In this document: positions 1 through 64,000 of the stretch, piece by piece
Layout: each line of letters begins with the position of its first letter
How positions within the stretch are numbered: position 1 is the stretch's first letter
Assembly: GCF_003148775.1 (NCBI RefSeq)
Contig: NZ_QGGW01000005.1
Coordinates: forward strand, 62,001-126,000
Length of the DNA: 64,000 nucleotides
Origin: Roseicyclus mahoneyensis
GTDB lineage: Bacteria; Pseudomonadota; Alphaproteobacteria; Rhodobacterales; Rhodobacteraceae
Direction: 5' to 3'
The notes under the pieces: model-generated
Seen by the model: the letters and a program-made list of their open reading frames with translations, nothing else
What the model was told of the DNA's origin: nothing
Database searches by the model: none
Made by a program: the position numbers and the translations under genes

Positions 1-963
1 CGCGCCAAAGGCGATCAAGGCCGAAATCCCCAGCGTCGGCAGCCCGGCGAGCCCCGCACCCAGGGTGCACCCGCCCGCCAGCACGCCGCCCACGCCCATC
101 AGCGCCGCGCCACCAAGGCTGCGCCCCATCTGTCCCGCGCTCTCGAAACTCTCCCACCGGAACCGCCGCGAGACCAGCGCCGCGACCAGCGCACCCGCCA
201 GAACGCCGCCCACCAGCCCCGCCCCAAAGCCCGGCGTGGTGACCTGCGCGGCAACCCCCCAAAACAGCGCCTCGGCCCATGGGCCCGTGAAGGCCAGTCC
301 TTCAAGCGGTATGGCGTCGAATTCGTCGTACAGCACGAAGCCCGTGCCAACCCATGCCAGCGGCACCAACGCCCCGATCAGCGCGCCCCCTGCCAGCAGC
401 CATACGGAACCCCGCGCTCGCAGCACGACCAGCGCCGCCAGTGCCCCGATCACTGCCGCCCACAGCCAGCCTGCACCGGGCAGGTCCCCGCCCAAGGGCA
501 CCGTCACCGACCCCAGCGCCATCCGCACAGGCGCCAGCGCGCCTTGCAGCGTCGCATGGGCGGCCATCGCCGCGACCAAAATAGCCACCAGCGCCCGCAG
601 ATTGCCGCTGGCCGACAGCACCGTCAGCCGCGACAGGCAGCCTCGCGCCAGAACCGTGCCCAAGCCGAACATCAACCCGCCCAGCACGACGCCTAGCACC
701 GGCACCGCGGTCGCCTGAAATCTGTGCGCCTCGAAAGAGACAAACCCCATCGCCACCGCACCCTGCGTCCCGATCACCGCCACCAGCAAGGCCATGGCCC
801 AGACGCCGCGCGCTTCCGCCCGCTCGGTCTCCGGCCCGATCAGTGCCCGACGCAGACAGAACCGGGTCAACATCGCCAGCGCGCCAAAGGCCAGACCCAA
901 CGCAAGGCCGAACCACAAGGACGCGGTGCGGGGTGTCATCTCGAGGCCAAGGGTTTCGAACAT
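1..963 (-). CDS. YeeE/YedE family inner-membrane transporter, C-terminus cut by window edge
   Basis: The product is an integral membrane protein of the YeeE/YedE (DUF395, sulfur transport) family, thought to move reduced sulfur species such as thiosulfate. From the ATG at 961-963 the frame stays open for 321 codons to the window edge, so the stop codon is missing. The translation is almost entirely hydrophobic helices rich in Gly, Ala, Leu and Val. It has the family's cysteine-bearing turns: RFCLRRA near residue 34, ARGCLSRL near 110 and AGGCTLG near 303. The conserved Cys residues are the proposed sulfur relay. No neighbour explains its substrate. The family is clear; the transported compound is inferred. 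Confidence 0.82.
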   Translation of the reverse strand, partial: MFETLGLEMTPRTASLWFGLALGLAFGALAMLTRFCLRRALIGPETERAEARGVWAMALLVAVIGTQGAVAMGFVSFEAHRFQATAVPVLGVVLGGLMFGLGTVLARGCLSRLTVLSASGNLRALVAILVAAMAAHATLQGALAPVRMALGSVTVPLGGDLPGAGWLWAAVIGALAALVVLRARGSVWLLAGGALIGALVPLAWVGTGFVLYDEFDAIPLEGLAFTGPWAEALFWGVAAQVTTPGFGAGLVGGVLAGALVAALVSRRFRWESFESAGQMGRSLGGAALMGVGGVLAGGCTLGAGLAGLPTLGISALIAFGA

Positions 964-1167
964 CGCGGGGTCTCCTGTCCCGGCCGGGCATCGGCCATCG
1001 CGCGGAGCTAGCCCCCCATGCAGGCGGGTTCAAGCGCGTTACCGGGAACAATCAGGTGGGTTTTGGCTATGAAAAGGAACATGTGTTTCAACCACCGATG
1101 ATTTTCCAACCAGTACCGGCGATCATGTTCCAATACGACGCCGCTGGTCCCTATTTTGCAGGCCTGA

Positions 1168-2295
1168 TCAAACCGTCCCGCGCCAGAGCCAGACCTTGGT
1201 GCCGGAATGATCGACCGGCCCCACCGCCTCCAACCGCAGCCCGGTCGCCTGCGCAAGCCCCCTGTCACTGGTGATGATCCCGACCGCCCAGCCCGCAAAC
1301 CGCGCCCGCAGCGTCGCGCCCAGAGCGCCGTAGACGGCAAAGAGCAGCTTCCGCTCGCCGATCCGCGCGCCATAGGGCGGGTTCGTCAAGACGATCCCCG
1401 GCGCCAGCCCCTCGGGCGGCATCAGATCACTGACCGCCTGCCGCTCGAACCGGCACAGCGCGTCCACCCCCGCCCGCCCGGCATTGCCGCGCGCGCCCCG
1501 GATCGCCCCGTCGTCGCGGTCAAACCCGAAAAACCGCGCCCCTTCATCTTTCCCCAAATATGCCGGGGAGCGCGAGGGGCAGGGCCCCTCGCTCCCGCCC
1601 CCCACCATCTGCGCAAAGGCAAATTCCCGCGACCGCCCCGGCACAAGACCCATGGCCATCTCGGCCGCCTCCAGCACAATCGTGCCCGACCCGCACATCG
1701 GATCGACCACGGCTTGCGTCCCGTCGAACCCCATCTGCCACAAGAACCCCGCCGCCATCGTCTCGCGCAAAGGCGCCTTGCCGACAAAGGTCTTGTGCCC
1801 GCGCCGGTGCAACGGCTCGCCGCTCGTATCCAGCGACACGGTGCACAGGTCATCCTCGATCCGCGCCTTCACCACCACGGCACCATCCGCCGCCACGGGG
1901 ATGCCTGCCGCCGTGATCGCCCCCGCGATGCGCTGGACGGCCGCCTTGTCATGGTAGATCTTCGAGCGGTGGCAACTCGCCTCGACCCTCACCGGCACAT
2001 CGGCGCGCAGCCATTCGCCCCAGCCCACCTTGCGCGCCCGTTTGTCGAGCTGCGCCAGATGCATCGCCCGGAATTCTGCGACCCGCCACAGCACCCGCAC
2101 CGCACAGCGCAGGACGCGATTGGCGCGCACGGCCTCGGCCAACCCGCCCATCACCTCGACACCGCCCGGCACCTGACGCACGCCCAAAAACCCCGTCCGC
2201 GTGGCCTCATCGGCCAGTGGCGCCTCCAGCCCCGGCACGGCGACCAGAAACACGACGCCCGGCTCCGTCACCGGGCCGGGCGCATCATCGGCCAT
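1168..2295 (-). CDS. THUMP-domain class I SAM-dependent RNA methyltransferase
   Basis: This 375-residue protein resembles the RlmL/TrmN-type N2-guanosine RNA methyltransferases. Residues about 60-160 form the THUMP-like RNA-binding part. The SAM-binding motif DPMCGSGT lies at 198-205 and the catalytic NPPY at 305-308, the usual order for N6-adenine/N2-guanine enzymes. The exact rRNA or tRNA target cannot be read from sequence. Residues about 232-254 are an odd Gly/Ser/Pro-rich insert encoded by a palindromic repeat (see 1541-1602) lying between FAFAQM and the next strand FFGFDRD. The gene ends 11 bases upstream of efp on the same strand, so the two may be cotranscribed. Confidence 0.85.
   Translation of the reverse strand: MADDAPGPVTEPGVVFLVAVPGLEAPLADEATRTGFLGVRQVPGGVEVMGGLAEAVRANRVLRCAVRVLWRVAEFRAMHLAQLDKRARKVGWGEWLRADVPVRVEASCHRSKIYHDKAAVQRIAGAITAAGIPVAADGAVVVKARIEDDLCTVSLDTSGEPLHRRGHKTFVGKAPLRETMAAGFLWQMGFDGTQAVVDPMCGSGTIVLEAAEMAMGLVPGRSREFAFAQMVGGGSEGPCPSRSPAYLGKDEGARFFGFDRDDGAIRGARGNAGRAGVDALCRFERQAVSDLMPPEGLAPGIVLTNPPYGARIGERKLLFAVYGALGATLRARFAGWAVGIITSDRGLAQATGLRLEAVGPVDHSGTKVWLWRGTV
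1541..1602. repeat. palindromic interspersed repeat inside the methyltransferase gene
   Basis: Read on the minus strand, the segment has a perfect 9-bp inverted repeat, GCGAGGGGC and GCCCCTCGC (1572-1580 and 1584-1592) with a 3-base loop. This is followed by a tail TATTTGGGGAAAGATGAAGG (1541-1560). A similar tail recurs beside hemE at 20221-20248. The repeat keeps the reading frame and adds about 23 residues to a linker of the host protein. It looks like a non-autonomous REP-like element. Its mobility is an inference from position and recurrence. Confidence 0.6.
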
Positions 2296-2306
2296 GGGAA
2301 AAGCCC

Positions 2307-2873
2307 TCAGTCCTTGGCCCGCTCGACGTAGGTGGAATCCTCGGTGTTCACCACCACGCGGGTGCCCACGCCGATATGCGGCGGCACCATCACGCGCACG
2401 CCATTGTCGGCCATCGCCGGCTTGTAGGAGGACGATGCCGTCTGCCCCTTGACCACCGGCTCCGTCTCCATGATCTCGACCGTCACCTTCTGTGGCAGCT
2501 CGATGGCGATGGCCACGCCATTATGCACTGACAGATGCACCGACATGCCGTCTTGCAGCCAGACCTTGCTGTCGCCGACCACATCTTCGGTGACGGTGAT
2601 CTGCTCGTAGCTTTGCGGCTCCATGAAATGGTAGCCTTCGCCATCTGCATAGAGGAAGTTGAAAACGCTGTCCTCCACATGGGCGCGCATCACGCCTTCG
2701 GTGGTTTTCCAGCGTTCGCTGACCTTGGTTCCGTTGTCGATCCGGCGCATGTCCACCTGGGTCACGGGCGTGCCTTTGCCGGGGTGGAAATTCTCAGCCT
2801 TGAGGATGACGTAGAGAACGCCGTCCATGTCGACGACATTGCCCTTGCGAAGCTGGGACGCGATGACTTTCAT
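2307..2873 (-). CDS. efp: elongation factor P
   Basis: EF-P (188 residues, normal length) binds between the ribosomal P and E sites and relieves stalling at polyproline stretches. The KOW-like N-terminal domain carries the modified loop NFHPGKGTP, with Lys33 at the tip, matching the lysylated Lys34 of E. coli EF-P. Two OB domains follow. The ATG at 2871-2873 has a GGAGG six bases upstream. The gene is divergent from epmA, whose enzyme modifies this lysine. That adjacency supports a beta-lysylated EF-P in this organism. EpmB, the partner lysine aminomutase, is not in the window. Confidence 0.97.
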
Positions 2874-2960
2874 GAGTGCCTCCGGTAAGACGTCGCTTGA
2901 GGGCCTGCCGCCCCCGCGTTAGAGGCAGCCGTTACCGCATCCGCCGCGAAAGGGCCAGCC

Positions 2961-3980
2961 ATGACATGGTGGAACCGCGATAGCCACGCTGACCGCCGCC
3001 CGGTGCTGCTGGCCCGAAACAAGATCGTCACGGCCATCCGCCGCTGGTTCGAGGATCAGGGCTTCACCGAGGTCGATCCGGCCTATCTGGTCATATCGCC
3101 GGGCAACGAGACGCATCTGCACGCCTTCGAGACCGTGGCGATGGATGACGGCCTGACGCCGCGCACCCGCTACCTGCACACCTCGCCCGAGTTCGCGATG
3201 AAGAAACTGCTCGCGGCGGGCGAGGACAAGATCTTCACCCTCTCCCGCGTCTGGCGCAACCGCGAAGGGGGCCCGCGCCATGCCGTCGAATTCACCATGC
3301 TGGAATGGTATCGCGCCCATGCCCCTTACGAGGTGCTGATGGACGATTGCGCCGCCCTGATGCAGGTGGCCGCCACCGCCGCTTGCGTCACCGAATTCCG
3401 CCACCGAGAAACCACCTGCGACCCCTTCGCCGCGCCGCACCGCACCACGCTTGCAGCCGAGTTCGCCCGCCACGGCATCGACCTCCTGTCAACGCTGAAC
3501 AGCCCCAAACCCGACACCGCCGCCCTTGCTGCGCAATTGCCGAACGCCGGCGTCGCCCCCGGCGCGGACGACAGCTGGTCCGACCTCTTCTCCCGCGTGC
3601 TGACCGCCCGGATCGAGCCCGCCCTTGGCCCCGGCCCCGTCATCCTCGACGCTTATCCCGCGCCCGAGGCCGCACTCGCCCGTCGCAATCCGGCCGACCC
3701 CCGCACCGCTGAACGCTTCGAGCTTTTCGCCTGCGGGGTGGAGCTTGCCAATGCCTTCGGCGAACTCACCGACGCGCGCGAACAGCGCGCCCGCTTCACC
3801 GCCGACATGGACCTGAAACAGACGATCTACGGCACCCGCTACCCGCTCGACGAAGACCTGCTGGCAGCCCTCCAGCACATGCCCCCCGCCTGCGGTTGCG
3901 CGCTTGGCCTCGACCGCCTCGTCATGCTGGCCACAGGCGCCCCCCGCCTGTGCGACGTACAATGGACACCGCCTGCCTAG
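2961..3980 (+). CDS. epmA: EF-P--(R)-beta-lysine ligase EpmA (GenX/PoxA)
   Basis: A truncated class II lysyl-tRNA synthetase paralogue (339 residues) that lacks the anticodon-binding domain and attaches beta-lysine to EF-P. Class II motifs are visible: motif 2 around FTLSRVWRNRE with the downstream EFTMLEWY, and motif 3 as GCALGLDRLVM near the C-terminus. The family is usually about 325-350 residues, so this copy is full length. It is divergent from its substrate gene efp, with about 87 bases between the start codons, and pncB follows on the same strand. Confidence 0.93.
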   Translation: MTWWNRDSHADRRPVLLARNKIVTAIRRWFEDQGFTEVDPAYLVISPGNETHLHAFETVAMDDGLTPRTRYLHTSPEFAMKKLLAAGEDKIFTLSRVWRNREGGPRHAVEFTMLEWYRAHAPYEVLMDDCAALMQVAATAACVTEFRHRETTCDPFAAPHRTTLAAEFARHGIDLLSTLNSPKPDTAALAAQLPNAGVAPGADDSWSDLFSRVLTARIEPALGPGPVILDAYPAPEAALARRNPADPRTAERFELFACGVELANAFGELTDAREQRARFTADMDLKQTIYGTRYPLDEDLLAALQHMPPACGCALGLDRLVMLATGAPRLCDVQWTPPA

Positions 3981-4031
3981 ACAACCGCCCGCCCCCTTGC
4001 TCTAACCTGCCCCTACGAAGAGGAGCCGCAC

Positions 4032-4061
4032 ATGGTCGACGTCAAACCGGAGGTTTGCTGA
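4032..4061 (+). CDS. possible 9-residue leader peptide coupled to pncB
   Basis: A ten-codon frame encodes MVDVKPEVC and stops with a TGA whose last base is the A of the pncB ATG (TGATG). It has its own AGGAG at 4021-4025, seven bases before its ATG. The internal GGAGG at 4049-4053 serves pncB. The arrangement suits translational coupling or a leader, but a frame this short can occur by chance. The peptide begins MVD, as does PncB (MVDI), so a small duplication or an annotation-start ambiguity is another reading. Confidence 0.3.
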   Translation: MVDVKPEVC

Positions 4062-5353
4062 TGGTGGACATCGCCACCCGCGTCCATAACCACAAGTGGA
4101 AGATCGACCCGATCGTCCGCTCGCTGATCGACACCGATTTCTACAAGCTGCTGATGTGCCAGTCGGTGTTCCGCAACAAGCCAGACACCACCGTCACCTT
4201 TTCCCTCATCAACCGCACCACGCGTATCCCGCTCGCCAGTCTGATCGACGAGGGGGAACTCCGCGAACAACTCGACCACATCCGCACCCTCCGCCTCCGC
4301 CGCGGCGAGTCCACCTGGATGCGCGGCAACACCTTCTACGGCAAGCGCCAGATGTTCCGCCCCGATTTCATGGACTGGTTCGAGAACCTGCAACTCCCGC
4401 CCTACCACCTCGACCGCATCGGCGACCAATACGAACTGACCTTCGAAGGCAAATGGCCCGAGGTCATGCTGTGGGAAATCCCCGCCCTCGCCGTCCTCAT
4501 GGAACTGCGCGGCCGCGCCGTCCTGCGCCACATGGGCCGCTTCGAGCTTCAGGTGCTCTACGCCCGCGCCATGACCAAGCTCTGGGAAAAGATCGAACGC
4601 CTGCAACCGCTCGACGGCCTCAGGATCGCCGATTTCGGCACCCGCCGCCGCCATTCCTTTCTCTGGCAGGATTGGGCCGTCCAAGCGATGAGCGAGGGCC
4701 TCGGCTCCGCCTTCCCCGGCACCTCCAACTGCCTGATCGCCAAGAACCGCGACCTCGAAGCCATCGGCACCAACGCCCACGAACTGCCCATGGTCTACGC
4801 GGCCCTTGCCGACAGCGACGATACCCTCGCCCGCGCCCCCTATGACGTGCTGTCGGACTGGCACGAGGAACATGACGGCAACCTGCGCATCATCTTGCCC
4901 GACACCTATGGCACGGCCGGTTTCCTGTCCCGCGCCCCCGACTGGCTGGCGGGCTGGACCGGCATGCGCATCGACAGCGGTGACCCCGAGGCCGGGGCCG
5001 AGACCGCCATCCGCTGGTGGCAGGAGCGGGGAGAGGACCCGCGCGAGAAACTCCTGATCTTTTCCGACGGCCTCGACGTCGACAAGATCGTGGCGCTGCA
5101 CCACCGCTTTTCAGGCCGCGTCCGCGTGTCCTTTGGCTGGGGCACGCTTTTGACCAATGATTTCCGCGGTCTGGTGGAGGGCGACGCGCTTGCGCCCTTC
5201 TCGCTCGTCTGCAAGGCTGTGGCGGCGAACGGTCGGCCCACGGTCAAGCTCTCCGACAACCCCGAGAAGGCGATGGGGCCGGAGGCGGAGATCGCCCGCT
5301 ACAAGCGGGTGTTTGGGGTGGGGGAGCAGGAACGGGTGGAGGTGGTGGTTTAG
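4061..5353 (+). CDS. pncB: nicotinate phosphoribosyltransferase
   Basis: PncB (430 residues) makes nicotinate mononucleotide from nicotinate and PRPP with ATP hydrolysis, the Preiss-Handler NAD salvage step. The N-terminal DTDFYKLLMCQSVF, the DFGTRRRHSF segment around the phosphohistidine and the DSGDPEAGAE phosphate-binding segment fit the family. The start is the ATG at 4061 with GGAGG eight bases upstream; extending further upstream would run into the 3' end of epmA. The gene ends just before the A+T-richer island, so its stop codon marks an island boundary. Confidence 0.95.
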   Translation: MVDIATRVHNHKWKIDPIVRSLIDTDFYKLLMCQSVFRNKPDTTVTFSLINRTTRIPLASLIDEGELREQLDHIRTLRLRRGESTWMRGNTFYGKRQMFRPDFMDWFENLQLPPYHLDRIGDQYELTFEGKWPEVMLWEIPALAVLMELRGRAVLRHMGRFELQVLYARAMTKLWEKIERLQPLDGLRIADFGTRRRHSFLWQDWAVQAMSEGLGSAFPGTSNCLIAKNRDLEAIGTNAHELPMVYAALADSDDTLARAPYDVLSDWHEEHDGNLRIILPDTYGTAGFLSRAPDWLAGWTGMRIDSGDPEAGAETAIRWWQERGEDPREKLLIFSDGLDVDKIVALHHRFSGRVRVSFGWGTLLTNDFRGLVEGDALAPFSLVCKAVAANGRPTVKLSDNPEKAMGPEAEIARYKRVFGVGEQERVEVVV

Positions 5354-5367
5354 GGCCTTTTCACCAA

Positions 5368-5988
5368 CTAATCTACCTTTGATAACAAGTCGTTTATCCC
5401 TCTCAGGCGCCTCAATAGATAACTTGTTTCCCAAGCGTCAACAGCGCTGAGATTTCCATGAGCAATGGAATTCCTAACTTGAAGACAGTAATTGAGAACC
5501 TCAGTGTCTATGGGCTTTATTTTGTCTGATTCCCTTAAGGACCTTATAATCTCTGAAATGGAGTACCGCCGGTTTGGTCGTTGATCGTCAGCCAGTTTTG
5601 ATCTTGCTGTAGCCTCAAATCTCGACCATTCCTCAATCATCTCTAGGTATACCAACCTAGACATTAATCGATGTGATACCCGTTGCGCTTCTTCTGCTTT
5701 CGAGAGTTCTCTTTGTGAATAGAGCCAGCTCACAAAGAACGATGCAACGGAAAGCGTAAGTCCGCCAATTCCAACGAGAAGAGCTATGCGCTCTTCACGA
5801 GACCAGTCCAATTCAAAAAATAAGAATATAATCGCGCCTGAAAAAGCCATCAGCCCGAGCCCAGCGTACGCTTGCATGACGAGTCTCAAGAGCCGCCGCC
5901 GGACTAGGCTAACAGAAACTTGCGCCTCCATCCCCAAGATCTGATCGGCGCGTGCTTCGATGCGATCTCTATCTTTGCTTTCCATCAC
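5368..5988 (-). CDS. membrane-anchored protein with HEPN-like C-terminal domain
   Basis: I do not recognise a named family. The product (206 residues from a GTG at 5988, or 205 from the ATG at 5985) has a charged N-terminus, two membrane segments (about 37-59 and 68-90) and a soluble C-terminal helical half. That half contains RNSIAHG at 172-178, an R-N-x3-H arrangement typical of the catalytic motif of HEPN ribonucleases. It starts two to five bases after the stop of the upstream membrane gene, so the two form one operon. The A+T content and codon use are clearly unlike the flanking genes. An RNase role in defence or stress is inference. Confidence 0.6.
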   Translation of the reverse strand: MMESKDRDRIEARADQILGMEAQVSVSLVRRRLLRLVMQAYAGLGLMAFSGAIIFLFFELDWSREERIALLVGIGGLTLSVASFFVSWLYSQRELSKAEEAQRVSHRLMSRLVYLEMIEEWSRFEATARSKLADDQRPNRRYSISEIIRSLRESDKIKPIDTEVLNYCLQVRNSIAHGNLSAVDAWETSYLLRRLRGINDLLSKVD

Positions 5989-5989
5989 A

Positions 5990-6403
5990 TTATTCCCACA
6001 GAATTGTCACGGTAACAAAAACAAGCGTTGCTGCGCCAAAAATAGTCATCAGTATAGCATAAGAGGGATCAGATAATTTGGAAACCTCAAAAAACACCCC
6101 CAAAAGAAGCGGCAGAATCGATGCGGCGATCCTTCGAAATTGCGCCCATTTTGTTCGTTTTGCTGGCCTGAGGGTCTTTCGGACGATAATTGCGGCATCG
6201 TCAACTATTGTTGCGGTAATTTCCGCATTGTTATTTCTTGAATTCTGGGCGGCTTCAATTCTTTCAGCCTCCGAGATTATGTCAGCTATGAATTCCTCAG
6301 CATGATGGTCTAGTCTTTGTTTTGCATGGGTTGAGAAAGCATCAAGGTTTCGATTGGCTATCATTTGATCAACCATACAAAAAATGCACCCGTCTCGAAG
6401 CAT
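5990..6403 (-). CDS. small membrane protein, partner of the HEPN-like gene
   Basis: Unrecognised protein of 137 residues, or 128 if the second ATG (MVDQMIANRN) is used. The N-terminal 75 residues are predicted helical and charged, and two membrane helices follow at about 91-108 and 115-135. Its stop (5990-5992) lies immediately before the start of the HEPN-like gene, so the products are probably made together. Like that gene it is A+T-richer than the rest of the window, which points to horizontal acquisition. No catalytic motif is visible. Confidence 0.55.
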   Translation of the reverse strand: MLRDGCIFCMVDQMIANRNLDAFSTHAKQRLDHHAEEFIADIISEAERIEAAQNSRNNNAEITATIVDDAAIIVRKTLRPAKRTKWAQFRRIAASILPLLLGVFFEVSKLSDPSYAILMTIFGAATLVFVTVTILWE

Positions 6404-6443
6404 TACGTGCTACTTTGCATTTCGATCTGCCTACAAGCAAGCT

Positions 6444-6589
6444 TAGAGTGGGCTTCCACTCTGCTACGCCGCACAAAACCCACACCCTACACCGCGCCCC
6501 GTAGCAACCGTAGGGTGGGGTTCCACCCCACCATGGTGGGCAAAATGCCCACCCTACATCCCATCCCGTAGGCCGGGCTTCAGCCCGGC
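6444..6589. repeat. tandem palindromic repeats (GTAGGGTGGG family)
   Basis: Three stem-loop modules lie in a row. Two 47-base copies (6444-6490 and 6511-6557) align without gaps, beginning TAGAGTGGG or TAGGGTGGG and ending CACCCTAC. In the second copy the outer arms GTAGGGTGGG (6510-6519) and CCCACCCTAC (6548-6557) enclose two smaller hairpins (6514-6532 and 6535-6553). The third module is GCCGGGC/GCCCGGC at 6572-6589. No coding sequence is seen in 6404-6654. The pattern resembles REP/MITE-like elements and sits at the right edge of the accessory cassette. Confidence 0.7.
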
Positions 6590-6654
6590 ACCGTAGAGAG
6601 GCTGCAACCCACCATCCCCGCCAACCACCCGCGCACACGGTGGCTTCCCCCACC

Positions 6655-6942
6655 CTACCCCCGCCCCACATCCATCCGCTGGTGCAACACCCGCACCACC
6701 GTCACCGCCGCCGCATCTTCCCGGAAAAACACCACATGGCTGCCCACCAGCGCCCGCCGCAGCCCCGGCCCGACCTCCTCCGCGCGGCGGGACGCCGTCG
6801 CGCCGGTGGCAAGCCCCTCGATGCGTCGCGTCAGGTCGGCGTCATACTTGAGCGCCTGTTGAAGGCCCCATTGCTCCAACGTGTAGGCCCAGATGCCGTC
6901 AAGGTCCGCGTCGGCTTCCGGCCGGTAGACGACATCCTTCAC
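6655..6942 (-). CDS. parE: ParE-family toxin (RelE/ParE superfamily)
   Basis: The 95-residue product begins MKDVVYRPEADADLDGIW and continues through RRIEGLATG and VGSHVVFFRE to VVRVLHQRMD, the layout of ParE/RelE-fold toxins. ParE toxins poison DNA gyrase, while RelE-like members cleave mRNA; the length and VLHQRMD end favour ParE. The start is a GTG at 6940-6942 overlapping the antitoxin stop as GTGA, so translation is coupled. The downstream 250 bases hold palindromic repeats, not genes. The toxin appears intact. Confidence 0.88.
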   Translation of the reverse strand: MKDVVYRPEADADLDGIWAYTLEQWGLQQALKYDADLTRRIEGLATGATASRRAEEVGPGLRRALVGSHVVFFREDAAAVTVVRVLHQRMDVGRG

Positions 6943-7199
6943 TCGGCGGCGTTCCGGGCATGGTATTCGGCGAGTCGTTTGGCCCGCCGTTCCTCCCAAT
7001 CAATCGGATAGGCCGGTCCGCTCGCCTCCCCCTCCGCGATCAATTCCTTGAGCCGCGCCAGCTTCGCCTCTTCCTCTTCCAGCAGGCGCAGCCCGGCCCG
7101 GATCACCTCGCTGGCCGAGCCGTAGCGCCCTTCGCGCACCATCTCGTCGATGAAGCCGCTGAAATGATCCCCAAGGGATACCGATGTGTTGCGCGCCAT
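6939..7199 (-). CDS. parD: ParD-family antitoxin (type II, ribbon-helix-helix)
   Basis: The 86-residue antitoxin begins MARNTSVSLGDHFSGFID, followed by YGSASEVIRAGLRLLEEEE, the ribbon-helix-helix DNA-binding pattern of ParD. An acidic and basic tail that would wrap the toxin follows. The chosen ATG at 7197-7199 is the family start; a much longer frame upstream only overlaps arfB in another frame. A perfect 15-bp palindrome lies 20 bases upstream and is the probable operator for autoregulation. Confidence 0.9.
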   Translation of the reverse strand: MARNTSVSLGDHFSGFIDEMVREGRYGSASEVIRAGLRLLEEEEAKLARLKELIAEGEASGPAYPIDWEERRAKRLAEYHARNAAE

Positions 7200-7219
7200 G
7201 ACATGCCTCCGCCGTGATG

Positions 7220-7234
7220 TACCAATAATTGGTA
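7220..7234. promoter_or_regulatory. palindromic operator of parDE
   Basis: TACCAATAATTGGTA is a perfect palindrome around a central A, 20 bases upstream of the parD ATG in an A+T-rich stretch. ParD proteins bind short palindromes over their own promoters, so this is the likely autoregulatory site. The binding itself is inferred. Confidence 0.65.
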
Positions 7235-7249
7235 TGCGCGCGGTCCCTG

Positions 7250-7672
7250 TCAATCCGGGTCGGGGGACCCCCGCAGGCTCTTCACCACGCCGCGCACCTT
7301 CTTCTCCTTGATCCGCCGTTCCACCGACCCCTTGGTCGGGCGCGTCGCCCGGCGGGCCTTGGGCACGACCAGCGCCGCGCGGACCAGTTCCGCCAGCCGT
7401 TCCCGCGCGATCTCGCGGTTGCGGGGCTGGCTGCGCGTCTCTTCGACAAAGATCACCACCGCGCCCTCCTTGGTCCAGCGCCGCCCGGCCAGCCGCCGCA
7501 AGCGCCCCTTGACCGGGCCCGGCAGGTTGGGGGACCGTTCCGCCTCGAACCGCAACTCGACCGCCGTCGACACCTTGTTCACATTCTGCCCGCCGGGGCC
7601 GGAGGAGCGGACGAACTGCTCCGTCAGCTCCCAATCGGCAAGCGTGATCTGGTCGGTGATGGTCAGGGGCAT
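7250..7672 (-). CDS. arfB: alternative ribosome-rescue factor B (peptidyl-tRNA hydrolase ArfB/YaeJ)
   Basis: ArfB (140 residues) enters stalled ribosomes on mRNAs without a stop codon and hydrolyses peptidyl-tRNA. The class I release-factor motif GPGGQNVNKVST has GGQ at residues 27-29. The basic C-terminal tail (KGSVERRIKEKKVR) is the part that inserts into the empty mRNA channel. There is no recognisable Shine-Dalgarno before the ATG at 7670-7672. Upstream on the same strand come three GTGTAC repeats, a strong terminator and a structured RNA with a short ORF, so regulation through the leader is plausible. The window also carries smpB, half of the main rescue system. Confidence 0.94.
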   Translation of the reverse strand: MPLTITDQITLADWELTEQFVRSSGPGGQNVNKVSTAVELRFEAERSPNLPGPVKGRLRRLAGRRWTKEGAVVIFVEETRSQPRNREIARERLAELVRAALVVPKARRATRPTKGSVERRIKEKKVRGVVKSLRGSPDPD

Positions 7673-7682
7673 GTGACTGGCG

Positions 7683-7710
7683 GTGTACGGGGTGTGTACG
7701 CCCTGTGTAC
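7683..7710. repeat. three GTGTAC direct repeats with 11-bp phasing upstream of arfB
   Basis: GTGTAC occurs at 7683-7688, 7694-7699 and 7705-7710, exactly 11 bases apart and therefore on nearly the same DNA face. The block ends about 10 bases upstream of the arfB start. It sits between that start and the terminator at 7737-7761. It could be an operator or an RNA element; no regulator is evident. Confidence 0.5.
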
Positions 7711-7736
7711 GCGTTGTGCGGCCTATTCGGCCAACG

Positions 7737-7761
7737 AAAAAGGGCCACCCGAAGGCGGCCC
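7737..7761 (-). terminator. strong intrinsic terminator upstream of arfB
   Basis: On the minus strand the RNA reads GGGCCGCC, loop TTCG, GGTGGCCC, then five T residues (stem 7742-7761, T-run 7737-7741). The 8-bp stem with a UUCG tetraloop and U-tract is a textbook Rho-independent terminator. It ends the transcript coming from yhhQ or the leader RNA about 65 bases before arfB. Confidence 0.85.
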
Positions 7762-7774
7762 TTTCGAAAGATCA

Positions 7775-7914
7775 GGAGGCGGTCCGGTTAGGACGTTAAC
7801 CACCTTGCGTGGGGCGAAATCCCCGAGGATTGCCTCAGGTCCGCACCTCCCAAGCTGTCCCGACACCGTTCTCCAATACCCTTCTAGACACTGGATCACC
7901 TCCTTCCTGCTTGG
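7775..7914 (-). ncRNA. candidate structured leader or small RNA upstream of arfB
   Basis: The minus-strand RNA between yhhQ and the terminator folds. A 7-bp closing stem pairs GGAGGTG (about 7844-7850) with CGCCTCC (7775-7781). Inside are CCTGAGG/CCTCGGG (7822-7839) and GGTTA/TAACC (7786-7801). A competing hairpin GGGG/CCCC (7811-7824) shares bases 7822-7824 with the first, so the two cannot form together. The 18-codon ORF at 7835-7891 ends inside the first hairpin. A TTGACA lies at 7951-7956 on the minus strand, but no good -10 is visible. It may be an arfB attenuator or an independent sRNA. The folding was done by eye. Confidence 0.42.
7835..7891 (-). CDS. 18-residue small ORF with perfect extended Shine-Dalgarno
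   Basis: A GTG at 7889-7891 opens a frame encoding MSRRVLENGVGTAWEVRT. Its ribosome site AAGGAGGTGATCC (7893-7905) is complementary to the 16S 3' end over at least 12 bases at ideal spacing, stronger than at almost any gene here. Codons 3-6 are AGA AGG GTA TTG, all unusual in this G+C-rich genome, where Arg is mostly CGC or CGG. A strong entry site followed by tandem rare Arg codons, and a stop codon inside a hairpin, are features of leader peptides. Its expression and the link to arfB downstream are inferred. Confidence 0.5.
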   Translation of the reverse strand: MSRRVLENGVGTAWEVRT

Positions 7915-7962
7915 TTGCTGTTATCCACAAGGTGCCACAGATTTTGCGGTTGTCAAAAGAAA

Positions 7963-8586
7963 TTACGCAACCTGTGCCATCAATTTTCGCGTGACGATCC
8001 GGAACGGGATCAGCGCGACCAGCGCGATGGCCAGCTTCACCCCCCAATCCGCAACCGCCAGCGACACCCAAAGCGGGGCCACGGGGCCAAGGCCCAGAAG
8101 CGGCAACATCTCCCCCGCCCAGGACACATCGTTAACCGGCTCGATCCAAGCCAAGGTTCCCGAAAACGCGATGGTAAAGAACAGCGCCGTATCGACAGAG
8201 GAGCCAATTACGCTAGATAAAACAGGGGCTTGCCACCAAGAGCCTTGCCGCAACCGATCAAAAATCGCCACATCCAGCAACTGCGCCGTCAAAAACGCGA
8301 TCCCCGATCCCACCGCGATGCGCAACGTCACCAGCGGGCCATACTCTCCCACGATCTGCGTGCCGATGAGCGAGCACCCGATGCCGACCAGAAAGCCAAT
8401 GAAAACAACGCGTCGCGCGGCCGCAACGCCATAGACCCGGTTCATGATATCGGTGACGAGAAAGGCCAGCGGGTAGGTGAACGCCCCCCACGTCAGCCAT
8501 TGGCCGAACAGGAACTGGACCAAGATGTTGGAGGCGACAACAACGCCCGCCATCGCCAGGATACCCGGCAAGTATTTGGTATTCAT
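7963..8586 (-). CDS. yhhQ: queuosine precursor transporter (YhhQ/VUT family)
   Basis: A 207-residue inner-membrane protein with about six hydrophobic helices, matching the YhhQ (vitamin uptake-like, DUF165) family that imports preQ0/preQ1 for queuosine tRNA modification. Family features are the early membrane-proximal FTYPLAFLVTDIMNRVYG with its conserved Asp and Asn, and the later SSVIGSSVDTALFFTIAF. The start MNTKYLPGI at 8584-8586 is preferred over an upstream extension that lacks hydrophobic character. I see no preQ1 riboswitch in the 78 bases before it. The aminotransferase gene lies upstream on the same strand. Confidence 0.88.
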   Translation of the reverse strand: MNTKYLPGILAMAGVVVASNILVQFLFGQWLTWGAFTYPLAFLVTDIMNRVYGVAAARRVVFIGFLVGIGCSLIGTQIVGEYGPLVTLRIAVGSGIAFLTAQLLDVAIFDRLRQGSWWQAPVLSSVIGSSVDTALFFTIAFSGTLAWIEPVNDVSWAGEMLPLLGLGPVAPLWVSLAVADWGVKLAIALVALIPFRIVTRKLMAQVA

Positions 8587-8664
8587 GCTGTATTCCGTTT
8601 TGACAAGGTGGTCGGAGACTTGGCCCCAACGGGGCAGGCCTGCGCGATACACCCACAATCGGGT

Positions 8665-9840
8665 CTACGCAAGCACCTCGGCCAAGGCGCGCGCCACGCG
8701 TGGGATCACACCCGGCGTCAACCCCGCCACATTCATCCGCCCGTCGCCCACCAGATAGATACCGTGGGTTTCCCGCAGGATATCAACCTGTTCCGGGCGC
8801 GCCCCGATCAGCGAGAACATCCCCCGATGCGCGCCGAGATACCCGAACCGGTCCGACCCCGTCGCCTCGCGCAGCGCCGCGGCAAGCGCCGCCCGGTTGC
8901 CCTGCATCACCGTGCGCATCTCGTCGAGTTCCGCGCGCCACTGCGCTTCAAGCCCCGCATCCGACAAGATATCTTGGACCACCCGCGCGCCGTGGTCGGG
9001 CGGAAAAGCGTAGTTCTGCCGGTTCATGCCCGCCAGCACGCCATCGGCGGCGGCCTTGGCGTCGGTCATGATCAGCACAGCGCCGACACGCTCGCGGTAG
9101 AGCCCGAAATTCTTGGAACAGCTCGCCGCGATGAGGACTTCGGGCAGGGTCGCCGCCAGCAGCCGGACACCCGCCGCGTCCGCCTCAATGCCGTCGCCAA
9201 AGCCCTGATAGGCCGTGTCGACGAAGGGAATGGCGCCTGTCCGCGCGCAAAGGTCGGCGACCGCCTGCCAATCGGCCCGCGTCAGATCGGCCCCAGTCGG
9301 GTTGTGGCAGCAGCCGTGCAGCAAGATCAGGTCGCCGGCTTTTGCCTCCGCCAGATCGGCCAGCATTCCGTCGCGGTCAAGGCCGCCGGTCTCCGGGTCG
9401 TAGTAACGGTAGGTCCGCCGCGCCTGACCCAGATGGTCGATGATCGCGGGGTGGTTGGGCCATGTCGGGTCGCTGATCCAGACCGTTGCCTCCGGCCGCA
9501 GCCGCCGCACCGTCTCAAGCACCTGCCGCACCGCCCCCGTGCCGCCCGGTGTGCCGCAGGCCGCAACGCGGGCGGCGGGCACCGCGTCGCCCAGGATCAG
9601 CCGCCGCATCGCATCGAGATATCCCGGATCGCCCGACAGGCTGACATAGCCCTTGGTCTCCTGCCGCTCCCAGATACCGCGCTCGGCCGCCTTGACCGCT
9701 GCCATCACCGGCGTGCGCCCGTCGGGCGAACGATAGACGCCGACGCCCAGATCCACCTTGTCTGGCCGGGGATCAGCGGCGAACATGCCCATCAGGCGGA
9801 TGATCTTGTCGGGCTCGGGCGGGGTGACGGTCTCGAACAT
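8665..9840 (-). CDS. tyrB: aromatic/aspartate aminotransferase (PLP class I)
   Basis: A cytosolic fold-type I aminotransferase of 391 residues, normal for AspC/TyrB enzymes, which exchange amino groups between aspartate or aromatic amino acids and 2-oxoglutarate. Visible are DLGVGVYRSPDGRTP near 30-44, HGCCHNPTGADL at 175-186, and the Schiff-base Lys243 in SCSKNFGLYRERVG. AspC and TyrB cannot be told apart safely by eye; the symbol follows the usual naming in this group. It ends a minus-strand run sseA, GNAT, aminotransferase, 12 bases after the acetyltransferase stop. Confidence 0.9.
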   Translation of the reverse strand: MFETVTPPEPDKIIRLMGMFAADPRPDKVDLGVGVYRSPDGRTPVMAAVKAAERGIWERQETKGYVSLSGDPGYLDAMRRLILGDAVPAARVAACGTPGGTGAVRQVLETVRRLRPEATVWISDPTWPNHPAIIDHLGQARRTYRYYDPETGGLDRDGMLADLAEAKAGDLILLHGCCHNPTGADLTRADWQAVADLCARTGAIPFVDTAYQGFGDGIEADAAGVRLLAATLPEVLIAASCSKNFGLYRERVGAVLIMTDAKAAADGVLAGMNRQNYAFPPDHGARVVQDILSDAGLEAQWRAELDEMRTVMQGNRAALAAALREATGSDRFGYLGAHRGMFSLIGARPEQVDILRETHGIYLVGDGRMNVAGLTPGVIPRVARALAEVLA

Positions 9841-9852
9841 GCGGCGTATCTT

Positions 9853-10419
9853 TCAGGGAAAGCGCGACGGGTCGTGGTCATGTACCAAAACGCGCTGCCG
9901 TTCCTCGCGGCCGATCGGCACAAAACCCAGTTTTTGGTAAAGCGTCAGCGCGCGGGGATGGTCGAGCGTGCAGGTGTTGACCGTCATGCGGTCTACCCCC
10001 TCTCGCGCCCATCCGGTCAGGATCGCCGTTTGCAGCAGCGCCCTGCCCCAGCCCTGCCCGACAGCTTGCGGCACCAGCCCGAAATAGGCCAGATCGCAGA
10101 CCCCTGCCTGCCGCCAGTCCAGCATGAAGAACCCGTGCGGCCAGCCATGGCCCATCGCGGTCCAGATCACCACATCGGGGTCGCGGACAAAGGCCTGCAA
10201 CGCTTCCGGGTCATCCTCGGCCTGATCGAAGCGGTCTTGCCATTCGTAATCGCGGCCGACGGCGTCATAGAGCGACAGGAAATACCAGACCGGCGCATCA
10301 ACCGCGCGTTCTAGCCGAATGTGATCGGGCAACTCGGGCATCGGCCAGTCGGGCCGCGCCGTCATCTCCAGATAGGTGACGGAAAAGGGAACCTCCGTCC
10401 CCGCAGGGATCAGGGTCAT
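9853..10419 (-). CDS. GNAT-family N-acetyltransferase
   Basis: The 188-residue product has the GNAT core in its second half: LAYFGLVPQAVGQGWGRALLQ (beta4 and the acetyl-CoA loop, with QAVGQGWG as the Q/R-x2-G-x-G/A signature) and HPRALTLYQKLGFVPIGR near the C-terminus. The substrate is unknown. The ATG at 10417-10419 overlaps the sseA stop as ATGA, which fixes the start and indicates coupled translation with the sulfurtransferase. Confidence 0.85.
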   Translation of the reverse strand: MTLIPAGTEVPFSVTYLEMTARPDWPMPELPDHIRLERAVDAPVWYFLSLYDAVGRDYEWQDRFDQAEDDPEALQAFVRDPDVVIWTAMGHGWPHGFFMLDWRQAGVCDLAYFGLVPQAVGQGWGRALLQTAILTGWAREGVDRMTVNTCTLDHPRALTLYQKLGFVPIGREERQRVLVHDHDPSRFP

Positions 10420-11267
10420 CCGGTGGCGACCTGCAACTGCTCGAACTGGCCCCACTCGGACCACGACCCGTCATAAAGCGACACATCGCTGGCCCCCAGC
10501 CGCGTCATGGCCAGCATCACGATGGCCGCCGTCACGCCCGACCCGCAGGTGGCGATCGTGCGCTTGCCCAGATCGACACCGGCCGCGTCGAACACCGCGC
10601 GCAGGGCATCGCCGCGCTTCATGGTGCCGTCGGCGTTCAGGAGGCTGGCGTAATGCACGTTCTTTGACCCCGGAATATGCCCCGCCCGCATGCCGGCGCG
10701 CGGCTCGGGCTCTTCGCCACGGAACCGACCGGGCGAGCGGGCATCGACGATCTGCCAATCTCCCAGCTTTGACGCGGCGGCCACCTGCGTGACGTCCTTC
10801 ACCAGATGCGCCTGCCGCTGCACGGTGATGTGGCGGTCGCGCAGGATCGGCGGCATGTCCTCGAGCGGGCGGCCTTCGGCCTTCCACTTGGGCAAACCAC
10901 CATCCAGAACGGCGATATCGGTCTTTCCCATCAGGCGGAAATTCCACCACACGCGCGCGGCCGAAAACAGGCCCATGGAATCGTAGACCACCACCTGATG
11001 TCCGTCGCCCACGCCAAGCGCGCGCATCCGGCTGATGAACTTCTCGACCGGGGCGGCCATGTGGGGCAGGGCGCTGCGAGCGTCGGCCACGTCATTGATG
11101 TCAAAATAGCGGGCGCCGGGAATGTGGCTCGCGGCATACTCCGCCTTCGGGTCACGGTCGACACCTGGCAGGAAATAGGTTGCATCGAGAATGCGCAGGT
11201 CGGGATCGTGCAGATGCGCCTCGAGCCAGTCGGTCGACACAAGCGTCTTGGGGTCGTCATCAGCCAT
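10416..11267 (-). CDS. sseA: 3-mercaptopyruvate sulfurtransferase
   Basis: A two-domain rhodanese of 283 residues that transfers sulfur from 3-mercaptopyruvate to thiols or cyanide. The inactive N-terminal domain ends near residue 150. The catalytic loop CGSGVTA, with Cys241, is the form characteristic of mercaptopyruvate rather than thiosulfate sulfurtransferases. The start MADDDPKTLVST at 11265-11267 is used because upstream codons do not resemble the family. It is first in a coupled run with the acetyltransferase. Confidence 0.93.
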   Translation of the reverse strand: MADDDPKTLVSTDWLEAHLHDPDLRILDATYFLPGVDRDPKAEYAASHIPGARYFDINDVADARSALPHMAAPVEKFISRMRALGVGDGHQVVVYDSMGLFSAARVWWNFRLMGKTDIAVLDGGLPKWKAEGRPLEDMPPILRDRHITVQRQAHLVKDVTQVAAASKLGDWQIVDARSPGRFRGEEPEPRAGMRAGHIPGSKNVHYASLLNADGTMKRGDALRAVFDAAGVDLGKRTIATCGSGVTAAIVMLAMTRLGASDVSLYDGSWSEWGQFEQLQVATG

Positions 11268-11360
11268 GGCAGGGCCTCCGGGCGCAAAGGGTGTCGTTCC
11301 GGACACAAGGCCTACGCCGAGAGGGCCTGCCGTGCAAGTCACAGCCTCGGGCGAGCGCGC

Positions 11361-11834
11361 TCAGTTCTGCTTGAGCAGCCGCGCCTTTTGCCGGTCCCAG
11401 TCGCGCTTGGCGCTGGTCTCGCGCTTGTCGGCCAGCTTCTTGCCCTTGGCGATGCCGATCTTGAGCTTCACCAAGCCCTTGTGATTGAAGTACATCACGA
11501 TCGGCACCAGCGTCATGCCCTCGCGCTGGGTCGCGCTCCACATCCGCGAGAGTTCGCGCTTGCTTGCCAGCAACTTGCGCCGCCGCCGTTCCTCGTGACC
11601 CCAAGTCTTGGCCTGCGCATAAGGCGCGATATAGCTGTTGACCAGCCACAGCTCGCCGCTTTCGACAGCCGCGTAACTTTCGGCGATGTTGGCACTGTTG
11701 ACCCGCAGGCTTTTCACCTCGGAGCCTTGCAACATGATGCCGACCTCGATGTCATCCTCGATCGCATAATCGAAGCGCGCACGCCGGTTCTCGGCGATCA
11801 CCTTGTAGTTCTTGTTGTCACTGTCCTTGGCCAT
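11361..11834 (-). CDS. smpB: SsrA-binding protein SmpB
   Basis: SmpB (157 residues) binds the tRNA-like part of tmRNA and delivers it to stalled ribosomes in trans-translation. The OB-fold core [28 protein letters not shown] and the basic C-terminal tail [15 protein letters not shown], which enters the mRNA channel, are all present. It follows trmO on the same strand with 54 bases between them, in a dapA-trmO-smpB block. No tmRNA gene is visible in the window. Confidence 0.97.
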
Positions 11835-11888
11835 GCGGGCCGATATAAGGGTTCACGCGCTCCGCCGCCAGCCCGGCGGCGCATCACG

Positions 11889-12371
11889 TCAATCGACCGG
11901 CCGCCAGCCCGGTGGCACATCGACCGTGTCGAGCCACGGCTTGATGTCTAGCACCGGTGTCCCGTCCCATGCATCCGTCGCGTCTATGCCGATCACGCCC
12001 GACGCGATGTCGAGCGTGGTGATCACCACAGTTCCCAGTGCGATCGGATTGGGCCGCACCGGGCTGCGCAGCGCGAAGGTGCCGCGCAGGCCCCGGCCAT
12101 GGGCGGGGTTCTGCACCAGCAGATCGCGCTCGCCCCGGTCGACCCAGTAAAGCAACTGGATCGCCTGCCCGACCTCCAGCCCGGTCAGGGCAGGCGCGTA
12201 GGCCGGGTCCAGTTCCACCCGCGCGCCTTGCCCGGTCTCGCGCGCCGCGCGCAGGTTCTTTGGGGCGGTGCCCTTGGCCCATGGCGACCGGATGCGGCCG
12301 ATGAAAGTGATCCCCGCCGCGCTGCGTGTGGCGGGGTCGAAGGGCAGGGCGATCTCGCCCGCGCGCCTCAC
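11889..12371 (-). CDS. trmO: tRNA (adenine37-N6)-methyltransferase, TrmO/TsaA-like
   Basis: A 160-residue protein of the TrmO (TsaA, YaeB) family, which methylates N6 of t6A37 in tRNA-Thr. Family signatures include [19 protein letters not shown] at the N-terminus, [12 protein letters not shown]-like [12 protein letters not shown], and [17 protein letters not shown]. The start is taken as the GTG at 12369-12371, overlapping the dapA stop as GTGA. The E. coli protein is longer because of a C-terminal domain absent here, as in many short homologues, so identical activity is not certain. Confidence 0.8.
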
Positions 12372-13237
12372 AAAAGGCCCGCGTGGCGCATCGCGGCCTC
12401 GATCTGGGCCTTGGTCGCATCCGACAGCCCTGTCAGCGGCAGACGCACGTCCTGCGCACACCGATCCAGCACCGACAGACCGTATTTCGCGCCCGCCACA
12501 CCCGGTTCGGCAAAGATTGCCTCGTGCAGCGGCATCAGCTTGTCCTGATAGTCCAGCGCCGCGCGGTAATCGCCCGCCAGCGTCGCCGCCTGCATCTCGG
12601 CACACAGTCGAGGCGCGACATTGGCGGTCACGCTGATGCAGCCGACGCCGCCTTGCGCGTTGAAGCCCACCGCCGTCGCATCCTCGCCCGAAAGCTGGAT
12701 GAAATCCGTTCCGCATGTCATCCGCTGCTTGGGCACGCGGCTGAGGTCGCCGGTCGCATCCTTGACGCCGACGATATTGGACAGCTTGGCCAGTTGCCCC
12801 ATCGTCGCGGGCAGCATGTCGACGACCGACCGGGGCGGAATGTTGTAGATGATGATCGGCAACCCGATCTCGTTCAGCGCCGAGAAATGCGCGATCAGAC
12901 CCTTTTGCGTCGGCTTGTTGTAGTAGGGCGTGACCACCAGCGCTGCATCGGCGCCGACGGCCTTGGCATGTTCGACGAATCGGATCGCCTCCACCGTGTT
13001 GTTGGACCCCGCGCCTGCGATGACAGGCACCCGGCCCGCGGCTGTCTGCACCACGGCCTCGATCACTTGCTCGTGTTCGGCATGCGTCAGCGTCGGGCTT
13101 TCGCCGGTCGTGCCGACGGGCACCAGCCCGGTCGAGCCTTCGGTGATCTGCCATTCGACCAGTTTTTTCAGCGCGTCGAAATCCACTGCGCCGTCCTTGA
13201 ACGGCGTGACCAGCGCAGGCATCGAGCCTTGGAACAT
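12368..13237 (-). CDS. dapA: 4-hydroxy-tetrahydrodipicolinate synthase
   Basis: DapA (289 residues) condenses pyruvate with aspartate semialdehyde in lysine and diaminopimelate synthesis. The TIM-barrel enzyme shows GTTGESPTL at 42-50, the catalytic Tyr131 in [10 protein letters not shown] and the Schiff-base Lys159 in GVKDATGD. The ATG at 13235-13237 has AAAGGA eight bases upstream; the earlier ATG at 13246 would sit directly on that site. The gene is coupled to trmO and followed by smpB. Confidence 0.96.
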
Positions 13238-13389
13238 GACACGCATCCTTTTCTTGATTGGGCCGACAGCCTCCGGCCCTCGGCAAATTCGCGCGGACAC
13301 TAGCGATGGCGCGCCGGATTGCCAAGTTCGTGTGTTGCGCTGGGGCGGATGCACCTTATCCTTATGGAAAGTGACAAAAGGTGTGGGCG

Positions 13390-15327
13390 ATGCGGCGGAT
13401 CTTGTTTTGTGTTCTCATGGTTTTTGCCCCCCTGTCGGCTCGTGCCGAGACCGAGGCGCTGGGACTGGCACTTGCTGCACTGTCGCGCGGCGATCTGGGG
13501 CTTGCGGCACAGGCTGCGGGGCCGATCCGTGACCCGGTGGCGCTCGATATCCTGAGCTGGACAAGACTGCGTCGCGGCGGGGCCGACTGGCAGGAATACA
13601 TCGATTTCCTAGATCGTAATCCCGATTGGCCGGGCTTGGCCTACATGCGCGCGCAAGGTGAACCGTCGATCCCCTCGGGTGCCGATCCCGCACGCGTCAT
13701 TGCCTATTTCGCAGACCAGCCCCCCACCACCGGCTCGGGCGCGCTGGCGCTGGCCCGAGCCTATGAGGCCAGCGGCAACCGCGCTGCCGCCGAGGCCGAG
13801 GCGATCCGTGGCTGGACCACGCTCACCATGACCGGCGAGGATGCAGGGCGTTTGCGCACGGCCTTCGGCGATGTGCTCAACACCGGCAGCCACCACATCG
13901 ACCGGCTTGACCATCTGCTGTGGGAAGGGGCCGAAGCGCGGGCGCGCGCCATGTTCCCGCTGGTGCCTGAGGGCTGGCAAAGGCTGGCCGCCGCGCGACT
14001 GGCGTTGCGCGCCCGCGAGCCCGGCGTCGACACCCTGATCGCCGCCGTCCCCGCCGATCTTGCAAGCCATCCGGGGCTGGCCTACGAGCGATTTCTCTGG
14101 CGCATACGGTCCGGATTCTGGGACACGGCCGGTGACCTGATGGCCGAACGCTCCGCTTCCGCCCGCACGCTCGGGCGCCCCGCGGCATGGGCAGGGCGGC
14201 GCGCCGATCTGGCGCGGGACGTCATGCGCGATGGCGACTTGTCCAGCTGTTACGACTATGCCGCGAACCATCACCTCGATCCCGTCAGCGCCGCGACGGA
14301 TTTCGCGGAACTGGAATGGATAGCGGGCTATTGCGCTTACAGGCTTGGCCGGCACGCCACCGCGATCACCCATTTCGAGGCGTTCCGGGGCGCGGTCGTC
14401 TCGCCCATCTCTGTCGGTCGCGCGGGCTATTGGCTGGGCCGCGCCCATGAAGCTGCCGGCAATGCCGCCGCCGCCGCCGAGGCCTATGCCTTGGGCGCGC
14501 GGAACCAGTCCAGCTTTTACGGCCAGCTTGCCGCTGACCGGGGCGGTCTGCCGGTCGATCCCACATTCTTGGGTGATGAGGATTACGGCGATTGGCGGCA
14601 GGCGGGCTTCACCCGCTCTGAGGTGTTTCACGCGGGCCTGTTGCTCTATGAGGCGGGCGAAACCGGCATGGCCGCGCGGTTCCTGACCCATCTGACCGAA
14701 AGCCTGTCGCGCAACGATGCCGGCATGCTGGGTGATTTCGCCCTCAGTCTCGGCGATGCCTATCTGGCGGTTCTGATCGGCAAACGCGCAGCGCAGGGCG
14801 GGCATGAGATCATGCGCCCCTACTACCCGGTTGTGCCGGCACTGGCGGAGGCGGGGCTGCCCGCGCCTGCGGCCTTCGTACTGGCCATCGCGCGGCGCGA
14901 ATCGGAATTCAATCCGTCCGTCATCAGCCCGGCTGGCGCGCTTGGCCTGATGCAGGTCATGCCGGGCACCGCGCGTGACACCGCGCGCGATCTTGGTCTG
15001 GCCTATTCGCAAGAAAGGCTCCTCGACGATCCGGCCCATAATGCGGTGATCGGGGCGACCTTCCTTGCCGGTCTGCTTGACCGCTACAACGGCAACCCGG
15101 TGCTTGTCTCGGCGGCCTACAATGCCGGGCCGCGTCGCGCCGCCGAATGGATCGAGCGCTTTGGCGATCCGCGTCAGGCCGAGGATGTGCTGTTCTGGAT
15201 CGAGGCGATCCCTTTCACGGAAACCCGCAATTACATTATGCGCGTGACCGAAAGCCTTGCGATCTACCAGGCACAGTTGACCGGCACCTTGCCTGCCACC
15301 GGCTTTGCCGAACGCCTGTCGCGCTGA
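13390..15327 (+). CDS. slt: soluble-type lytic murein transglycosylase (Slt family)
   Basis: A 645-residue periplasmic protein that cleaves peptidoglycan glycan strands with formation of 1,6-anhydro ends. A signal peptide ([19 protein letters not shown]) is followed by about 450 residues of helical superhelix. The catalytic SLT domain begins near residue 500: [19 protein letters not shown] with the catalytic Glu, then [10 protein letters not shown] and [13 protein letters not shown]. The ATG at 13390 follows AAAGG by eight bases; an in-frame GTG nine bases earlier is less well placed. It converges on the dacA-like gene with a 3-base gap. Confidence 0.93.
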
Positions 15328-15330
15328 TCT

Positions 15331-16917
15331 TCAGGAACTGGGCCCGAAGGTCTCGCAGGCGATGTTGCGCGCCGACAGACGCGCGCAGGCGCGTTGGGCC
15401 TGATCTTCCGTAAGGCCTTGGAACCGCGCCTCGTAGGCACCGTTGCGCTGCACCACGCGGCGGAGCGAATTTTCGAAGGTCGTGACCTCGCTCAACGCCG
15501 TGCGCAGCAGCAGCCGTTCGGCGGCATGGTGCGAAGGCTGGCCGCCCAACGAGACGCCGAACAGCCGCTCTCCGCTCGATGAGGCGCGGGTGACGACCTC
15601 GGGTTCGGCGGGGGCGACCGGGTCGCGCGGCGGTGGATCGGCGGGTCGGGGCGGCACGGCCAGCGCCACCTGCACCTCGGCGGGGGCGACGGGTTCGGGC
15701 CGTGGTGCGGGTGCAACATCGCTGGTCGCGACAGACACCTCGGGTGCCGGTGCCTCGGGGATGGCTTCGGGCCGTACGGCAGCTTCGGGCTGGGCCGGAA
15801 TCTCGGGCCTCGGCGCGGGGGCGACAGAGGCCAGCGCAGGCTCGACAGCCGAAGCCACCTGGGGTGCGGTGGGTGGCGGGGGCGCAGGCTCGGGTGTCAG
15901 GGCCTCGCCCACCGCCTGTTCGATGGCGGCCAAGAGTTCCGGCGCGGGCGCGCTGGCCACAAGTGTCGGGGCCGCACCGGGGCGGGGCAGGGGTCTGAGC
16001 GACCGGCTCACCAGCCCGGAGGGTCGGGTCTCGCGCCCGGCCGGTGCGTCGTCGTCGCCGGGCGTGTAGACAGGCAGCGCAGGGCGTCTGACCGCTGCCC
16101 GTGCCGGGGCCTGGGCAAAGCCAAGGTCCATCAGTTCCATGATCCGCTGGTTGCGCCACGCGGCCGATTGCCCGCCAAAGACGGTGGCGATCACCCGCAC
16201 GTCGCCGCGTTCGGCCGAGGCGACAAGGTTGAAGCCCGCCGCCCGCGTGTAGCCCGTCTTTATGCCGTCGGCCCCGCGATAGGCATCCAGAACGGCGCGG
16301 TTGGTGTTGCGCACCCGCGCGATCCCGGCATCCTCTTCGCGGCGCGAGAAGATGTTGTAATATTGCGGGTAATCGTAGAAGAGCCGCCGCCCCATGATCG
16401 TCATGTCATGCGCGGTCGACAGGTGCCCCTCTTCTGTCAGCCCATGCGCGTTTCGAAAGGTGGTGCGGTCCATTCCCAAGGCGCGCGCGGTCCGGTTCAT
16501 CCGCCGGGCAAAGGCCTCTTCCGAGCCCGAAACCGCTTCTGCGATGGCGGTTGCCGCATCATTGCCCGACCGGATTGCCGCCGCGCGGATCAGGTAGCGA
16601 AAGCGGATCGTGGACCCGGCCCGCAGCCCCAGCCGCGACGGGGGCTCATTGGCGGCATGCGACGAGATGCGCACCTCGGTGTCCAGCGTGATCTCACCCA
16701 GCCGGATCGCCTCGAACGCGACATAAATCGTCATCATCTTGGTCAGCGAGGCGGGGTGCAGGCGCGTATCCGCGTTGCGGGCGTGCAGCACCTCGCCTGT
16801 GCGCGCATCCATCACCATGGCAGCGTAGGGTGCCGCCCGGAGGGGCGCTGCGGCCAAGGCCACGCAAAACAGAAGGACCAGCCCGATAAGGGCCGGGAAA
16901 CTCGGTCGATGTTGCAC
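15331..16917 (-). CDS. dacA: D-alanyl-D-alanine carboxypeptidase (PBP5/6 type) with C-terminal SPOR domain
   Basis: A low-molecular-weight penicillin-binding protein (528 residues) that trims the terminal D-Ala of peptidoglycan stems. The signal peptide ends near residue 29. The three active-site motifs are S57-L-T-K60, S117-G-N119 and K220-T-G222. After the peptidase domain comes a long Pro/Ala/Glu-rich linker (about 280-440) and an 80-residue SPOR-like domain (GERLFGVSLGG to ARLSARNIACETFG), which binds denuded glycan at division sites. The PBP5 membrane-anchor helix is not evident; the SPOR domain may replace it. Confidence 0.92.
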   Translation of the reverse strand: MQHRPSFPALIGLVLLFCVALAAAPLRAAPYAAMVMDARTGEVLHARNADTRLHPASLTKMMTIYVAFEAIRLGEITLDTEVRISSHAANEPPSRLGLRAGSTIRFRYLIRAAAIRSGNDAATAIAEAVSGSEEAFARRMNRTARALGMDRTTFRNAHGLTEEGHLSTAHDMTIMGRRLFYDYPQYYNIFSRREEDAGIARVRNTNRAVLDAYRGADGIKTGYTRAAGFNLVASAERGDVRVIATVFGGQSAAWRNQRIMELMDLGFAQAPARAAVRRPALPVYTPGDDDAPAGRETRPSGLVSRSLRPLPRPGAAPTLVASAPAPELLAAIEQAVGEALTPEPAPPPPTAPQVASAVEPALASVAPAPRPEIPAQPEAAVRPEAIPEAPAPEVSVATSDVAPAPRPEPVAPAEVQVALAVPPRPADPPPRDPVAPAEPEVVTRASSSGERLFGVSLGGQPSHHAAERLLLRTALSEVTTFENSLRRVVQRNGAYEARFQGLTEDQAQRACARLSARNIACETFGPSS

Positions 16918-17164
16918 TGAGCCTGCTCGCTCTGCCTCAGGGTGCCGTCTCGTGCGGCGGTTGTCAGAAGACTATGACATTTCAGAATGAAAATCCATGG
17001 GAGTTCGCTCGAAAATCGTCGCACCCCTGCGCGATGGCGGGTGACGGTGGATCTTGCGGCAATGCCTATCGGTGCCACATCATATGGGGTGCGCAAAAGG
17101 GCGCGTAGCGCAGCCATTCAACCTTTGCTAGAACAGCCTCGAGACAAGACAAGGACCGCGCCCC

Positions 17165-18046
17165 GTGAAGGACAATTTCGACGACCGCAAGACCCGAGCT
17201 TCCGCCTGGTTCCGCAGCCTGCGCGACGACATCGTCGCCGCCTTCGAGGCGCTGGAGGATGCGCAGGGCGGCGACCAGCCCCCCGGCCGCTTCGAGGTGA
17301 CCGAGACCAAACGCCACTCCGATGACGGATCGGACGCGGGCGGCGGATTGATGAGCGTCATGCGTGGCGGCCGCGTGTTCGAGAAGGTGGGCGTCAACGT
17401 CTCCACCGTCTATGGCCAGTTGGGCGAACGCGCGGTGGCGGCCATGTCGGCGCGCAAGGACATGTCTGGCCTCAAGGATGATCCGACCTTCTGGGCCTCA
17501 GGCATCTCGCTGGTGGCCCACATGCAAAACCCTCATGCCCCCGCCGTCCACATGAACACGCGCATGTTCTGGACGCCGGTCGCATCGTGGTTCGGCGGCG
17601 GATCCGATCTGAACCCCGCCATCGAATATGCCGAGGACACAGCGCATTTCCACGACGTGCTGCGCAACCATTGCGAGCGTCACAGCGCCGACGCCTACCC
17701 GCGCTTCAAGGCATGGGCCGACGAATATTTCTACGTGCCGCACCGCCATCGTGCGCGCGGCGTCGGCGGGATCTTCTACGATGACCTCAACACCGGCGAC
17801 TGGGAGGCCGATTTCGCCTTTACCCAAGATGTTGGCCGCGCCTTCCTCCCGGCTTTTGTACCTTGCGTCGAACGCCGCCGCCACAGCGCCTGGACCGAGG
17901 CCGATCGCGAGGCGCAGCTGGTTCATCGCGGGCTCTACGCGGAATACAATCTTGTCTATGACCGCGGCACCAAATTCGGGCTGGAGACCGGCCACGATGC
18001 CAATGCAGTCCTCATGAGCCTGCCGCCCATCGCCAAATGGACCTGA
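17165..18046 (+). CDS. hemF: aerobic coproporphyrinogen-III oxidase
   Basis: HemF (293 residues) uses O2 to decarboxylate coproporphyrinogen III to protoporphyrinogen IX. Conserved segments include GGRVFEKVGVNVSTVYG, NPHAPAVHMNTRMF, the metal/substrate His region AEDTAHFHD, RGVGGIFYDDL and the C-terminal GLETGHDANAVLMSLPP. The start is a GTG at 17165 preceded by AAGGA. Another two haem genes, hemE and hemC, lie about 3-5 kb downstream. The 247 bases between dacA and hemF hold no gene I can support. Confidence 0.96.
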   Translation: MKDNFDDRKTRASAWFRSLRDDIVAAFEALEDAQGGDQPPGRFEVTETKRHSDDGSDAGGGLMSVMRGGRVFEKVGVNVSTVYGQLGERAVAAMSARKDMSGLKDDPTFWASGISLVAHMQNPHAPAVHMNTRMFWTPVASWFGGGSDLNPAIEYAEDTAHFHDVLRNHCERHSADAYPRFKAWADEYFYVPHRHRARGVGGIFYDDLNTGDWEADFAFTQDVGRAFLPAFVPCVERRRHSAWTEADREAQLVHRGLYAEYNLVYDRGTKFGLETGHDANAVLMSLPPIAKWT

Positions 18047-18054
18047 GGGGCGCG

Positions 18055-18312
18055 TCAAGGACGCCAGTGGCCTAAGGCCTTCTCTGGCATCACGGGCCCC
18101 CCGTCATTGGCGCGACCGCTTGCCGCGTCCCGGATCACGGTTTCCCAGCCGCAGGGCCGGTGCCTGTCCCCGCGGACAAAGCAGCGCAGTCGTCCGGAGC
18201 GGCAAGCGGGACATCGCCGCCCGCGTGCCCGCAGGTCAGCAAGAACCCGCCCAGACGGCCGTCTCGCGTTTTCGTGTCCGGCCGGAGGCTTGTGTGCGGG
18301 GCGCGCGACCAT
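18055..18312 (-). CDS. possible small Cys-rich protein in the hemF-OMP gap
   Basis: The 325-base stretch between hemF and the porin-like gene contains this 85-codon frame. The first half is poor, but the second half reads like a real protein: CPACRSGRLRCF, a further PCGWETVIRDAASG, and a terminal PEKALGHWRP. Cys pairs suggest a small zinc-binding fold. The stop overlaps a hairpin (GCCAG/CTGGC with inner GGCCT/AGGCC, 18063-18088) just after hemF. Codon use is not decisive. I do not recognise the family, and the frame could be spurious. Confidence 0.35.
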   Translation of the reverse strand: MVARPAHKPPAGHENARRPSGRVLADLRARGRRCPACRSGRLRCFVRGDRHRPCGWETVIRDAASGRANDGGPVMPEKALGHWRP

Positions 18313-18371
18313 AGCCTAAAGACAGGCCGCGCCCGTCGGGCGTTGGACGCAACGAAACATACAGGACAAAT

Positions 18372-18968
18372 ATGACCATGAAAAAAGCTCTCCTCCTATC
18401 GGCCGGGCTTGCAGCTCTTTCGACCGCACCCGCACTGGCCGGCGGCTTCGCTGAACCAGCCCAGCCCCCCGTCACCATCGCGCCTGCGCCCGTTGCGCCC
18501 AGTGCGAACTGGACCGGCTTCTCGGTTGGCGGCCAGCTCGGGTACGGCGATGTCTCGACCAGCGGTCCGTCGCTTGGCGGCAATGACTACACCTATGGTC
18601 TGCGCGCCTATTACGACTACGACTTCGGGAATTTCATCCTCGGTGGTGGTCTGCAATATGACAACACCGGCATCGACCTCGGGGGTGTCACTACGCTTGA
18701 TTCGGTCACGCGGCTTGGCCTGCGCGCCGGTGTCGATCTGGGCCAGAACTGGGTTTACGGCACCGCCGGCCTCGCGCAGGCCCGGACCTCCAACCCCGCG
18801 GTGGGCGACAGCAACGGCTGGTTCGCCGGTGCGGGCTACGAGGTTTTCGTGGCCAGTAACGTGACCTTTGGCGCCGAGCTGCTGTATCACGAGTTCGACA
18901 GCTTCGACCTGCCCGGCCTCGAGGCCAACGCGACCACCGCGTCCCTGTCGGTCAACTTCCGCTTCTGA
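18372..18968 (+). CDS. outer-membrane beta-barrel protein (Omp25/opacity-like)
   Basis: A 198-residue secreted protein with a signal peptide (to about residue 23, ending APALA), a Pro/Ala-rich linker, then alternating amphipathic strands from NWTGFSVGGQLGYG to the C-terminal SLSVNFRF. A terminal Phe is the usual BAM-recognition signal of outer-membrane barrels. The size fits an eight-stranded OmpA/OmpW-like barrel without a periplasmic domain. It has an AGGAC shortly before the ATG. It converges with the FAD oxidoreductase gene, with only 3 bases between stops. Confidence 0.85.
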   Translation: MTMKKALLLSAGLAALSTAPALAGGFAEPAQPPVTIAPAPVAPSANWTGFSVGGQLGYGDVSTSGPSLGGNDYTYGLRAYYDYDFGNFILGGGLQYDNTGIDLGGVTTLDSVTRLGLRAGVDLGQNWVYGTAGLAQARTSNPAVGDSNGWFAGAGYEVFVASNVTFGAELLYHEFDSFDLPGLEANATTASLSVNFRF

Positions 18969-18971
18969 TCG

Positions 18972-20147
18972 TTACATAAAAACCGGCGCAAAATCCGCGC
19001 CCAGACCCTCGGCGGCGACGCTTCCGCCGAGGGCTGCCACCGACCCGAGCCGCCCAAGCTCATCCGCACATTTGGCGGCAGAACCATTCCCCCCGGTCAA
19101 AAGCGTTACCCGGTCGTCCAGCCGCGCAATATAGGGGTAGTCCGTCCGCGTGAAAGTGACCGCGCAAGGCGCCGTCGCAGTGCGTTCGATCCGCAGATCG
19201 GGCATCAGCGCGACCAGATCGGCCAGCAAGGACGCCCCGGCCTCCGCCCCGCCCGACGTTTTGAACCACGCATTGAGCGCCGCGCCGTCGATTGCCTCCG
19301 GGCTGGTCAATTCGCCCCCGATCTTGATGTAGCGCCGCCCATCCGGGTACCGGATCGGCGGCAACAGGTAGCGGTCGGTCGGGTCGCCTTCGGGCACCCA
19401 GATCAGGCTGGGCATGTCCGACAACCGCGCCGCTTCGGCCTCGGACACCTCGGCGAAGGCAACCGTGCGCTGATAGACCCGCATCGCGGGGCGGTCCGCC
19501 GTCAGTGGCGCGGCCGAGGCCCAGCCCCCCGTCGCCACGACGACATGATCCGCGCTCACCCTGCCGCCACTGGCCAGCGCGACGGTCCCGCCGTCCCGCC
19601 CCATAGCATGTGTCGCCACCACCTCGGCCCCGGCGGTGACGGCCAGCGCTTCATGGGCGCGCCGCATCGCGCGCGGGTCTATGGTGCCGCCCACAGGGTC
19701 GAACACCGCCTCGCTGCCTGCGGGGAGGTCGAACATCGGGAACCGCCGGGCCAGCGCCGCGCCCGACAGGCGGTCATGCGCAAGACCCAGCGCCTTGGGC
19801 GTTTCGAGAAACCCTGCCGTGAACCCGGCCAACGGCCCGTCGAGCGGCCCTGCCATCACCCCGCCGCAGGGCGTGTAGAAGGCGATGCCTGTCCGGGCCT
19901 CGATCTCGCGGTAGCGCAGCAGCGACCGGGTCGACAGCCGCGCCCAGACCGGATCATGGGCAATTGCCCGCGTGATCCGTCCTGCGTCATGGAAACTGCC
20001 AAAGGGCCCGTCATGGGCGGCAGGGTCCGCCGGTTCATCCGGCCCGACCAGCGCCACCCGGCATCCCCTCTGGGCCAAGTGCATCGCACAGGCCGTTCCC
20101 ATAAGACCGCGCCCGATCACGGCCACATCCATCGGACCCATCATCAT
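18972..20147 (-). CDS. FAD-dependent oxidoreductase (DAO family, sarcosine oxidase-like)
   Basis: About 391 residues with an N-terminal Rossmann motif VAVIGRGLMGTACAMHLAQRG, where GxGxxG is GRGLMG, and a C-terminal LLTGGNGSAAKCADELG that contacts FAD. The middle HVVVATGGWASAAP fits D-amino-acid oxidase/monomeric sarcosine oxidase relatives, which oxidise secondary or N-methyl amines. The substrate is unknown. The start is one of three consecutive ATGs after GAAAGG, or the ATG at 20132. No pathway partner is nearby. Confidence 0.8.
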   Translation of the reverse strand: MMMGPMDVAVIGRGLMGTACAMHLAQRGCRVALVGPDEPADPAAHDGPFGSFHDAGRITRAIAHDPVWARLSTRSLLRYREIEARTGIAFYTPCGGVMAGPLDGPLAGFTAGFLETPKALGLAHDRLSGAALARRFPMFDLPAGSEAVFDPVGGTIDPRAMRRAHEALAVTAGAEVVATHAMGRDGGTVALASGGRVSADHVVVATGGWASAAPLTADRPAMRVYQRTVAFAEVSEAEAARLSDMPSLIWVPEGDPTDRYLLPPIRYPDGRRYIKIGGELTSPEAIDGAALNAWFKTSGGAEAGASLLADLVALMPDLRIERTATAPCAVTFTRTDYPYIARLDDRVTLLTGGNGSAAKCADELGRLGSVAALGGSVAAEGLGADFAPVFM

Positions 20148-20177
20148 CCTTTCGCTTGGCGACACGTCGGGCGCGTC

Positions 20178-20248
20178 CGTATTTTCGGAAACAAGAAGGA
20201 CAATTTTACCAAAATCCGCCCTTCTTCTTCATCTTCCTCCAAATACGG
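20178..20248. repeat. inverted pair of TATTT-GGAA-GAAG repeats between hemE and the oxidoreductase
   Basis: On the plus strand CGTATTTTCGGAAACAAGAAG (first 20 bases from 20178) is faced by a minus-strand copy CGTATTTGGAGGAAGATGAA starting at 20248. The arms share CGTATTT, GGAA and GAAG. A third related copy is in the methyltransferase gene (1541-1560). The pattern looks like a dispersed non-autonomous repeat lying just after the hemE stop, where it may also act as a transcript end. Confidence 0.5.
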
Positions 20249-20280
20249 CTGCACCCGCCCAACATAGGCGACGGCCTTGG

Positions 20281-21327
20281 TCAGCCTCGAATCGTTTCCA
20301 GAAGCAGATGGACATTGTCGGGGTCCGCCTCGGGGGTGATGCCATGCCCGAGGTTGAAGATATGCGGCCCGCCTTTCAGCGCATCGACGATGCGGCGCGT
20401 CTCGTCGATCAACGCCTGACCGCCCGTCACCATGTGCTTTGGATCGAGGTTGCCCTGAACGCAGCTGTCGGGCTGCAGGTGGCGGGCGGCCCACGTGGGG
20501 TCCACCTTGGTGTCGATGGCCAGCCCGTCTGCACCGACTGCCTTGGCGAAACCGACATAGTTCTCGCCCGCCTCGCGCGGGAAGGCGATGATCGGCAGGC
20601 CGGGGTGGCGGCGCTTGAGTTCCGCCGTGATCCGCTTGGCGGGTTCCAGCGCGAAATCGTGGAAGGCCTGACCTTTCAGTGATCCGGCCCAGCTGTCGAA
20701 GATCTTGATCACTTCGGCGCCTGCCTGAACCTGCATGTCGAGGTATTCGATCGTGGCCTCGGTCAGCAGGTCAATCAGGGCCCTGAAGGTCTCGGGATCG
20801 CCTTCGCGCAACGCATGGGCCGGGGCCTGATCGGGTGTGCCGCGCCCGGCGATCATGTAGGTCGCCACCGTCCAGGGCGCGCCGGCAAAGCCGATCAGCG
20901 CTGTCTCCTGCGGCAATTCGCGCGTAAGGATCCGCAGCGTCTCGTAGACGGGCGCAAGATGGTCGTGGATGTCGTCCTTGCCCTTGAGCGGGCGCAGCCC
21001 CTCGGGCCCGGTGATCGTGGACAGGCGGGGGCCCTCGCCGGTTGCGAACCACAATTCCGCCCCAAGCGCCTGAGGGATCAGCAAGATATCCGCGAACATG
21101 ATTGCAGCGTCGAACCCGTAGCGGCGGATCGGTTGCAAGGTCACCTCGGCGGCAAGATCGGAATTGTAGCACAGAGACAGGAAATCCCCCGCCTGCGCGC
21201 GCGTCGCGCGGTATTCGGGCAGGTAGCGCCCGGCCTGACGCATCAGCCAGACGGGGGGCGCATCCATTGCCTCGCCCGCCAGCGAACGCAGGAGTTTTTT
21301 CTGGCTGGTCTGGGGCGCGTCAAACAT
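20281..21327 (-). CDS. hemE: uroporphyrinogen decarboxylase
   Basis: HemE (348 residues) decarboxylates the four acetates of uroporphyrinogen III to give coproporphyrinogen III. Signatures are [17 protein letters not shown] near the N-terminus, [17 protein letters not shown] with the catalytic Asp, and [16 protein letters not shown]. The start [11 protein letters not shown] at 21325-21327 is the family start. The gene is divergent from hemC across a 106-base region rich in TGTC/GACA motifs, including a PpsR-type palindrome. Confidence 0.97.
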
Positions 21328-21398
21328 TGGGATTGTCCTTCGGTCGGTCTTTGGACAGGAATTGTCCGCGCCCGTCAGTCTGTCAACCCGAGGGTGAT

Positions 21399-21416
21399 TG
21401 TCAAGCAAAGTTGACA
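21399..21416. promoter_or_regulatory. PpsR/CrtJ-type operator between hemE and hemC
   Basis: TGTCAAGCAAAGTTGACA is a perfect 6-bp inverted repeat and matches TGT-N12-ACA (TGTC-N10-GACA), the target of the photosynthesis repressor PpsR/CrtJ of purple bacteria. It lies 17 bases before the hemC ATG. A further TGTCAA at 21381-21386 is exactly 18 bases upstream, and TGTCC/GGACA elements occur at 21334-21367. PpsR control of hemC and hemE is known in Rhodobacter; assigning it here is inference from the motif. Confidence 0.6.
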
Positions 21417-21433
21417 GGTATAGAAGGACCGCC

Positions 21434-22396
21434 ATGACGCTCGATCTGCCGACCCCCGCCCAACCCCTTCGCATCGGAACCCGCGGTTCGCCGCTTGCAC
21501 TGGCGCAGGCGCGCGAGACGCGGTCGCGTCTGATGGCGGGTTTCGATTTGCCCGAGGATGCCTTCGAGATCGTGGTGATCAAGACCACCGGCGACGACCG
21601 CAGCCTCATCGACGCCGACATCGCGCTCAAGACACTGGGCGGCAAGGGCCTGTTCACCAAGGAAATCGAAGAGGCGATGCTGGATGGTTCCATCGACATC
21701 GCTGTCCATTCCATGAAGGACATGCCGGTGCTGCAACCCGCGGGCCTGATGCTCGACTGCTACCTGCCGCGCGAGGATGTGCGCGATGCCTTCGTGTCGC
21801 TGGGCCATGACAGCCTTGCCGCTCTGCCCGAGGGTGCGCGCGTCGGCTCGTCCTCGCTGCGCCGCCGGGCGCAGCTCAAGGCACGGCGGCCGGACCTTCA
21901 GGTGGTCGAGTTCCGAGGCAATGTGCAGACACGGATGAAGAAGCTGGGCGACGGGATGGCCGATGCGACCTTCCTCGCCATGGCGGGCCTGCGTCGCCTT
22001 GGCATGACCGAGGTGGTGAAATCCGCCATCGAGGTCGCCGACATGCTGCCGGCCGTGGCTCAAGGTGCGATAGGCATCGAACGGCGCGTGGTAGACCACC
22101 GCGCCGCGGCCATGCTGGAGGCGATCCACCATGGCCCGACCGGCCAGCGTCTGGCAGCCGAACGTGCATTCCTTGCAGGGCTCGACGGATCATGCGAGAC
22201 GCCCATCGCGGGGCTTGCCGAACTGGACGGCGGCACCTTGCGACTGCGCGGCGAGATCTTGCGCCCCGACGGGTCCGAGGTTCTGACTGATGATCGCAGC
22301 GCACCCATCGAGGATGGGGTGGCGCTGGGCGCGGCCATGGCGCGCGACCTGCGGGCACGGGCGGGCGAAGGTTTCTTCGACTGGATCGCAGCCTAA
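21434..22396 (+). CDS. hemC: porphobilinogen deaminase (hydroxymethylbilane synthase)
   Basis: HemC (320 residues) polymerises four porphobilinogens into hydroxymethylbilane. Visible features are [14 protein letters not shown] at 13-26, the catalytic Asp region VHSMKDMP at 91-98, [12 protein letters not shown], and Cys254 in GSCETPIAG, which carries the dipyrromethane cofactor. The ATG at 21434 follows AAGGA. An upstream in-frame ATG at 21398 would read through the PpsR-type site and is rejected. Divergent from hemE. Confidence 0.97.
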
Positions 22397-22529
22397 CCAC
22401 CATCCGGTCGCAAATTCGCGCCCGAACCGTTTTGTGCGGTTGCGGCATCGCGTCTTGCGTGGTTTGGTCGGATCAAACGATGCGCGGGCCGCTTTGGTGG
22501 GTCGACACGGCTTTGGCGAGTGTTTCAAG

Positions 22530-23102
22530 ATGCGGCTTGAGCAAACCGGTATTCCCGGCCTGATCGTGATCACCCCGCCGCGTTTCGGGGATGAAAGAGG
22601 TTTCTTTTCCGAGACCTGGAGCCGTGACAAACTGGCCGCCCATGGCGTCACCACCGATTTCGTGCAGGACAATCATTCGCTCTCGGCGCAGATGGGCACC
22701 ATACGCGGCCTGCATTTCCAGAACCCGCCGCGCGCGCAGGCCAAGCTGGTGCGCTGCGGCCGCGGCCTTTTGTTCGACGTGGCCGTCGACATCCGCAACG
22801 GCTCGCCCACCTATGGCAAATGGTTCGGCATCGAGTTGAGCTTCGAGAACGGCAAGCAATTGCTGATCCCGGCGGGCTTCGCCCATGGCTTCGTCACCCG
22901 CGCGCCCGATACCGAGATCATCTACAAGTGCTCCGACACCTACGCCCCCGAGACCGAGGGCGCGCTGCGCTTCGACGATCCCGACATCGGCATCGACTGG
23001 GGCCTCGGCGACACCGCGCCGATCTTGTCGGCAAAGGACGCGCAAGCAGGGGCCTTTGCCGGGTTCGAAAGCGCATTTTTCTACATGAAAGACAGTGCAT
23101 GA
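22530..23102 (+). CDS. rfbC: dTDP-4-dehydrorhamnose 3,5-epimerase
   Basis: RfbC (190 residues) epimerises dTDP-4-keto-6-deoxyglucose at C3 and C5, the third step to dTDP-L-rhamnose. Family segments are [13 protein letters not shown], the catalytic His in [30 protein letters not shown], and [11 protein letters not shown]. The Shine-Dalgarno is weak (GGCGAG). The 133 bases after hemC contain a small GAACCG/CGGTTG hairpin. It opens the polysaccharide operon and overlaps rfbB by ATGA. Confidence 0.95.
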
Positions 23103-24139
23103 AGCTGATGGTTACGGGCGGGGCGGGGTTCATCGGCTCGGCCGTGGTGCGGCTGGCCGTGGCGCGCGGTCATGAGGTGGTCAATGTCGACAAGCTGACC
23201 TATGCCGCCTGCCTCGACAATGTGGCGAGCGTGGCCGGGTCCAAGCTTTATACATTCGAGCAGGCCGACATCTGCGACCGCGCAGCGATGGACCGCATTC
23301 TGGCCCTGCATCAGCCCGATGCGATCATGCATCTCGCCGCCGAAAGCCATGTCGACCGATCCATCGACGGGCCGGGCACATTCATCGAGACCAACATCAC
23401 CGGAACCTATACCCTGCTCGAGGCCGCGCGCGCCTACTGGACGCAGGCGGGCAAGCCGGAGAGTTTCCGCTTCCACCACATCTCGACCGACGAGGTCTAT
23501 GGCACCCTGGGCGAAACGGGTCTCTTCACCGAAGACACCGCCTATGCGCCCAACAGCCCCTATTCGGCCTCCAAGGCCGCGTCGGACCATCTCGTGCGCG
23601 CATGGCATGAAACCTACGGCTTGCCGGTGGTGATGACGAATTGTTCCAACAATTACGGGCCTTACCACTTTCCTGAAAAGCTGATTCCGGTGGTGATCCT
23701 CAACGCGCTGGCGGGCAAACCGATCCCGGTCTACGGGCAGGGCGAAAACGTCCGCGACTGGCTATATGTCGAAGATCACGCCGACGCCCTCCTGCTGGTC
23801 TGCGAAAAGGGCATCGTGGGGCGCAGCTACAACGTGGGCGGCACCAATGAGCGGCGCAACATCGACCTTGTCCGCACGATCTGTGCGCTGCTGGACGACC
23901 GCCGCCCCGCTGGCGCGCCGCATGACCGGCTGATCCGTTTCGTCACCGACCGCCCCGGCCACGACATGCGTTACGCCATCGACGCCAGCCGTATCCGCGA
24001 CGAGCTGGGCTGGCAGCCTTCGGTGACAGTGGAAGAGGGGTTGGCCAAGACCGTCGACTGGTATCTCGAGAACGAGGACTGGTGGCGTGCGCTGCAGGCG
24101 CGGGAGGGGGTGGGGCAACGTCTGGGTCAGAAAACATGA
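23099..24139 (+). CDS. rfbB: dTDP-glucose 4,6-dehydratase
   Basis: RfbB (346 residues) converts dTDP-glucose to dTDP-4-keto-6-deoxyglucose with bound NAD. It is an extended short-chain dehydrogenase with [13 protein letters not shown] at the N-terminus, [23 protein letters not shown] with the catalytic Asp-Glu pair, and [10 protein letters not shown] with YxxxK. The ATG overlaps the rfbC stop (ATGA), which settles the start. Its own stop overlaps the first sulfotransferase start the same way, tying rhamnose synthesis to sulfation genes. Confidence 0.96.
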
Positions 24140-24927
24140 CCCGTGATGTCCCAAAGCGAATCGATTTCTTCATCGTCGGAGCACAGAAGGCGGCCACCAC
24201 CGCCTTGTTGCAGATCTTGTCCCGTCATCCGCGACTGTGCTGTTCCTCGCCCAAGGAACTTCATGTTTTCGACGATGACAGCCGGGACTGGTGCATGCCT
24301 GCGGCCATTGATCTGTCGATGCATTTCCCAAATTGCCCGCCCGATCTTTTGTGGGGAGAGGCCACGCCGATCTACATGTATTGGCCCCATTCCATAGAAC
24401 GTCTTGCCGCCTACAACCCGGGAGCAAGGATCATCGTGGGGCTTCGTCACCCTGCATGGCGCGCGCTGTCTCACTGGAAGATGGAGGTGATCCGAAGCCG
24501 GGACGACATGTCGTTTTCCGACGCGATCCGTTCCCTCGGACGTGCCCGGGTGAATCCCGTGCACAGGGTCTATTCCTATGTCGAAAGGGGGTTCTACGCC
24601 CCGCAGATCAAGCGCATTTTGGCGCATTTTCCCCGCGATCAAGTCTTCTTCTACACAACCGAGGACCTGTTCGTGAACGAGTCCGCGGTCGTGAAGGACC
24701 TGCTGTCATTCCTGCGCGTGACCCCGGACCTTTCGTTGGCTGGTGAGAGCTTTGTGGTTCCGGTCGACACAACCGGGCTTGAGATCGACGCCCGGGACGA
24801 GATCATCTATCTTTCCGCTCTCTTCGCCGGCGATATTCAGGAGACGATGGACCTGACTGATCTCGATCTGCGCTCTTGGCTCGATCCGGACTATGCCGAA
24901 GGATATTTCCATCGGTCCCTGCATTGA
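24136..24927 (+). CDS. PAPS-dependent sulfotransferase 1
   Basis: A 263-residue cytosolic sulfotransferase. The 5'-phosphosulfate-binding loop is [18 protein letters not shown] (11-28) and the 3'-phosphate-binding strand is [17 protein letters not shown] (about 95-111), as in heparan-sulfate-type enzymes that transfer sulfate from PAPS to sugars. The ATG overlaps the rfbB stop (ATGA). Context suggests it sulfates a rhamnose-containing glycan or its precursor; the acceptor is not known. Confidence 0.85.
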
Positions 24928-24949
24928 TCGCGCAAGCGGAGGTCTTGTC

Positions 24950-25159
24950 TTGCCCCTTTCCTTTTTGTGGCGCGGCGCAGCACCCGACGCCGGGTCGTCG
25001 CAGGTCGCCCCCGCAGTCAAGACCATCGCTGTGCGCGATGCACGCGCGTTCCGGTCCGCCCGCATGATGCGCGAGGGTGGGCCATCCGTTCCGACCACGG
25101 GTTCCGGGCGGCCCGACATAGGGCCGACATGGGGCGCCGTCTGTTCGAGGTTTTGCTGA
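24950..25159 (+). CDS. possible 69-residue ORF between two sulfotransferase genes
   Basis: The 235-base gap between the first two sulfotransferases has no established gene. It does hold a frame starting TTG at 24950, seven bases after a good GGAGG (24938-24942), and ending TGA at 25157-25159, three bases before the next ATG. GC at third positions is high. The product (beginning MPLSFLWRGAAPD, ending GAVCSRFC) has no recognisable domain. It would complete an otherwise fully coupled operon, but it may be non-coding. Confidence 0.3.
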   Translation: MPLSFLWRGAAPDAGSSQVAPAVKTIAVRDARAFRSARMMREGGPSVPTTGSGRPDIGPTWGAVCSRFC

Positions 25160-25162
25160 CCC

Positions 25163-25861
25163 ATGCCGCTTGTCTTCATACAAGGGCGCCTCGCTTTTTT
25201 CGCGCATGTTCCCAAATGCGGCGGCACGGCAGTCGAGAACTACCTGCACGCCCGGTTTGGCCGTCTTGCCTTCCTGGACCGTGCATTCAACAAGATCCCC
25301 GATGCCGAACGCTGGACGAAGACCTCGCCGCAACACCTCGAGGCCGCCGCATTCGACCGGATCATCCCGCAAAGCTGGGTTACCCACCGTTTTGCAGTGA
25401 TCCGTCATCCGCAGGACCGCATCGTTTCAGTGTTCCGGTTCCAACGCGATGTGGAGCGCAGCATAGACGAGGGCCTTTCCTTTTCGGACTGGCTGGCCGC
25501 GCAGGAAACCTTGATGACCGGCGACCGGCACAGGCTCGACAATCATGCAAGACCCGCAACCGATCTGGTGCCCGCGGACTGCAGGATTTTCCGGCTCGAG
25601 GACGGGCTGGGCGATCTGGTCGGCTGGCTGGACCAGATCGAGGGTGCATCGCGCGCCCCGCGAGAAGTCGGCAGGGCGAATGATTACGGAAAGGTGATGG
25701 GTTTCCTGGGGCGGGAACCCCGACCTGCGCCTGATGTGACTGCGGAGGATCAGGCGACGATCGCCCGGATATATGCCGCGGATTTCACGAGGTTCGGCTA
25801 CACGCCGTATCCCGCGACATCCACGGCAAGTCCGAAAGCCTGCAAGGATGATAGCGAATGA
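25163..25861 (+). CDS. sulfotransferase 2 (sulfotransferase family 2-like)
   Basis: A 232-residue protein with the PAPS motifs AFFAHVPKCGGTAVENYL (11-28) and FAVIRHPQDRIVSVFRF (about 77-93), typical of the carbohydrate sulfotransferase family 2 group. It has no signal peptide or membrane helix, so it probably acts in the cytosol. Its own Shine-Dalgarno is poor (GAGG twelve bases away), so translation may be coupled to an upstream frame. Its stop overlaps the rfbD start (ATGA). Confidence 0.82.
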   Translation: MPLVFIQGRLAFFAHVPKCGGTAVENYLHARFGRLAFLDRAFNKIPDAERWTKTSPQHLEAAAFDRIIPQSWVTHRFAVIRHPQDRIVSVFRFQRDVERSIDEGLSFSDWLAAQETLMTGDRHRLDNHARPATDLVPADCRIFRLEDGLGDLVGWLDQIEGASRAPREVGRANDYGKVMGFLGREPRPAPDVTAEDQATIARIYAADFTRFGYTPYPATSTASPKACKDDSE

Positions 25862-26718
25862 CCCTGCTTGTCTTCGGCACCACCGGCCAGGTCGCCACCG
25901 AGTTGCGCGCGCTTGCCCCTGTCACCGCCCTTGGCCGTGACGCCGCAGACCTGTCCGATCCTGACGCCTGCGCCGCCGCGATCCACGCCCACAGACCGCG
26001 TGCCGTCATCAACGCGGCCGCCCATACCGCCGTCGACCGCGCCGAGACCGAAGAGGATCTTGCCACGATGATCAACGGCGCGGCCCCCGGCGCGATGGCG
26101 CGGGCCTGTGCCGATCTGGGCATCCCGCTTGTCCATATCTCGACCGATTACGTCTTTGCGGGCGACGGTGAAAGCCCGTGGCGCCCCGACGATCCGACCG
26201 CGCCGCTGGGCGCCTATGGCCGCTCCAAGCTTGCGGGCGAGGTGGCCGTTCGCGCGGCAGGCGGAGCACATACGATCTTGCGCACCTCATGGGTCGTGTC
26301 GGCCCATGGCGGCAATTTCGTCAAGACGATGCTGCGGCTGGGGGGCGAACGCGAGCGGCTGACAATCGTCGCCGACCAGATCGGCGGCCCCACGCCCGCG
26401 CGCGCCATCGCAAGCGCCTGCCTGTCGATCGCCGATCAACTGATCGCCGACCCGTCGAAGGCCGGCACCTATCATTTCTCGGGGGCACCGGACACAAGCT
26501 GGGCCGATTTCGCCCGCGCGATCTTTGCGGAGGCCGGGTTGTCCTGCGCGGTCGAGGATATTCCCACGACCGCCTATCCCACGCCCGCCTGCCGTCCGCT
26601 CAATTCCAGACTGGATTGCAGTGCCACCGCTTCGGTCTTTGGCATAGCCCGGCCGGATTGGCGCATTCACCTGAAGCAGATCATTGCCGACATCAAGGAA
26701 CAAGGAAGCCCCCGATGA
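25858..26718 (+). CDS. rfbD: dTDP-4-dehydrorhamnose reductase
   Basis: RfbD (286 residues) reduces dTDP-4-keto-L-rhamnose to dTDP-L-rhamnose with NAD(P)H, the last step of the pathway. It has LLVFGTTGQVATEL at the N-terminus, VINAAAHTAVDRAE, STDYVFAGDGESPW, and the catalytic YGRSKLAGE. The ATG overlaps the stop of sulfotransferase 2 and its stop overlaps the rfbA start, so it is translationally coupled on both sides. Confidence 0.95.
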   Translation: MTLLVFGTTGQVATELRALAPVTALGRDAADLSDPDACAAAIHAHRPRAVINAAAHTAVDRAETEEDLATMINGAAPGAMARACADLGIPLVHISTDYVFAGDGESPWRPDDPTAPLGAYGRSKLAGEVAVRAAGGAHTILRTSWVVSAHGGNFVKTMLRLGGERERLTIVADQIGGPTPARAIASACLSIADQLIADPSKAGTYHFSGAPDTSWADFARAIFAEAGLSCAVEDIPTTAYPTPACRPLNSRLDCSATASVFGIARPDWRIHLKQIIADIKEQGSPR

Positions 26719-27584
26719 CCCAGCGCAAAGGTATCATTCTCGCCGGAGGATCGGGCACGCGGCTTTATCCGATTACCCTTGGTGTGTCGAAACAGTTGCT
26801 ACCGATCTATGACAAGCCGATGATCTACTACCCGCTCAGCGTGCTCATGCTCGGCGGCATCCGCGACATCGCCATCATCACGACGCCGCATGATCAAGAC
26901 CAGTTCCAGCGTACCTTGGGCGATGGCAGCCAATGGGGGCTGAACCTGAGCTATATCGCCCAGCCCAGCCCCGACGGACTTGCGCAGGCCTATATCCTCG
27001 CGCGCGATTTTCTGGGCGGAGCGCCCTCGGCCATGGTGCTGGGCGACAACATCTTTTTCGGCCATGGCCTACCCCGAATTCTGAACGAGGCGGGGGTGCA
27101 GACCTCGGGCGGCACGGTGTTCGGCTACCATGTCGCCGACCCGGAGCGATACGGCGTCGTCGACTTCGCCGAGGATGGATCGGTGCGGGCGATCATCGAG
27201 AAACCGGCCGTTCCGCCGTCGAACTTTGCGGTGACAGGCCTCTATTTCCTCGACGGGACGGCGCCCGCGCGTGCGGCCGACGTCACCCCATCCGCCCGCG
27301 GCGAGCTTGAGATCACGAGCCTTCTGGAAAGCTACCTGTCCGATGGCGCCCTGCGCGTCAGCAAGATGGGGCGTGGTTTTGCATGGCTCGATACCGGGAC
27401 CCATGCCAGCTTGCTCGATGCGGGAAATTTCGTGCGCACGCTCGAGGAACGCCAAGGCTTGCAGACCGGCAGCCCCGACGAGATCGCCTATGCCCAAGGG
27501 TGGATTTCCGCTGAACAGCTGGAACAACGCGCATCCCTGTTTGGCAAGAACGCCTACGGTCGCTATCTGACATCCTTGCTGTGA
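26715..27584 (+). CDS. rfbA: glucose-1-phosphate thymidylyltransferase
   Basis: RfbA (289 residues) makes dTDP-glucose from glucose 1-phosphate and dTTP, the committed step for dTDP-rhamnose. The nucleotide-binding loop is GIILAGGSGTRLYPIT. Other signatures are SKQLLPIYDKPMIYYPLS, LGDNIFFG and GFAWLDTGTHASLLDAGNF. Start fixed by the ATGA overlap with rfbD. Together with rfbB, rfbC and rfbD all four pathway enzymes are present. Confidence 0.96.
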   Translation: MTQRKGIILAGGSGTRLYPITLGVSKQLLPIYDKPMIYYPLSVLMLGGIRDIAIITTPHDQDQFQRTLGDGSQWGLNLSYIAQPSPDGLAQAYILARDFLGGAPSAMVLGDNIFFGHGLPRILNEAGVQTSGGTVFGYHVADPERYGVVDFAEDGSVRAIIEKPAVPPSNFAVTGLYFLDGTAPARAADVTPSARGELEITSLLESYLSDGALRVSKMGRGFAWLDTGTHASLLDAGNFVRTLEERQGLQTGSPDEIAYAQGWISAEQLEQRASLFGKNAYGRYLTSLL

Positions 27585-27625
27585 GCTGCTCCGCGCTCCA
27601 ATAGTCTTGAAGGAACCGGCTTCCG

Positions 27626-30148
27626 GTGCTTTTCCGTCTCCACGCCCTCTACCTGCGGTATGTCGCGCACCATGCCGACCGCCTTGGCGGCTTCAGCCTG
27701 CCCCGCGAGCGACGCCGGAAACTCGGGCGCATCGAGCAGGTCAAGCGCGAGGGCGGGGTGACCCGGATCATCGGCTGGACCAGCGCGCGCCAGCTTCGTC
27801 TGACATGGCCCGGCGGCGAAGTGACGATCGAGCCCTCGATCCAGCGGGCCGATGTGGCCCGGCGCTATGGACTTGCGCTCGAAACCGGGTTCCAGATCGA
27901 AGCGCCCGAGGGTCTGCGCCCCTTGATGCTCCATGTTCCGCGCGGGCAAGGCGAGGATCTTGTCCTGCCGGTCCCACATCCCTCCGATCCGCCCAGCCCT
28001 GCCGCGCGCCGCCGCTTGTTGCGGTCCTTTGTCGTGGACGTGCTGCGCGCAGGCCCGGCGCTGCTGCGTTGGACCGTGACCCGTGACCCCGGTGCGCGTA
28101 AGCGGATCAAGCGCATCCTCGGTCTGGACGCAGTCAGAGAGGGGTTGCCGATCGATCCGCGCTACCTGACGGGCGCGGTGCCGCCGCGATCGCTGCGCGC
28201 CATCACCATCATATTGCCGGTCTACAACGCCTTCGACCTGCTGGCCGAGACGCTGCGTCGGGTCGAGGCCCATACCGATGTCGACTGGCACATGATCTTG
28301 ATCGACGACGCCTCCCCCGATCCTCGTGTCCGACCCTTTCTGCGGGCTTGGGTGGACGGTCACCCGGGACGCGTCACCCTGATCGAGCTTGACCAAAACC
28401 TCGGCTTCATCGGCGCCGTCAACCGCGGATTCGAGGAGGCCGAGCACCATGCCGGCCATGTCGTTTTGCTGAACTCCGACGCCCATGTTCCCGAGGGCTG
28501 GGCCTCACGGCTGATCGCGCCCTTCGACCGCGACCCCAAGATCGCGTCGGTCACGCCCATGTCGAACGACGCCGAGATCTTTTCCGCGCCGATGATCTGC
28601 CAGTCCATGCCCCTGCCCGCAGGGCTGGTCGACCGCATCGACGCCGTGGCGCAGACATTGTCGGTGCCTGACCGCCTGCCCTCGGCTCCCACCGGAGTCG
28701 GGTTCTGCATGGCGATGAACGCGCGCTGGTTCGGCCGCGAGCCGCGCTTCGACACAGCCTTCGGGCGCGGCTACGGCGAAGAGGTGGACTGGTGCCAGAA
28801 ACTGCGCAAGGCCGGTGCGCGGCATGTCGGACTGCCGACCCTCTTTGTCGAGCACCGCGGCGGCCAAAGCTTTGGCGGCGATGCGAAACTGAATCTTGTG
28901 TTGCGGGCCAATGCCATGATCGCGCGACGCTACCCGGCCTATGACGTCGAGGTGCAGGCCTATATCGGCCGCGACCCCCTGCGCACGCCGCGTCTGGCGC
29001 TGGCCATCGCAATGGCGGGTTATACGAGTATCGATCCGCTGCCGCTTTTTCTGGCCCATTCCCTGGGGGGCGGGGCCGATCAGGCCCTGAACGCCGAGAT
29101 CGAGAGTCGGACCGCGCAAGGCCAAAGCGCGCTTGTGTTGCGCATCGGCGGGGCGTTGCGCTGGCAGGTCGAACTGCACGGCCCCGGCGGCGTTGTCTCG
29201 GGCGCCACGCCCGATCTGGCGGATGTGCGGCGGCTTCTGGCCCCGGTGCCCGCCTTGCGCATCGTCTATTCCTGCGGTGTCGGCGACCGGGATCCGGTCA
29301 GCCTGCCGGGGGCGCTTTTGTCGCTGCGCCGTCCCGGTGCTGCTGACTGGCTCGAGGCGCGTGTCCATGATTATTTCATGGTCAGCCCGTCCTATTGCCT
29401 GCTGAACGCGGATGGCGCCTATCGCGGGCCGGTCACGCGGGACACTACCGATCCGGCCCATAGGCTGCGTCGCCCCGACGGCAGCGAGGTCCGGCTTGGG
29501 CAATGGCAAGACGCATGGGAACCCTTCCTGTCCGCCTGCCAAGAGATCACGGTATTTTCGGATTCGAGCCGGCAGCACATGGTCGCCAGCTATCCCGGGA
29601 TTGCCGACCATATCGTCTATCGTCCCCATACCTCCGTCGCGCGCATTGGCCGCGTGGAGCCGCCCGGCCATGGTGGTCTTGCTGATGGAACCGTGGCGGT
29701 TCTGGGCAACCTCAATCTCCAGAAAGGGGCGGGCGTTCTGTGTGCCATGGCCGAAATGGCGGCGCAAAGGGGCGGCCCGCGGATGGTCCTGATTGGCAAT
29801 ATGGATGTCGCCTTTTCCCGGCCGCCGTCTCTCAGACTGCACGGAAGCTATGACCGGCATGACATTGCGCAACTCGCGCAGCGCTATGGTGTTTCGGCGT
29901 GGCTGGTGCCCTCGATCTGGCCCGAGACCTTTTCCTTCGTGACCCACGAAATGCTGGCCACGGGCTTGCCGGTCTACGGTTTCGACATCGGCGCGCAGGG
30001 CGAGGCGCTGCGCCGCGCCGCCAACGGCATTGCCATCCCCTTCGATCCCGATGTTGACCACGCCGCCGCGATCCTTGCGGCGATCTCTGGTACGCCGGTA
30101 ACGAACACGGCGAACCACACCAAGACCCCAGGAGAAGCGGCAGAATGA
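27626..30148 (+). CDS. bifunctional glycosyltransferase (GT2 plus GT4-like domains)
   Basis: An 840-residue protein starting at a GTG with AAGGA about 12 bases upstream. Residues about 1-190 are unassigned. A GT2 domain follows: AITIILPVYNAFDLLAETL, ILIDDASPD, the metal-binding LLNSDAHVPEGW and FGRGYGEEVDWCQKL. The C-terminal third resembles a GT-B/GT4 donor domain: VAVLGNLNLQKGAGVL, VLIGNM, and AWLVPSIWPETFSFVTHEML with the E-x7-E-like segment. It probably adds two sugars during assembly of a surface glycan. The acceptor and sugars are unknown, though rhamnose is likely given the operon. Its stop overlaps sulfotransferase 3. Confidence 0.82.
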   Translation: MLFRLHALYLRYVAHHADRLGGFSLPRERRRKLGRIEQVKREGGVTRIIGWTSARQLRLTWPGGEVTIEPSIQRADVARRYGLALETGFQIEAPEGLRPLMLHVPRGQGEDLVLPVPHPSDPPSPAARRRLLRSFVVDVLRAGPALLRWTVTRDPGARKRIKRILGLDAVREGLPIDPRYLTGAVPPRSLRAITIILPVYNAFDLLAETLRRVEAHTDVDWHMILIDDASPDPRVRPFLRAWVDGHPGRVTLIELDQNLGFIGAVNRGFEEAEHHAGHVVLLNSDAHVPEGWASRLIAPFDRDPKIASVTPMSNDAEIFSAPMICQSMPLPAGLVDRIDAVAQTLSVPDRLPSAPTGVGFCMAMNARWFGREPRFDTAFGRGYGEEVDWCQKLRKAGARHVGLPTLFVEHRGGQSFGGDAKLNLVLRANAMIARRYPAYDVEVQAYIGRDPLRTPRLALAIAMAGYTSIDPLPLFLAHSLGGGADQALNAEIESRTAQGQSALVLRIGGALRWQVELHGPGGVVSGATPDLADVRRLLAPVPALRIVYSCGVGDRDPVSLPGALLSLRRPGAADWLEARVHDYFMVSPSYCLLNADGAYRGPVTRDTTDPAHRLRRPDGSEVRLGQWQDAWEPFLSACQEITVFSDSSRQHMVASYPGIADHIVYRPHTSVARIGRVEPPGHGGLADGTVAVLGNLNLQKGAGVLCAMAEMAAQRGGPRMVLIGNMDVAFSRPPSLRLHGSYDRHDIAQLAQRYGVSAWLVPSIWPETFSFVTHEMLATGLPVYGFDIGAQGEALRRAANGIAIPFDPDVDHAAAILAAISGTPVTNTANHTKTPGEAAE

Positions 30149-30963
30149 CGCCAAGAACATCCGGAACGCAGCATGATGCGGACACAACCCCGGCCGCAGA
30201 TGATCGCCCGCTGTTCATCGTGGGCTGCGTAAGGTCTGGCACCACCCTCACGCGGGATCTTTTGCGGCGGGTGCCGAGTCTGATCTGCCCCGAGGAAACG
30301 CATTTCTTCCGGTGGTCGGAACCCTTCCGCACCCCGCACAGTTTCGCCCCTTATCGCCACAACCAACTGCTGAAAAAGCATCGCGAGATCGACGGGGTCA
30401 TCGAAGAGGATTTCGAGGCGATCCTGCAAACAAGCCGCAGCAAGGCCGAGCTTCAGCGCAACTACATCACCGCCTTCGCGCGCGCCAAAGGCATCACGGG
30501 CCCCTATCGCTGGTTCGACAAGACCCCGCAGAATGTCTACGGCGCCCCCCTGATCGCGCAGCAGATGCCGAATGCGCGTTTTCTGAATCTGGTGCGCAAC
30601 CCGCTCAATGTGGTGGCAAGCCTTGTGCTGGGGCGGCAGGTCAAGATCCCTGATGTGCATGGGGCCTGCAACTACTGGAACGAATCCGTCCAGATCATGA
30701 CCACGATGGAGGCCGCCTATCCTGACCGTATCCTGACGATGCGTTACGAAGATCTGATTGCCGATGTTCCGGCGGCCATGGCGCAGATCTTGGGCCATGC
30801 GCACATCAACGCTCCCACGGGCCTCTATAATGGGGCCGACGCACATGACGAAAGAAACCTCTGGCGCAAGGCGCTGGATGCCGACGCGCTGTCCGCCGTT
30901 CGCCTGCGCTGCTCTGCGCTTGCGCGCCGTTTTGGCTACGACATCGAGGCCGATCTGGGCTGA
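30145..30963 (+). CDS. sulfotransferase 3
   Basis: A 272-residue sulfotransferase with 5'-PSB loop LFIVGCVRSGTTLTRDLL (23-40) and 3'-PB segment ARFLNLVRNPLNVVASLV. The WFDKTPQNVYG region is typical of the family that includes LPS and tyrosylprotein-like sulfotransferases. It starts inside the glycosyltransferase stop (ATGA), so the last glycan-building gene and a sulfation gene are coupled. It is the third such gene in the operon. A hairpin follows the stop. Confidence 0.83.
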   Translation: MTPRTSGTQHDADTTPAADDRPLFIVGCVRSGTTLTRDLLRRVPSLICPEETHFFRWSEPFRTPHSFAPYRHNQLLKKHREIDGVIEEDFEAILQTSRSKAELQRNYITAFARAKGITGPYRWFDKTPQNVYGAPLIAQQMPNARFLNLVRNPLNVVASLVLGRQVKIPDVHGACNYWNESVQIMTTMEAAYPDRILTMRYEDLIADVPAAMAQILGHAHINAPTGLYNGADAHDERNLWRKALDADALSAVRLRCSALARRFGYDIEADLG

Positions 30964-30969
30964 GCTAGC

Positions 30970-31008
30970 GCCGTCGACGGAAGGCGCCTGCGCTCGACGG
31001 CATGATTT
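30970..31008 (+). terminator. probable terminator of the rhamnose/sulfotransferase operon
   Basis: GCCGTCGA (30970-30977) pairs with TCGACGGC (30994-31001), an 8-bp perfect stem whose loop contains GGCGCC, followed by ATGATTTT. The T-run is short, so the strength is uncertain. The position between the operon end and the copA promoter fits a terminator. Confidence 0.5.
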
Positions 31009-31026
31009 TCGATCGCGGATCGCCCC

Positions 31027-31057
31027 TTGACCTTCCAGTAACGGGAAGCCCTATCTC
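31027..31057 (+). promoter_or_regulatory. CueR-type copper promoter of copA
   Basis: A -35 TTGACC (31027-31032) and -10 TATCTC (31052-31057) are separated by 19 bases, the over-long spacing of MerR-family promoters. The spacer carries the dyad CTTCC-N7-GGAAG (31032-31048), like known CueR sites. CueR is encoded two genes on, so copper-induced control of copA-cueR is well supported by sequence. Confidence 0.8.
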
Positions 31058-31078
31058 CCGTATCTGGAAGGATACCCT

Positions 31079-33520
31079 ATGCCCAAAGACACCCGGACAG
31101 GCACTGCACGCGCCTACGCCGTCGAGAACCTGACCTGCGGCGGATGCGTCGCCCGGGCCGAGGCCGCGTTGGCCGCGCAGCCCGGTGTGACCGGGGCCGT
31201 GGTCAATCTTGCAACCCGCCGGGCCGACCTGCTGATCGCCGATGGCTTCGATCCCGTTGCCCTGATCGCCGCGATGGACAAGGCGGGCTACCCCGTGCGC
31301 CCCGTGGACGGCATGACGATGCGGGCCAGCGTCGGCAACCTGTCCTGCGGCGGGTGCGCGGCGCGCGCCGAAACAGCACTCAACGCGCTGCCCGAAGTGC
31401 TGGAGGTGCAGGTGAACCTAGCCCTCAAGCGGGCTGATCTGCGTCTGGTCGCAGGTGCCGACTGGGCGAGTGTCGCGGCGGCCATGGACAAGGCGGGCTA
31501 TCCGGTGACGGCACTGGATGCGCCGCACGAAAGCGCTCCCTCCGAACTTCCCGAGGATGAGGCTGGCCCGCTCCGGCGCGCTCTGGTGTGGTCTGCAATC
31601 CTGACCCTTCCGGTCGTCGTGATGGAGATGGGCGGCCACCTGATCCCTGCCTTCCACCATTGGCAGATGGCGAGTTTCGGGATGTTCCCGCTGCATCTGG
31701 TGCAATTCATCTTGACCACCGCCGTTCTGGCGGGGCCGGGGCGGGTGTTCTTCCGCCTTGGTTTGCCTGCGCTGCTGAAAGGCGCGCCCGAGATGAACAG
31801 CCTTGTGGTGCTGGGCACCAGCGCCGCCTGGGCCTGGTCGACGCTGGTCACTTTTGCGCCTGCGCTGGTGCCCGAAACCGGGCGCTTCGTCTATTTCGAG
31901 GCGGCGGCCGTCATCGTCACGCTGATCTTGCTGGGCCGCTGGCTGGAGGGCCGCGCGCGCGGGCAGGCGGGTGCCGCGATCCGCAGCCTGATGGCTTTGC
32001 GCCCCGATACCGCGATTCGCATCGCAGGCGGTATCGAGACCGAGGTGGCCCTGTCCGAACTGCGACGGGGCGATCTGATCCGGCTGAAACCCGGTGAGCG
32101 TGTCGCCGTCGACGGCACCGTGACCGAGGGCGAGACCCATATCGACGAGGCGATGCTGACCGGCGAGCCGTTACCGGTGACCAAACGCGCGGGCGATCCC
32201 GTGACGGCGGGCACCGTCAATGGCACCGGCACGCTGGTCTACCGCGCCACCGCCGTCGGCAGCGATACCGTGCTCGCCCGCATCGTCGCCATGGTCGAGG
32301 ATGCGCAGGCCACCCGCCTGCCGGTGCAATCGCTGATCAACCGCGTGACGGCGATCTTCGTGCCGGTGGTGCTGGTGATCGCCCTGCTGGCGTCGGGCGC
32401 TTGGCTGATCTGGGGCCCCGATCCCGCCAAGGCGCTGGTCATCGGCGTGTCGATCCTGATCATCGCCTGCCCCTGCGCCATGGGTCTGGCCACGCCGGTC
32501 TCGATCCTTGCGGGCACGGGCCGGGCCGCCGAACTGGGCGTTTTGTTCCGCAAGGGTGACGCGCTACAACACTTGTCAAAGGTCGATCTGGTCGCCTTCG
32601 ACAAGACCGGTACGCTGACAGAAGGGCGGCCCGCCGTCACCGCCATCGAGGTGACGCGCGATTGCGACGAGGCCACGCTCCTGTCGCTGGCTGCGGGGGC
32701 TGAGACCGCGTCGGAACACCCGCTTGCGCGCGCCGTGCTGGCACAGGCCAAGGCGCGCGGCATCACACCCATCCGTGTCGAGCGGTTCGCGGCGCAAACC
32801 GGCGCGGGCGTCGAAGCGATGGTCGAGGGCGAAACCCTGCGCGTCGGCAGCCGCGCCTTTTTGCAAGGCGCGGGCGTTGCCGTGCCACCGACCGACCCCA
32901 GCCCGGCGACCGAGGTGCATGTGGCGCGCGGCGCGCTTTATCTTGGCTATCTGTCGCTCTCCGATCCGCTCAAGCCGGATGCGGCCCGCGCCGTGGCCGA
33001 GCTCAAGGCGCGCGGCATTACCGTCGCGCTCTTGTCCGGCGATGCCGAGGGGCCGGTTCAGGCCGTGGCCAAAGACCTGGGCATCGATATGGCCCATGCC
33101 CGCCTGTCGCCTGCCGACAAGCGCGCGCTGGTCGCCACATGGCGGGCCGAGGGGCGCCTCGTCGCCTTCGTCGGCGATGGCCTCAACGATGCCGCCGTGC
33201 TGGCCGAGGCTGATGTGGGGATCGCTTTGGGCACCGGCACCGATGTGGCGATCGAGGCGGGCGATGTCGTGCTGGTCTCGGGCGCGCCTACCAGCGTCGT
33301 GACCGCGATGGAGGTCAGCCGCCGCACGATCCGCAACATTGTGCAGAACCTTGTCTGGGCCTTTGGCTACAATGTCGCGCTGATCCCTGTCGCGGCGGGC
33401 CTCTTGGCACTTTTTGGTGGCCCCTTCCTTAACCCGATGCTGGCGGCCGGTGCCATGGCCGCAAGCTCGATCCTTGTCGTTCTGAATGCGCTGCGCCTGC
33501 GGCGAATGGAGGCTGCATGA
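31079..33520 (+). CDS. copA: copper-exporting P1B-type ATPase
   Basis: CopA (813 residues) pumps Cu(I) out of the cytoplasm. Two N-terminal heavy-metal domains each carry a CGGC metal site (Cys20/Cys23 and about Cys89/Cys92). Membrane helices follow, then the TGEP-containing actuator, the CPC metal site at about 464-466 in IIACPCAMGLATP, the phosphorylation motif DKTGTLTEG with Asp508, and GDGLNDA. All catalytic parts are intact. It is driven by a CueR-type promoter and its stop overlaps the cueR start (ATGA). Confidence 0.96.
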   Translation: MPKDTRTGTARAYAVENLTCGGCVARAEAALAAQPGVTGAVVNLATRRADLLIADGFDPVALIAAMDKAGYPVRPVDGMTMRASVGNLSCGGCAARAETALNALPEVLEVQVNLALKRADLRLVAGADWASVAAAMDKAGYPVTALDAPHESAPSELPEDEAGPLRRALVWSAILTLPVVVMEMGGHLIPAFHHWQMASFGMFPLHLVQFILTTAVLAGPGRVFFRLGLPALLKGAPEMNSLVVLGTSAAWAWSTLVTFAPALVPETGRFVYFEAAAVIVTLILLGRWLEGRARGQAGAAIRSLMALRPDTAIRIAGGIETEVALSELRRGDLIRLKPGERVAVDGTVTEGETHIDEAMLTGEPLPVTKRAGDPVTAGTVNGTGTLVYRATAVGSDTVLARIVAMVEDAQATRLPVQSLINRVTAIFVPVVLVIALLASGAWLIWGPDPAKALVIGVSILIIACPCAMGLATPVSILAGTGRAAELGVLFRKGDALQHLSKVDLVAFDKTGTLTEGRPAVTAIEVTRDCDEATLLSLAAGAETASEHPLARAVLAQAKARGITPIRVERFAAQTGAGVEAMVEGETLRVGSRAFLQGAGVAVPPTDPSPATEVHVARGALYLGYLSLSDPLKPDAARAVAELKARGITVALLSGDAEGPVQAVAKDLGIDMAHARLSPADKRALVATWRAEGRLVAFVGDGLNDAAVLAEADVGIALGTGTDVAIEAGDVVLVSGAPTSVVTAMEVSRRTIRNIVQNLVWAFGYNVALIPVAAGLLALFGGPFLNPMLAAGAMAASSILVVLNALRLRRMEAA

Positions 33521-33915
33521 ACATCGGAGACGTGTCCGAGGCCTCGGGCCTGCCCGCCAAGACGATCCGCTATTACGAAGATATCGGTCTGATCACGCCT
33601 CTCAGATCCGACAATGGCTACCGTCAGTTCACGCAGGCGCATCTGCACAAGCTGGCCTTTATCGCCCGCGCGCGGGGTCTTGGCTTTTCCATCGAGCAAT
33701 GCCGGACGCTTCTGGCGCTGTACGAGGATCGGGAAAGGGCCAGCGCAGACGTCAAGGCCTTGGCCGAAACCCATCTGGCCGAGATCGACGCCAAGATGGC
33801 CGAACTGGCCGACATGCGCCGGACGCTCGCCGATCTGGTGCAGTGCTGCGCGGGCGATCACCGGCCGGATTGTCCGATCCTGAAAGGTCTTGCAGCCCCT
33901 GTCACGGGAGATTGA
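33517..33915 (+). CDS. cueR: Cu(I)-responsive MerR-family regulator CueR
   Basis: CueR (132 residues) senses monovalent copper and distorts the copA promoter to activate it. The N-terminal winged helix is MNIGDVSEASGLPAKTIRYY, a coiled-coil follows, and the metal loop is CCAGDHRPDCP. Cys111 and Cys119 match the spacing of Cys112 and Cys120 in E. coli CueR, which favours +1 metals over Hg or Zn. It is coupled to copA, giving an autoregulated two-gene operon. Confidence 0.94.
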   Translation: MNIGDVSEASGLPAKTIRYYEDIGLITPLRSDNGYRQFTQAHLHKLAFIARARGLGFSIEQCRTLLALYEDRERASADVKALAETHLAEIDAKMAELADMRRTLADLVQCCAGDHRPDCPILKGLAAPVTGD

Positions 33916-33967
33916 ACACCTCTGCGGCCCCGCGTAGGGTCTGACATAGTTCCAGCCCCGGTGCGCC

Positions 33968-34888
33968 ATGTCCCCTCTGCGCGGTATCTTGCTCAAGGTG
34001 ATCTCCGTCTGCGTGTTCGTGGCGATGTCCTCGCTCATCAAGGCGACATCGGATGCCGTGCCGCCGGGGCAGGCGGTGTTCTTCCGCTCGCTTTTCGCGA
34101 TCCCCGTGATCGGCATCTGGCTGGCGATGCGGGGCGAATTGCACACCGGGCTTCGCACAAAGAACCCGATGGGCCATGTCTGGCGCGGGCTGGTCGGCAC
34201 CACCTCCATGGGGCTTGGCTTTGCCGGTCTGGGCCTTCTGCCCCTGCCCGAGGTGACGGCCATCGGCTATGCCGCGCCGATCCTCGTCGTGATTTTCGCT
34301 GCGATGTTTCTGGGCGAGGATGTGCGGCTCTTCCGCCTCATGATGGTCGCCTTCGGGCTGGTCGGCGTGCTGGTGGTTCTGAGCCCACGGTTGCACATCG
34401 ACCCCACCACGGCGGACAGCCGCGAAACGCTGGGCGCGCTGGTCGTTTTGTTGTCGGCGGTGTTCTCGGCTTTGGCCTCGGTCTTTGTGCGCCGTCTGGT
34501 CCAGACCGAGACGACATCCGCGATCGTGTTCTATTTCTCGATCACGGCGACGCTGCTGTCGCTGCTGACGTTGCCATGGGGCTGGGCCATGCCATCGCCC
34601 AAGGTTGCCGCACTGCTGATCTTGGCGGGGCTTCTGGGCGGGGTGGGGCAGATCCTCATGACCACGGCCTATCGCCACGCCGATGCCTCACTGATCGCGC
34701 CTTTCGAATATACCTCGATGCTTTTGGCCATCGTGGTCGGCTATACCGTCTTTGGCGAGGTGCCGGTTGCCACAACGCTGGCTGGCGGCGCGATGATCGT
34801 GATCGCGGGCATCTTGATCATCTTGCGCGAACGCCAACTGGGTATCGAACGGGCGCGACAGCGCAAGACGGGCCCGACCCAGAACTGA
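33968..34888 (+). CDS. DMT-superfamily (EamA) transporter
   Basis: An integral membrane protein of 306 residues with about ten helices and two EamA repeats, each ending in a conserved segment (VTAIGYAAPILVVIFAAMFLGED and SLIAPFEYTSMLLAIVVGYTVFGE, both shortened here only by the domain limits). Such proteins export amino acids, nucleosides or other metabolites; the substrate cannot be predicted. It follows cueR by 52 bases on the same strand, probably as a separate unit, and converges with the SRPBCC gene. Confidence 0.85.
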   Translation: MSPLRGILLKVISVCVFVAMSSLIKATSDAVPPGQAVFFRSLFAIPVIGIWLAMRGELHTGLRTKNPMGHVWRGLVGTTSMGLGFAGLGLLPLPEVTAIGYAAPILVVIFAAMFLGEDVRLFRLMMVAFGLVGVLVVLSPRLHIDPTTADSRETLGALVVLLSAVFSALASVFVRRLVQTETTSAIVFYFSITATLLSLLTLPWGWAMPSPKVAALLILAGLLGGVGQILMTTAYRHADASLIAPFEYTSMLLAIVVGYTVFGEVPVATTLAGGAMIVIAGILIILRERQLGIERARQRKTGPTQN

Positions 34889-34892
34889 GCGC

Positions 34893-35366
34893 TCAGGTGC
34901 CCTTCTGTTTGCGATACGCGGCCTCGACCGCGTTGCCTTGCCGGGCGATCATGCCTTGCAGTCGCTGCACCACCCGCCCGCGCGCCAGTTTCATCGTCTG
35001 CAAGATCAGCCGCGCCGTCAGCGTTTGCGCCGACAGGTCCAGCACCAACGCCACGCGCGTCACCTCGGGCGTCAGCGCGACAAAGGTCATCTCGTAGAGA
35101 CACTCCATGCCGCCGATCCGGCTTTCGATCACGCAGGTCTCCTCGGCTACAAGGCGCGTGACCTTGGCCGAAACAGGCCGCAATTTGCCGCGCACGGTAA
35201 CCTCGCCGCGCCATTCGACACCTTCGGCCGGGCTGGTCCAGTTCGCCACGCGTGTGACGGTCGCCCCGCGGCCGCGGGCGTCTTGTTCGAAGCCGCTGAA
35301 GTCCGTCAGTCGCGCCCAGACCAATGCCCGGGGCGCATCCACATCCTCGGAGACCTTGAATTTCAT
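34893..35366 (-). CDS. SRPBCC (START-like) family protein
   Basis: A 157-residue soluble protein with a SRPBCC/Bet v 1-like hydrophobic cavity fold: MKFKVSEDVDAPRALVWARL as the first strand, ending in a long amphipathic C-terminal helix (LQTMKLARGRVVQRLQGM). These proteins bind hydrophobic ligands. Nothing shows which one. It lies between a DMT transporter (convergent, 4 bases apart) and a sulfotransferase. Confidence 0.75.
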   Translation of the reverse strand: MKFKVSEDVDAPRALVWARLTDFSGFEQDARGRGATVTRVANWTSPAEGVEWRGEVTVRGKLRPVSAKVTRLVAEETCVIESRIGGMECLYEMTFVALTPEVTRVALVLDLSAQTLTARLILQTMKLARGRVVQRLQGMIARQGNAVEAAYRKQKGT

Positions 35367-35406
35367 GCTCTGTGTCCTGTGTTCCCGGGGCGGATCCGGG
35401 GGCCAT

Positions 35407-36126
35407 CTAGCCTAGCGTGCCAGTCCGTTCCGACGCATCTTGTGCCGTGTCGGTTCCGATCAGATGGGCATAGGGAATCCAGTAGTCGGGTTTCAGCCGG
35501 AACGCGATGTCGTGGCGGCAGATCTCCAGCACTCCGGCCTGCACATCCTCGTCCAGCGCAAAGAAATCGAGCTTCGGGCCGCCGGTCTGCAGACGGGGCA
35601 TTTTCGCGTCCGTCCCGCATTGGGCGTTCACGAAATCCACCAGCTCGCCCAGACGTTCCAGCTTGAAGATGCGCTCGTAATAGGCCGGATCGGCACCGAT
35701 GAACTTCTGCTGCTTCAGGAAATGCCGGGCAAGTGGCTTGGAACAGCGCAGGTAGCCGACGTAATTCTCGATGAATGTGGCGATATCGGGATCGGGCGGC
35801 AGCCCCTCTTGCAACAGGTTGCGCCCCGCGGCCTCGATGCTCAATTCGCGATAGTGCAGCACGCGGTTCGAATAGCCCGACAAGAACCGTTTCACCGGGT
35901 CGCGCACCAGCGCAAAGCGGCGGTAGCTGTCCAACGCGTCATGGTCGACGCGGGTGAAGCGGTAATTCGCCGCCAGCATGTTGGCATCGACCCGCGCGCC
36001 CTGCACCGAATAGTCGCGAAAGGGAAAACCGTTTTCCGCGTGAAACAAGAACGCACGAAGCGATGTTCCCCCGGATTTTGGCGAAAAGAAAAACGCCATC
36101 CGCTGCGCGGGCATTGTGTATGGCAT
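35407..36126 (-). CDS. sulfotransferase family 2 protein (fourth in the window)
   Basis: The 239-residue product has the 5'-PSB-like loop MAFFFSPKSGGTSLRAFLFH (9-28) and the 3'-PB segment RFALVRDPVKRFLSGYSNR, as in carbohydrate sulfotransferases. The ATG at 36124-36126 follows AGAGG. Upstream is an A-rich run of AAAAAT units (about 36150-36165) that may form the promoter. It is 4.4 kb from the rhamnose operon and on the other strand, so a shared acceptor is only a guess. Confidence 0.78.
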   Translation of the reverse strand: MPYTMPAQRMAFFFSPKSGGTSLRAFLFHAENGFPFRDYSVQGARVDANMLAANYRFTRVDHDALDSYRRFALVRDPVKRFLSGYSNRVLHYRELSIEAAGRNLLQEGLPPDPDIATFIENYVGYLRCSKPLARHFLKQQKFIGADPAYYERIFKLERLGELVDFVNAQCGTDAKMPRLQTGGPKLDFFALDEDVQAGVLEICRHDIAFRLKPDYWIPYAHLIGTDTAQDASERTGTLG

Positions 36127-36244
36127 GTCCTGACCTCTGCTCGATTTTATTTTTATTTTTGTCTTTTGATCGAAAGATAGCAGAGGTTTGGCGCAACGGG
36201 CAACTGTGCAGGACGATCTGACCCGCGATTGTTGCAGCGAGACC

Positions 36245-37222
36245 CTAGTCCAGCCTGTCGGCCAACCAGTGTTCCAGCAGGAAATGCGCGATGGCGCCGC
36301 GTCGCGCCGGGCGGATCTCGGGGTGTTGGCCGGCAAAGACGCTCAGCAATTCGCTGCGCGTGACCCAGCGGGCAGCCTCGATCTCGACGGGGTCGATTGT
36401 GATCTCGTCACTGATCGCCTCGCCCCGGCAGCCGATCATCAAGGACGCCGGAAAGGGCCATGGCTGGTTGGCGAGATAATCCACACGGCCCACGCGCACG
36501 GCGGTTTCCTCGAACACCTCGCGGCGCACGGCCGCCTCGATCGTCTCGCCGGGTTCGACAAAGCCTGCCAGCAAGGAATACATCCCCTCGGGCCAACCGG
36601 GCGAGCGCCCCAGAAGCACCCGTTCCCCTTGCGTGATGAGCATGATCACTACCGGATCGGTGCGCGGAAAATGATGCGCACCGCAATCGGGGCAGAGCCG
36701 TTGCCATCCTCCCTCGGTCATCACCGAGGCTGTGCCACATTTGGCACAGAACCCGTGCGACAGATGCCAGTTGCCCAAGGCACGCGCGGTCGCGGCCAGT
36801 TCGGCGTCGCGCGCGGACAGGGTCGTCATGATCGCCCGCAGCTCGCGAAAGGCGGTGCCCTCGGGCGCGCCGGGGTGGTGCTGGACAGTCGGATCGAGAA
36901 AGGCGCCGATCTGCGCCTCGTCCACCGGCTCGGGCGGTGTCCAGCTCGAAATGTCTTGCGCGAACACGGCTTGCCCCTCGATGCGGCCCAGAAAGATCGG
37001 GGCCTCGCTTGCGGGTTTCAGCACCGGATCGCCGGATGGCAGCATGACAAGGGCGCAATCCCCGCCCGCCGGGTCGCCCGCGACCAGCGGCTTGCCCCGC
37101 CACAGCGCGACCACCTGTCCTCCCTCGGCCAGCAACCGCGCCAGCCCGGCCGCATCCTTGCGCTCGGCCGCCGCGCGATCGAGGTCGGAACCGCCAAAGG
37201 TCACACTTGCCGCAAGCCGCAT
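36245..37222 (-). CDS. nudC: NAD(+) diphosphatase / NADH pyrophosphatase (deNADding Nudix enzyme)
   Basis: NudC (325 residues) hydrolyses NAD(H) and removes NAD caps from RNA 5' ends. The zinc ribbon is CAKCGTASVMTEGGW then CPDCG. The Nudix box GFVEPGETIEAAVRREVFEE carries the metal-binding glutamates, and the family-specific segment SLMIGCRGEA follows. The protein is full length. The 118 bases before the neighbouring sulfotransferase hold no gene. Confidence 0.94.
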   Translation of the reverse strand: MRLAASVTFGGSDLDRAAAERKDAAGLARLLAEGGQVVALWRGKPLVAGDPAGGDCALVMLPSGDPVLKPASEAPIFLGRIEGQAVFAQDISSWTPPEPVDEAQIGAFLDPTVQHHPGAPEGTAFRELRAIMTTLSARDAELAATARALGNWHLSHGFCAKCGTASVMTEGGWQRLCPDCGAHHFPRTDPVVIMLITQGERVLLGRSPGWPEGMYSLLAGFVEPGETIEAAVRREVFEETAVRVGRVDYLANQPWPFPASLMIGCRGEAISDEITIDPVEIEAARWVTRSELLSVFAGQHPEIRPARRGAIAHFLLEHWLADRLD

Positions 37223-37377
37223 CTGCCGTTCTCCTCGAGACTTACCTCACCAAGGGTATGGCCCGTTCGACACATCCGGCGCAATGCGGGATGAAAAACG
37301 AACTTCGTTGCTCCAACCCGGTTTCCGGCACCGACTTGGCGCGCCATGTTTCCGGTCAGGGTAACGCTGGAAACAAT

Positions 37378-39297
37378 ATGACCGTCACCGGGACACTGGC
37401 GGCCACACTGTTCGATGCGGCGTCAAGGGACGCCGCACTTTGTGTGCGTGTGCTGGCGACGTCCGATCTGCACGCGCATCTGTTCCCGTTCAATTATTTC
37501 ACCGACCGTCGCGATGACAGTGTCGGGCTGGCCAATCTGGCGGTGTTGATCGAACAGGCGCGCACCGAATGCCCCAACACGCTGCTGTTCGACAATGGCG
37601 ACACCTTGCAAGGCGCGCCGCTGGCCGATGCGGCCCTGTCCGGCCTGATGCCTCAGGGCGACATCCACCCCATGATCGCCGCTATGAATGCGCTGGGCTA
37701 TGATGCGGCGACGCTGGGCAATCATGACTTCGACTTCGGCCTCGATGTGTTGGAGCGGGCCTTGGCTCCGGCACGCTATCCGGTCGTCCTTGCCAATGCG
37801 CTGCGTCTGAACGGCGGTGCGACCCTGTTTGCGCGCCACGCGATCCTCGAGCGCAACCTGCTGGATGCCGGAGGCGCCGTGCGGACCCTGCGCATCGGGG
37901 TCACGGGCGCGACACCGCCGCAGGTGCTGCGCTGGGCCCGCATCCATCTGCAGGGACGGTTGCAGGTCGATGCCATCTTGCCGTCGGTCCAGCGCGAGGT
38001 CGCATCCATGCGGGCCAAGGGCGCTGACCTCGTCATCGTGCTGGCCCATAGCGGTCTCGGCTCGGATCATGATGTGGCCGAAGGCGAGAATGTGGGCCGC
38101 CTGCTTGCCCGTCTCGACGGGGTGGATGCCGTCATTGCCGGCCACACGCACCGGGTTTTCCCGCGCCCGACCGATCCCACGGGTCTGGTGGGGGGCACGC
38201 CGGTGGTCCAGCCCGGGTTCTGGGGCTCGCATCTGGGCCAGATCGATCTTGAGTTGCGGGCCGCCCCGGACGGCGACACGGGTCGGCGCTGGATCGTGCA
38301 CGATGCGCGGGTGCGGCTGACCGAGGTTTCCGGAGGGAACCCCGAGGATCGCGCGGTGCTGCGGCGTCGTTTGCAGCGATTGCCGGTGTTGCGTCAGCAG
38401 ATGGTGCGCGGTCATCGCCTGACGCGCGCCTTTTCCGCCCGGCCGCTGGGTCAGAGCGCGGTGCCGCTCGAGACCTATTTCAGCCTGCTGGCACCTTGCG
38501 CCGCAACACAGGTCATCGCCGATGCCCAGCGGGCCGCCGTGGCGCACCTGCTGGCAGATCGCGACGATCTGGCAGCCCTTCCGCTGATTTCCGTCACCAC
38601 CCCGTTCAAGGCCGGGGGGCGGGGCGGACCTGACCACTACACCGATGTGCCTGCGGGTGTCGTGCTGTTGCGCCATGCCGCCGATCTCTACGCCTACGCC
38701 AACGGGCTGACCTTGCTGCGCGCGACGGGGGCGCAGTTGCGCGACTGGCTGGAACGCTCGGCCTCCGCATTTCACCGGATCGACCCCGCCCACAGCGGGC
38801 CGCCGCAACCGCTGATCGACATGGCGTTCGCCAGCTACAATTTCGACCGGATGGACGGGTTGCGCTACGAGATCGACCTGAGCCAGATCGCCCGCACCAA
38901 CGCCGACGGGGATGTGATCCGCGCGGGGCCGGGGCGCATCCGCAACCTGCGCCTGCCCTGTGGTCTGCCCGTCCGCGACGACGCCAGCTTTCTGGTTGCC
39001 ACAAGCGCCTATCGCGCTGCGGGCGGCGGTCACTTTCCGGCTGCGCAAGCCTGCGAGACGGTCTGTGCCACGGCTGATCCGGTGCGCAGCGCGCTGGTGG
39101 ATTACATCGCCGCGGCGCGCGCGCCGCTCGATCCGGTGATCGAACCCAGTTTTCGCCTGACCCCGCTGGGGGGGGTGCAGGTTGTCGTCCAGACCGGCCC
39201 CGGTGCCGCGGCGCATGCAGACCGGCTGCGCGCGCTTGGCCTCGTGTTCGATGGCACCGACGCCAGCGGATTCGAAAGATATCTGCTTACATTATAG
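37378..39297 (+). CDS. 2',3'-cyclic-nucleotide 2'-phosphodiesterase / 5'-nucleotidase family protein
   Basis: A 639-residue metallophosphoesterase with the CpdB/UshA layout. Metal-binding segments are ATSDLHAHLFP, LLFDNGDTLQG, LGNHDFDFGLD, VILAHSG-like VIVLAHSGLG and IAGHTHRVFP. The C-terminal 5'-nucleotidase domain binds the base. CpdB proteins are normally periplasmic, but the start used (ATG 37378) gives no signal peptide, and the in-frame upstream region to 37207 lacks one too. It may act in the cytosol or be exported by another route. Weak Shine-Dalgarno. Confidence 0.85.
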   Translation: MTVTGTLAATLFDAASRDAALCVRVLATSDLHAHLFPFNYFTDRRDDSVGLANLAVLIEQARTECPNTLLFDNGDTLQGAPLADAALSGLMPQGDIHPMIAAMNALGYDAATLGNHDFDFGLDVLERALAPARYPVVLANALRLNGGATLFARHAILERNLLDAGGAVRTLRIGVTGATPPQVLRWARIHLQGRLQVDAILPSVQREVASMRAKGADLVIVLAHSGLGSDHDVAEGENVGRLLARLDGVDAVIAGHTHRVFPRPTDPTGLVGGTPVVQPGFWGSHLGQIDLELRAAPDGDTGRRWIVHDARVRLTEVSGGNPEDRAVLRRRLQRLPVLRQQMVRGHRLTRAFSARPLGQSAVPLETYFSLLAPCAATQVIADAQRAAVAHLLADRDDLAALPLISVTTPFKAGGRGGPDHYTDVPAGVVLLRHAADLYAYANGLTLLRATGAQLRDWLERSASAFHRIDPAHSGPPQPLIDMAFASYNFDRMDGLRYEIDLSQIARTNADGDVIRAGPGRIRNLRLPCGLPVRDDASFLVATSAYRAAGGGHFPAAQACETVCATADPVRSALVDYIAAARAPLDPVIEPSFRLTPLGGVQVVVQTGPGAAAHADRLRALGLVFDGTDASGFERYLLTL

Positions 39298-39462
39298 GCA
39301 AAGCGGAAAATATGCCTGTATTTTAGGCGGATGGCTTTGTGCCTGTGCGGCCTTTGTGCAGATGCCCCTTGTCTAGGCGTCGCGCCCGTTGACCTGCAGC
39401 GACGCAGCCGGTGATCTGACTCAAGTCTGAACACCGCGCTGCCAAGCACAAGGAGATATCGC

Positions 39463-40479
39463 TTGTTCACCCGTGCCATTCCCGTTCTGGCCGCCGCCCT
39501 TGTTGCGGCCACCCCGCTCACCGCTCAGGATACGACCATCAACTTCGCCCTCGACTGGCGCTTCGAAGGGCCTGCGGCCCCTTATTTCCTTGCCACGGAC
39601 AATGGCCATTTCGCCGCCGAAGGCCTGACCGTGAACGTCGCCGCCGGCGAGGGATCGCTTGACGCAATCCCCAAGGTCGCCTCTGGCGCCTTTCCGATGG
39701 GCTTTGCCGACATCAACAGCCTGATCCGGTTCCTCGACCAGAACCCCGGCGCGCCTGTGATCGCCGCGATGATGGTCTATGACAGCCCGCCCTTCGCCAT
39801 CGTGGGCCGCGTCAGCCAGGGCATCAGCGGGATCGAAGATCTTGAGGGGTCGATCCTCGGCGCGCCGCCGCCTGATGGGGCCTGGGCGCAGTTTCCCATT
39901 CTTGCCGCCGTGAACGACATCGACGTGTCGACGATCACTGTGGAGCCCGTTGGCTTTCCCACCCGCGAGCCAATGCTGGCCGAGGGCAATGTGGACAGCG
40001 TGACCGGCTTCAACTTCTCGGCCTTCCTGTCGCTCGCTCGTCTTGGCGTACCCGAGGATGACATCACCACGATTCTCTTCGCCGATCATGGTGTGGCGCT
40101 CTATGGCAATGCCGTGATCGTGAACACGGAATACGCTGCCGCCAACCCCGAGATCGTGACCGGCGCGCTCCGGGCCATCGCGCGCGGTGTGGCAGATGCC
40201 GCTGCCGACCCGGCCGCCGGTGCCGCCGCTGTCATCGCCCGCAACCCGGCCGGCGACGTGGAACTGGAGACCCGCCGCCTGCAACTGGCGCTCGATGCCA
40301 ATATCCTGACGGATTATGTCGTCGAAAACGGCATGGGCAACATCGACACGGACCGGATGGCGACCGCCATCGAGCAGATGCGCCTTGTCTACGAGTTCCA
40401 GAACGAGCCCGACATGTCGCTCTATTTCACCGACGCCTACCTGCCCGAGGCCGAGGTGCTGATGGTAGCGCCGCAGTGA
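39463..40479 (+). CDS. ABC transporter substrate-binding protein (NMT1/THI5-like)
   Basis: A 338-residue periplasmic binding protein starting at a TTG with an excellent AAGGAG seven to eight bases upstream. The signal peptide runs to about residue 21 (ATPLTA-Q). The mature part begins NFALDWRFEGPAAPYFLATD and carries EGLTVNVAAGEGS, typical of the NMT1/THI5 group that binds pyrimidine precursors, riboflavin, sulfonates or similar. The ligand is unknown. A GCGTCGC/GCGACGC hairpin (39377-39405) lies in the 165-base leader, but it does not match a riboswitch I know. ATPase and permease genes follow. Confidence 0.85.
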   Translation: MFTRAIPVLAAALVAATPLTAQDTTINFALDWRFEGPAAPYFLATDNGHFAAEGLTVNVAAGEGSLDAIPKVASGAFPMGFADINSLIRFLDQNPGAPVIAAMMVYDSPPFAIVGRVSQGISGIEDLEGSILGAPPPDGAWAQFPILAAVNDIDVSTITVEPVGFPTREPMLAEGNVDSVTGFNFSAFLSLARLGVPEDDITTILFADHGVALYGNAVIVNTEYAAANPEIVTGALRAIARGVADAAADPAAGAAAVIARNPAGDVELETRRLQLALDANILTDYVVENGMGNIDTDRMATAIEQMRLVYEFQNEPDMSLYFTDAYLPEAEVLMVAPQ

Positions 40480-40556
40480 CCCTTGGCTGACCTTTCACCA
40501 GTCCTGCCCGGGGCCGCACGCATCGCGGCCCCGGTGCGCGTTTTGCGGGGGCCGCG

Positions 40557-41396
40557 ATGACCAATTCCTCTTACATGATCGAGCTGCGTGACGTCACGCA
40601 TGCCTACAAGACCAAGGCCGGGCCGCTGCCGGTGCTTGACCGGCTCGACATGGCGGTTCCCGAGAACAGCTTCTGCGCCGTCGTCGGTCCTTCGGGCTGT
40701 GGCAAATCCACCCTGACGCGGCTGGTGTCGGGCCTTATGAGGCCCAATACGGGCGAGGTCTGGCTGCACGGCAAGAAAGTCACCAGCCCGCGCCCGACGG
40801 TCGGCATGGCGTTCCAGAACCCGGTTTTGTTGGAATGGCGCACGATCTTGCAAAACATTCTTTTGCCGATGGAAATCGTCAAATCCCCGATGTCCAAGGC
40901 GCAGGCCACCGAGCGCGCCCATCATCTGCTGGATCTGGTCGGCCTGACAGGATTTGCCGAAAAACGCCCCTCGGAACTGTCGGGCGGCATGCGTCAGCGC
41001 GCCAGCCTCTGCCGGTCCATCATCCACAAGCCAGATGTGCTGATCCTTGATGAACCCTTTGGCGCGCTGGACGCCTTCACCCGCGAAGACCTGTGGTGCA
41101 CCATGCATGACCTGCGCCGCGAGGAGCCCTTCACCTGCCTGCTCATCACCCATGACCTGCGCGAAAGCGTGTTTCTGGCCGATCAGGTGGTGGTGATGTC
41201 GGGCCGGCCTGCGCATGCGCAATTCGTTCTCGATGTCGACCTGCCCGGTCCGCGCACGCTCGATGATCTCTACGGTCCGCGGGCGGTCAGCATGCTGGCC
41301 ACGCTGCGCCACCAGATTCAGGTCGCCCAAGGCCGCGCGACCGAAGGCGACGCACCCGCCGACGATCACACCGAACGGACGAGGGCACAGGCATGA
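40557..41396 (+). CDS. ABC transporter ATP-binding protein (SsuB/TauB type)
   Basis: The nucleotide-binding subunit (279 residues) energises import through the adjacent permease. Walker A is GPSGCGKST, the signature is ELSGGMRQR, Walker B is VLILDEPFGALD and the switch His lies in LLITHD. It belongs with the nitrate/sulfonate/taurine-type ATPases that partner NMT1-like binding proteins. Its stop overlaps the permease start (ATGA). Confidence 0.93.
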   Translation: MTNSSYMIELRDVTHAYKTKAGPLPVLDRLDMAVPENSFCAVVGPSGCGKSTLTRLVSGLMRPNTGEVWLHGKKVTSPRPTVGMAFQNPVLLEWRTILQNILLPMEIVKSPMSKAQATERAHHLLDLVGLTGFAEKRPSELSGGMRQRASLCRSIIHKPDVLILDEPFGALDAFTREDLWCTMHDLRREEPFTCLLITHDLRESVFLADQVVVMSGRPAHAQFVLDVDLPGPRTLDDLYGPRAVSMLATLRHQIQVAQGRATEGDAPADDHTERTRAQA

Positions 41397-42160
41397 ACGA
41401 CACGCTTCGCAAGATCCTTGCCCCGACGCTGTTCATCGTCGGCATTCTGGCCGTCTGGGAATGGGCGGTGTGGTATCATCAGCTGCCCGATTACCGCATG
41501 GCCAGTCCCTCGGACCTGATCCCGCGCTACATCCGGTTCTGGGACCTGTTCTTGATCAAGTCGTGGGAAACGCTGTGGCGCACCGTGGCGGGGCTGAGCC
41601 TTGCCGTGGTGTTCGGCACGCTCGTGGGCATGATCATGGGCTTCTCGCGTTTCGCGCGCGAGGGGCTCTACCCGATTCTTGTGGGCTTCAATGCTATTCC
41701 CAAGGCCACCGTGGTGCCCATCGTCGCGCTGATGTTCGTGGGGCAGCATGATTTCAACACGATCTTGATTGCCTTCATCATCTCGTTCTTTCCCATCGCC
41801 GTCTCGGTCTCGATCGGCCTGTCGACGCTGGAACCTGAATACCGCGACATTCTGCGCTCGCTCGGTGCGTCCAATGTCACGATCTTCTGGAAGATCGCGC
41901 TGCCCAAGACCCTGCCCGAGTTCTTTGGCGCGCTGAAGGTCGCCGTCACGCTCGCCTTTATCGGCACCAACCTGATGGAGATTGTGTCGCCCCATGGCCG
42001 GGGCCTCGGTGATCTGTTCGATTCGGGTCGGATCAACGCCGATTACCCGCTGATGTTTGCAGTGCTGTTTGCGCTGGCCGCACTTGGGATCTTGCTGTTC
42101 TACTTCGTGGTATTCCTCGAGCGTATCTTCGCCGGTTGGGCCGAACGCAGCCCCGGCTGA
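41393..42160 (+). CDS. ABC transporter permease (SsuC/TauC type)
   Basis: A 255-residue membrane subunit with about six helices and the EAA loop (LRSLGASNVTIFWKIALPKTLPEF) that docks onto the ATPase. Family and operon order indicate an importer of the nitrate/taurine/riboflavin class. It ends just before the promoter of the SRP RNA. Confidence 0.92.
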   Translation: MNDTLRKILAPTLFIVGILAVWEWAVWYHQLPDYRMASPSDLIPRYIRFWDLFLIKSWETLWRTVAGLSLAVVFGTLVGMIMGFSRFAREGLYPILVGFNAIPKATVVPIVALMFVGQHDFNTILIAFIISFFPIAVSVSIGLSTLEPEYRDILRSLGASNVTIFWKIALPKTLPEFFGALKVAVTLAFIGTNLMEIVSPHGRGLGDLFDSGRINADYPLMFAVLFALAALGILLFYFVVFLERIFAGWAERSPG

Positions 42161-42169
42161 GGCATGCCC

Positions 42170-42198
42170 TTGCGCCGTGCCGCGGTTTTTCCTATGTG
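42170..42198 (+). promoter_or_regulatory. predicted promoter of the SRP RNA gene
   Basis: TTGCGC (42170-42175) and TATGTG (42193-42198) are 17 bases apart. The expected start point, 7-8 bases further, coincides with the 5' end of the folded SRP RNA. Confidence 0.55.
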
Positions 42199-42205
42199 TT
42201 CTCTT

Positions 42206-42299
42206 GAGAGGTTGGCGCGGGCAGGCGCCTCGCCAACCTGGTCAGGTCCGGAAGGAAGCAGCCACAACGAGCCCCGCTTGGGTCGATGTCCAGCCTCTC
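42206..42299 (+). ncRNA. ffs: 4.5S / small SRP RNA
   Basis: The RNA of the signal recognition particle, which binds Ffh and targets nascent membrane proteins. The conserved domain IV loop GGTCAGGTCCGGAAGGAAGC (42239-42258) with the following AGCCACAACGAG is unmistakable. The 5' end GAGAGG pairs with the 3' CCTCTC, giving about 94 nucleotides. Location just upstream of dnaX is the common arrangement. Confidence 0.95.
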
Positions 42300-42393
42300 A
42301 CTATCCCCGGCTTCCAGTGCAAGCTTGCCTTGCGATGCGAAGCGCGCTTCAGCCCGGCAGGGTCTTTTGGCAGACTCGTTCGCCAAAGCCCCC

Positions 42394-42759
42394 TTACATC
42401 ATGCTCGGCATTGCCGGATCGACCACTGACCCCATTGTCGATACCAGCAGGTAGTTCAGGAAGATCCCGAACAACACCGCCAGACCGAAATACAGCGTCG
42501 CGCCTTCGAGCATGACCCTGTAGCGCGGCACCATCGTGCGCCTGCGCCATTGCCACAACAATACGCCGCAGATCGCCGCCGGGATGTGGAACGCGCCGAA
42601 TAAGGCCACCGCGCCATTGCCCATCGAGGCCATCACCCCGGGCAACCCGCCCGGCCAGACCACGCCGCCGATCCAGAACATGAGCGCCGTGGCGGACATC
42701 GCCCAGAAAAACAGGAACATCGCCTTAACAAGGATCGGGGGGGGTGTGTGTTCTGCCAT
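42394..42759 (-). CDS. small integral membrane protein of unknown function
   Basis: A 121-residue protein with three hydrophobic helices (FLFFWAMSATALMFWIGGVV, AVALFGAFHIPAAICGVLLW and YFGLAVLFGIFLNYLLV). I do not recognise a family. The start MAEHTPPP at 42757-42759 is preferred to an upstream extension without membrane character. It sits between ffs and dnaX on the opposite strand, divergent from dnaX with about 110 bases between. Confidence 0.65.
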   Translation of the reverse strand: MAEHTPPPILVKAMFLFFWAMSATALMFWIGGVVWPGGLPGVMASMGNGAVALFGAFHIPAAICGVLLWQWRRRTMVPRYRVMLEGATLYFGLAVLFGIFLNYLLVSTMGSVVDPAMPSMM

Positions 42760-42871
42760 CTGCGCCTCTGGTTTTGTCGGCCAGGTAGCGCACCCGGCCC
42801 AAGCTTCACCATGGACCTTGGCGCGTCGCTTCACTAGGGTCTGATGCGACCCGCACCCGGCTTGAGGCAAC

Positions 42872-44635
42872 ATGACCGACACCCCCGACACCGGCTATCA
42901 GGTTCTGGCGCGGAAATACCGCCCGGCGACCTTTGCCGACCTGATCGGGCAAGACGCGATGGTCCGCACGCTGGAAAACGCCTTCGAGGCGGATCGCATC
43001 GCGCAGGCCTTCATGCTGACGGGTATCCGCGGCACCGGCAAGACGACGACGGCGCGCATCATCGCCAAGGGGCTGAATTGCATCGGTCCGGACGGGCAGG
43101 GCGGGCCGACGACCGATCCGTGCGGCGTGTGCCAGAACTGCGTCGCGATCGCGCAAGGCCGCCACGTCGACGTGATGGAAATGGACGCGGCCTCCAACAC
43201 CGGCGTGCAGAACATCCGCGACGCGATCATCGAGACCGTCAGCTACCGTGCGGCGCAGGCACGCTACAAGATCTTCATCATCGACGAGGTCCATATGCTG
43301 TCGACCAGCGCCTTCAACGCGCTGCTCAAGACGCTGGAGGAACCGCCGCCGCACGTCAAATTCCTGTTCGCCACGACTGAAATCCGCAAGGTTCCGGTCA
43401 CCGTCCTGTCGCGCTGCCAACGGTTCGACCTGCGCCGGATCGAGCCCGAGGTGATGATCGCGCATCTGCAAAAGGTGGCTGGCCTTGAGCGCGCCCTGAT
43501 CGCCGAGGATGCGCTGGCGCTGATCACGCGGGCCGCCGAAGGATCGGTACGCGACGCGATGAGCCTGCTGGATCAGGCCATCGCCCATGGCGCGGGCGAG
43601 ACGACCGCGACCCAAGTCCGCGCGATGCTGGGTCTGGCAGACAGGGGCCGGGTGCTCGACCTCTTCGAGGCGATCATGCGTGGTGATGCGGCGGCCGCGC
43701 TGAATGAGCTGGGCGGGCAATATGCCGACGGGGCCGACCCCGTCGCCGTCCTGCGCGATCTGGCCGAGATCACCCATTGGCTCAGCGTCATCAAGATCAC
43801 CTCGGACGCCGCCGATGACCCGACCATCCCGCCCGAGGAGCGCACTCGCGGGCGGTCCTTGGCCGAACGCCTGCCGATGCGGGTGTTGACGCGGACGTGG
43901 CAGATGCTGCTCAAGGCGCTGGAGGAGGTCAACCTCTCTCCCAATGCGATGATGGCCGCCGAGATGGCCGTGATCCGCCTGACCCACGTGGCTGACCTGC
44001 CGACGCCCGGCGATCTGGTCAAGAAACTGCAATCGCCCCCCGTTCCCAGTGGCGGCTCCGGGCCTGTGCGCCCGTCTGGCGGGAGTGGTCCACTCCATGC
44101 CCCGCGCGCTCAAGCCGCTATGCCCCGCGGCAACATCGGCGGTGCTCAGGCCGCCCTTCAGCCCGAACCCGGGCCGGATCTGTCCCTTTACCCCACCTTT
44201 CCCAGTATCGTCGCCCTGATCGAGGCCGCGCGCGACATCAAGCTGCTGGTCGAGGTCAAGACCTGCCTCAGGCTGGTCAGCTACGCACCTGGCCGGATCG
44301 AGTTCCAGCCAACCGATGGCGCGCCCGCCGATCTGTCCCAGCGCCTTGGCCGCGCCCTGCAACTGGCCACCGGCGCACGCTGGATCATTTCGCTTGCCAA
44401 TGAGGGTGGCGGACCCACCATCGCCGAGGCCGAACAGGCGCAGCGTCACGCGCTCGAGGCCGAACTGGAACAGCACCCGCTGCTGCAGGCGGTCAAGGCG
44501 GCCTTTCCGCAGGCGCGCATCGCGCGGGTCCGCACCCGCGCCGAACTTGCCGCCGAGGCCAGCGCCGAGGCGCTGCCCGATTTGCCCGATCCCGAGGACA
44601 TGCCCGAGGATTGGGACCCGTTCGATGATGAATGA
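42872..44635 (+). CDS. dnaX: DNA polymerase III subunits gamma/tau
   Basis: DnaX (587 residues) is the clamp-loader ATPase. Visible are the N-terminal YQVLARKYRPATFADLIGQD, Walker A GIRGTGKTTTA at 51-61, the zinc module CGVCQNC, Walker B FIIDEVHMLS and the sensor TTEIRKVP. A linker with two copies of SGGSGP (near residues 390-405) separates the C-terminal tau part. I see no obvious A-run frameshift site for gamma. It leads the dnaX-ybaB-recR unit. Confidence 0.96.
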   Translation: MTDTPDTGYQVLARKYRPATFADLIGQDAMVRTLENAFEADRIAQAFMLTGIRGTGKTTTARIIAKGLNCIGPDGQGGPTTDPCGVCQNCVAIAQGRHVDVMEMDAASNTGVQNIRDAIIETVSYRAAQARYKIFIIDEVHMLSTSAFNALLKTLEEPPPHVKFLFATTEIRKVPVTVLSRCQRFDLRRIEPEVMIAHLQKVAGLERALIAEDALALITRAAEGSVRDAMSLLDQAIAHGAGETTATQVRAMLGLADRGRVLDLFEAIMRGDAAAALNELGGQYADGADPVAVLRDLAEITHWLSVIKITSDAADDPTIPPEERTRGRSLAERLPMRVLTRTWQMLLKALEEVNLSPNAMMAAEMAVIRLTHVADLPTPGDLVKKLQSPPVPSGGSGPVRPSGGSGPLHAPRAQAAMPRGNIGGAQAALQPEPGPDLSLYPTFPSIVALIEAARDIKLLVEVKTCLRLVSYAPGRIEFQPTDGAPADLSQRLGRALQLATGARWIISLANEGGGPTIAEAEQAQRHALEAELEQHPLLQAVKAAFPQARIARVRTRAELAAEASAEALPDLPDPEDMPEDWDPFDDE

Positions 44636-44653
44636 CAGATGGAGAATGACAGG

Positions 44654-45007
44654 ATGCTGAAAGGTTTGGGCGGGCTTGGTGGTCTGGGCGACATGGCCAA
44701 GATCATGAAACAGGCGCAGGAAATGCAGACCAAGATGGCCGAGATGCAGGAAAACCTGTCCGCCATCACGGTCGAGGGCGTGTCTGGCGCGGGGCTGGTC
44801 AAGGCGACGGCCACCGCCAAGGGCGAGCTGGTGGGCCTCGATATCGACCCGTCGATCTTCAATGCCGACGACAAGGAAGTGGTCGAGGATCTGATCCTTG
44901 CCGCCATCAAGGATGCGCAGAGCCGGGCGCAGGAAAAAAGCCAGGAGGAACTGGCGAAGCTGACCGAGGGCATGGGTCTGCCGCCCGGCATGAAGCTGCC
45001 GTTCTGA
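44654..45007 (+). CDS. ybaB: YbaB/EbfC nucleoid-associated protein
   Basis: A small DNA-binding protein of 117 residues (122 if the ATG at 44639 is used). The Gly/Leu-rich start [20 protein letters not shown], the alpha-helical [14 protein letters not shown] and the C-terminal [12 protein letters not shown] are typical. The family start is at 44654, with GGAG nine bases upstream. dnaX-ybaB-recR is a highly conserved gene order. Confidence 0.95.
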
Positions 45008-45017
45008 GGCGCATCCC

Positions 45018-45617
45018 TTGGCCGAGGCGCCCAAGGATATCGAGGCCCTGATCGAGATCATGGCCCGCCTGCCGGGGCTTGGCCCCCGGTCGGCGCGGCG
45101 TGCCGTGCTGCATCTCATCAAGAAACGCGGGCAACTCATGCGCCCCTTGGCCGAGACGATGACGCGTGTGGCCGAGACCGCGCGCGAATGTCTGAACTGC
45201 GGCAATATCGGCACCGCGGACCTGTGTCCGATCTGCGCCGATGACCGCCGCGCCAATGGCCAGATTTGCGTGGTCGAGGATGTGGCCGATCTCTGGGCGA
45301 TGGAACGCGGGCAGGCCTTTGCCGGGCGCTATCATGTTCTGGGCGGCACTCTGTCCGCGCTTGACGACATCAGCCCCGAGGATCTGCGCATCCCGCGCCT
45401 GATCGACCGGGTGACGGGCGAGACCGTGACCGAGGTGGTGCTGGCGCTGAATGCCACCGTCGATGGCCAGACCACCGCGCACTACATCGCCGATGCGCTG
45501 ACCGGCATGGGGGTTGCCGTCACCTCGCTGGCGCAAGGCGTGCCGATCGGGGGGGAACTTGATTACCTCGACGACGGCACGATTTCCGCCGCGCTGAGGG
45601 CGCGCAAGCCCGTATGA
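45018..45617 (+). CDS. recR: recombination mediator RecR
   Basis: RecR (199 residues) forms a ring clamp with RecO/RecF for gap repair. It has the N-terminal helix-hairpin-helix ([19 protein letters not shown]), the zinc finger [16 protein letters not shown], and the Toprim motif [13 protein letters not shown]. The start is a TTG at 45018. recO is also in the window at 62.5 kb. Confidence 0.96.
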
Positions 45618-45665
45618 CCCAGCGTTACAGTTGCGCGATGCCGGGTTCGGCCTAAGCTATAACAC

Positions 45666-46322
45666 ATGACCGATATCGCCGGACGCCGTCCCTACACCCG
45701 CGCGGAATACATCTCGGATGCCGTCGTGCATGCCTCGGGGATCGGTGCCGCCTTGATCGGCGGCCCGCTTCTGATCGCCATGGCCGCGCTCTGGATCGGC
45801 GAGGCGGGCGTTGTCACCGCCGTTTCGGTCTACTTCGCCACCGGCCTTGCGATGTGGAGTGCGTCGGCCGCCTACAACCTGATCCAGCGGCCCGCATGGG
45901 TCGACCGGCTGCGCCGGATGGACCAGTCGGCCATCTATCTCAAGATCGCGGGCACCTACACGCCCTTTGCCGCCTTGGCGGCCGGGCAGGTCGGGTTTCT
46001 GGCGGGGATCTGGACGGTTGCGGCGCTGGGCGCGGCGCTGATCTTGTTCACCAGCCGCTTTGGCTGGCTCGCCATCCCGCTCTACCTCGGGCTTGGCTGG
46101 GTCGGGGCGGTCTGGGGTGGCCCGCTGGTGTCGGGCCTCAGCCCGCTGGGCTTTTGGCTGCTGGTCGCGGGCGGGGTGATCTATTCCTCGGGCATCGCCT
46201 TTTTGCTGTGGGAACGCCTGCCGTTTCACAACACCATCTGGCACGTCTTCGTCTTTCTGGGATCGCTCGCCTGCTACGCCGCCATCGCCGCGGAGTTGTG
46301 GGAACGCGCCCGCATGGTCTGA
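45666..46322 (+). CDS. hemolysin III / PAQR-family membrane protein
   Basis: A 218-residue seven-helix protein of the HlyIII (YqfA, PAQR) family. The conserved SDAVVHASGIGAA near the start, SAAYNLIQ and the C-terminal FHNTIWHVFVFLGSLACY, with the metal-binding His residues, are present. The biological role in bacteria is unclear; pore formation is not established for most members. Confidence 0.9.
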   Translation: MTDIAGRRPYTRAEYISDAVVHASGIGAALIGGPLLIAMAALWIGEAGVVTAVSVYFATGLAMWSASAAYNLIQRPAWVDRLRRMDQSAIYLKIAGTYTPFAALAAGQVGFLAGIWTVAALGAALILFTSRFGWLAIPLYLGLGWVGAVWGGPLVSGLSPLGFWLLVAGGVIYSSGIAFLLWERLPFHNTIWHVFVFLGSLACYAAIAAELWERARMV

Positions 46323-46439
46323 CGCGGCGTCGCCAGACCGCCCCGCGTCGATTTTGACCTGTCTTTGACGCCCCGAAGGCTCTAATTCTTCGCCCAAAGG
46401 TTCGTGAGGCGCGCCGCGCCCGAGAGAGGAGTGACCGCG

Positions 46440-47201
46440 ATGAAGGTTCTTGTGCCCGTCAAACGCGTGATCGACTACAACGTGAAGGTCCGCGTCAAGG
46501 CGGACGGGTCCGGTGTCGATCTTGCCAATGTGAAGATGTCGATGAACCCCTTCGACGAGATCGCCGTCGAGGAAGCCATCCGCCTCAAGGAAGCCGGCAA
46601 GGCGGATGAGGTCGTGGCCGTGTCCATCGGCGTGAAGCAGGCGCAGGAAACGCTGCGCACAGCGCTCGCCATGGGGGCCGACCGCGCCATTCTGGTCGTC
46701 GCGGCCGAGGATGTGACCAAAGACATCGAGCCGCTGGCCGTCGCCAAGATCCTTGCCGCAGTCGTGGCCGAGGAAAACCCCGGCCTCGTGCTGTGCGGCA
46801 AGCAGGCCATCGACAATGACATGAACGCGACGGGCCAGATGCTGGCCGCTCTGCTCGGTTGGTCACAGGCGACATTCGCCAGCGAACTGGCGGTCGAGGG
46901 CGACAGCGCCATCGTTACGCGTGAGGTCGATGGCGGATTGCAGACGATCAAGGTGCAGATGCCCGCCATCGTCACCGTCGATCTGCGCCTGAACGAGCCG
47001 CGTTATGCGTCCTTGCCCAACATCATGAAGGCCAAGAAAAAGCCGCTCGATGAAAAGACCGCCGCCGATTACGGTGTCGATGTCACGCCGCGCCTGAGCG
47101 TGGTCAAGACCGTCGAGCCTGGCACGCGCAAGGCGGGCGTCAAGGTGGGCTCGGTCGACGAGTTGATTGCGAAACTCAAGGATGAGGCGGGGGTGATCTG
47201 A
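46440..47201 (+). CDS. etfB: electron transfer flavoprotein beta subunit
   Basis: EtfB (253 residues) with EtfA carries electrons from acyl-CoA dehydrogenases to ETF-quinone oxidoreductase. It begins [19 protein letters not shown], contains [13 protein letters not shown]-like [33 protein letters not shown] and ends with the AMP-binding class I features. The ATG at 46440 has AGAGGAG upstream. Its TGA overlaps the etfA ATG by one base. Partner dehydrogenases (mcd) and hbd are in the window. Confidence 0.97.
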
Positions 47202-48127
47202 TGGCTGTTCTTCTTCTCGCGGATGTGACGGGTGGCCAGCTGGCGACCGATGCGGTGTCCAAGGCGCTGACGGCCGTTTCCGGTCTGGGCGATGTGCATG
47301 TGCTGGTGGCGGGGCAGGGCGGTGACGCCGCCGCCGCCGAGGCGGCGACGCTGGCGGGTGTCGCCAAGGTGATCTTTGCGGGCGATCTCGGTTTTTGCCA
47401 CATGCTGGCCGAACCCGTTGCCGACCTGATCGTGTCGATGGCGGGCGGCTATAGCCACATTGCCGCCCCTGCGACCTCGGATGCCAAGAACGTGCTGCCG
47501 CGTGTCGCGGCGCTGCTGGACGTGATGGTGATCTCCGAGGTGGTGGCCGTGATCGACGCCGAAACCTTCGACCGTCCGATCTATGCGGGCAACGCCATCC
47601 AGACCGTCAAATCGACCGACGCGACCAAGGTCATGACGATCCGCACCGCAGGCTTCGAGGCGGCGGCCAAAGGCAATTCCGCCCCCGTCGAGGCACTGGG
47701 CACCGCGGCCACCACCGGCCTGTCGGCTTGGGTCGAGGACAAGGTCGCGGCCTCGGACCGGCCGGAACTGACCAGCGCGGGCATCGTCGTCTCGGGCGGC
47801 CGCGGCGTCGGCTCCGAGGAACAGTTCGCCCTGATCGAAGGGCTTGCCGACAAGCTGGGCGCCGCCGTCGGCGCGTCGCGCGCGGCGGTCGATTCGGGCT
47901 ATGCGCCGAACGACTGGCAGGTGGGCCAGACCGGCAAGGTGGTCGCCCCCGATCTCTATATCGCGGTCGGCATCTCGGGTGCGATCCAGCATCTGGCCGG
48001 CATGAAGGACAGCAAGGTGATCGTCGCCATCAACAAGGACGAAGAGGCGCCGATCTTTCAGGTCGCCGATTACGGCCTTGTGGGCGACCTGTTCGAGATC
48101 GTGCCGGAACTGACCTCCAAGCTCTGA
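47201..48127 (+). CDS. etfA: electron transfer flavoprotein alpha subunit
   Basis: EtfA (308 residues) binds FAD. The C-terminal FAD domain carries [54 protein letters not shown] and [20 protein letters not shown]. It is translationally coupled to etfB (TGATG) and followed at once by a strong terminator. Confidence 0.97.
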
Positions 48128-48147
48128 GCGATCCGATCCTGCCTTGA

Positions 48148-48175
48148 AACCGCCCCGGCGAAGGGGCGGTTTTTT
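48148..48175 (+). terminator. intrinsic terminator after etfBA
   Basis: AACCGCCCC (48148-48156) pairs with GGGGCGGTT (48163-48171) across a six-base GGCGAA loop, followed by a T-run to 48175. The A-rich other side makes it usable for the convergent DUF6473 gene as well. Confidence 0.9.
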
Positions 48176-48993
48176 CATGCCAGCAGGGCGGCCAGTTGGC
48201 GCGCGGCCAGATCATGGCCATCCGGGCCGGGCAGGACCCGGGCCGCTGCCTCTTCGCGCACGGCAAAGAACATGCCCCGGGTGGCCGGCGCATGCTGCTG
48301 CGCGGGCGAAACTGCCACCGTGCAGGACGCCGCGCGCCCTGCCACCTGCGTCAGCATCTCGGCGGTCACGAACAGCGGGTCATGGCCCAGTTGCCCCCCG
48401 GGCTCCGCCATGTCGGGATGGCGGCGCGACAGCCACAGCAGATGCACCGGCACCGGCGCGCGGTCCAGAAAGGCCAGCATCCGCGCCACCCAAGCCTCGC
48501 GCAATTCAGCCGCCACCACACCGAAGCGATCGGTGGACAGGCCCCTGAGATGCGTCAGCAGATGGCGCGTGAAATGAAACTCGGTGAAATCGACGTCACG
48601 GTAGAGCGTGCGCAACATCGTGGTCGCCTTGATGAACCGGTCATTGCGGCGCGGATGGACGGTGTAGAAGCGGTTCGTCATGTTCTGCGCCCCGGTCACC
48701 TGCAACACGACCGCCCGCGCGCCCCGCAAGGCCGACTGGATTGCAGCATCATGCATCATCACGTCCAGCCCTGCGTTCATCACGCCCATGTTCACCACGT
48801 CCCATGGCAGGGCCGCATCCAGCTGCGCCGCAAACGGCGCGTAGATGAAGCGGCCAAAGGTCTCCGATCCGCCGAGGCACAGCACGTAAGGCGCATCCAG
48901 CCCGTGCCCCGGACCCCGGAACCGAAGGACGGACCCCGGATAGACCACCGGATGGTAATCGAGGGGCAAATGCCCCCTGTGTTCGAAACTCAT
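48175..48993 (-). CDS. DUF6473-like family protein
   Basis: A 272-residue protein found mainly in Rhodobacterales. The segment YPGSVLRFRGPGHGLDAPYV then CLGGSETFGRF near the N-terminus and VVNMGVMNAGLDVMMHD resemble the GxSxT and block III parts of SGNH-type hydrolases, but activity is unproven. Upstream lies an A+T-rich stretch (about 49060-49100, TATATACTAATTAA on the minus strand) that may be its promoter. It has a good GAGAGAAGGGG ribosome site. It is an odd guest between etfA and hbd. Confidence 0.7.
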   Translation of the reverse strand: MSFEHRGHLPLDYHPVVYPGSVLRFRGPGHGLDAPYVLCLGGSETFGRFIYAPFAAQLDAALPWDVVNMGVMNAGLDVMMHDAAIQSALRGARAVVLQVTGAQNMTNRFYTVHPRRNDRFIKATTMLRTLYRDVDFTEFHFTRHLLTHLRGLSTDRFGVVAAELREAWVARMLAFLDRAPVPVHLLWLSRRHPDMAEPGGQLGHDPLFVTAEMLTQVAGRAASCTVAVSPAQQHAPATRGMFFAVREEAAARVLPGPDGHDLAARQLAALLA

Positions 48994-49225
48994 TCCCCTT
49001 CTCTCCCGCAGAATAGAAGACTCACCCGACGGTGACTGTGCGGTAGAGGTCTTTCCGAAAAGCTAAGCCCTTAATTAGTATATATTTTCGAGAAAATTCG
49101 AGCGATCCGCCGGCCATTGCGCCGCGGCGGGGCAGGGTTGTCTCGCCCCGCCGCTCGCGCCTATGGTGCGCACGACAGGCGATCAGGGTCAGGTGCGTGC
49201 ATCGCGCGCGACATGAGGAACGGAC

Positions 49226-50104
49226 ATGGAGATTTCTTCGATCGGTGTGGTCGGTGCGGGCCAGATGGGCAACGGCATCGCGCATGTCTGCGCGCTGGCG
49301 GGCTATGACGTGGTGATGACCGACATCAGCGCCGATGCGCTGAGCAATGCCGTCTCCCTGATCGAACGCAACATCGCCCGACAGGTCGGCCGCGGAAAGG
49401 TCACCGAGGCCGAGATGGCCGGGGCCATGGCCCGCATCCGCACCACAACCACCTTGGCGGAGGTCGGCCAGTCCGATCTCATCATCGAGGCCGCGACCGA
49501 GCGCGAGACGGTCAAGCAGGCGATCTTCGAGGACCTTCTGCCCCATATCAAGCCGACCACGATCCTGACCTCGAACACCTCATCGATCTCGATCACGCGG
49601 CTTGCCTCGCGCACCGACCGGCCCGAGAAATTCATGGGTTTCCACTTCATGAACCCGGTGCCGGTGATGCAGCTGGTGGAACTGATCCGCGGCATCGCCA
49701 CGGATGAGGAAACCTTTGCCGCCTGCAAAGCGGTGGTCGACCGGCTGGGCAAGACGGCGGCTACAGCCGAGGATTTTCCCGCCTTCATCGTCAACCGCAT
49801 CTTGATGCCGATGATCAACGAGGCGGTCTACACGCTGTACGAAGGGGTCGGAAACGTCACCTCCATCGACATGGCCATGAAGCTGGGCACCAACCACCCG
49901 ATGGGGCCGCTGGAACTGGCCGATTTCATAGGTCTCGACACCTGCCTTGCGATCATGAACGTGCTGCATGACGGGCTGGCCGATACCAAATACCGCCCCT
50001 GTCCGCTGCTGACGAAATACGTCGAGGCCGGATGGCTCGGTCGCAAGACGCAGCGCGGATTCTACGATTACCGTGGTGACGGCGACCCGGTGCCGACGCG
50101 CTGA
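49226..50104 (+). CDS. hbd: 3-hydroxybutyryl-CoA dehydrogenase
   Basis: A 292-residue enzyme oxidising 3-hydroxybutyryl-CoA to acetoacetyl-CoA, or the reverse in PHB and ethylmalonyl-CoA metabolism. The NAD fold is SIGVVGAGQMGNGIAHVCA. The catalytic pair is His140 in GFHFMNPVPVMQLVE and the following Glu152. The C-terminal HPMGPLELADFIGLDTCLAI is typical. It follows the etf operon and the DUF6473 gene, in line with acyl-CoA oxidation. Confidence 0.95.
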   Translation: MEISSIGVVGAGQMGNGIAHVCALAGYDVVMTDISADALSNAVSLIERNIARQVGRGKVTEAEMAGAMARIRTTTTLAEVGQSDLIIEAATERETVKQAIFEDLLPHIKPTTILTSNTSSISITRLASRTDRPEKFMGFHFMNPVPVMQLVELIRGIATDEETFAACKAVVDRLGKTAATAEDFPAFIVNRILMPMINEAVYTLYEGVGNVTSIDMAMKLGTNHPMGPLELADFIGLDTCLAIMNVLHDGLADTKYRPCPLLTKYVEAGWLGRKTQRGFYDYRGDGDPVPTR

Positions 50105-50113
50105 GGCGACCGC

Positions 50114-51046
50114 TCAGACCTGATCGGGATCATCCTTGAGCGACAGCGCGCGCGCGCGCAGCCATGCCATGAAATCGCGCGGCCGTTCGATCCGGTCTTG
50201 CCACTGGTCGGGCGTGATCGGGTTTCCGATGATGGGCGCCTGCGGTTTGTCGAAACTGTGCACCACCTCGTGGATCAACAGGCCCTGCCGCAGGATCGGC
50301 GAGACGCGGTTGGCGATCTGATACCAGCGCGAATTCGATCCTGTGAAGTAACAGGGCACGATGGTTGCGCCCGATTTGCGGATCATCTTGGCGGTAAAGA
50401 CGTTCCATTCGCCCTCTACGGCGGGGCCGAACATCGTGTCTGCCACGGCCACGGCGCCAGAGGGGAACAGCGCGATCAACCCCTTCTGGTCCAGATGCGC
50501 CATTGCGTTGGCCCGCATCTGCAGCATCTTTTCTTGCGCATCGGGTTCATGCGGAAAGGGCACAGGGATCATGTAGCCCGACGCGCTTTCGTCCAGCCCG
50601 GTCAACAGCGCCCGCGTCAGGATGCGGTAGTCGGCGCGCCGCCGCCCGATCAGATCGGCAAGGATCATCCCGTCGACCAGCCCGTGCGGATGGTTGGCCA
50701 CGAACACGACCGGCCCTTCGGGGGGGATGCGGTCAAGCTGGTGCTGCGGGGTTTGCAGGTCGATCCCCATCACCTTCATCGTGGCCGGCCAGAACGCCTG
50801 ACCCGTCACTTCGCCCATCTTCTCGAACTGGCGGACCCGGCGGATGATGGTCAGCTTGCCGGTCGCCCATTCGATCGCCTTGATCGTATGACGGGTCCAG
50901 AAACTGTCGAAACTGTTGGCATAGGTGAGGCTGCGCCGGTCATAGACCCGTTCGGGCCCCGGTCGCAGCGCCGATCGCGGCGCAGAGATATTGCGGGAAC
51001 TCGTATCGGTCACGCGCCCTCGTCCCATCCGGTCGGTTGCCGTCAT
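50114..51046 (-). CDS. lysophospholipid acyltransferase family protein
   Basis: About 310 residues with a PlsC-like acyltransferase core. VVFVANHPHGLVDGMILADL is the catalytic His/Asp block, LIALFPSGAVAV the phosphate-binding block, and ATIVPCYFTGSNS follows. It probably acylates a lysophospholipid or ornithine lipid at the inner membrane. The start MTATDRMGRG at 51044-51046 lies just after the ptsH stop, so it is the last gene of the PTS operon. Confidence 0.8.
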   Translation of the reverse strand: MTATDRMGRGRVTDTSSRNISAPRSALRPGPERVYDRRSLTYANSFDSFWTRHTIKAIEWATGKLTIIRRVRQFEKMGEVTGQAFWPATMKVMGIDLQTPQHQLDRIPPEGPVVFVANHPHGLVDGMILADLIGRRRADYRILTRALLTGLDESASGYMIPVPFPHEPDAQEKMLQMRANAMAHLDQKGLIALFPSGAVAVADTMFGPAVEGEWNVFTAKMIRKSGATIVPCYFTGSNSRWYQIANRVSPILRQGLLIHEVVHSFDKPQAPIIGNPITPDQWQDRIERPRDFMAWLRARALSLKDDPDQV

Positions 51047-51056
51047 CTGTCCCGGG

Positions 51057-51338
51057 TCAGCTGCCTTCGCCGAAACGGTCGGCCACAAGGGCCGCAAGCG
51101 CATCGGCCAGCACGTTTGCCTCCGGGCCGGAGGTTTCAACCTCAATAGAGGTTCCCATGGAGGCTGCCAACATCAAAAGTCCCATGATCGAGTCGCCGGC
51201 GGCGCTCAGCCCGTCGCGGCGTACGGTTGCCGTAGCGTCATGTGCTTCTACCACCTCGACGAAACGGGCCGAGGCGCGGGCATGCAGGCCCTTGATGTTG
51301 ACGATGTCCAGGTGGCGGATCTCGGACCGGTCGGACAT
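51057..51338 (-). CDS. ptsH: HPr-like phosphocarrier of a regulatory PTS
   Basis: HPr (93 residues) relays phosphate from EI to EIIA. The phosphohistidine is His19 in IKGLHARASARF, and the regulatory serine is Ser50 in GDSIMGLLMLAAS, the site for the HPr kinase encoded upstream. An in-frame ATG at 51359 overlaps manX; the ATG at 51338 fits family length. No sugar permease is present, so the role is regulatory. Confidence 0.94.
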   Translation of the reverse strand: MSDRSEIRHLDIVNIKGLHARASARFVEVVEAHDATATVRRDGLSAAGDSIMGLLMLAASMGTSIEVETSGPEANVLADALAALVADRFGEGS

Positions 51339-51342
51339 GGGT

Positions 51343-51732
51343 TCACGGGGCTCCGTCAAAACTGTTGATGTAACGCCGTCCGGCTTCGGCGGCGCGGGCC
51401 ACGGCCTCTTCCACGTCCAGATCGCGCGATTTCGCCAGCTTGATCAGCATCGGCAGGTTCACCCCGGTCAGGATCTTGCGGTTGCGCGGTCGGCAGGCGG
51501 TCAGCGACAGGTTCGAAGGCGATCCACCGAACATGTCGGTCACCACCACCACGCCCGATCCATCATCGACCGCATCGGCGGCGTCACAGATTTCGCGGGT
51601 GCGGGCGGCGCGGTCATCCTCGGGGCCCACTGAGATGGCGATCATCGCAGCCTGTGCGCCAACGACATGCTCTGCCGCCCGTTTCAGTTCGGGTGCCAGC
51701 CCGCCATGGGCAACGATCACGATGCCGATCAC
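51343..51732 (-). CDS. manX: PTS EIIA component, mannose/fructose (ManX) family
   Basis: A 129-residue stand-alone EIIA-Man domain with the phosphoryl His9 in IVIVAHGGLAPEL and DMFGGSPSNLSL later. Without EIIB, C or D nearby it is likely a sensor of PTS phosphorylation state, as in other alphaproteobacteria. Its ATG overlaps the rapZ stop (ATGA), and ptsH follows 4 bases after its stop. Confidence 0.94.
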   Translation of the reverse strand: MIGIVIVAHGGLAPELKRAAEHVVGAQAAMIAISVGPEDDRAARTREICDAADAVDDGSGVVVVTDMFGGSPSNLSLTACRPRNRKILTGVNLPMLIKLAKSRDLDVEEAVARAAEAGRRYINSFDGAP

Positions 51733-52664
51733 GTCCTGTTCGCCTCTGGACCTACGGGCTCCGCGCTCGTCCCGGCTGCGCGTCGCTGTTCCACTTCCCT
51801 GTGCCTTTTAGACACGGGCCAGCCCATCTCTGCAAGGTGCGCCGACAGTATTTCGGTCATCGCCACCGACCGGTGTTGCCCGCCGGTGCATCCGAAAGCG
51901 ATGGTCAGATGGCTTTTGCCCTCGGCCTCGAAGGCAGGCAGCAGCAGGTCGGCCATCGTGATCACCTGATCGCGGAAGGCCGTAAATCGTGGATCGGCGG
52001 CGATATACGCCTGCACCGTCGGTGCGCGCCCATCCTCTTGCCGCAGCGCGCTGTCCCAGTGCGGATTGCGCAGAAAACGGCAGTCAAACACCAGATCCGC
52101 GCCCGTAGGCAGACCCCGGCGGTAGGAAAAGGAGGTCACGGTGACAGCCAGCCGTCCGGCGCCCGTGGGGGCGAAGAGGCGCGTCATCTCGGCTTTCAGG
52201 TCATGCGGCGTCAGGGCAGATGTATCGATCAACACGCTGGCATGGGCGCGCACCGGGCCGAGCAGCGACAGTTCTTGCGCGATGCCTTGAGCGGGGTCGG
52301 CTTCGGGTGCCAACGGATGGCGTCGCCGTGTTTCGGAATAGCGCCGTTGCAGCACATCGGCGGCACAATCGAGATACAGCAGATCGGGCGTGTAGCAAGG
52401 CGATGTGGCCAGCCGGTCATGGGCGGCGACCAACCCTGCGGCGGAAAAATCCCGGTTGCGGGCATCGATGCCCAGCGCCATCGGCCGGTCGGGCGGCGGC
52501 CCCTCCAGCAGGCGCGGCAAAAGGCCGAGCGGCATGTTGTCGATCGCCTCGAACCCCAGGTCCTCCAGCGCGTGGATGGCCGTAGACCGGCCGGCGCCCG
52601 ACGGGCCGGTGACAAAGACCACACGGGCGGGCGTGCCCGGATCGTGGCTGGTTTCGTTGGGCAT
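51729..52664 (-). CDS. rapZ: RapZ/YvcJ-family nucleotide-binding protein
   Basis: A 311-residue P-loop protein with Walker A GPSGAGRST (the usual Lys is Arg here) and the C-terminal FGCTGGQHRSVAM, the putative metabolite and RNA-binding motif of RapZ. In E. coli RapZ binds GlmZ sRNA. In alphaproteobacteria the gene sits with hprK and ptsH, as here, but its target is not established. The start MPNETSHDPG at 52662-52664 is used. Confidence 0.92.
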   Translation of the reverse strand: MPNETSHDPGTPARVVFVTGPSGAGRSTAIHALEDLGFEAIDNMPLGLLPRLLEGPPPDRPMALGIDARNRDFSAAGLVAAHDRLATSPCYTPDLLYLDCAADVLQRRYSETRRRHPLAPEADPAQGIAQELSLLGPVRAHASVLIDTSALTPHDLKAEMTRLFAPTGAGRLAVTVTSFSYRRGLPTGADLVFDCRFLRNPHWDSALRQEDGRAPTVQAYIAADPRFTAFRDQVITMADLLLPAFEAEGKSHLTIAFGCTGGQHRSVAMTEILSAHLAEMGWPVSKRHREVEQRRAAGTSAEPVGPEANRT

Positions 52665-52680
52665 GGGCCTCCGGGGGCGG

Positions 52681-53163
52681 TCAGACCTCGGCGCGACCAT
52701 GGCGCGCCATCAGGACAAGGGCTGGAGCAAGGGTGTTGTGTCCCGCGCCCAGTATCAACGGGCACAGCGCCTCCCCGATCGCGACCAAGCGTCGCGGTGG
52801 CAGGCGCTCGGGCTCGGCCCGATCAAGGTCGACGATGATCGCCAGAGGGGCCGCGGCCCGCGTCGTGCCCGCGCGGATCAGGCCGATGCCGCGCGCCTCG
52901 ATCAGGTCGGGGGATCGGGTGGGGCGTGCTATCCGGGGCTGGCCCTCCGCCGCGTCCAGCCAAAGGCCGTCATCGGCGATCAAGACGGCCCCCAATGCCA
53001 GCAAGTTCAGCGCAAGGCCGGATTTGCCCGTCCCGGAGGCGCCAAGGATCAAGATGCCCTGATCGTCAACCGCGACGGCGGTGCCGTTGAGCCAGATCGC
53101 GCTGTCCGTCGTTCCGGCCGCCCAACGGGTGATCGGTTCAGGCTCTGGCGCAGCGGTGGTCAT
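52681..53163 (-). CDS. hprK: short HPr kinase/phosphorylase
   Basis: A 160-residue protein equal to the C-terminal kinase domain only; the N-terminal domain of Firmicute HprK is absent, as is normal in alphaproteobacteria. The Walker A loop is GASGTGKSGLAL, and LIADDGLWLDA follows. It phosphorylates the serine of HPr, linking carbon state to the ChvGI two-component system whose genes lie just upstream (8 bases from the chvG stop). Confidence 0.93.
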   Translation of the reverse strand: MTTAAPEPEPITRWAAGTTDSAIWLNGTAVAVDDQGILILGASGTGKSGLALNLLALGAVLIADDGLWLDAAEGQPRIARPTRSPDLIEARGIGLIRAGTTRAAAPLAIIVDLDRAEPERLPPRRLVAIGEALCPLILGAGHNTLAPALVLMARHGRAEV

Positions 53164-53171
53164 CGCAGGCG

Positions 53172-54896
53172 TCAGATCGGCAGGCCAACGACAAAGCGGG
53201 CACCCAAGGGCGTCGAGGTGGCATCGGCCGCCGTCGGGCGGATGTTCTCGGCCCAGATCACGCCGCCATGCGCCTCGACGATCTGTTTGGAGATCGCAAG
53301 GCCAAGGCCCGAATGGTTGCCGAACTGCTGCACCGGGCGTTCGGAATAGAAGCGGTTGAACACCTTGGTCAGCGCCTCTTCGGGAATGCCGGGGCCGGTA
53401 TCTTCGACCACGATCAGCACCCGGTTCTCGCGCCGCCGCGCCCAGAGGCGCACGGCGTCACCCTCATCACAGAAGGATATCGCGTTGGACAGTAGGTTGA
53501 CGAAGACCTGCGCCAGACGCCCCTCCAGCCCCGAGATCAGGATCGGTTCGGGCGGCAGGTCGGTGACGAAATCGACAGCTTTGCGTGCCGCCTCCTCGCC
53601 GTGATAATGCGACAGGTTCTGCAGCGTGAGGACGAGGTCGAAATCCTCTTCCTCTTCCTTGACCAGTTCGCTGTCGAGCCGCGATGCGTTCGAGATGTCG
53701 GACACCAGCCGATCAAGCCGCTGCACGTCATGCTCGATGACCTCAAGAAGGCGGTTGCGCTGATCTTCGGTGCGGGCGACGCGCATCGTTCCCACGGCCG
53801 AGCGCAGGCTGGCCAGCGGGTTCTTGATCTCGTGGCTGACATCGGCGGCGAATTGTTCGTTCGCGTCGATCCGGTCATACAGTGCGCCGACCATGCCGCG
53901 CAGCGCGCCGGACAGGCGGCCGATCTCGTCGGGGCGGCCGGTCAGGTCAGGTATGCGAACACGCGTCGGGCTCATCTTGCGGGCGTTCTTGTCGCGGCCC
54001 AGCTCGGCGGCGGCGGCCAGATCGGCCAGCGGATGCGCAATGGTCGAGGCCAGCACCAGACTGAGGCCAATCGAGACCAACAACGCCACGACGAACATCT
54101 GCAACAGCTGCTCGCGTTCCACCCGCACCAACTGGTCGATCTCGCCCGCCGCGGTGGTGACCACCACGATGCCGATCTGCCCCTGCGCGCCGAAGACGGG
54201 CGTTGCGGCGGCGTAAAGCGTGCCCGAGGCGTCGGTGCCGCGGCTCAATACGGTCACGCCTGTGCTGGCCGGTCCGACCAGCGATTGCGCAAGGTCACGC
54301 CCGGTGCGCGTCGGCAAGTTTTCCTGCCCGCCGGTCAGAAGGCCAGACAGCCCCGACCAGACGGAATTCAGGAAATCCGTAATCAAGAGCGTGTCCTGCC
54401 GCCGGTTTTCCAGCCCGCGTACCGGCCGCGCCGGGCTGCGGGCGATATCGTCGGTCGAGGTCACCAGTGTGCCGGGCAGAGCGAAGATGAAGACATCCAC
54501 GCCATCGGACAAGCTGAGCCTGCTCAGGACAGTGGCCGCGTCGGGTCCGTCGTTCCCGGTCAGATCGGCCGGTCCTTCCGCAAGCAGCGACGCCTCCAGC
54601 ACCTCGGCGATCAGCTGCGCCTCGACGGCCAGCGCGCGCTCGCGCTGCACCACGAGGCTGTCGCGGAACGGGTTGAGATACATCACGCCCGCCACCAGCA
54701 CGACCATGGCCAGCAGGTTGAACATGATGATCTTGCGCGCCAGCGGCGAGCGGTTGAGCGAGATAAGGCCGCGCCTTGCGCGGGCGGCCTTCAGCTCGGT
54801 CTCGACCGAGCTGTGCGGACGGTCCCAATCCTCGCCCAGGACGATGTCGCCCCGGGCGCGGGCGCGGCGGTTGGTCATGGAGAGGTCGGCGGGCAC
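53172..54896 (-). CDS. chvG: sensor histidine kinase ChvG
   Basis: A 574-residue membrane histidine kinase sensing acid or envelope stress. Two membrane helices flank a periplasmic sensor (about 75-280). A HAMP domain and the dimerisation block DVSHEIKNPLASLRSAV with the phospho-His near 355 follow, then the ATP-binding N, G1 and G2 boxes (GDAVRLWARR, VEDTGPGIP, HSGLGLAISK). The start is a GTG at 54896 after AAAGG; an ATG at 54878 lacks a ribosome site. It is 12 bases from chvI. Confidence 0.94.
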   Translation of the reverse strand: MPADLSMTNRRARARGDIVLGEDWDRPHSSVETELKAARARRGLISLNRSPLARKIIMFNLLAMVVLVAGVMYLNPFRDSLVVQRERALAVEAQLIAEVLEASLLAEGPADLTGNDGPDAATVLSRLSLSDGVDVFIFALPGTLVTSTDDIARSPARPVRGLENRRQDTLLITDFLNSVWSGLSGLLTGGQENLPTRTGRDLAQSLVGPASTGVTVLSRGTDASGTLYAAATPVFGAQGQIGIVVVTTAAGEIDQLVRVEREQLLQMFVVALLVSIGLSLVLASTIAHPLADLAAAAELGRDKNARKMSPTRVRIPDLTGRPDEIGRLSGALRGMVGALYDRIDANEQFAADVSHEIKNPLASLRSAVGTMRVARTEDQRNRLLEVIEHDVQRLDRLVSDISNASRLDSELVKEEEEDFDLVLTLQNLSHYHGEEAARKAVDFVTDLPPEPILISGLEGRLAQVFVNLLSNAISFCDEGDAVRLWARRRENRVLIVVEDTGPGIPEEALTKVFNRFYSERPVQQFGNHSGLGLAISKQIVEAHGGVIWAENIRPTAADATSTPLGARFVVGLPI

Positions 54897-54908
54897 GGGC
54901 CTTTCGCC

Positions 54909-55610
54909 TTATTCTTCGTTGTAGCGGTAGCCGATTCCATACAGCGTCTCGATCGCCGAGAAATCGTCATCGACCGACCGCATCTTCTTGCGCAGGCGCT
55001 TGATGTGGCTGTCGATGGTGCGGTCGTCGACATAGACTTGTTCGTCATAGGCCACGTCCATCAGCTGATCGCGGCTTTTGACGAAGCCGGGGCGCTGCGC
55101 CAGCGCCTGCAGCAGCAGAAACTCCGTCACGGTCAGGGACACGTCGCGGCCCTTCCACGTCACGGCGTGGCGCAGCGGATCCATCGACAACTCACCGCGC
55201 ACCATCACGGCGCTTTCTTCGGGCGTGCTTGTGGCATCCGAGGCGATGGCCTCCTGACGGCGCAGGATGGACCGGATTCGTTCGACCAGAAGCCGCTGCG
55301 AGAACGGCTTCTTGACATAGTCATCCGCGCCCATGCGCAGGCCCATCAGCTCGTCGATCTCGTCATCCTTGGAGGTGAGAAAGATCACCGGCATCCGGCT
55401 TTTCTGGCGCAGACGCTGAAGCAGGTCCATGCCGTCCATCCGGGGCATCTTGATGTCGAAGACGCCCAGATCCGGCAGGCGGCGGTTGAAGGCATCCAGT
55501 GCGGACTGCCCGTCATTGTAGGTTTCCACGTCGAAGCCCTCGGCCTCGAGCGTCATGGATACGGACGTCAGAATATTCCTGTCGTCATCGACAAGTGCGA
55601 TCCTCGGCAT
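54909..55610 (-). CDS. chvI: response regulator ChvI (OmpR/PhoB family)
   Basis: A 233-residue response regulator. The receiver has the acidic pocket LVDDD at 7-10, phospho-acceptor Asp52 in [12 protein letters not shown] and Lys in VKKPFS. The C-terminal winged helix ends [14 protein letters not shown] and [13 protein letters not shown]. First gene of the operon chvI-chvG-hprK-rapZ-manX-ptsH-acyltransferase. It is divergent from pckA, a frequent ChvI target. Confidence 0.96.
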
Positions 55611-55935
55611 TCCTGTGACCCTTGTTACTGCTCGACTGTTTATTTTTTTATCTATTCTCCTCACTTGAGCCAAAAGAATCAATCTTTATTCTCCGAATCG
55701 CCCCGAATCGTCCCATAAGTTATGGATGCGGCGCGTTAAGGAGTGGTGAAACTGCCACATGCATTTGCGCCAACGGGCATCATGCCGCGCCGTGTTGGCG
55801 AAAGAAAATTGCCGGCTGGTTGCGCTAACTGTGTGAAAGCGTCCTGTTCAGCATCAAAATCGTCATGATATAGGCGGCCATGGCGCGGTGGTGACAACCG
55901 CATGAAAGCCACGATCGATCCGGGAGCATCGAGAC
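55611..55935. promoter_or_regulatory. divergent control region between chvI and pckA
   Basis: This 325-base gene-free stretch is A+T-rich near chvI (a T-run around 55641-55650). It carries the dyad GCGCCAAC (55767-55774) and GTTGGCG (55794-55800) with about 19 bases between, followed by AAAGAAAA. Both promoters must lie here. A regulator such as ChvI could bind the dyad, but no confirmed ChvI box is recognised by eye. Confidence 0.45.
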
Positions 55936-57534
55936 ATGACAACCCCACGCGTGAACCCCTCGCAGACGTTGGAAACCCAGGGCATGACGGAGCTCGGCTC
56001 CGTGCATTACAACCTGCTGGAGCCCGCCCTGATCGAGGCCGCGGTCGCGCGCGGCGAAGGGCGGATTGGCAAAGGTGGCACGCTGCTGGTCTCGACCGGC
56101 AAGTTCACCGGCCGCTCGCCCAAGGACAAGTTCGTGGTCCGGACACCGGCGATCGAGGATCAGATCTGGTGGGACAACAACCGCCCGATGACGCCCGAAG
56201 CCTTCGACGCGCTGCATGCCGACATGCTGACGCACATGAAGGGGCGCGACTATTTTGTACAAGATCTCTATGGCGGCGCGGACCCGGCGCACCGGCTGGA
56301 CGTGCGCGTGGTGTCCGAACTGGCATGGCACAACCTGTTCATCCGCCACCTGCTGCGCCGCCCCGACGCCGAAGAACTGGTGGGCTTCGTGCCCGAGTAC
56401 ACCATCATCAACTGCCCCAGCTTCAAGGCAGATCCCGCGCGCCACGGTTGCCGCAGCGACACGGTGATCGCGCTGAATTTCGACGCCAAGCTGATCTTGA
56501 TCGCCAACACCGAATACGCGGGCGAGAACAAAAAATCGGTCTTCACGCTGCTCAACTACATCCTGCCCGGCAAGGGCGTGATGGCGATGCATTGCTCGGC
56601 CAACCACGCCACCGGCAACCCCGATGACGCGGCCGTGTTCTTCGGCCTGTCGGGAACCGGCAAGACAACGTTGTCGGCCGACCCCGCCCGCACGCTGATC
56701 GGGGATGACGAACACGGCTGGTCGGACAGCGGCATCTTCAACTTCGAAGGCGGTTGCTACGCCAAGACGATCAACCTGCGCGAAGAGGCGGAGCCGCAGA
56801 TCTTCGCCACCACCCGCACCTTCGGCACCGTAATCGAGAACATGGTCTACGATCCCGACACGCTGGAACTGGATTTCGACGATGACAGCCTGACGGCCAA
56901 CACCCGTTGCGCCTATCCGCTGGACCAGATTGCCAATGCCTCGACCAGCGGATTGGCCGGGCACCCCAAGAACATCGTGATGCTCACCTGTGATGCTTTC
57001 GGTGTCCTGCCGCCCATCGCGCGGCTGACGCCGGCGCAGGCGATGTATCATTTTCTGTCGGGCTTCACCTCCAAGGTGGCGGGCACCGAGCGTGGCGTGA
57101 CCGAGCCGGAGCCGACCTTTTCCACCTGTTTCGGCGCTCCCTTCATGCCGCGCCGCCCCGAGGTCTATGGCAAGCTCTTGCAAGACAAGATCCACGAACA
57201 TGGCGCGACCTGCTGGCTGGTGAACACCGGCTGGACCGGCGGCGCCTATGGCACCGGCAACCGCATGCCGATCCGGGCTACGCGCGCGCTTCTGACCGCT
57301 GCGCTGGATGGGTCGCTGGATGCGGGCGACTTCCGCCGTGATCCGAATTTCGGCTTCGACGTGCCGATGGCCTGCCATGGTGTCGAGGACGCGCTGCTTG
57401 ACCCGCGCGGCACTTGGGCAGACCCGGATGCCTATGACCGTCAGGCCCAGAAGCTGGTACAGATGTTCGCCGACAATTTCGCGCAATACGTCCCATATAT
57501 CGACGATGACGTGAAGGCTGCCGCCATTTCGTGA
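55936..57534 (+). CDS. pckA: ATP-dependent phosphoenolpyruvate carboxykinase
   Basis: PckA (532 residues) converts oxaloacetate and ATP to phosphoenolpyruvate in gluconeogenesis. The kinase-1a loop [13 protein letters not shown] begins at residue 237, with the upstream RSPKDKF substrate loop, the metal-binding HCSANH and DDEHGWSD. The divergent ChvGI genes regulate pckA in related bacteria, and it provides PEP, the PTS phosphate donor. Confidence 0.97.
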
Positions 57535-57586
57535 CAGGTTTCTCCGGGGGATGCTGCCCCGGAGGCCGCTCGACCCGAAGGTGCAG

Positions 57587-58144
57587 ATGGATCGACACAC
57601 CAGCATGATCGGCACGGCGCTGGCCATTGCGATGGCCCTGCCTCAGGCTGTTCTGGCGCAAGACCTGCCCAACCCTTTCAAATCCGCCCTGATCGACAGT
57701 CTCGTCTATGGCGTTTACTGCGCCGAAGGGCCGATCGAGTTGCAAGAGGCCCCCGACACGGCTGCGGGCGTGGTCAACATCGTCCCCGGCCTGCCCGAGA
57801 TGCGGGCGGTCACGACCCTTGTCCCGGCCCAGATCGGCATCGGTTTCGGCATCCTGATCGAGGCGCGCGAGGGGCTTATCCTTGATCCTGCGACCGTGAC
57901 CATCACCCACCCGCCTTATCCCGACACCGGGATCGAAGTGGAACGCTGGGTTACCTCCATCGACGGTGACGGCCCCGGCCTGATCGGGTTCAGCTTCGAG
58001 GTCGAAAGCGAACTGGTCACCGGGCGCTGGACCTTCGAAGCCGAACATCAAGGTGACTTGCTGTTCCGGATCGATTTCGAAGTGGTGCCGCCCGCCCTTT
58101 TGCCCGATCTGGCGCAGGGCTGCTCCGGCGCGATCCTGTCCTGA
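57587..58144 (+). CDS. secreted DUF3859-like protein
   Basis: A 185-residue exported protein with a signal peptide (MIGTALAIAMALPQAVLA-Q). The mature beta-rich part (SLVYGVYCAEG, GFGILIEAREG, SFEVESELVTGRWTFE) resembles DUF3859 proteins of unknown role, with two Cys that could pair. The ATG at 57587 has GAAGG shortly upstream. It converges with the TauE/SafE gene. Confidence 0.72.
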   Translation: MDRHTSMIGTALAIAMALPQAVLAQDLPNPFKSALIDSLVYGVYCAEGPIELQEAPDTAAGVVNIVPGLPEMRAVTTLVPAQIGIGFGILIEAREGLILDPATVTITHPPYPDTGIEVERWVTSIDGDGPGLIGFSFEVESELVTGRWTFEAEHQGDLLFRIDFEVVPPALLPDLAQGCSGAILS

Positions 58145-58150
58145 CGGGCC

Positions 58151-58924
58151 TCAGCCCAAGAGACCGCGCCTTACGAGGTTCGCACCCGCCACGATCAAAA
58201 CCACAAGCGTAGCGCGGCGGAATACCGCGGCGTTCATCCGGTCCGACATCCAGAACCCCATCTGCATGCCCAGATAACCGGGGATCAGCAGCGCCGCCGA
58301 CCACGGGATCGTGACCGCGTTCAGAACCCCCGACTGCAGGTGACCAACCAGCAGCGTGACCGAGCCCAGCCCGTAGACCACGCCCTGTACCAGCATCTGC
58401 TTGGCCTTGGGCGTGTCGAGCGCGATCAGAAACAGCACCGTGGGCGGACCCCAGGTGCCGGTCAGCCCCCCGATGGTGCCCGAGATCAGGCCTACGATCC
58501 ATTCCGATGCGTTGCGCCATTTTGGCGCGACGCGGAAGCGCACGCCGATCAACTGGATCAGCGACAAGGTGACGGTCGGCACGCCGAGGACAAGGTAAAA
58601 GACATGCGCCGGGATCATCGTCACGAATTGCGCCGAGATCAGGATCATCACGCAGATGATCACGATGTAGCGCCAGAATTCCTTGACCGCCTCGCCGGCC
58701 TGCGACCATGAAAACCGCATCACCTGCAAGACGTTCGACAACACGATGGGCAAGATGATTCCCGCCACCGCCACCAGCGGGTCCAGAAACAGCGACAGCC
58801 CCGAGATCATCACCAGCGGCATGGCAAAGCCGACCGCTCCCTTCACGAAGCCCGCAGCCAGCGTCACGCCGCAGGCTGCCACGAAGGCCCACAAGGGCAT
58901 GAGATCCAAGGTGTCTTGCAGCAT
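58151..58924 (-). CDS. TSUP family (TauE/SafE) membrane transporter
   Basis: A 257-residue protein with about eight helices and two internal repeats. The signature segments are GFVKGAVGFAMPLVMISGL and GLISGTIGGLTGTWGPPTVLF. TSUP members export sulfite or sulfoacetate, or take up other anions; the substrate is unknown. The ATG at 58922-58924 has GGAGG eight bases upstream, which argues against longer forms. Confidence 0.88.
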   Translation of the reverse strand: MLQDTLDLMPLWAFVAACGVTLAAGFVKGAVGFAMPLVMISGLSLFLDPLVAVAGIILPIVLSNVLQVMRFSWSQAGEAVKEFWRYIVIICVMILISAQFVTMIPAHVFYLVLGVPTVTLSLIQLIGVRFRVAPKWRNASEWIVGLISGTIGGLTGTWGPPTVLFLIALDTPKAKQMLVQGVVYGLGSVTLLVGHLQSGVLNAVTIPWSAALLIPGYLGMQMGFWMSDRMNAAVFRRATLVVLIVAGANLVRRGLLG

Positions 58925-59101
58925 CCGCCCCTCCGGTCGGGGCTCTTCTAGCCCGGCCCCGTGGACGCTGCATTGCAAAAATGAGCGCGACATTTTCCTG
59001 CGCAGGTGCGACAAACTGGGTATTTTTGTTGCGCTGCACCTGCAAAGGGCCTAGATCACCGCGAAAGGCCGCGTGCCCATGCCGATGGAAGGAGACCGCC
59101 C

Positions 59102-60787
59102 ATGCCCCGTGACGGACAGATGACCGACGACGCCCTCGTGATCCTTCCCGACCTGCAGGCTCTGACAGCCGCCGCCGTGCCCCCTGCCGAGGCCATGCTG
59201 GACATCGCGCGCGCCCGCGTTGCGGCCCTTGTCACCGTCGACGGCAGGATTTCTGCCGCCGCCATCGAGGAACACCAGACTGCGGCTCATGGCCTTGCGT
59301 GGGTGGCCACCTACGTCGAATCGCTGCGCCAGATGCAGGCTTGGGCCGCGCGCCTGACCGAGCAGGGCAAGTTCGGCGAGGTTGAACAGCTGATCTTGCA
59401 GATCGCCTTCGGCGAATACCTCTGGCAGCTTTACGGCGGCATCCAGATGAATCAGGCGGAGATTGTCCGCCCGCAAGATCTTGGTCTGAGCCAAGAAGAC
59501 CAGCGCGGGCTGATGACGCCCGAGGTCATGACGCTGACCCAATCGGGCAACACGCAAGCCGCAAGGATGCGGCTTGTCGCGCTGATGCGCGAACGTCGGG
59601 CCGAGATCACGGTGGGGGCCAGCGGTCTCGACGACGAGCTGGAGATGATCCGCGAACAGTTCCGCCGCTACGCCGTCGACAAGATCGAGCCCTACGCCCA
59701 TGAATGGCACCTCAAGGACGAATTGATCCCGATGGAAATCATCGAGGAACTGGCCGAGATGGGCGTTTTCGGCCTGACCATCCCCGAGGACCATGGCGGT
59801 CTGGGCCTGTCCAAGGCGTCGATGTGCGTCGTCTCCGAGGAATTGTCGCGCGGCTATATCGGGGTGGGGTCGCTTGGCACCCGTTCGGAAATCGCCGCCG
59901 AATTGATCCTTGCCGGCGGCACCGAGGCGCAAAAGGCCAAGTGGCTGCCCGGTCTCGCCAGCGGTGAGATCTTGCCTACGGCGGTTTTCACGGAACCCAA
60001 CACCGGCTCCGACCTCGGCTCCTTGCGCACCCGCGCGGTCAAGGATGAGAAGGGCGACTGGATCCTCAAGGGCAACAAGACCTGGATCACCCATGCGTCG
60101 CGCACCCATGTGATGACGGTTCTGGCCCGCACCATCCCGGGCACGACCGATTACAAGGGCCTGTCGATGTTTTTGGCCGAAAAGACGCCGGGCGACGATG
60201 CCAACCCCTTTCCCGATGCCGGGATTTCCGGCGGCGAGATCGAGGTTCTGGGTTATCGTGGCATGAAGGAATACACCGTCAACTTCGACGATTTCCCGGT
60301 CGCAGGCGAAAACCTGCTGGGTGGCGAGGAAGGGCAGGGGTTCAAGCAGCTCATGCAGACCTTTGAATCCGCCCGCATCCAGACCGCAGCGCGCGCCATC
60401 GGCGTGGCGCAGGGCGCGCTCGACGAGGGTATGAAATACGCCGAGGATCGCAAGCAGTTCGGGAAATCCCTGATCGAGTTTCCCCGCGTTGCCAGCAAGC
60501 TGGCGATGATGGCGGTAGAGATCATGGTGGCCCGTCAGTTGACGTATTTTTCCGCATGGGAAAAGGATCATGAGCGCCGTTGCGACCTTGAGGCCGGGAT
60601 GGCAAAGCTGCTGGGCGCCCGCGTAGCATGGGCCTGCGCCGACAATGCGCTGCAGATCCACGGCGGAAACGGCTTTGCGCTGGAATACAAGATCAGCCGC
60701 ATCCTGTGCGATGCCCGCATCCTCAACATCTTCGAAGGTGCCGCCGAGATTCAGGCGCAGGTCATCGCGCGGCGGCTTTTGGGGTGA
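59102..60787 (+). CDS. mcd: (2S)-methylsuccinyl-CoA dehydrogenase (ethylmalonyl-CoA pathway)
   Basis: A 561-residue acyl-CoA dehydrogenase with an extra N-terminal domain of about 175 residues before the usual core (LEMIREQFRRYAVDKIEPYA onwards). That extension distinguishes methylsuccinyl-CoA dehydrogenase, which forms mesaconyl-CoA during acetyl-CoA assimilation. The core has FTEPNTGSDLGSLRT, the ETF/FAD contacts and QIHGGNGFALEY near the C-terminus. The ATG at 59102 follows AAGGAG at ideal spacing. Electrons would pass to EtfAB, also in this window. Function is assigned from length and extension. Confidence 0.82.
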   Translation: MPRDGQMTDDALVILPDLQALTAAAVPPAEAMLDIARARVAALVTVDGRISAAAIEEHQTAAHGLAWVATYVESLRQMQAWAARLTEQGKFGEVEQLILQIAFGEYLWQLYGGIQMNQAEIVRPQDLGLSQEDQRGLMTPEVMTLTQSGNTQAARMRLVALMRERRAEITVGASGLDDELEMIREQFRRYAVDKIEPYAHEWHLKDELIPMEIIEELAEMGVFGLTIPEDHGGLGLSKASMCVVSEELSRGYIGVGSLGTRSEIAAELILAGGTEAQKAKWLPGLASGEILPTAVFTEPNTGSDLGSLRTRAVKDEKGDWILKGNKTWITHASRTHVMTVLARTIPGTTDYKGLSMFLAEKTPGDDANPFPDAGISGGEIEVLGYRGMKEYTVNFDDFPVAGENLLGGEEGQGFKQLMQTFESARIQTAARAIGVAQGALDEGMKYAEDRKQFGKSLIEFPRVASKLAMMAVEIMVARQLTYFSAWEKDHERRCDLEAGMAKLLGARVAWACADNALQIHGGNGFALEYKISRILCDARILNIFEGAAEIQAQVIARRLLG

Positions 60788-60802
60788 TGCGGTTCGCGAT
60801 GC

Positions 60803-60822
60803 GGTGCGCCTTCTGGCGCACC
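60803..60822. repeat. GGTGCGCC hairpin, copy 1
   Basis: GGTGCGCC and GGCGCACC form a perfect 8-bp stem with a TTCT loop, 15 bases after the mcd stop. A second copy with the same stem is at 63957-63976. There is no T-run, so it is probably an mRNA 3'-end stabilising hairpin or a dispersed repeat rather than a classical terminator. Confidence 0.6.
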
Positions 60823-60852
60823 GTCCTGCCCGCAAGCCAAGATTAGCTGCCT

Positions 60853-60881
60853 TTGACTAATTAGCTACTCCCGGCTACTCT
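60853..60881 (+). promoter_or_regulatory. promoter giving a probably leaderless ATPase mRNA
   Basis: TTGACT (60853-60858) and TACTCT (60876-60881) have a 17-base spacer. The start point expected seven bases on is the A of the ATG at 60888, and no Shine-Dalgarno precedes that ATG. The transcript is therefore likely leaderless. Confidence 0.55.
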
Positions 60882-60887
60882 TGGCTC

Positions 60888-62012
60888 ATGATCCGGCCTG
60901 ACTGGCATTACCCGCGCAAGCCCTTCACCCACGACACCTTCGTGGCCCTGACCCGTGGCCCGGTCCCCGCGATGAGCCTGTTCGGTCCCCGCCGCACCGG
61001 CAAGACCGAGTTTTTGCTGCATGACCTCGGCCACCACGCCGCCGCGCACTATGGCCACCGTGTGCTTTACGCCAGCTTCTGGCAGACCTCTGTCGCGCCG
61101 CTGAGCCTGCTGATCTACGCTGTGTCCGAGGCGTTGCGCCCCCGCAGCTATGCCGACCGTGTGGCCGACTGGCTGCGCCATCCTCCGATCAAGGTCCGCA
61201 TCGGGTCCGAAAAAGGCCCCGGCGCGGTCGAGCTTGACCTGTCCGATCCGCGCGAGGCGCAATTGGGGCAGGATCTGCTGCTGCTCGACGACCTGCTGGG
61301 GCAACTGGCAAACCCTGAAAAACCCGCGATCCTGCTTCTGGACGAGGTGCAGGAACTGGCCACCGCACCCGGCGGGACCGAGATCATGGCGGGCCTGCGC
61401 ACAGCACTTGACCGCCGCCGCGACGGGCTCAGGACGGTGTTCACCGGCTCGTCGCAGATCGGGCTGAACCGCATCTTTTCTACCCGTGACGCGCCGCTTT
61501 ACCGTTTCGCGGCACCCTTGACCCTGCCGCCGCTCGGCCCAGATTTCGTCACCCACCAGCTTGCCGTATTCCACCGCGTGTTCCAGCGCCGCCTTGATCC
61601 GGCCACCGCGCTGGCCTTCTTCGACCGCTTCGCTGGCAACCCGATGGTCTTTCAGCGCTGGCTGATGACGCTGGGTCAATACCGCGACCTGCCCGAGGAC
61701 AAGGCCGCCGACCAGACCGCCGATGCGCTGGCCCATGACCTCGATTTCGACCGGACATGGCTCGACCTGCAGCCCCATCACCGCGCCATGGCCCGCATCC
61801 TTGCCGAACGCGCGCATGACCCGTTCGGCGCGACAGGGGCCGCGCGCTACGAGACGCTGACAGGACAGCCCGCGCCGATCCCGCAGACACGCCAAAGCCA
61901 TGTCCGCACGCTGGCCCGCCGGGGTCTTGCAGACCAATGGGACAGGGAATGGCGCCTGACCGATCCCCTGTTCGAGGCCTGGGTGCTCGACCGTCCCGAG
62001 GCCGAGATCTGA
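60888..62012 (+). CDS. AAA/STAND-like P-loop ATPase
   Basis: A 374-residue ATPase resembling the archaeal-type ATPase group (PF01637-like). Walker A is LFGPRRTGKTEF (32-42), Walker B ILLLDEVQEL (148-157) and a sensor-like VFTGSSQIGLNRIFS follows near 183. A helical region and a winged-helix-like C-terminus (ETLTGQPAPIPQTRQSHVRT) complete it. Partner and target are unknown. It overlaps thpR by one base (TGATG), so the two are made together. It appears to lack a ribosome site. Confidence 0.78.
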   Translation: MIRPDWHYPRKPFTHDTFVALTRGPVPAMSLFGPRRTGKTEFLLHDLGHHAAAHYGHRVLYASFWQTSVAPLSLLIYAVSEALRPRSYADRVADWLRHPPIKVRIGSEKGPGAVELDLSDPREAQLGQDLLLLDDLLGQLANPEKPAILLLDEVQELATAPGGTEIMAGLRTALDRRRDGLRTVFTGSSQIGLNRIFSTRDAPLYRFAAPLTLPPLGPDFVTHQLAVFHRVFQRRLDPATALAFFDRFAGNPMVFQRWLMTLGQYRDLPEDKAADQTADALAHDLDFDRTWLDLQPHHRAMARILAERAHDPFGATGAARYETLTGQPAPIPQTRQSHVRTLARRGLADQWDREWRLTDPLFEAWVLDRPEAEI

Positions 62013-62551
62013 TGCGCGCCTTTCTCGCCATCGCCATGCCTTCGGATGTGGCGGGTGCGCTGATCCGCCTGCAATCCACCATCCCCTTCGGCCGCCCGGT
62101 GCCCGAGGACAACCTGCACCTGACGCTGGCCTTTCTGGACGACGCGCCGGAACAGGCGCTGGAGGATCTGCACGACCTGATGACCGCCTTTCGCGCGCCG
62201 CCCGTCGAGATCCGTTTCACCGGGCTGGACAGTTTCACCGAGGGCGAGCGCGGGCTGATCTTCGCCGCCGTCGACCGCACCGATGCGCTGCAGGCGCTCC
62301 ACGACCGGCTCGCCTCGATCTGTCGGTCCGCAGGCCTTGACCTGCCGCGCCGCCGCTTCCGGCCCCATGTCACGCTGACCCGCGCCAATCGCCGCCCCGA
62401 CGGCACGGCACGCGACCGGCTGGCCGCCAGCCTTGGGCCCGTGCCCGGATTGCCGGGGTTCACCGCGCGGGCCGTCTCGCTCTACGAGTCCACCCTGACG
62501 CCGCGCGGCGCGATCCACGATCCCCTTGCCAGCTACCCGCTGACCGGCTGA
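62012..62551 (+). CDS. thpR: RNA 2',3'-cyclic phosphodiesterase (2H phosphoesterase, ThpR/LigT)
   Basis: A 179-residue two-histidine phosphoesterase. The paired motifs are HLTLAFL with His36 and HVTLTRA with His119. The family opens 2',3'-cyclic phosphates on RNA and can join 2'-5' ends in vitro. The start is set by the TGATG overlap with the ATPase stop. Its 3' end overlaps the recO 3' end by 19 bases on the other strand. Confidence 0.92.
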
Positions 62552-63270
62552 GCGCGCGCCGCGATCAGGTCGACCAGCCGCTGCCGCGCGGGCGGCAGGG
62601 GTTTGTCGCCCAGCGAGGGCGCCAGATGTTCGGTCAGGAAATGCCCGGTCGTGCGCAGCCCCGCCACCACCTCGGCTGGATCGCCACCCGCCATGCCCCT
62701 CAGCGCGCCGGGCAGGGGCAAGAGCCGGTCAGCCCAGTCGCCCGCCCCCGCCACAGACACCGCGCGACCCGTGCGCGGCGAGACATAGGCCAGGTCTTGC
62801 GTCACCCCCGTTACCGCACAGGCCGACAGGTCGAGGCCGAACCCCGTCTCCTCCAGCAGCGCCAGTTCCCAGCCCAGATAGGCCTCGGGCCAGCGCCCCG
62901 CGCCCAGCCCGTCGAGCAACACAAGCGTCCGCGCATAAAGCGCCGGATAGGCATGGCGTTCGGGCAGGGCAAAGGCCAGCAGCGCGCAGACTGCCGACAA
63001 CCCGGCCAGCGACAACCGGTCGTCCATGGCATCCGCCGCGCGCCCCCGGATCAGGTCGACCGTGTAGCTTCCGAGATGCGCATCCAGCCGCGCCCGCCAT
63101 GTCGCGTCAAGCTGCGCGCCCGGCTGCAACAGCGGCGCCATCTTGCGCGATGCGCCGCCCCGGACCACGCCCATGTGCCGCCCCAGACCCTCGGTGAACA
63201 GATCGAGGATCGCGGCATGTTCCCCATGCCGCCGCACGCCCAGCAAGATCCCTTCGGCACGCCATTCCAT
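62533..63270 (-). CDS. recO: DNA repair protein RecO
   Basis: RecO (245 residues) anneals ssDNA and loads RecA with RecR. The N-terminal OB fold [20 protein letters not shown], the helical middle ([22 protein letters not shown]) and the C-terminus [17 protein letters not shown] fit. The zinc Cys residues of some RecO proteins are not obvious here. The start MEWRAEG at 63268-63270 is the family start; longer forms read across the divergent gene. Confidence 0.93.
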
Positions 63271-63333
63271 ACCTTGGCATATGCGCCCGGTGCCGCGCTT
63301 GTCCATTGCCGGGCTGCGTGGCAGGCTCCGCCC

Positions 63334-63951
63334 ATGTTTCCGGAGCTGTCCCGCACCGCCCGCCGCATGGCCCTGCTGATCGCGCTGATCTCGGCGGTCT
63401 CGCTCGGCGCGCAGTTTGTGCACCTGATGCAGGCGACGGGGCAGGGGCCTCTTGCGACCGTGGACGACATGGCGCGCTATTTCACCATCCTGACGCATAT
63501 GCTGGTGGTGGTGACCTTCACCATCGTCTCGCGGCCGATGCGCGACGGCGTGTCAGCCCCGTGGCTCGCGGCATTGACGCTGTCCGTGGTGATGGTGGGG
63601 CTGGTCTATCACCTGATCCTGTCCGGGCTGGTAAGCTTCACCGGGCTTGGCTGGTGGGCCGACCACGGCCTTCACACGGCAGGGCCGCTGGCCATCGCGC
63701 TGTGGTGGCTCATCCATGCGCCCAAGCGGCGGCTGGCTTACGCCGACCTGCCGATCTTCGTGCTCTGGCCCTCGGTCTATGTCGCCTATGCGTTGGGACG
63801 GGCGGCGCAGGACGGGGTCTACCCTTACCCCTTCATCGATCTGCCCGAGATCGGCGAGGCCGCGGCTGCGGTGAACATGGCGCTGTTGTTGGTGGTGTTC
63901 TTGCTGGGCGGCGTCGGAATGATCGCCATAGGTCGGTATGCGGACAGGTAG
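63334..63951 (+). CDS. Pr6Pr-family membrane protein
   Basis: A 205-residue membrane protein with six hydrophobic helices and the [17 protein letters not shown] and [12 protein letters not shown]-like [20 protein letters not shown] segments plus [19 protein letters not shown] of the Pr6Pr family, whose role is unknown. The ATG at 63334 is divergent from recO with 63 bases between. A GGTGCGCC hairpin follows the stop. Confidence 0.82.
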
Positions 63952-63956
63952 GACAT

Positions 63957-63976
63957 GGTGCGCCTGAAGGCGCACC
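63957..63976. repeat. GGTGCGCC hairpin, copy 2
   Basis: The same 8-bp stem GGTGCGCC/GGCGCACC as at 60803-60822, with a TGAA loop, six bases after the Pr6Pr stop. The remaining bases to the window end hold nothing I can identify. Confidence 0.6.
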
Positions 63977-64000
63977 CCAAGACACTCACGCCAACCCATC

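Follow-up and report, generated by a model that had tools for sequence, protein, structure and literature searches.

A probable rreR-type small mRNA gene with a hyper-extended Shine-Dalgarno sequence between yhhQ and arfB of Roseicyclus mahoneyensis

The locus between yhhQ and arfB

The window (the whole stretch of DNA analyzed, 64,000 nucleotides from Roseicyclus mahoneyensis) holds a compact minus-strand gene between yhhQ (8586-7963) and arfB (7672-7250), also on the minus strand. Both neighbors of this small-mRNA element were confirmed by Pfam (PF02592 for yhhQ and PF00472 for arfB, an ArfB-type RF-1 domain protein). The free-standing element extends over 7922-7737 of the minus strand (about 185 nt) and comprises, in order, a predicted promoter, a Shine-Dalgarno sequence (SD), an 18-codon ORF with a GTG start, a structured region, and a terminator. 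A covariance model built from 24 aligned loci, the relatives being found by DNA search, matches 265 of 296 genomes (one per genus, with the family taken as Rhodobacteraceae), six of them weakly (best E above 1e-5), in a search run without unrelated control genomes. A strict sequence pattern is found in 171 of the 296 genomes, and its backward control gave none among the matches listed. The 154 loci compared below (12 from the genus of the window) are the better-scoring among the matches listed, so weak copies are under-represented. yhhQ lies upstream in 147 of them, with 55-80 nt between its stop codon and the SD in 135 of the 147, while arfB is a frequent but dispensable downstream neighbor (129/154). 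These sequence comparisons confirm that the element is real, widely conserved, and far beyond chance.

The predicted promoter (7956-7929, minus strand) is composed of TTGACA at 7956-7951, a 16-nt spacer, and CACCTT at 7934-7929 with a TG upstream, and it would place the start of transcription at about 7922. The pattern TTGAC-N13..15-TGnnAnnnT occurs in 99 of the 154 upstream regions, in the space between the yhhQ stop codon and the SD; the reversed strings occur in none (0/154). Among 120 of the 154 loci aligned on a TTGACA-like box (and picked for it, which biases the columns of the box itself), the TG is conserved at 95 and 92%, the A at 92%, and the T at 92%. The -10 box of the element is far from consensus, and a simple scan limited to the strict sigma-70 pattern did not flag the promoter. 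A preliminary description of the locus had missed this conserved promoter as well as the helix, described below, that AGA-AGG can form with the segment preceding the terminator. An exact copy of TGTGGATAA, which we take to be the DnaA box motif, sits on the predicted transcription start (7929-7921, minus strand); 12 of the 154 loci have such an exact box in the 60 nt ahead of the SD, and none (0/154) has one in the 700 nt further upstream.

The hyper-extended SD (7908-7890, minus strand) is predicted to form a 19-bp duplex, with two G-U pairs, with the 3' tail of 16S rRNA. The stretch AAGGAGGTGATCCAG (7905-7891) gives a perfect Watson-Crick run of 15 nt against the tail GGCUGGAUCACCUCCUUUCU, whose sequence was taken from the relatives G286, G290, and G324, as the genome of the window itself gave no 16S end. 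The predicted duplex in the window reaches -35.2 kcal/mol (segment including the start codon). For 48 long ORFs of the window, with the best of the alternative starts taken and the start codon left out of the segment, the strongest value is -19.7 kcal/mol, the median is -12.0 kcal/mol, and the longest run is 7 nt. Over the 154 loci, the median duplex without the start codon is -29.7 kcal/mol, the median cost of opening the SD is 9.95 kcal/mol, and the net after pairing with the tail is -18.8 kcal/mol; the perfect run has at least 16 nt in 103 of these loci. The sequence AAGGAGGTGATCC is found once in the 4.03-Mb assembly. No co-change of the SD and the tail was seen in the 16S ends obtained (3 of 14 genomes), the SD of G290 departing from the consensus with a tail of the usual sequence. 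In three Azospirillum loci (L242, L268, L277) the same SD stands ahead of an ORF of 57-59 codons, which by eye has a signal-peptide-like start. The SD pattern is also present in MAGs labelled Gemmatimonadetes, Nitrospinota, and Acidobacteriaceae (L204, L259, L315), reflecting either a binning error or real spread.

At the other end of the element, the intrinsic terminator (7765-7737, minus strand) shows 97.3% and 98.7% of cells paired and two-sided changes at 10 of 11 pairs. It is absent from the output of a simple terminator scan, probably because much of the U-run pairs with the A's of the stem. No purine-rich site precedes the arfB ATG in the window, and a purine 4-mer stands ahead of the arfB start in 22 of the 129 loci, with none in 107. 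The gap between the terminator and arfB contains three GTACAC copies with an 11-base spacing (7710-7683, minus strand); at least two GTRCAC copies are found in this gap in 12 of the 129 loci, and the repeats are possibly an operator of arfB. Beyond arfB lies a ParD/ParE toxin-antitoxin pair (7199-6658, minus strand; ParD is present in only some of 30 loci searched), followed beyond parE by GC-rich palindromic repeats seen by eye (6500-6620). In another genus, the arfB of one locus (L007) is followed by three additional incomplete copies of the ArfB C-terminal part (2-962). The window also carries a bacterial small SRP RNA at 42205-42303.

The reading frame and the conserved pairings

The ORF (VSRRVLENGVGTAWEVRT, rreR type; 7891-7835, minus strand) has a GTG start and a TGA stop. 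Exactly 18 codons are found in 151 of the 154 loci, the window included, and the start is GTG in 153 and TTG in one. Codon 19 is TGA in 62 loci, TAG in 56, and TAA in 33 (CCC, CGG, and CAA in the three exceptional loci). Independent variation at the two purines of the stop would yield TGG about 23 times. It was never seen, which is strong evidence, at the level of sequence, that termination at this point is under selection. The length is not absolute: the ORF runs to 23 codons in the diverged copy L338 and to 27 in L339; two other diverged copies (L335, L337) encode unrelated peptides, again of 18 codons.

The entropy by codon position is 0.47/0.51/0.63 for codons 2-12 and 1.33/1.42/1.10 for codons 13-18, i.e., there is little or no excess at the third position, and in the last six codons positions 1 and 2 are as variable as position 3. 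Synonymous sites are fixed: among the 151 ORFs (the 3/154 without 18 codons were left out of the codon table) codon 3 is AGA in 136, that is in all 136 Arg codons there, codon 7 is GAG in 150 of 150 Glu codons, and codon 12 is ACA in 151 of 151, though ACA makes up only 11% of the Thr codons in the window ORFs. From the flat entropy, the fixed synonymous sites, and the unrelated peptides of the diverged copies, we infer stronger selection on the frame and the RNA than on the peptide. The same three observations make it unlikely that this is a small protein gene with a functional 18-residue product, in which the RNA structure would only tune translation, even if such a gene would account for the conserved frame, start, and stop and for the N-terminal half VSRxxLExGVGT, which recurs across loci. 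Residues 2, 3, 8, 14, 17, and 18 score above the shuffled mean, so some selection on the peptide may persist.

The element of the window folds with a predicted energy of -79.5 kcal/mol (z -2.63; 1 of 200 shuffles is equally stable). In 100 aligned loci, 95.7% of cells pair, compared with 89.9% in shuffled sequences and at most 59.0% when the sequences are slid. These 100 loci were picked from the 154 to favor distinct 5' types, the alignment was fitted to the structure of the covariance model, which had no helix at codons 3-4, and the covariation counts are inflated by related sequences.

Helix P0 joins the SD core (7903-7897) with an anti-SD-like segment (7781-7775, minus strand) and is present in the predicted fold of the window. 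It is paired in 99.6% of cells (100 sequences), with one-sided variation in 4 of 7 pairs and two-sided variation in none; thus, its support is the near-complete pairing and not compensation. The nearly invariant segment resembles the anti-SD seeds that some other sRNAs use, as would be expected of a trans-acting sRNA whose CCUCC blocks the ribosome sites of other mRNAs and whose ORF is secondary. We regard this reading as improbable, given that the segment is accounted for by its pairing with the SD of the element itself and that a pure sRNA would not need an ORF of fixed length. Hairpin P1 surrounds the start codon (7895-7888 with 7879-7872, minus strand; 96.4% of cells paired, two-sided changes at 2 of 8 pairs), and hairpin P3 contains the stop codon (7839-7833 with 7828-7822, minus strand). 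The latter is part of the predicted fold, has 89% of cells paired, and shows two-sided changes at 6 of 7 aligned pairs. In the aligned sequences, conserved helices overlie the start region.

A further, long-range helix, first spotted by eye, connects GAAGG at codons 3-4 (7884-7880) with CTTTC before the terminator (7770-7766, minus strand). It crosses P0, and according to the fold models it would be an alternative or pseudoknotted state relative to P0. It has 83.3% of cells paired and changes on both sides in 5 of 5 pairs (reached by 26 of 500 shuffles), with a covariation score of 0.342 vs 0.195 ± 0.015 in shuffled sequences (reached by 0 of 500). When the SD is held open in the window fold, 7884-7880 pair with 7770-7766; over the 154 loci, codons 3-4 pair more than 40 nt past the stop in 119 folds with an open SD vs 9 unconstrained folds. 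The anchored comparison leaves out six of the 154 loci, which lack the CCTCC anchor, and also L183. The energy of the codon 3-4 duplex is -5.53 kcal/mol for own partners vs -5.28 kcal/mol (35 of 2000 permutations are as low), which is a modest and noisy test; when each 5' type is represented once, 12 of 5000 permutations are as low, and for an upstream control segment 1651 of 2000. The positional counts are clearer than the free duplex energies. In copies from other alphaproteobacteria, the strongest pairing of codons 2-8 with the region ahead of the terminator scores 14.6 vs 11.9 ± 0.3 in swaps (0 of 5000), in a test that is not position-specific and covers 58 distinct 5' types, three of which look Rhodobacterales-type. 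This comparison drew on 120 named loci from a longer list; an ORF of 10-40 codons was lacking in 5 of 141 loci and a terminator in 15 of 108. As the codon 3-4 helix crosses P0 and forms when the SD is open, two mutually exclusive pairing states are plausible in these models; a pseudoknot holding both helices is possible.

On the whole, the anatomy given in the preliminary description (a perfect SD of at least 12 bases, an 18-codon ORF, a stop codon inside a hairpin, a terminator, and arfB without a ribosome site) stands, and the fold is supported by covariation in the alignment of relatives. Its statement that codons 3-6 are rare agrees with the usage in the window ORFs (n = 48, in percent of synonymous codons) for AGA (2.7%), AGG (4.3%), and GTA (5.3%), whereas TTG is only mildly rare (13.4%). 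As to the conservation of the AGA-AGG pair, AGA is kept at codon 3 as given above, but AGG occurs as codon 4 in only 6 of the 151 ORFs.

Distribution of the element and its relation to arfB

In 25 of the 154 loci, yhhQ is located upstream and no arfB is present in the examined flank (1424-1614 bases after the ORF in 24 loci and 415 in L175), with the element intact. The next ORFs of these loci, which are plain ORFs and some perhaps shadows, differ from one another in an all-against-all blastp, save two groups of four, and in 14 of the 25 the first one is on the opposite strand. Among the 31 genomes without a match to the covariance model, 20 were examined. Diverged copies were found directly after yhhQ in L335, L337, and L338, a similar SD further down in L339, and copies elsewhere in L333 and L334; in L346 and L340 yhhQ is followed by arfB and no such SD was seen between them. 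At least 120 named loci carry an element-like pattern, and 80 of them were examined for flanking genes. Sixty belong to types other than that of the Rhodobacterales, and 58 of these show neither yhhQ nor arfB in the sequence examined. The remaining two, from Hyphomonadaceae (L227, L270), have arfB upstream in the opposite orientation, at distances of about 0.2 and 1.0 kb. A blastn search of plasmid and phage collections gave no match to the element.

The preliminary description favored transcription attenuation of arfB, in which stalling of ribosomes at AGA-AGG would refold the RNA and let the polymerase read into arfB. Whatever the frequent arfB downstream, its missing ribosome site, and the covarying terminator in between may suggest, this reading is very improbable in view of the loci with no arfB in the examined flank and with differing, often inverted next ORFs, the two genomes that keep yhhQ-arfB without such an SD, the rarity of AGG at codon 4, and the absence of both genes around most copies of other types. 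Judged from gene order and codons, cis regulation of arfB is not a function of this family of elements. The fallback put forward in the same description, an independent sRNA or small-protein gene, is supported, and the element has a conserved promoter and a covarying terminator of its own.

Proposed function and relation to known small RNAs

The element is likely an rreR-type gene for a small mRNA that stands by itself, with its own promoter and terminator, two pairing states, and a frame kept over the peptide. Transcription would begin at its own promoter after yhhQ and end at its own terminator, and the RNA may then switch between two states, a proposal that rests on energy models and crossing pairs. 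In the first state, the SD would be held in P0 with the anti-SD-like segment and the start codon in P1. In the second, the free SD would hold a 30S subunit by its tail, with codons 3-4 tied to the segment before the terminator. The outcome, as is reported for rreB, would be strong 30S binding and weak translation. A translating ribosome would have to open the fold and would stop at a fixed place in P3; we think that translation of the frame, which would set the shape and lifetime of the RNA, matters more than the peptide.

As a tentative extension, for which the odds are clearly lower, the element may belong to an RNA found throughout the Alphaproteobacteria that catches 30S subunits through the whole 16S tail and keeps a frame of near-fixed length in each lineage for translation and termination, not for the peptide. 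Such an RNA might serve as a sensor of ribosome availability or tail integrity, toggling two conserved pairings. The gene occurs in 265 of the 296 genera sampled from one family and has relatives in further groups of alphaproteobacteria; it can grip the whole 16S tail and yet is seemingly not kept for its peptide. With the alignment and the named pairs, mutations can be designed to probe directly what an RNA of this kind senses or controls.

Leader-peptide attenuators of the trpL type combine a short ORF, alternative helices, and a terminator. The element differs from them in having no constant regulated gene downstream (25 of the 154 loci are without arfB in the examined flank) and no conserved regulatory codons, as the counts for AGG at codon 4 indicate.

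The sequence features fit the rreB/rreR small mRNAs of Hahn et al. (2017, RNA Biol 14:1353-1363). These small mRNAs reportedly have an unusually long SD, a GTG-started ORF, strong 30S binding, a stability that depends on ribosomes, and weak translation; the reported ORF lengths are 14 aa for rreB, in Bradyrhizobiaceae, and 18 aa for rreR, in the Rhodobacter/Roseobacter lineage. By these traits, we take the element to be of the rreR type: it has 18 codons, and eight loci from Bradyrhizobium or Bradyrhizobiaceae encode 14. The SD complementarity of at least 16 nt that reportedly marks the group is attained in the window only if G-U pairs count. A literature search of partial coverage for rreB and rreR returned nothing relevant. 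New beyond what is reported of rreB/rreR would be the mutually exclusive conserved pairings at the ribosome site, the class-wide counterpart, and a selection that favors frame and length over the peptide.

Pos19, a small coding RNA with an ORF, is described from Rhodobacter sphaeroides, in a related genus (PMC5036791). The Caulobacter sRNA CC2171 appears as a family name in two papers (PMC5596092, PMC11701678). The corresponding Rfam model (RF01867) matches the window with 30 bits (E 6.7e-5), below its gathering score of 75, and is above the cut-off in 0 of 41 genomes of the family. Of 142 genomes sampled from the class, 31 give a match at E up to 0.01, five of them over the cut-off. Among 14 well-known control genomes, two match at this E value (Caulobacter vibrioides and Deinobacterium chartae, one over the cut-off) and four, some of them unrelated, at E up to 0.1; thus, weak matches alone prove little. 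The element and RF01867 share the same SD block, a helix in which early codons pair with the stretch ahead of the terminator, and the terminator, with model positions 1-159 matched. This helix is found here and over the 58 types, about 55 of which appear to come from elsewhere. By these sequence features the two appear related. They differ in that the Rfam entry is an sRNA, whereas the element has an 18-codon ORF and would tie this entry to a translated gene.
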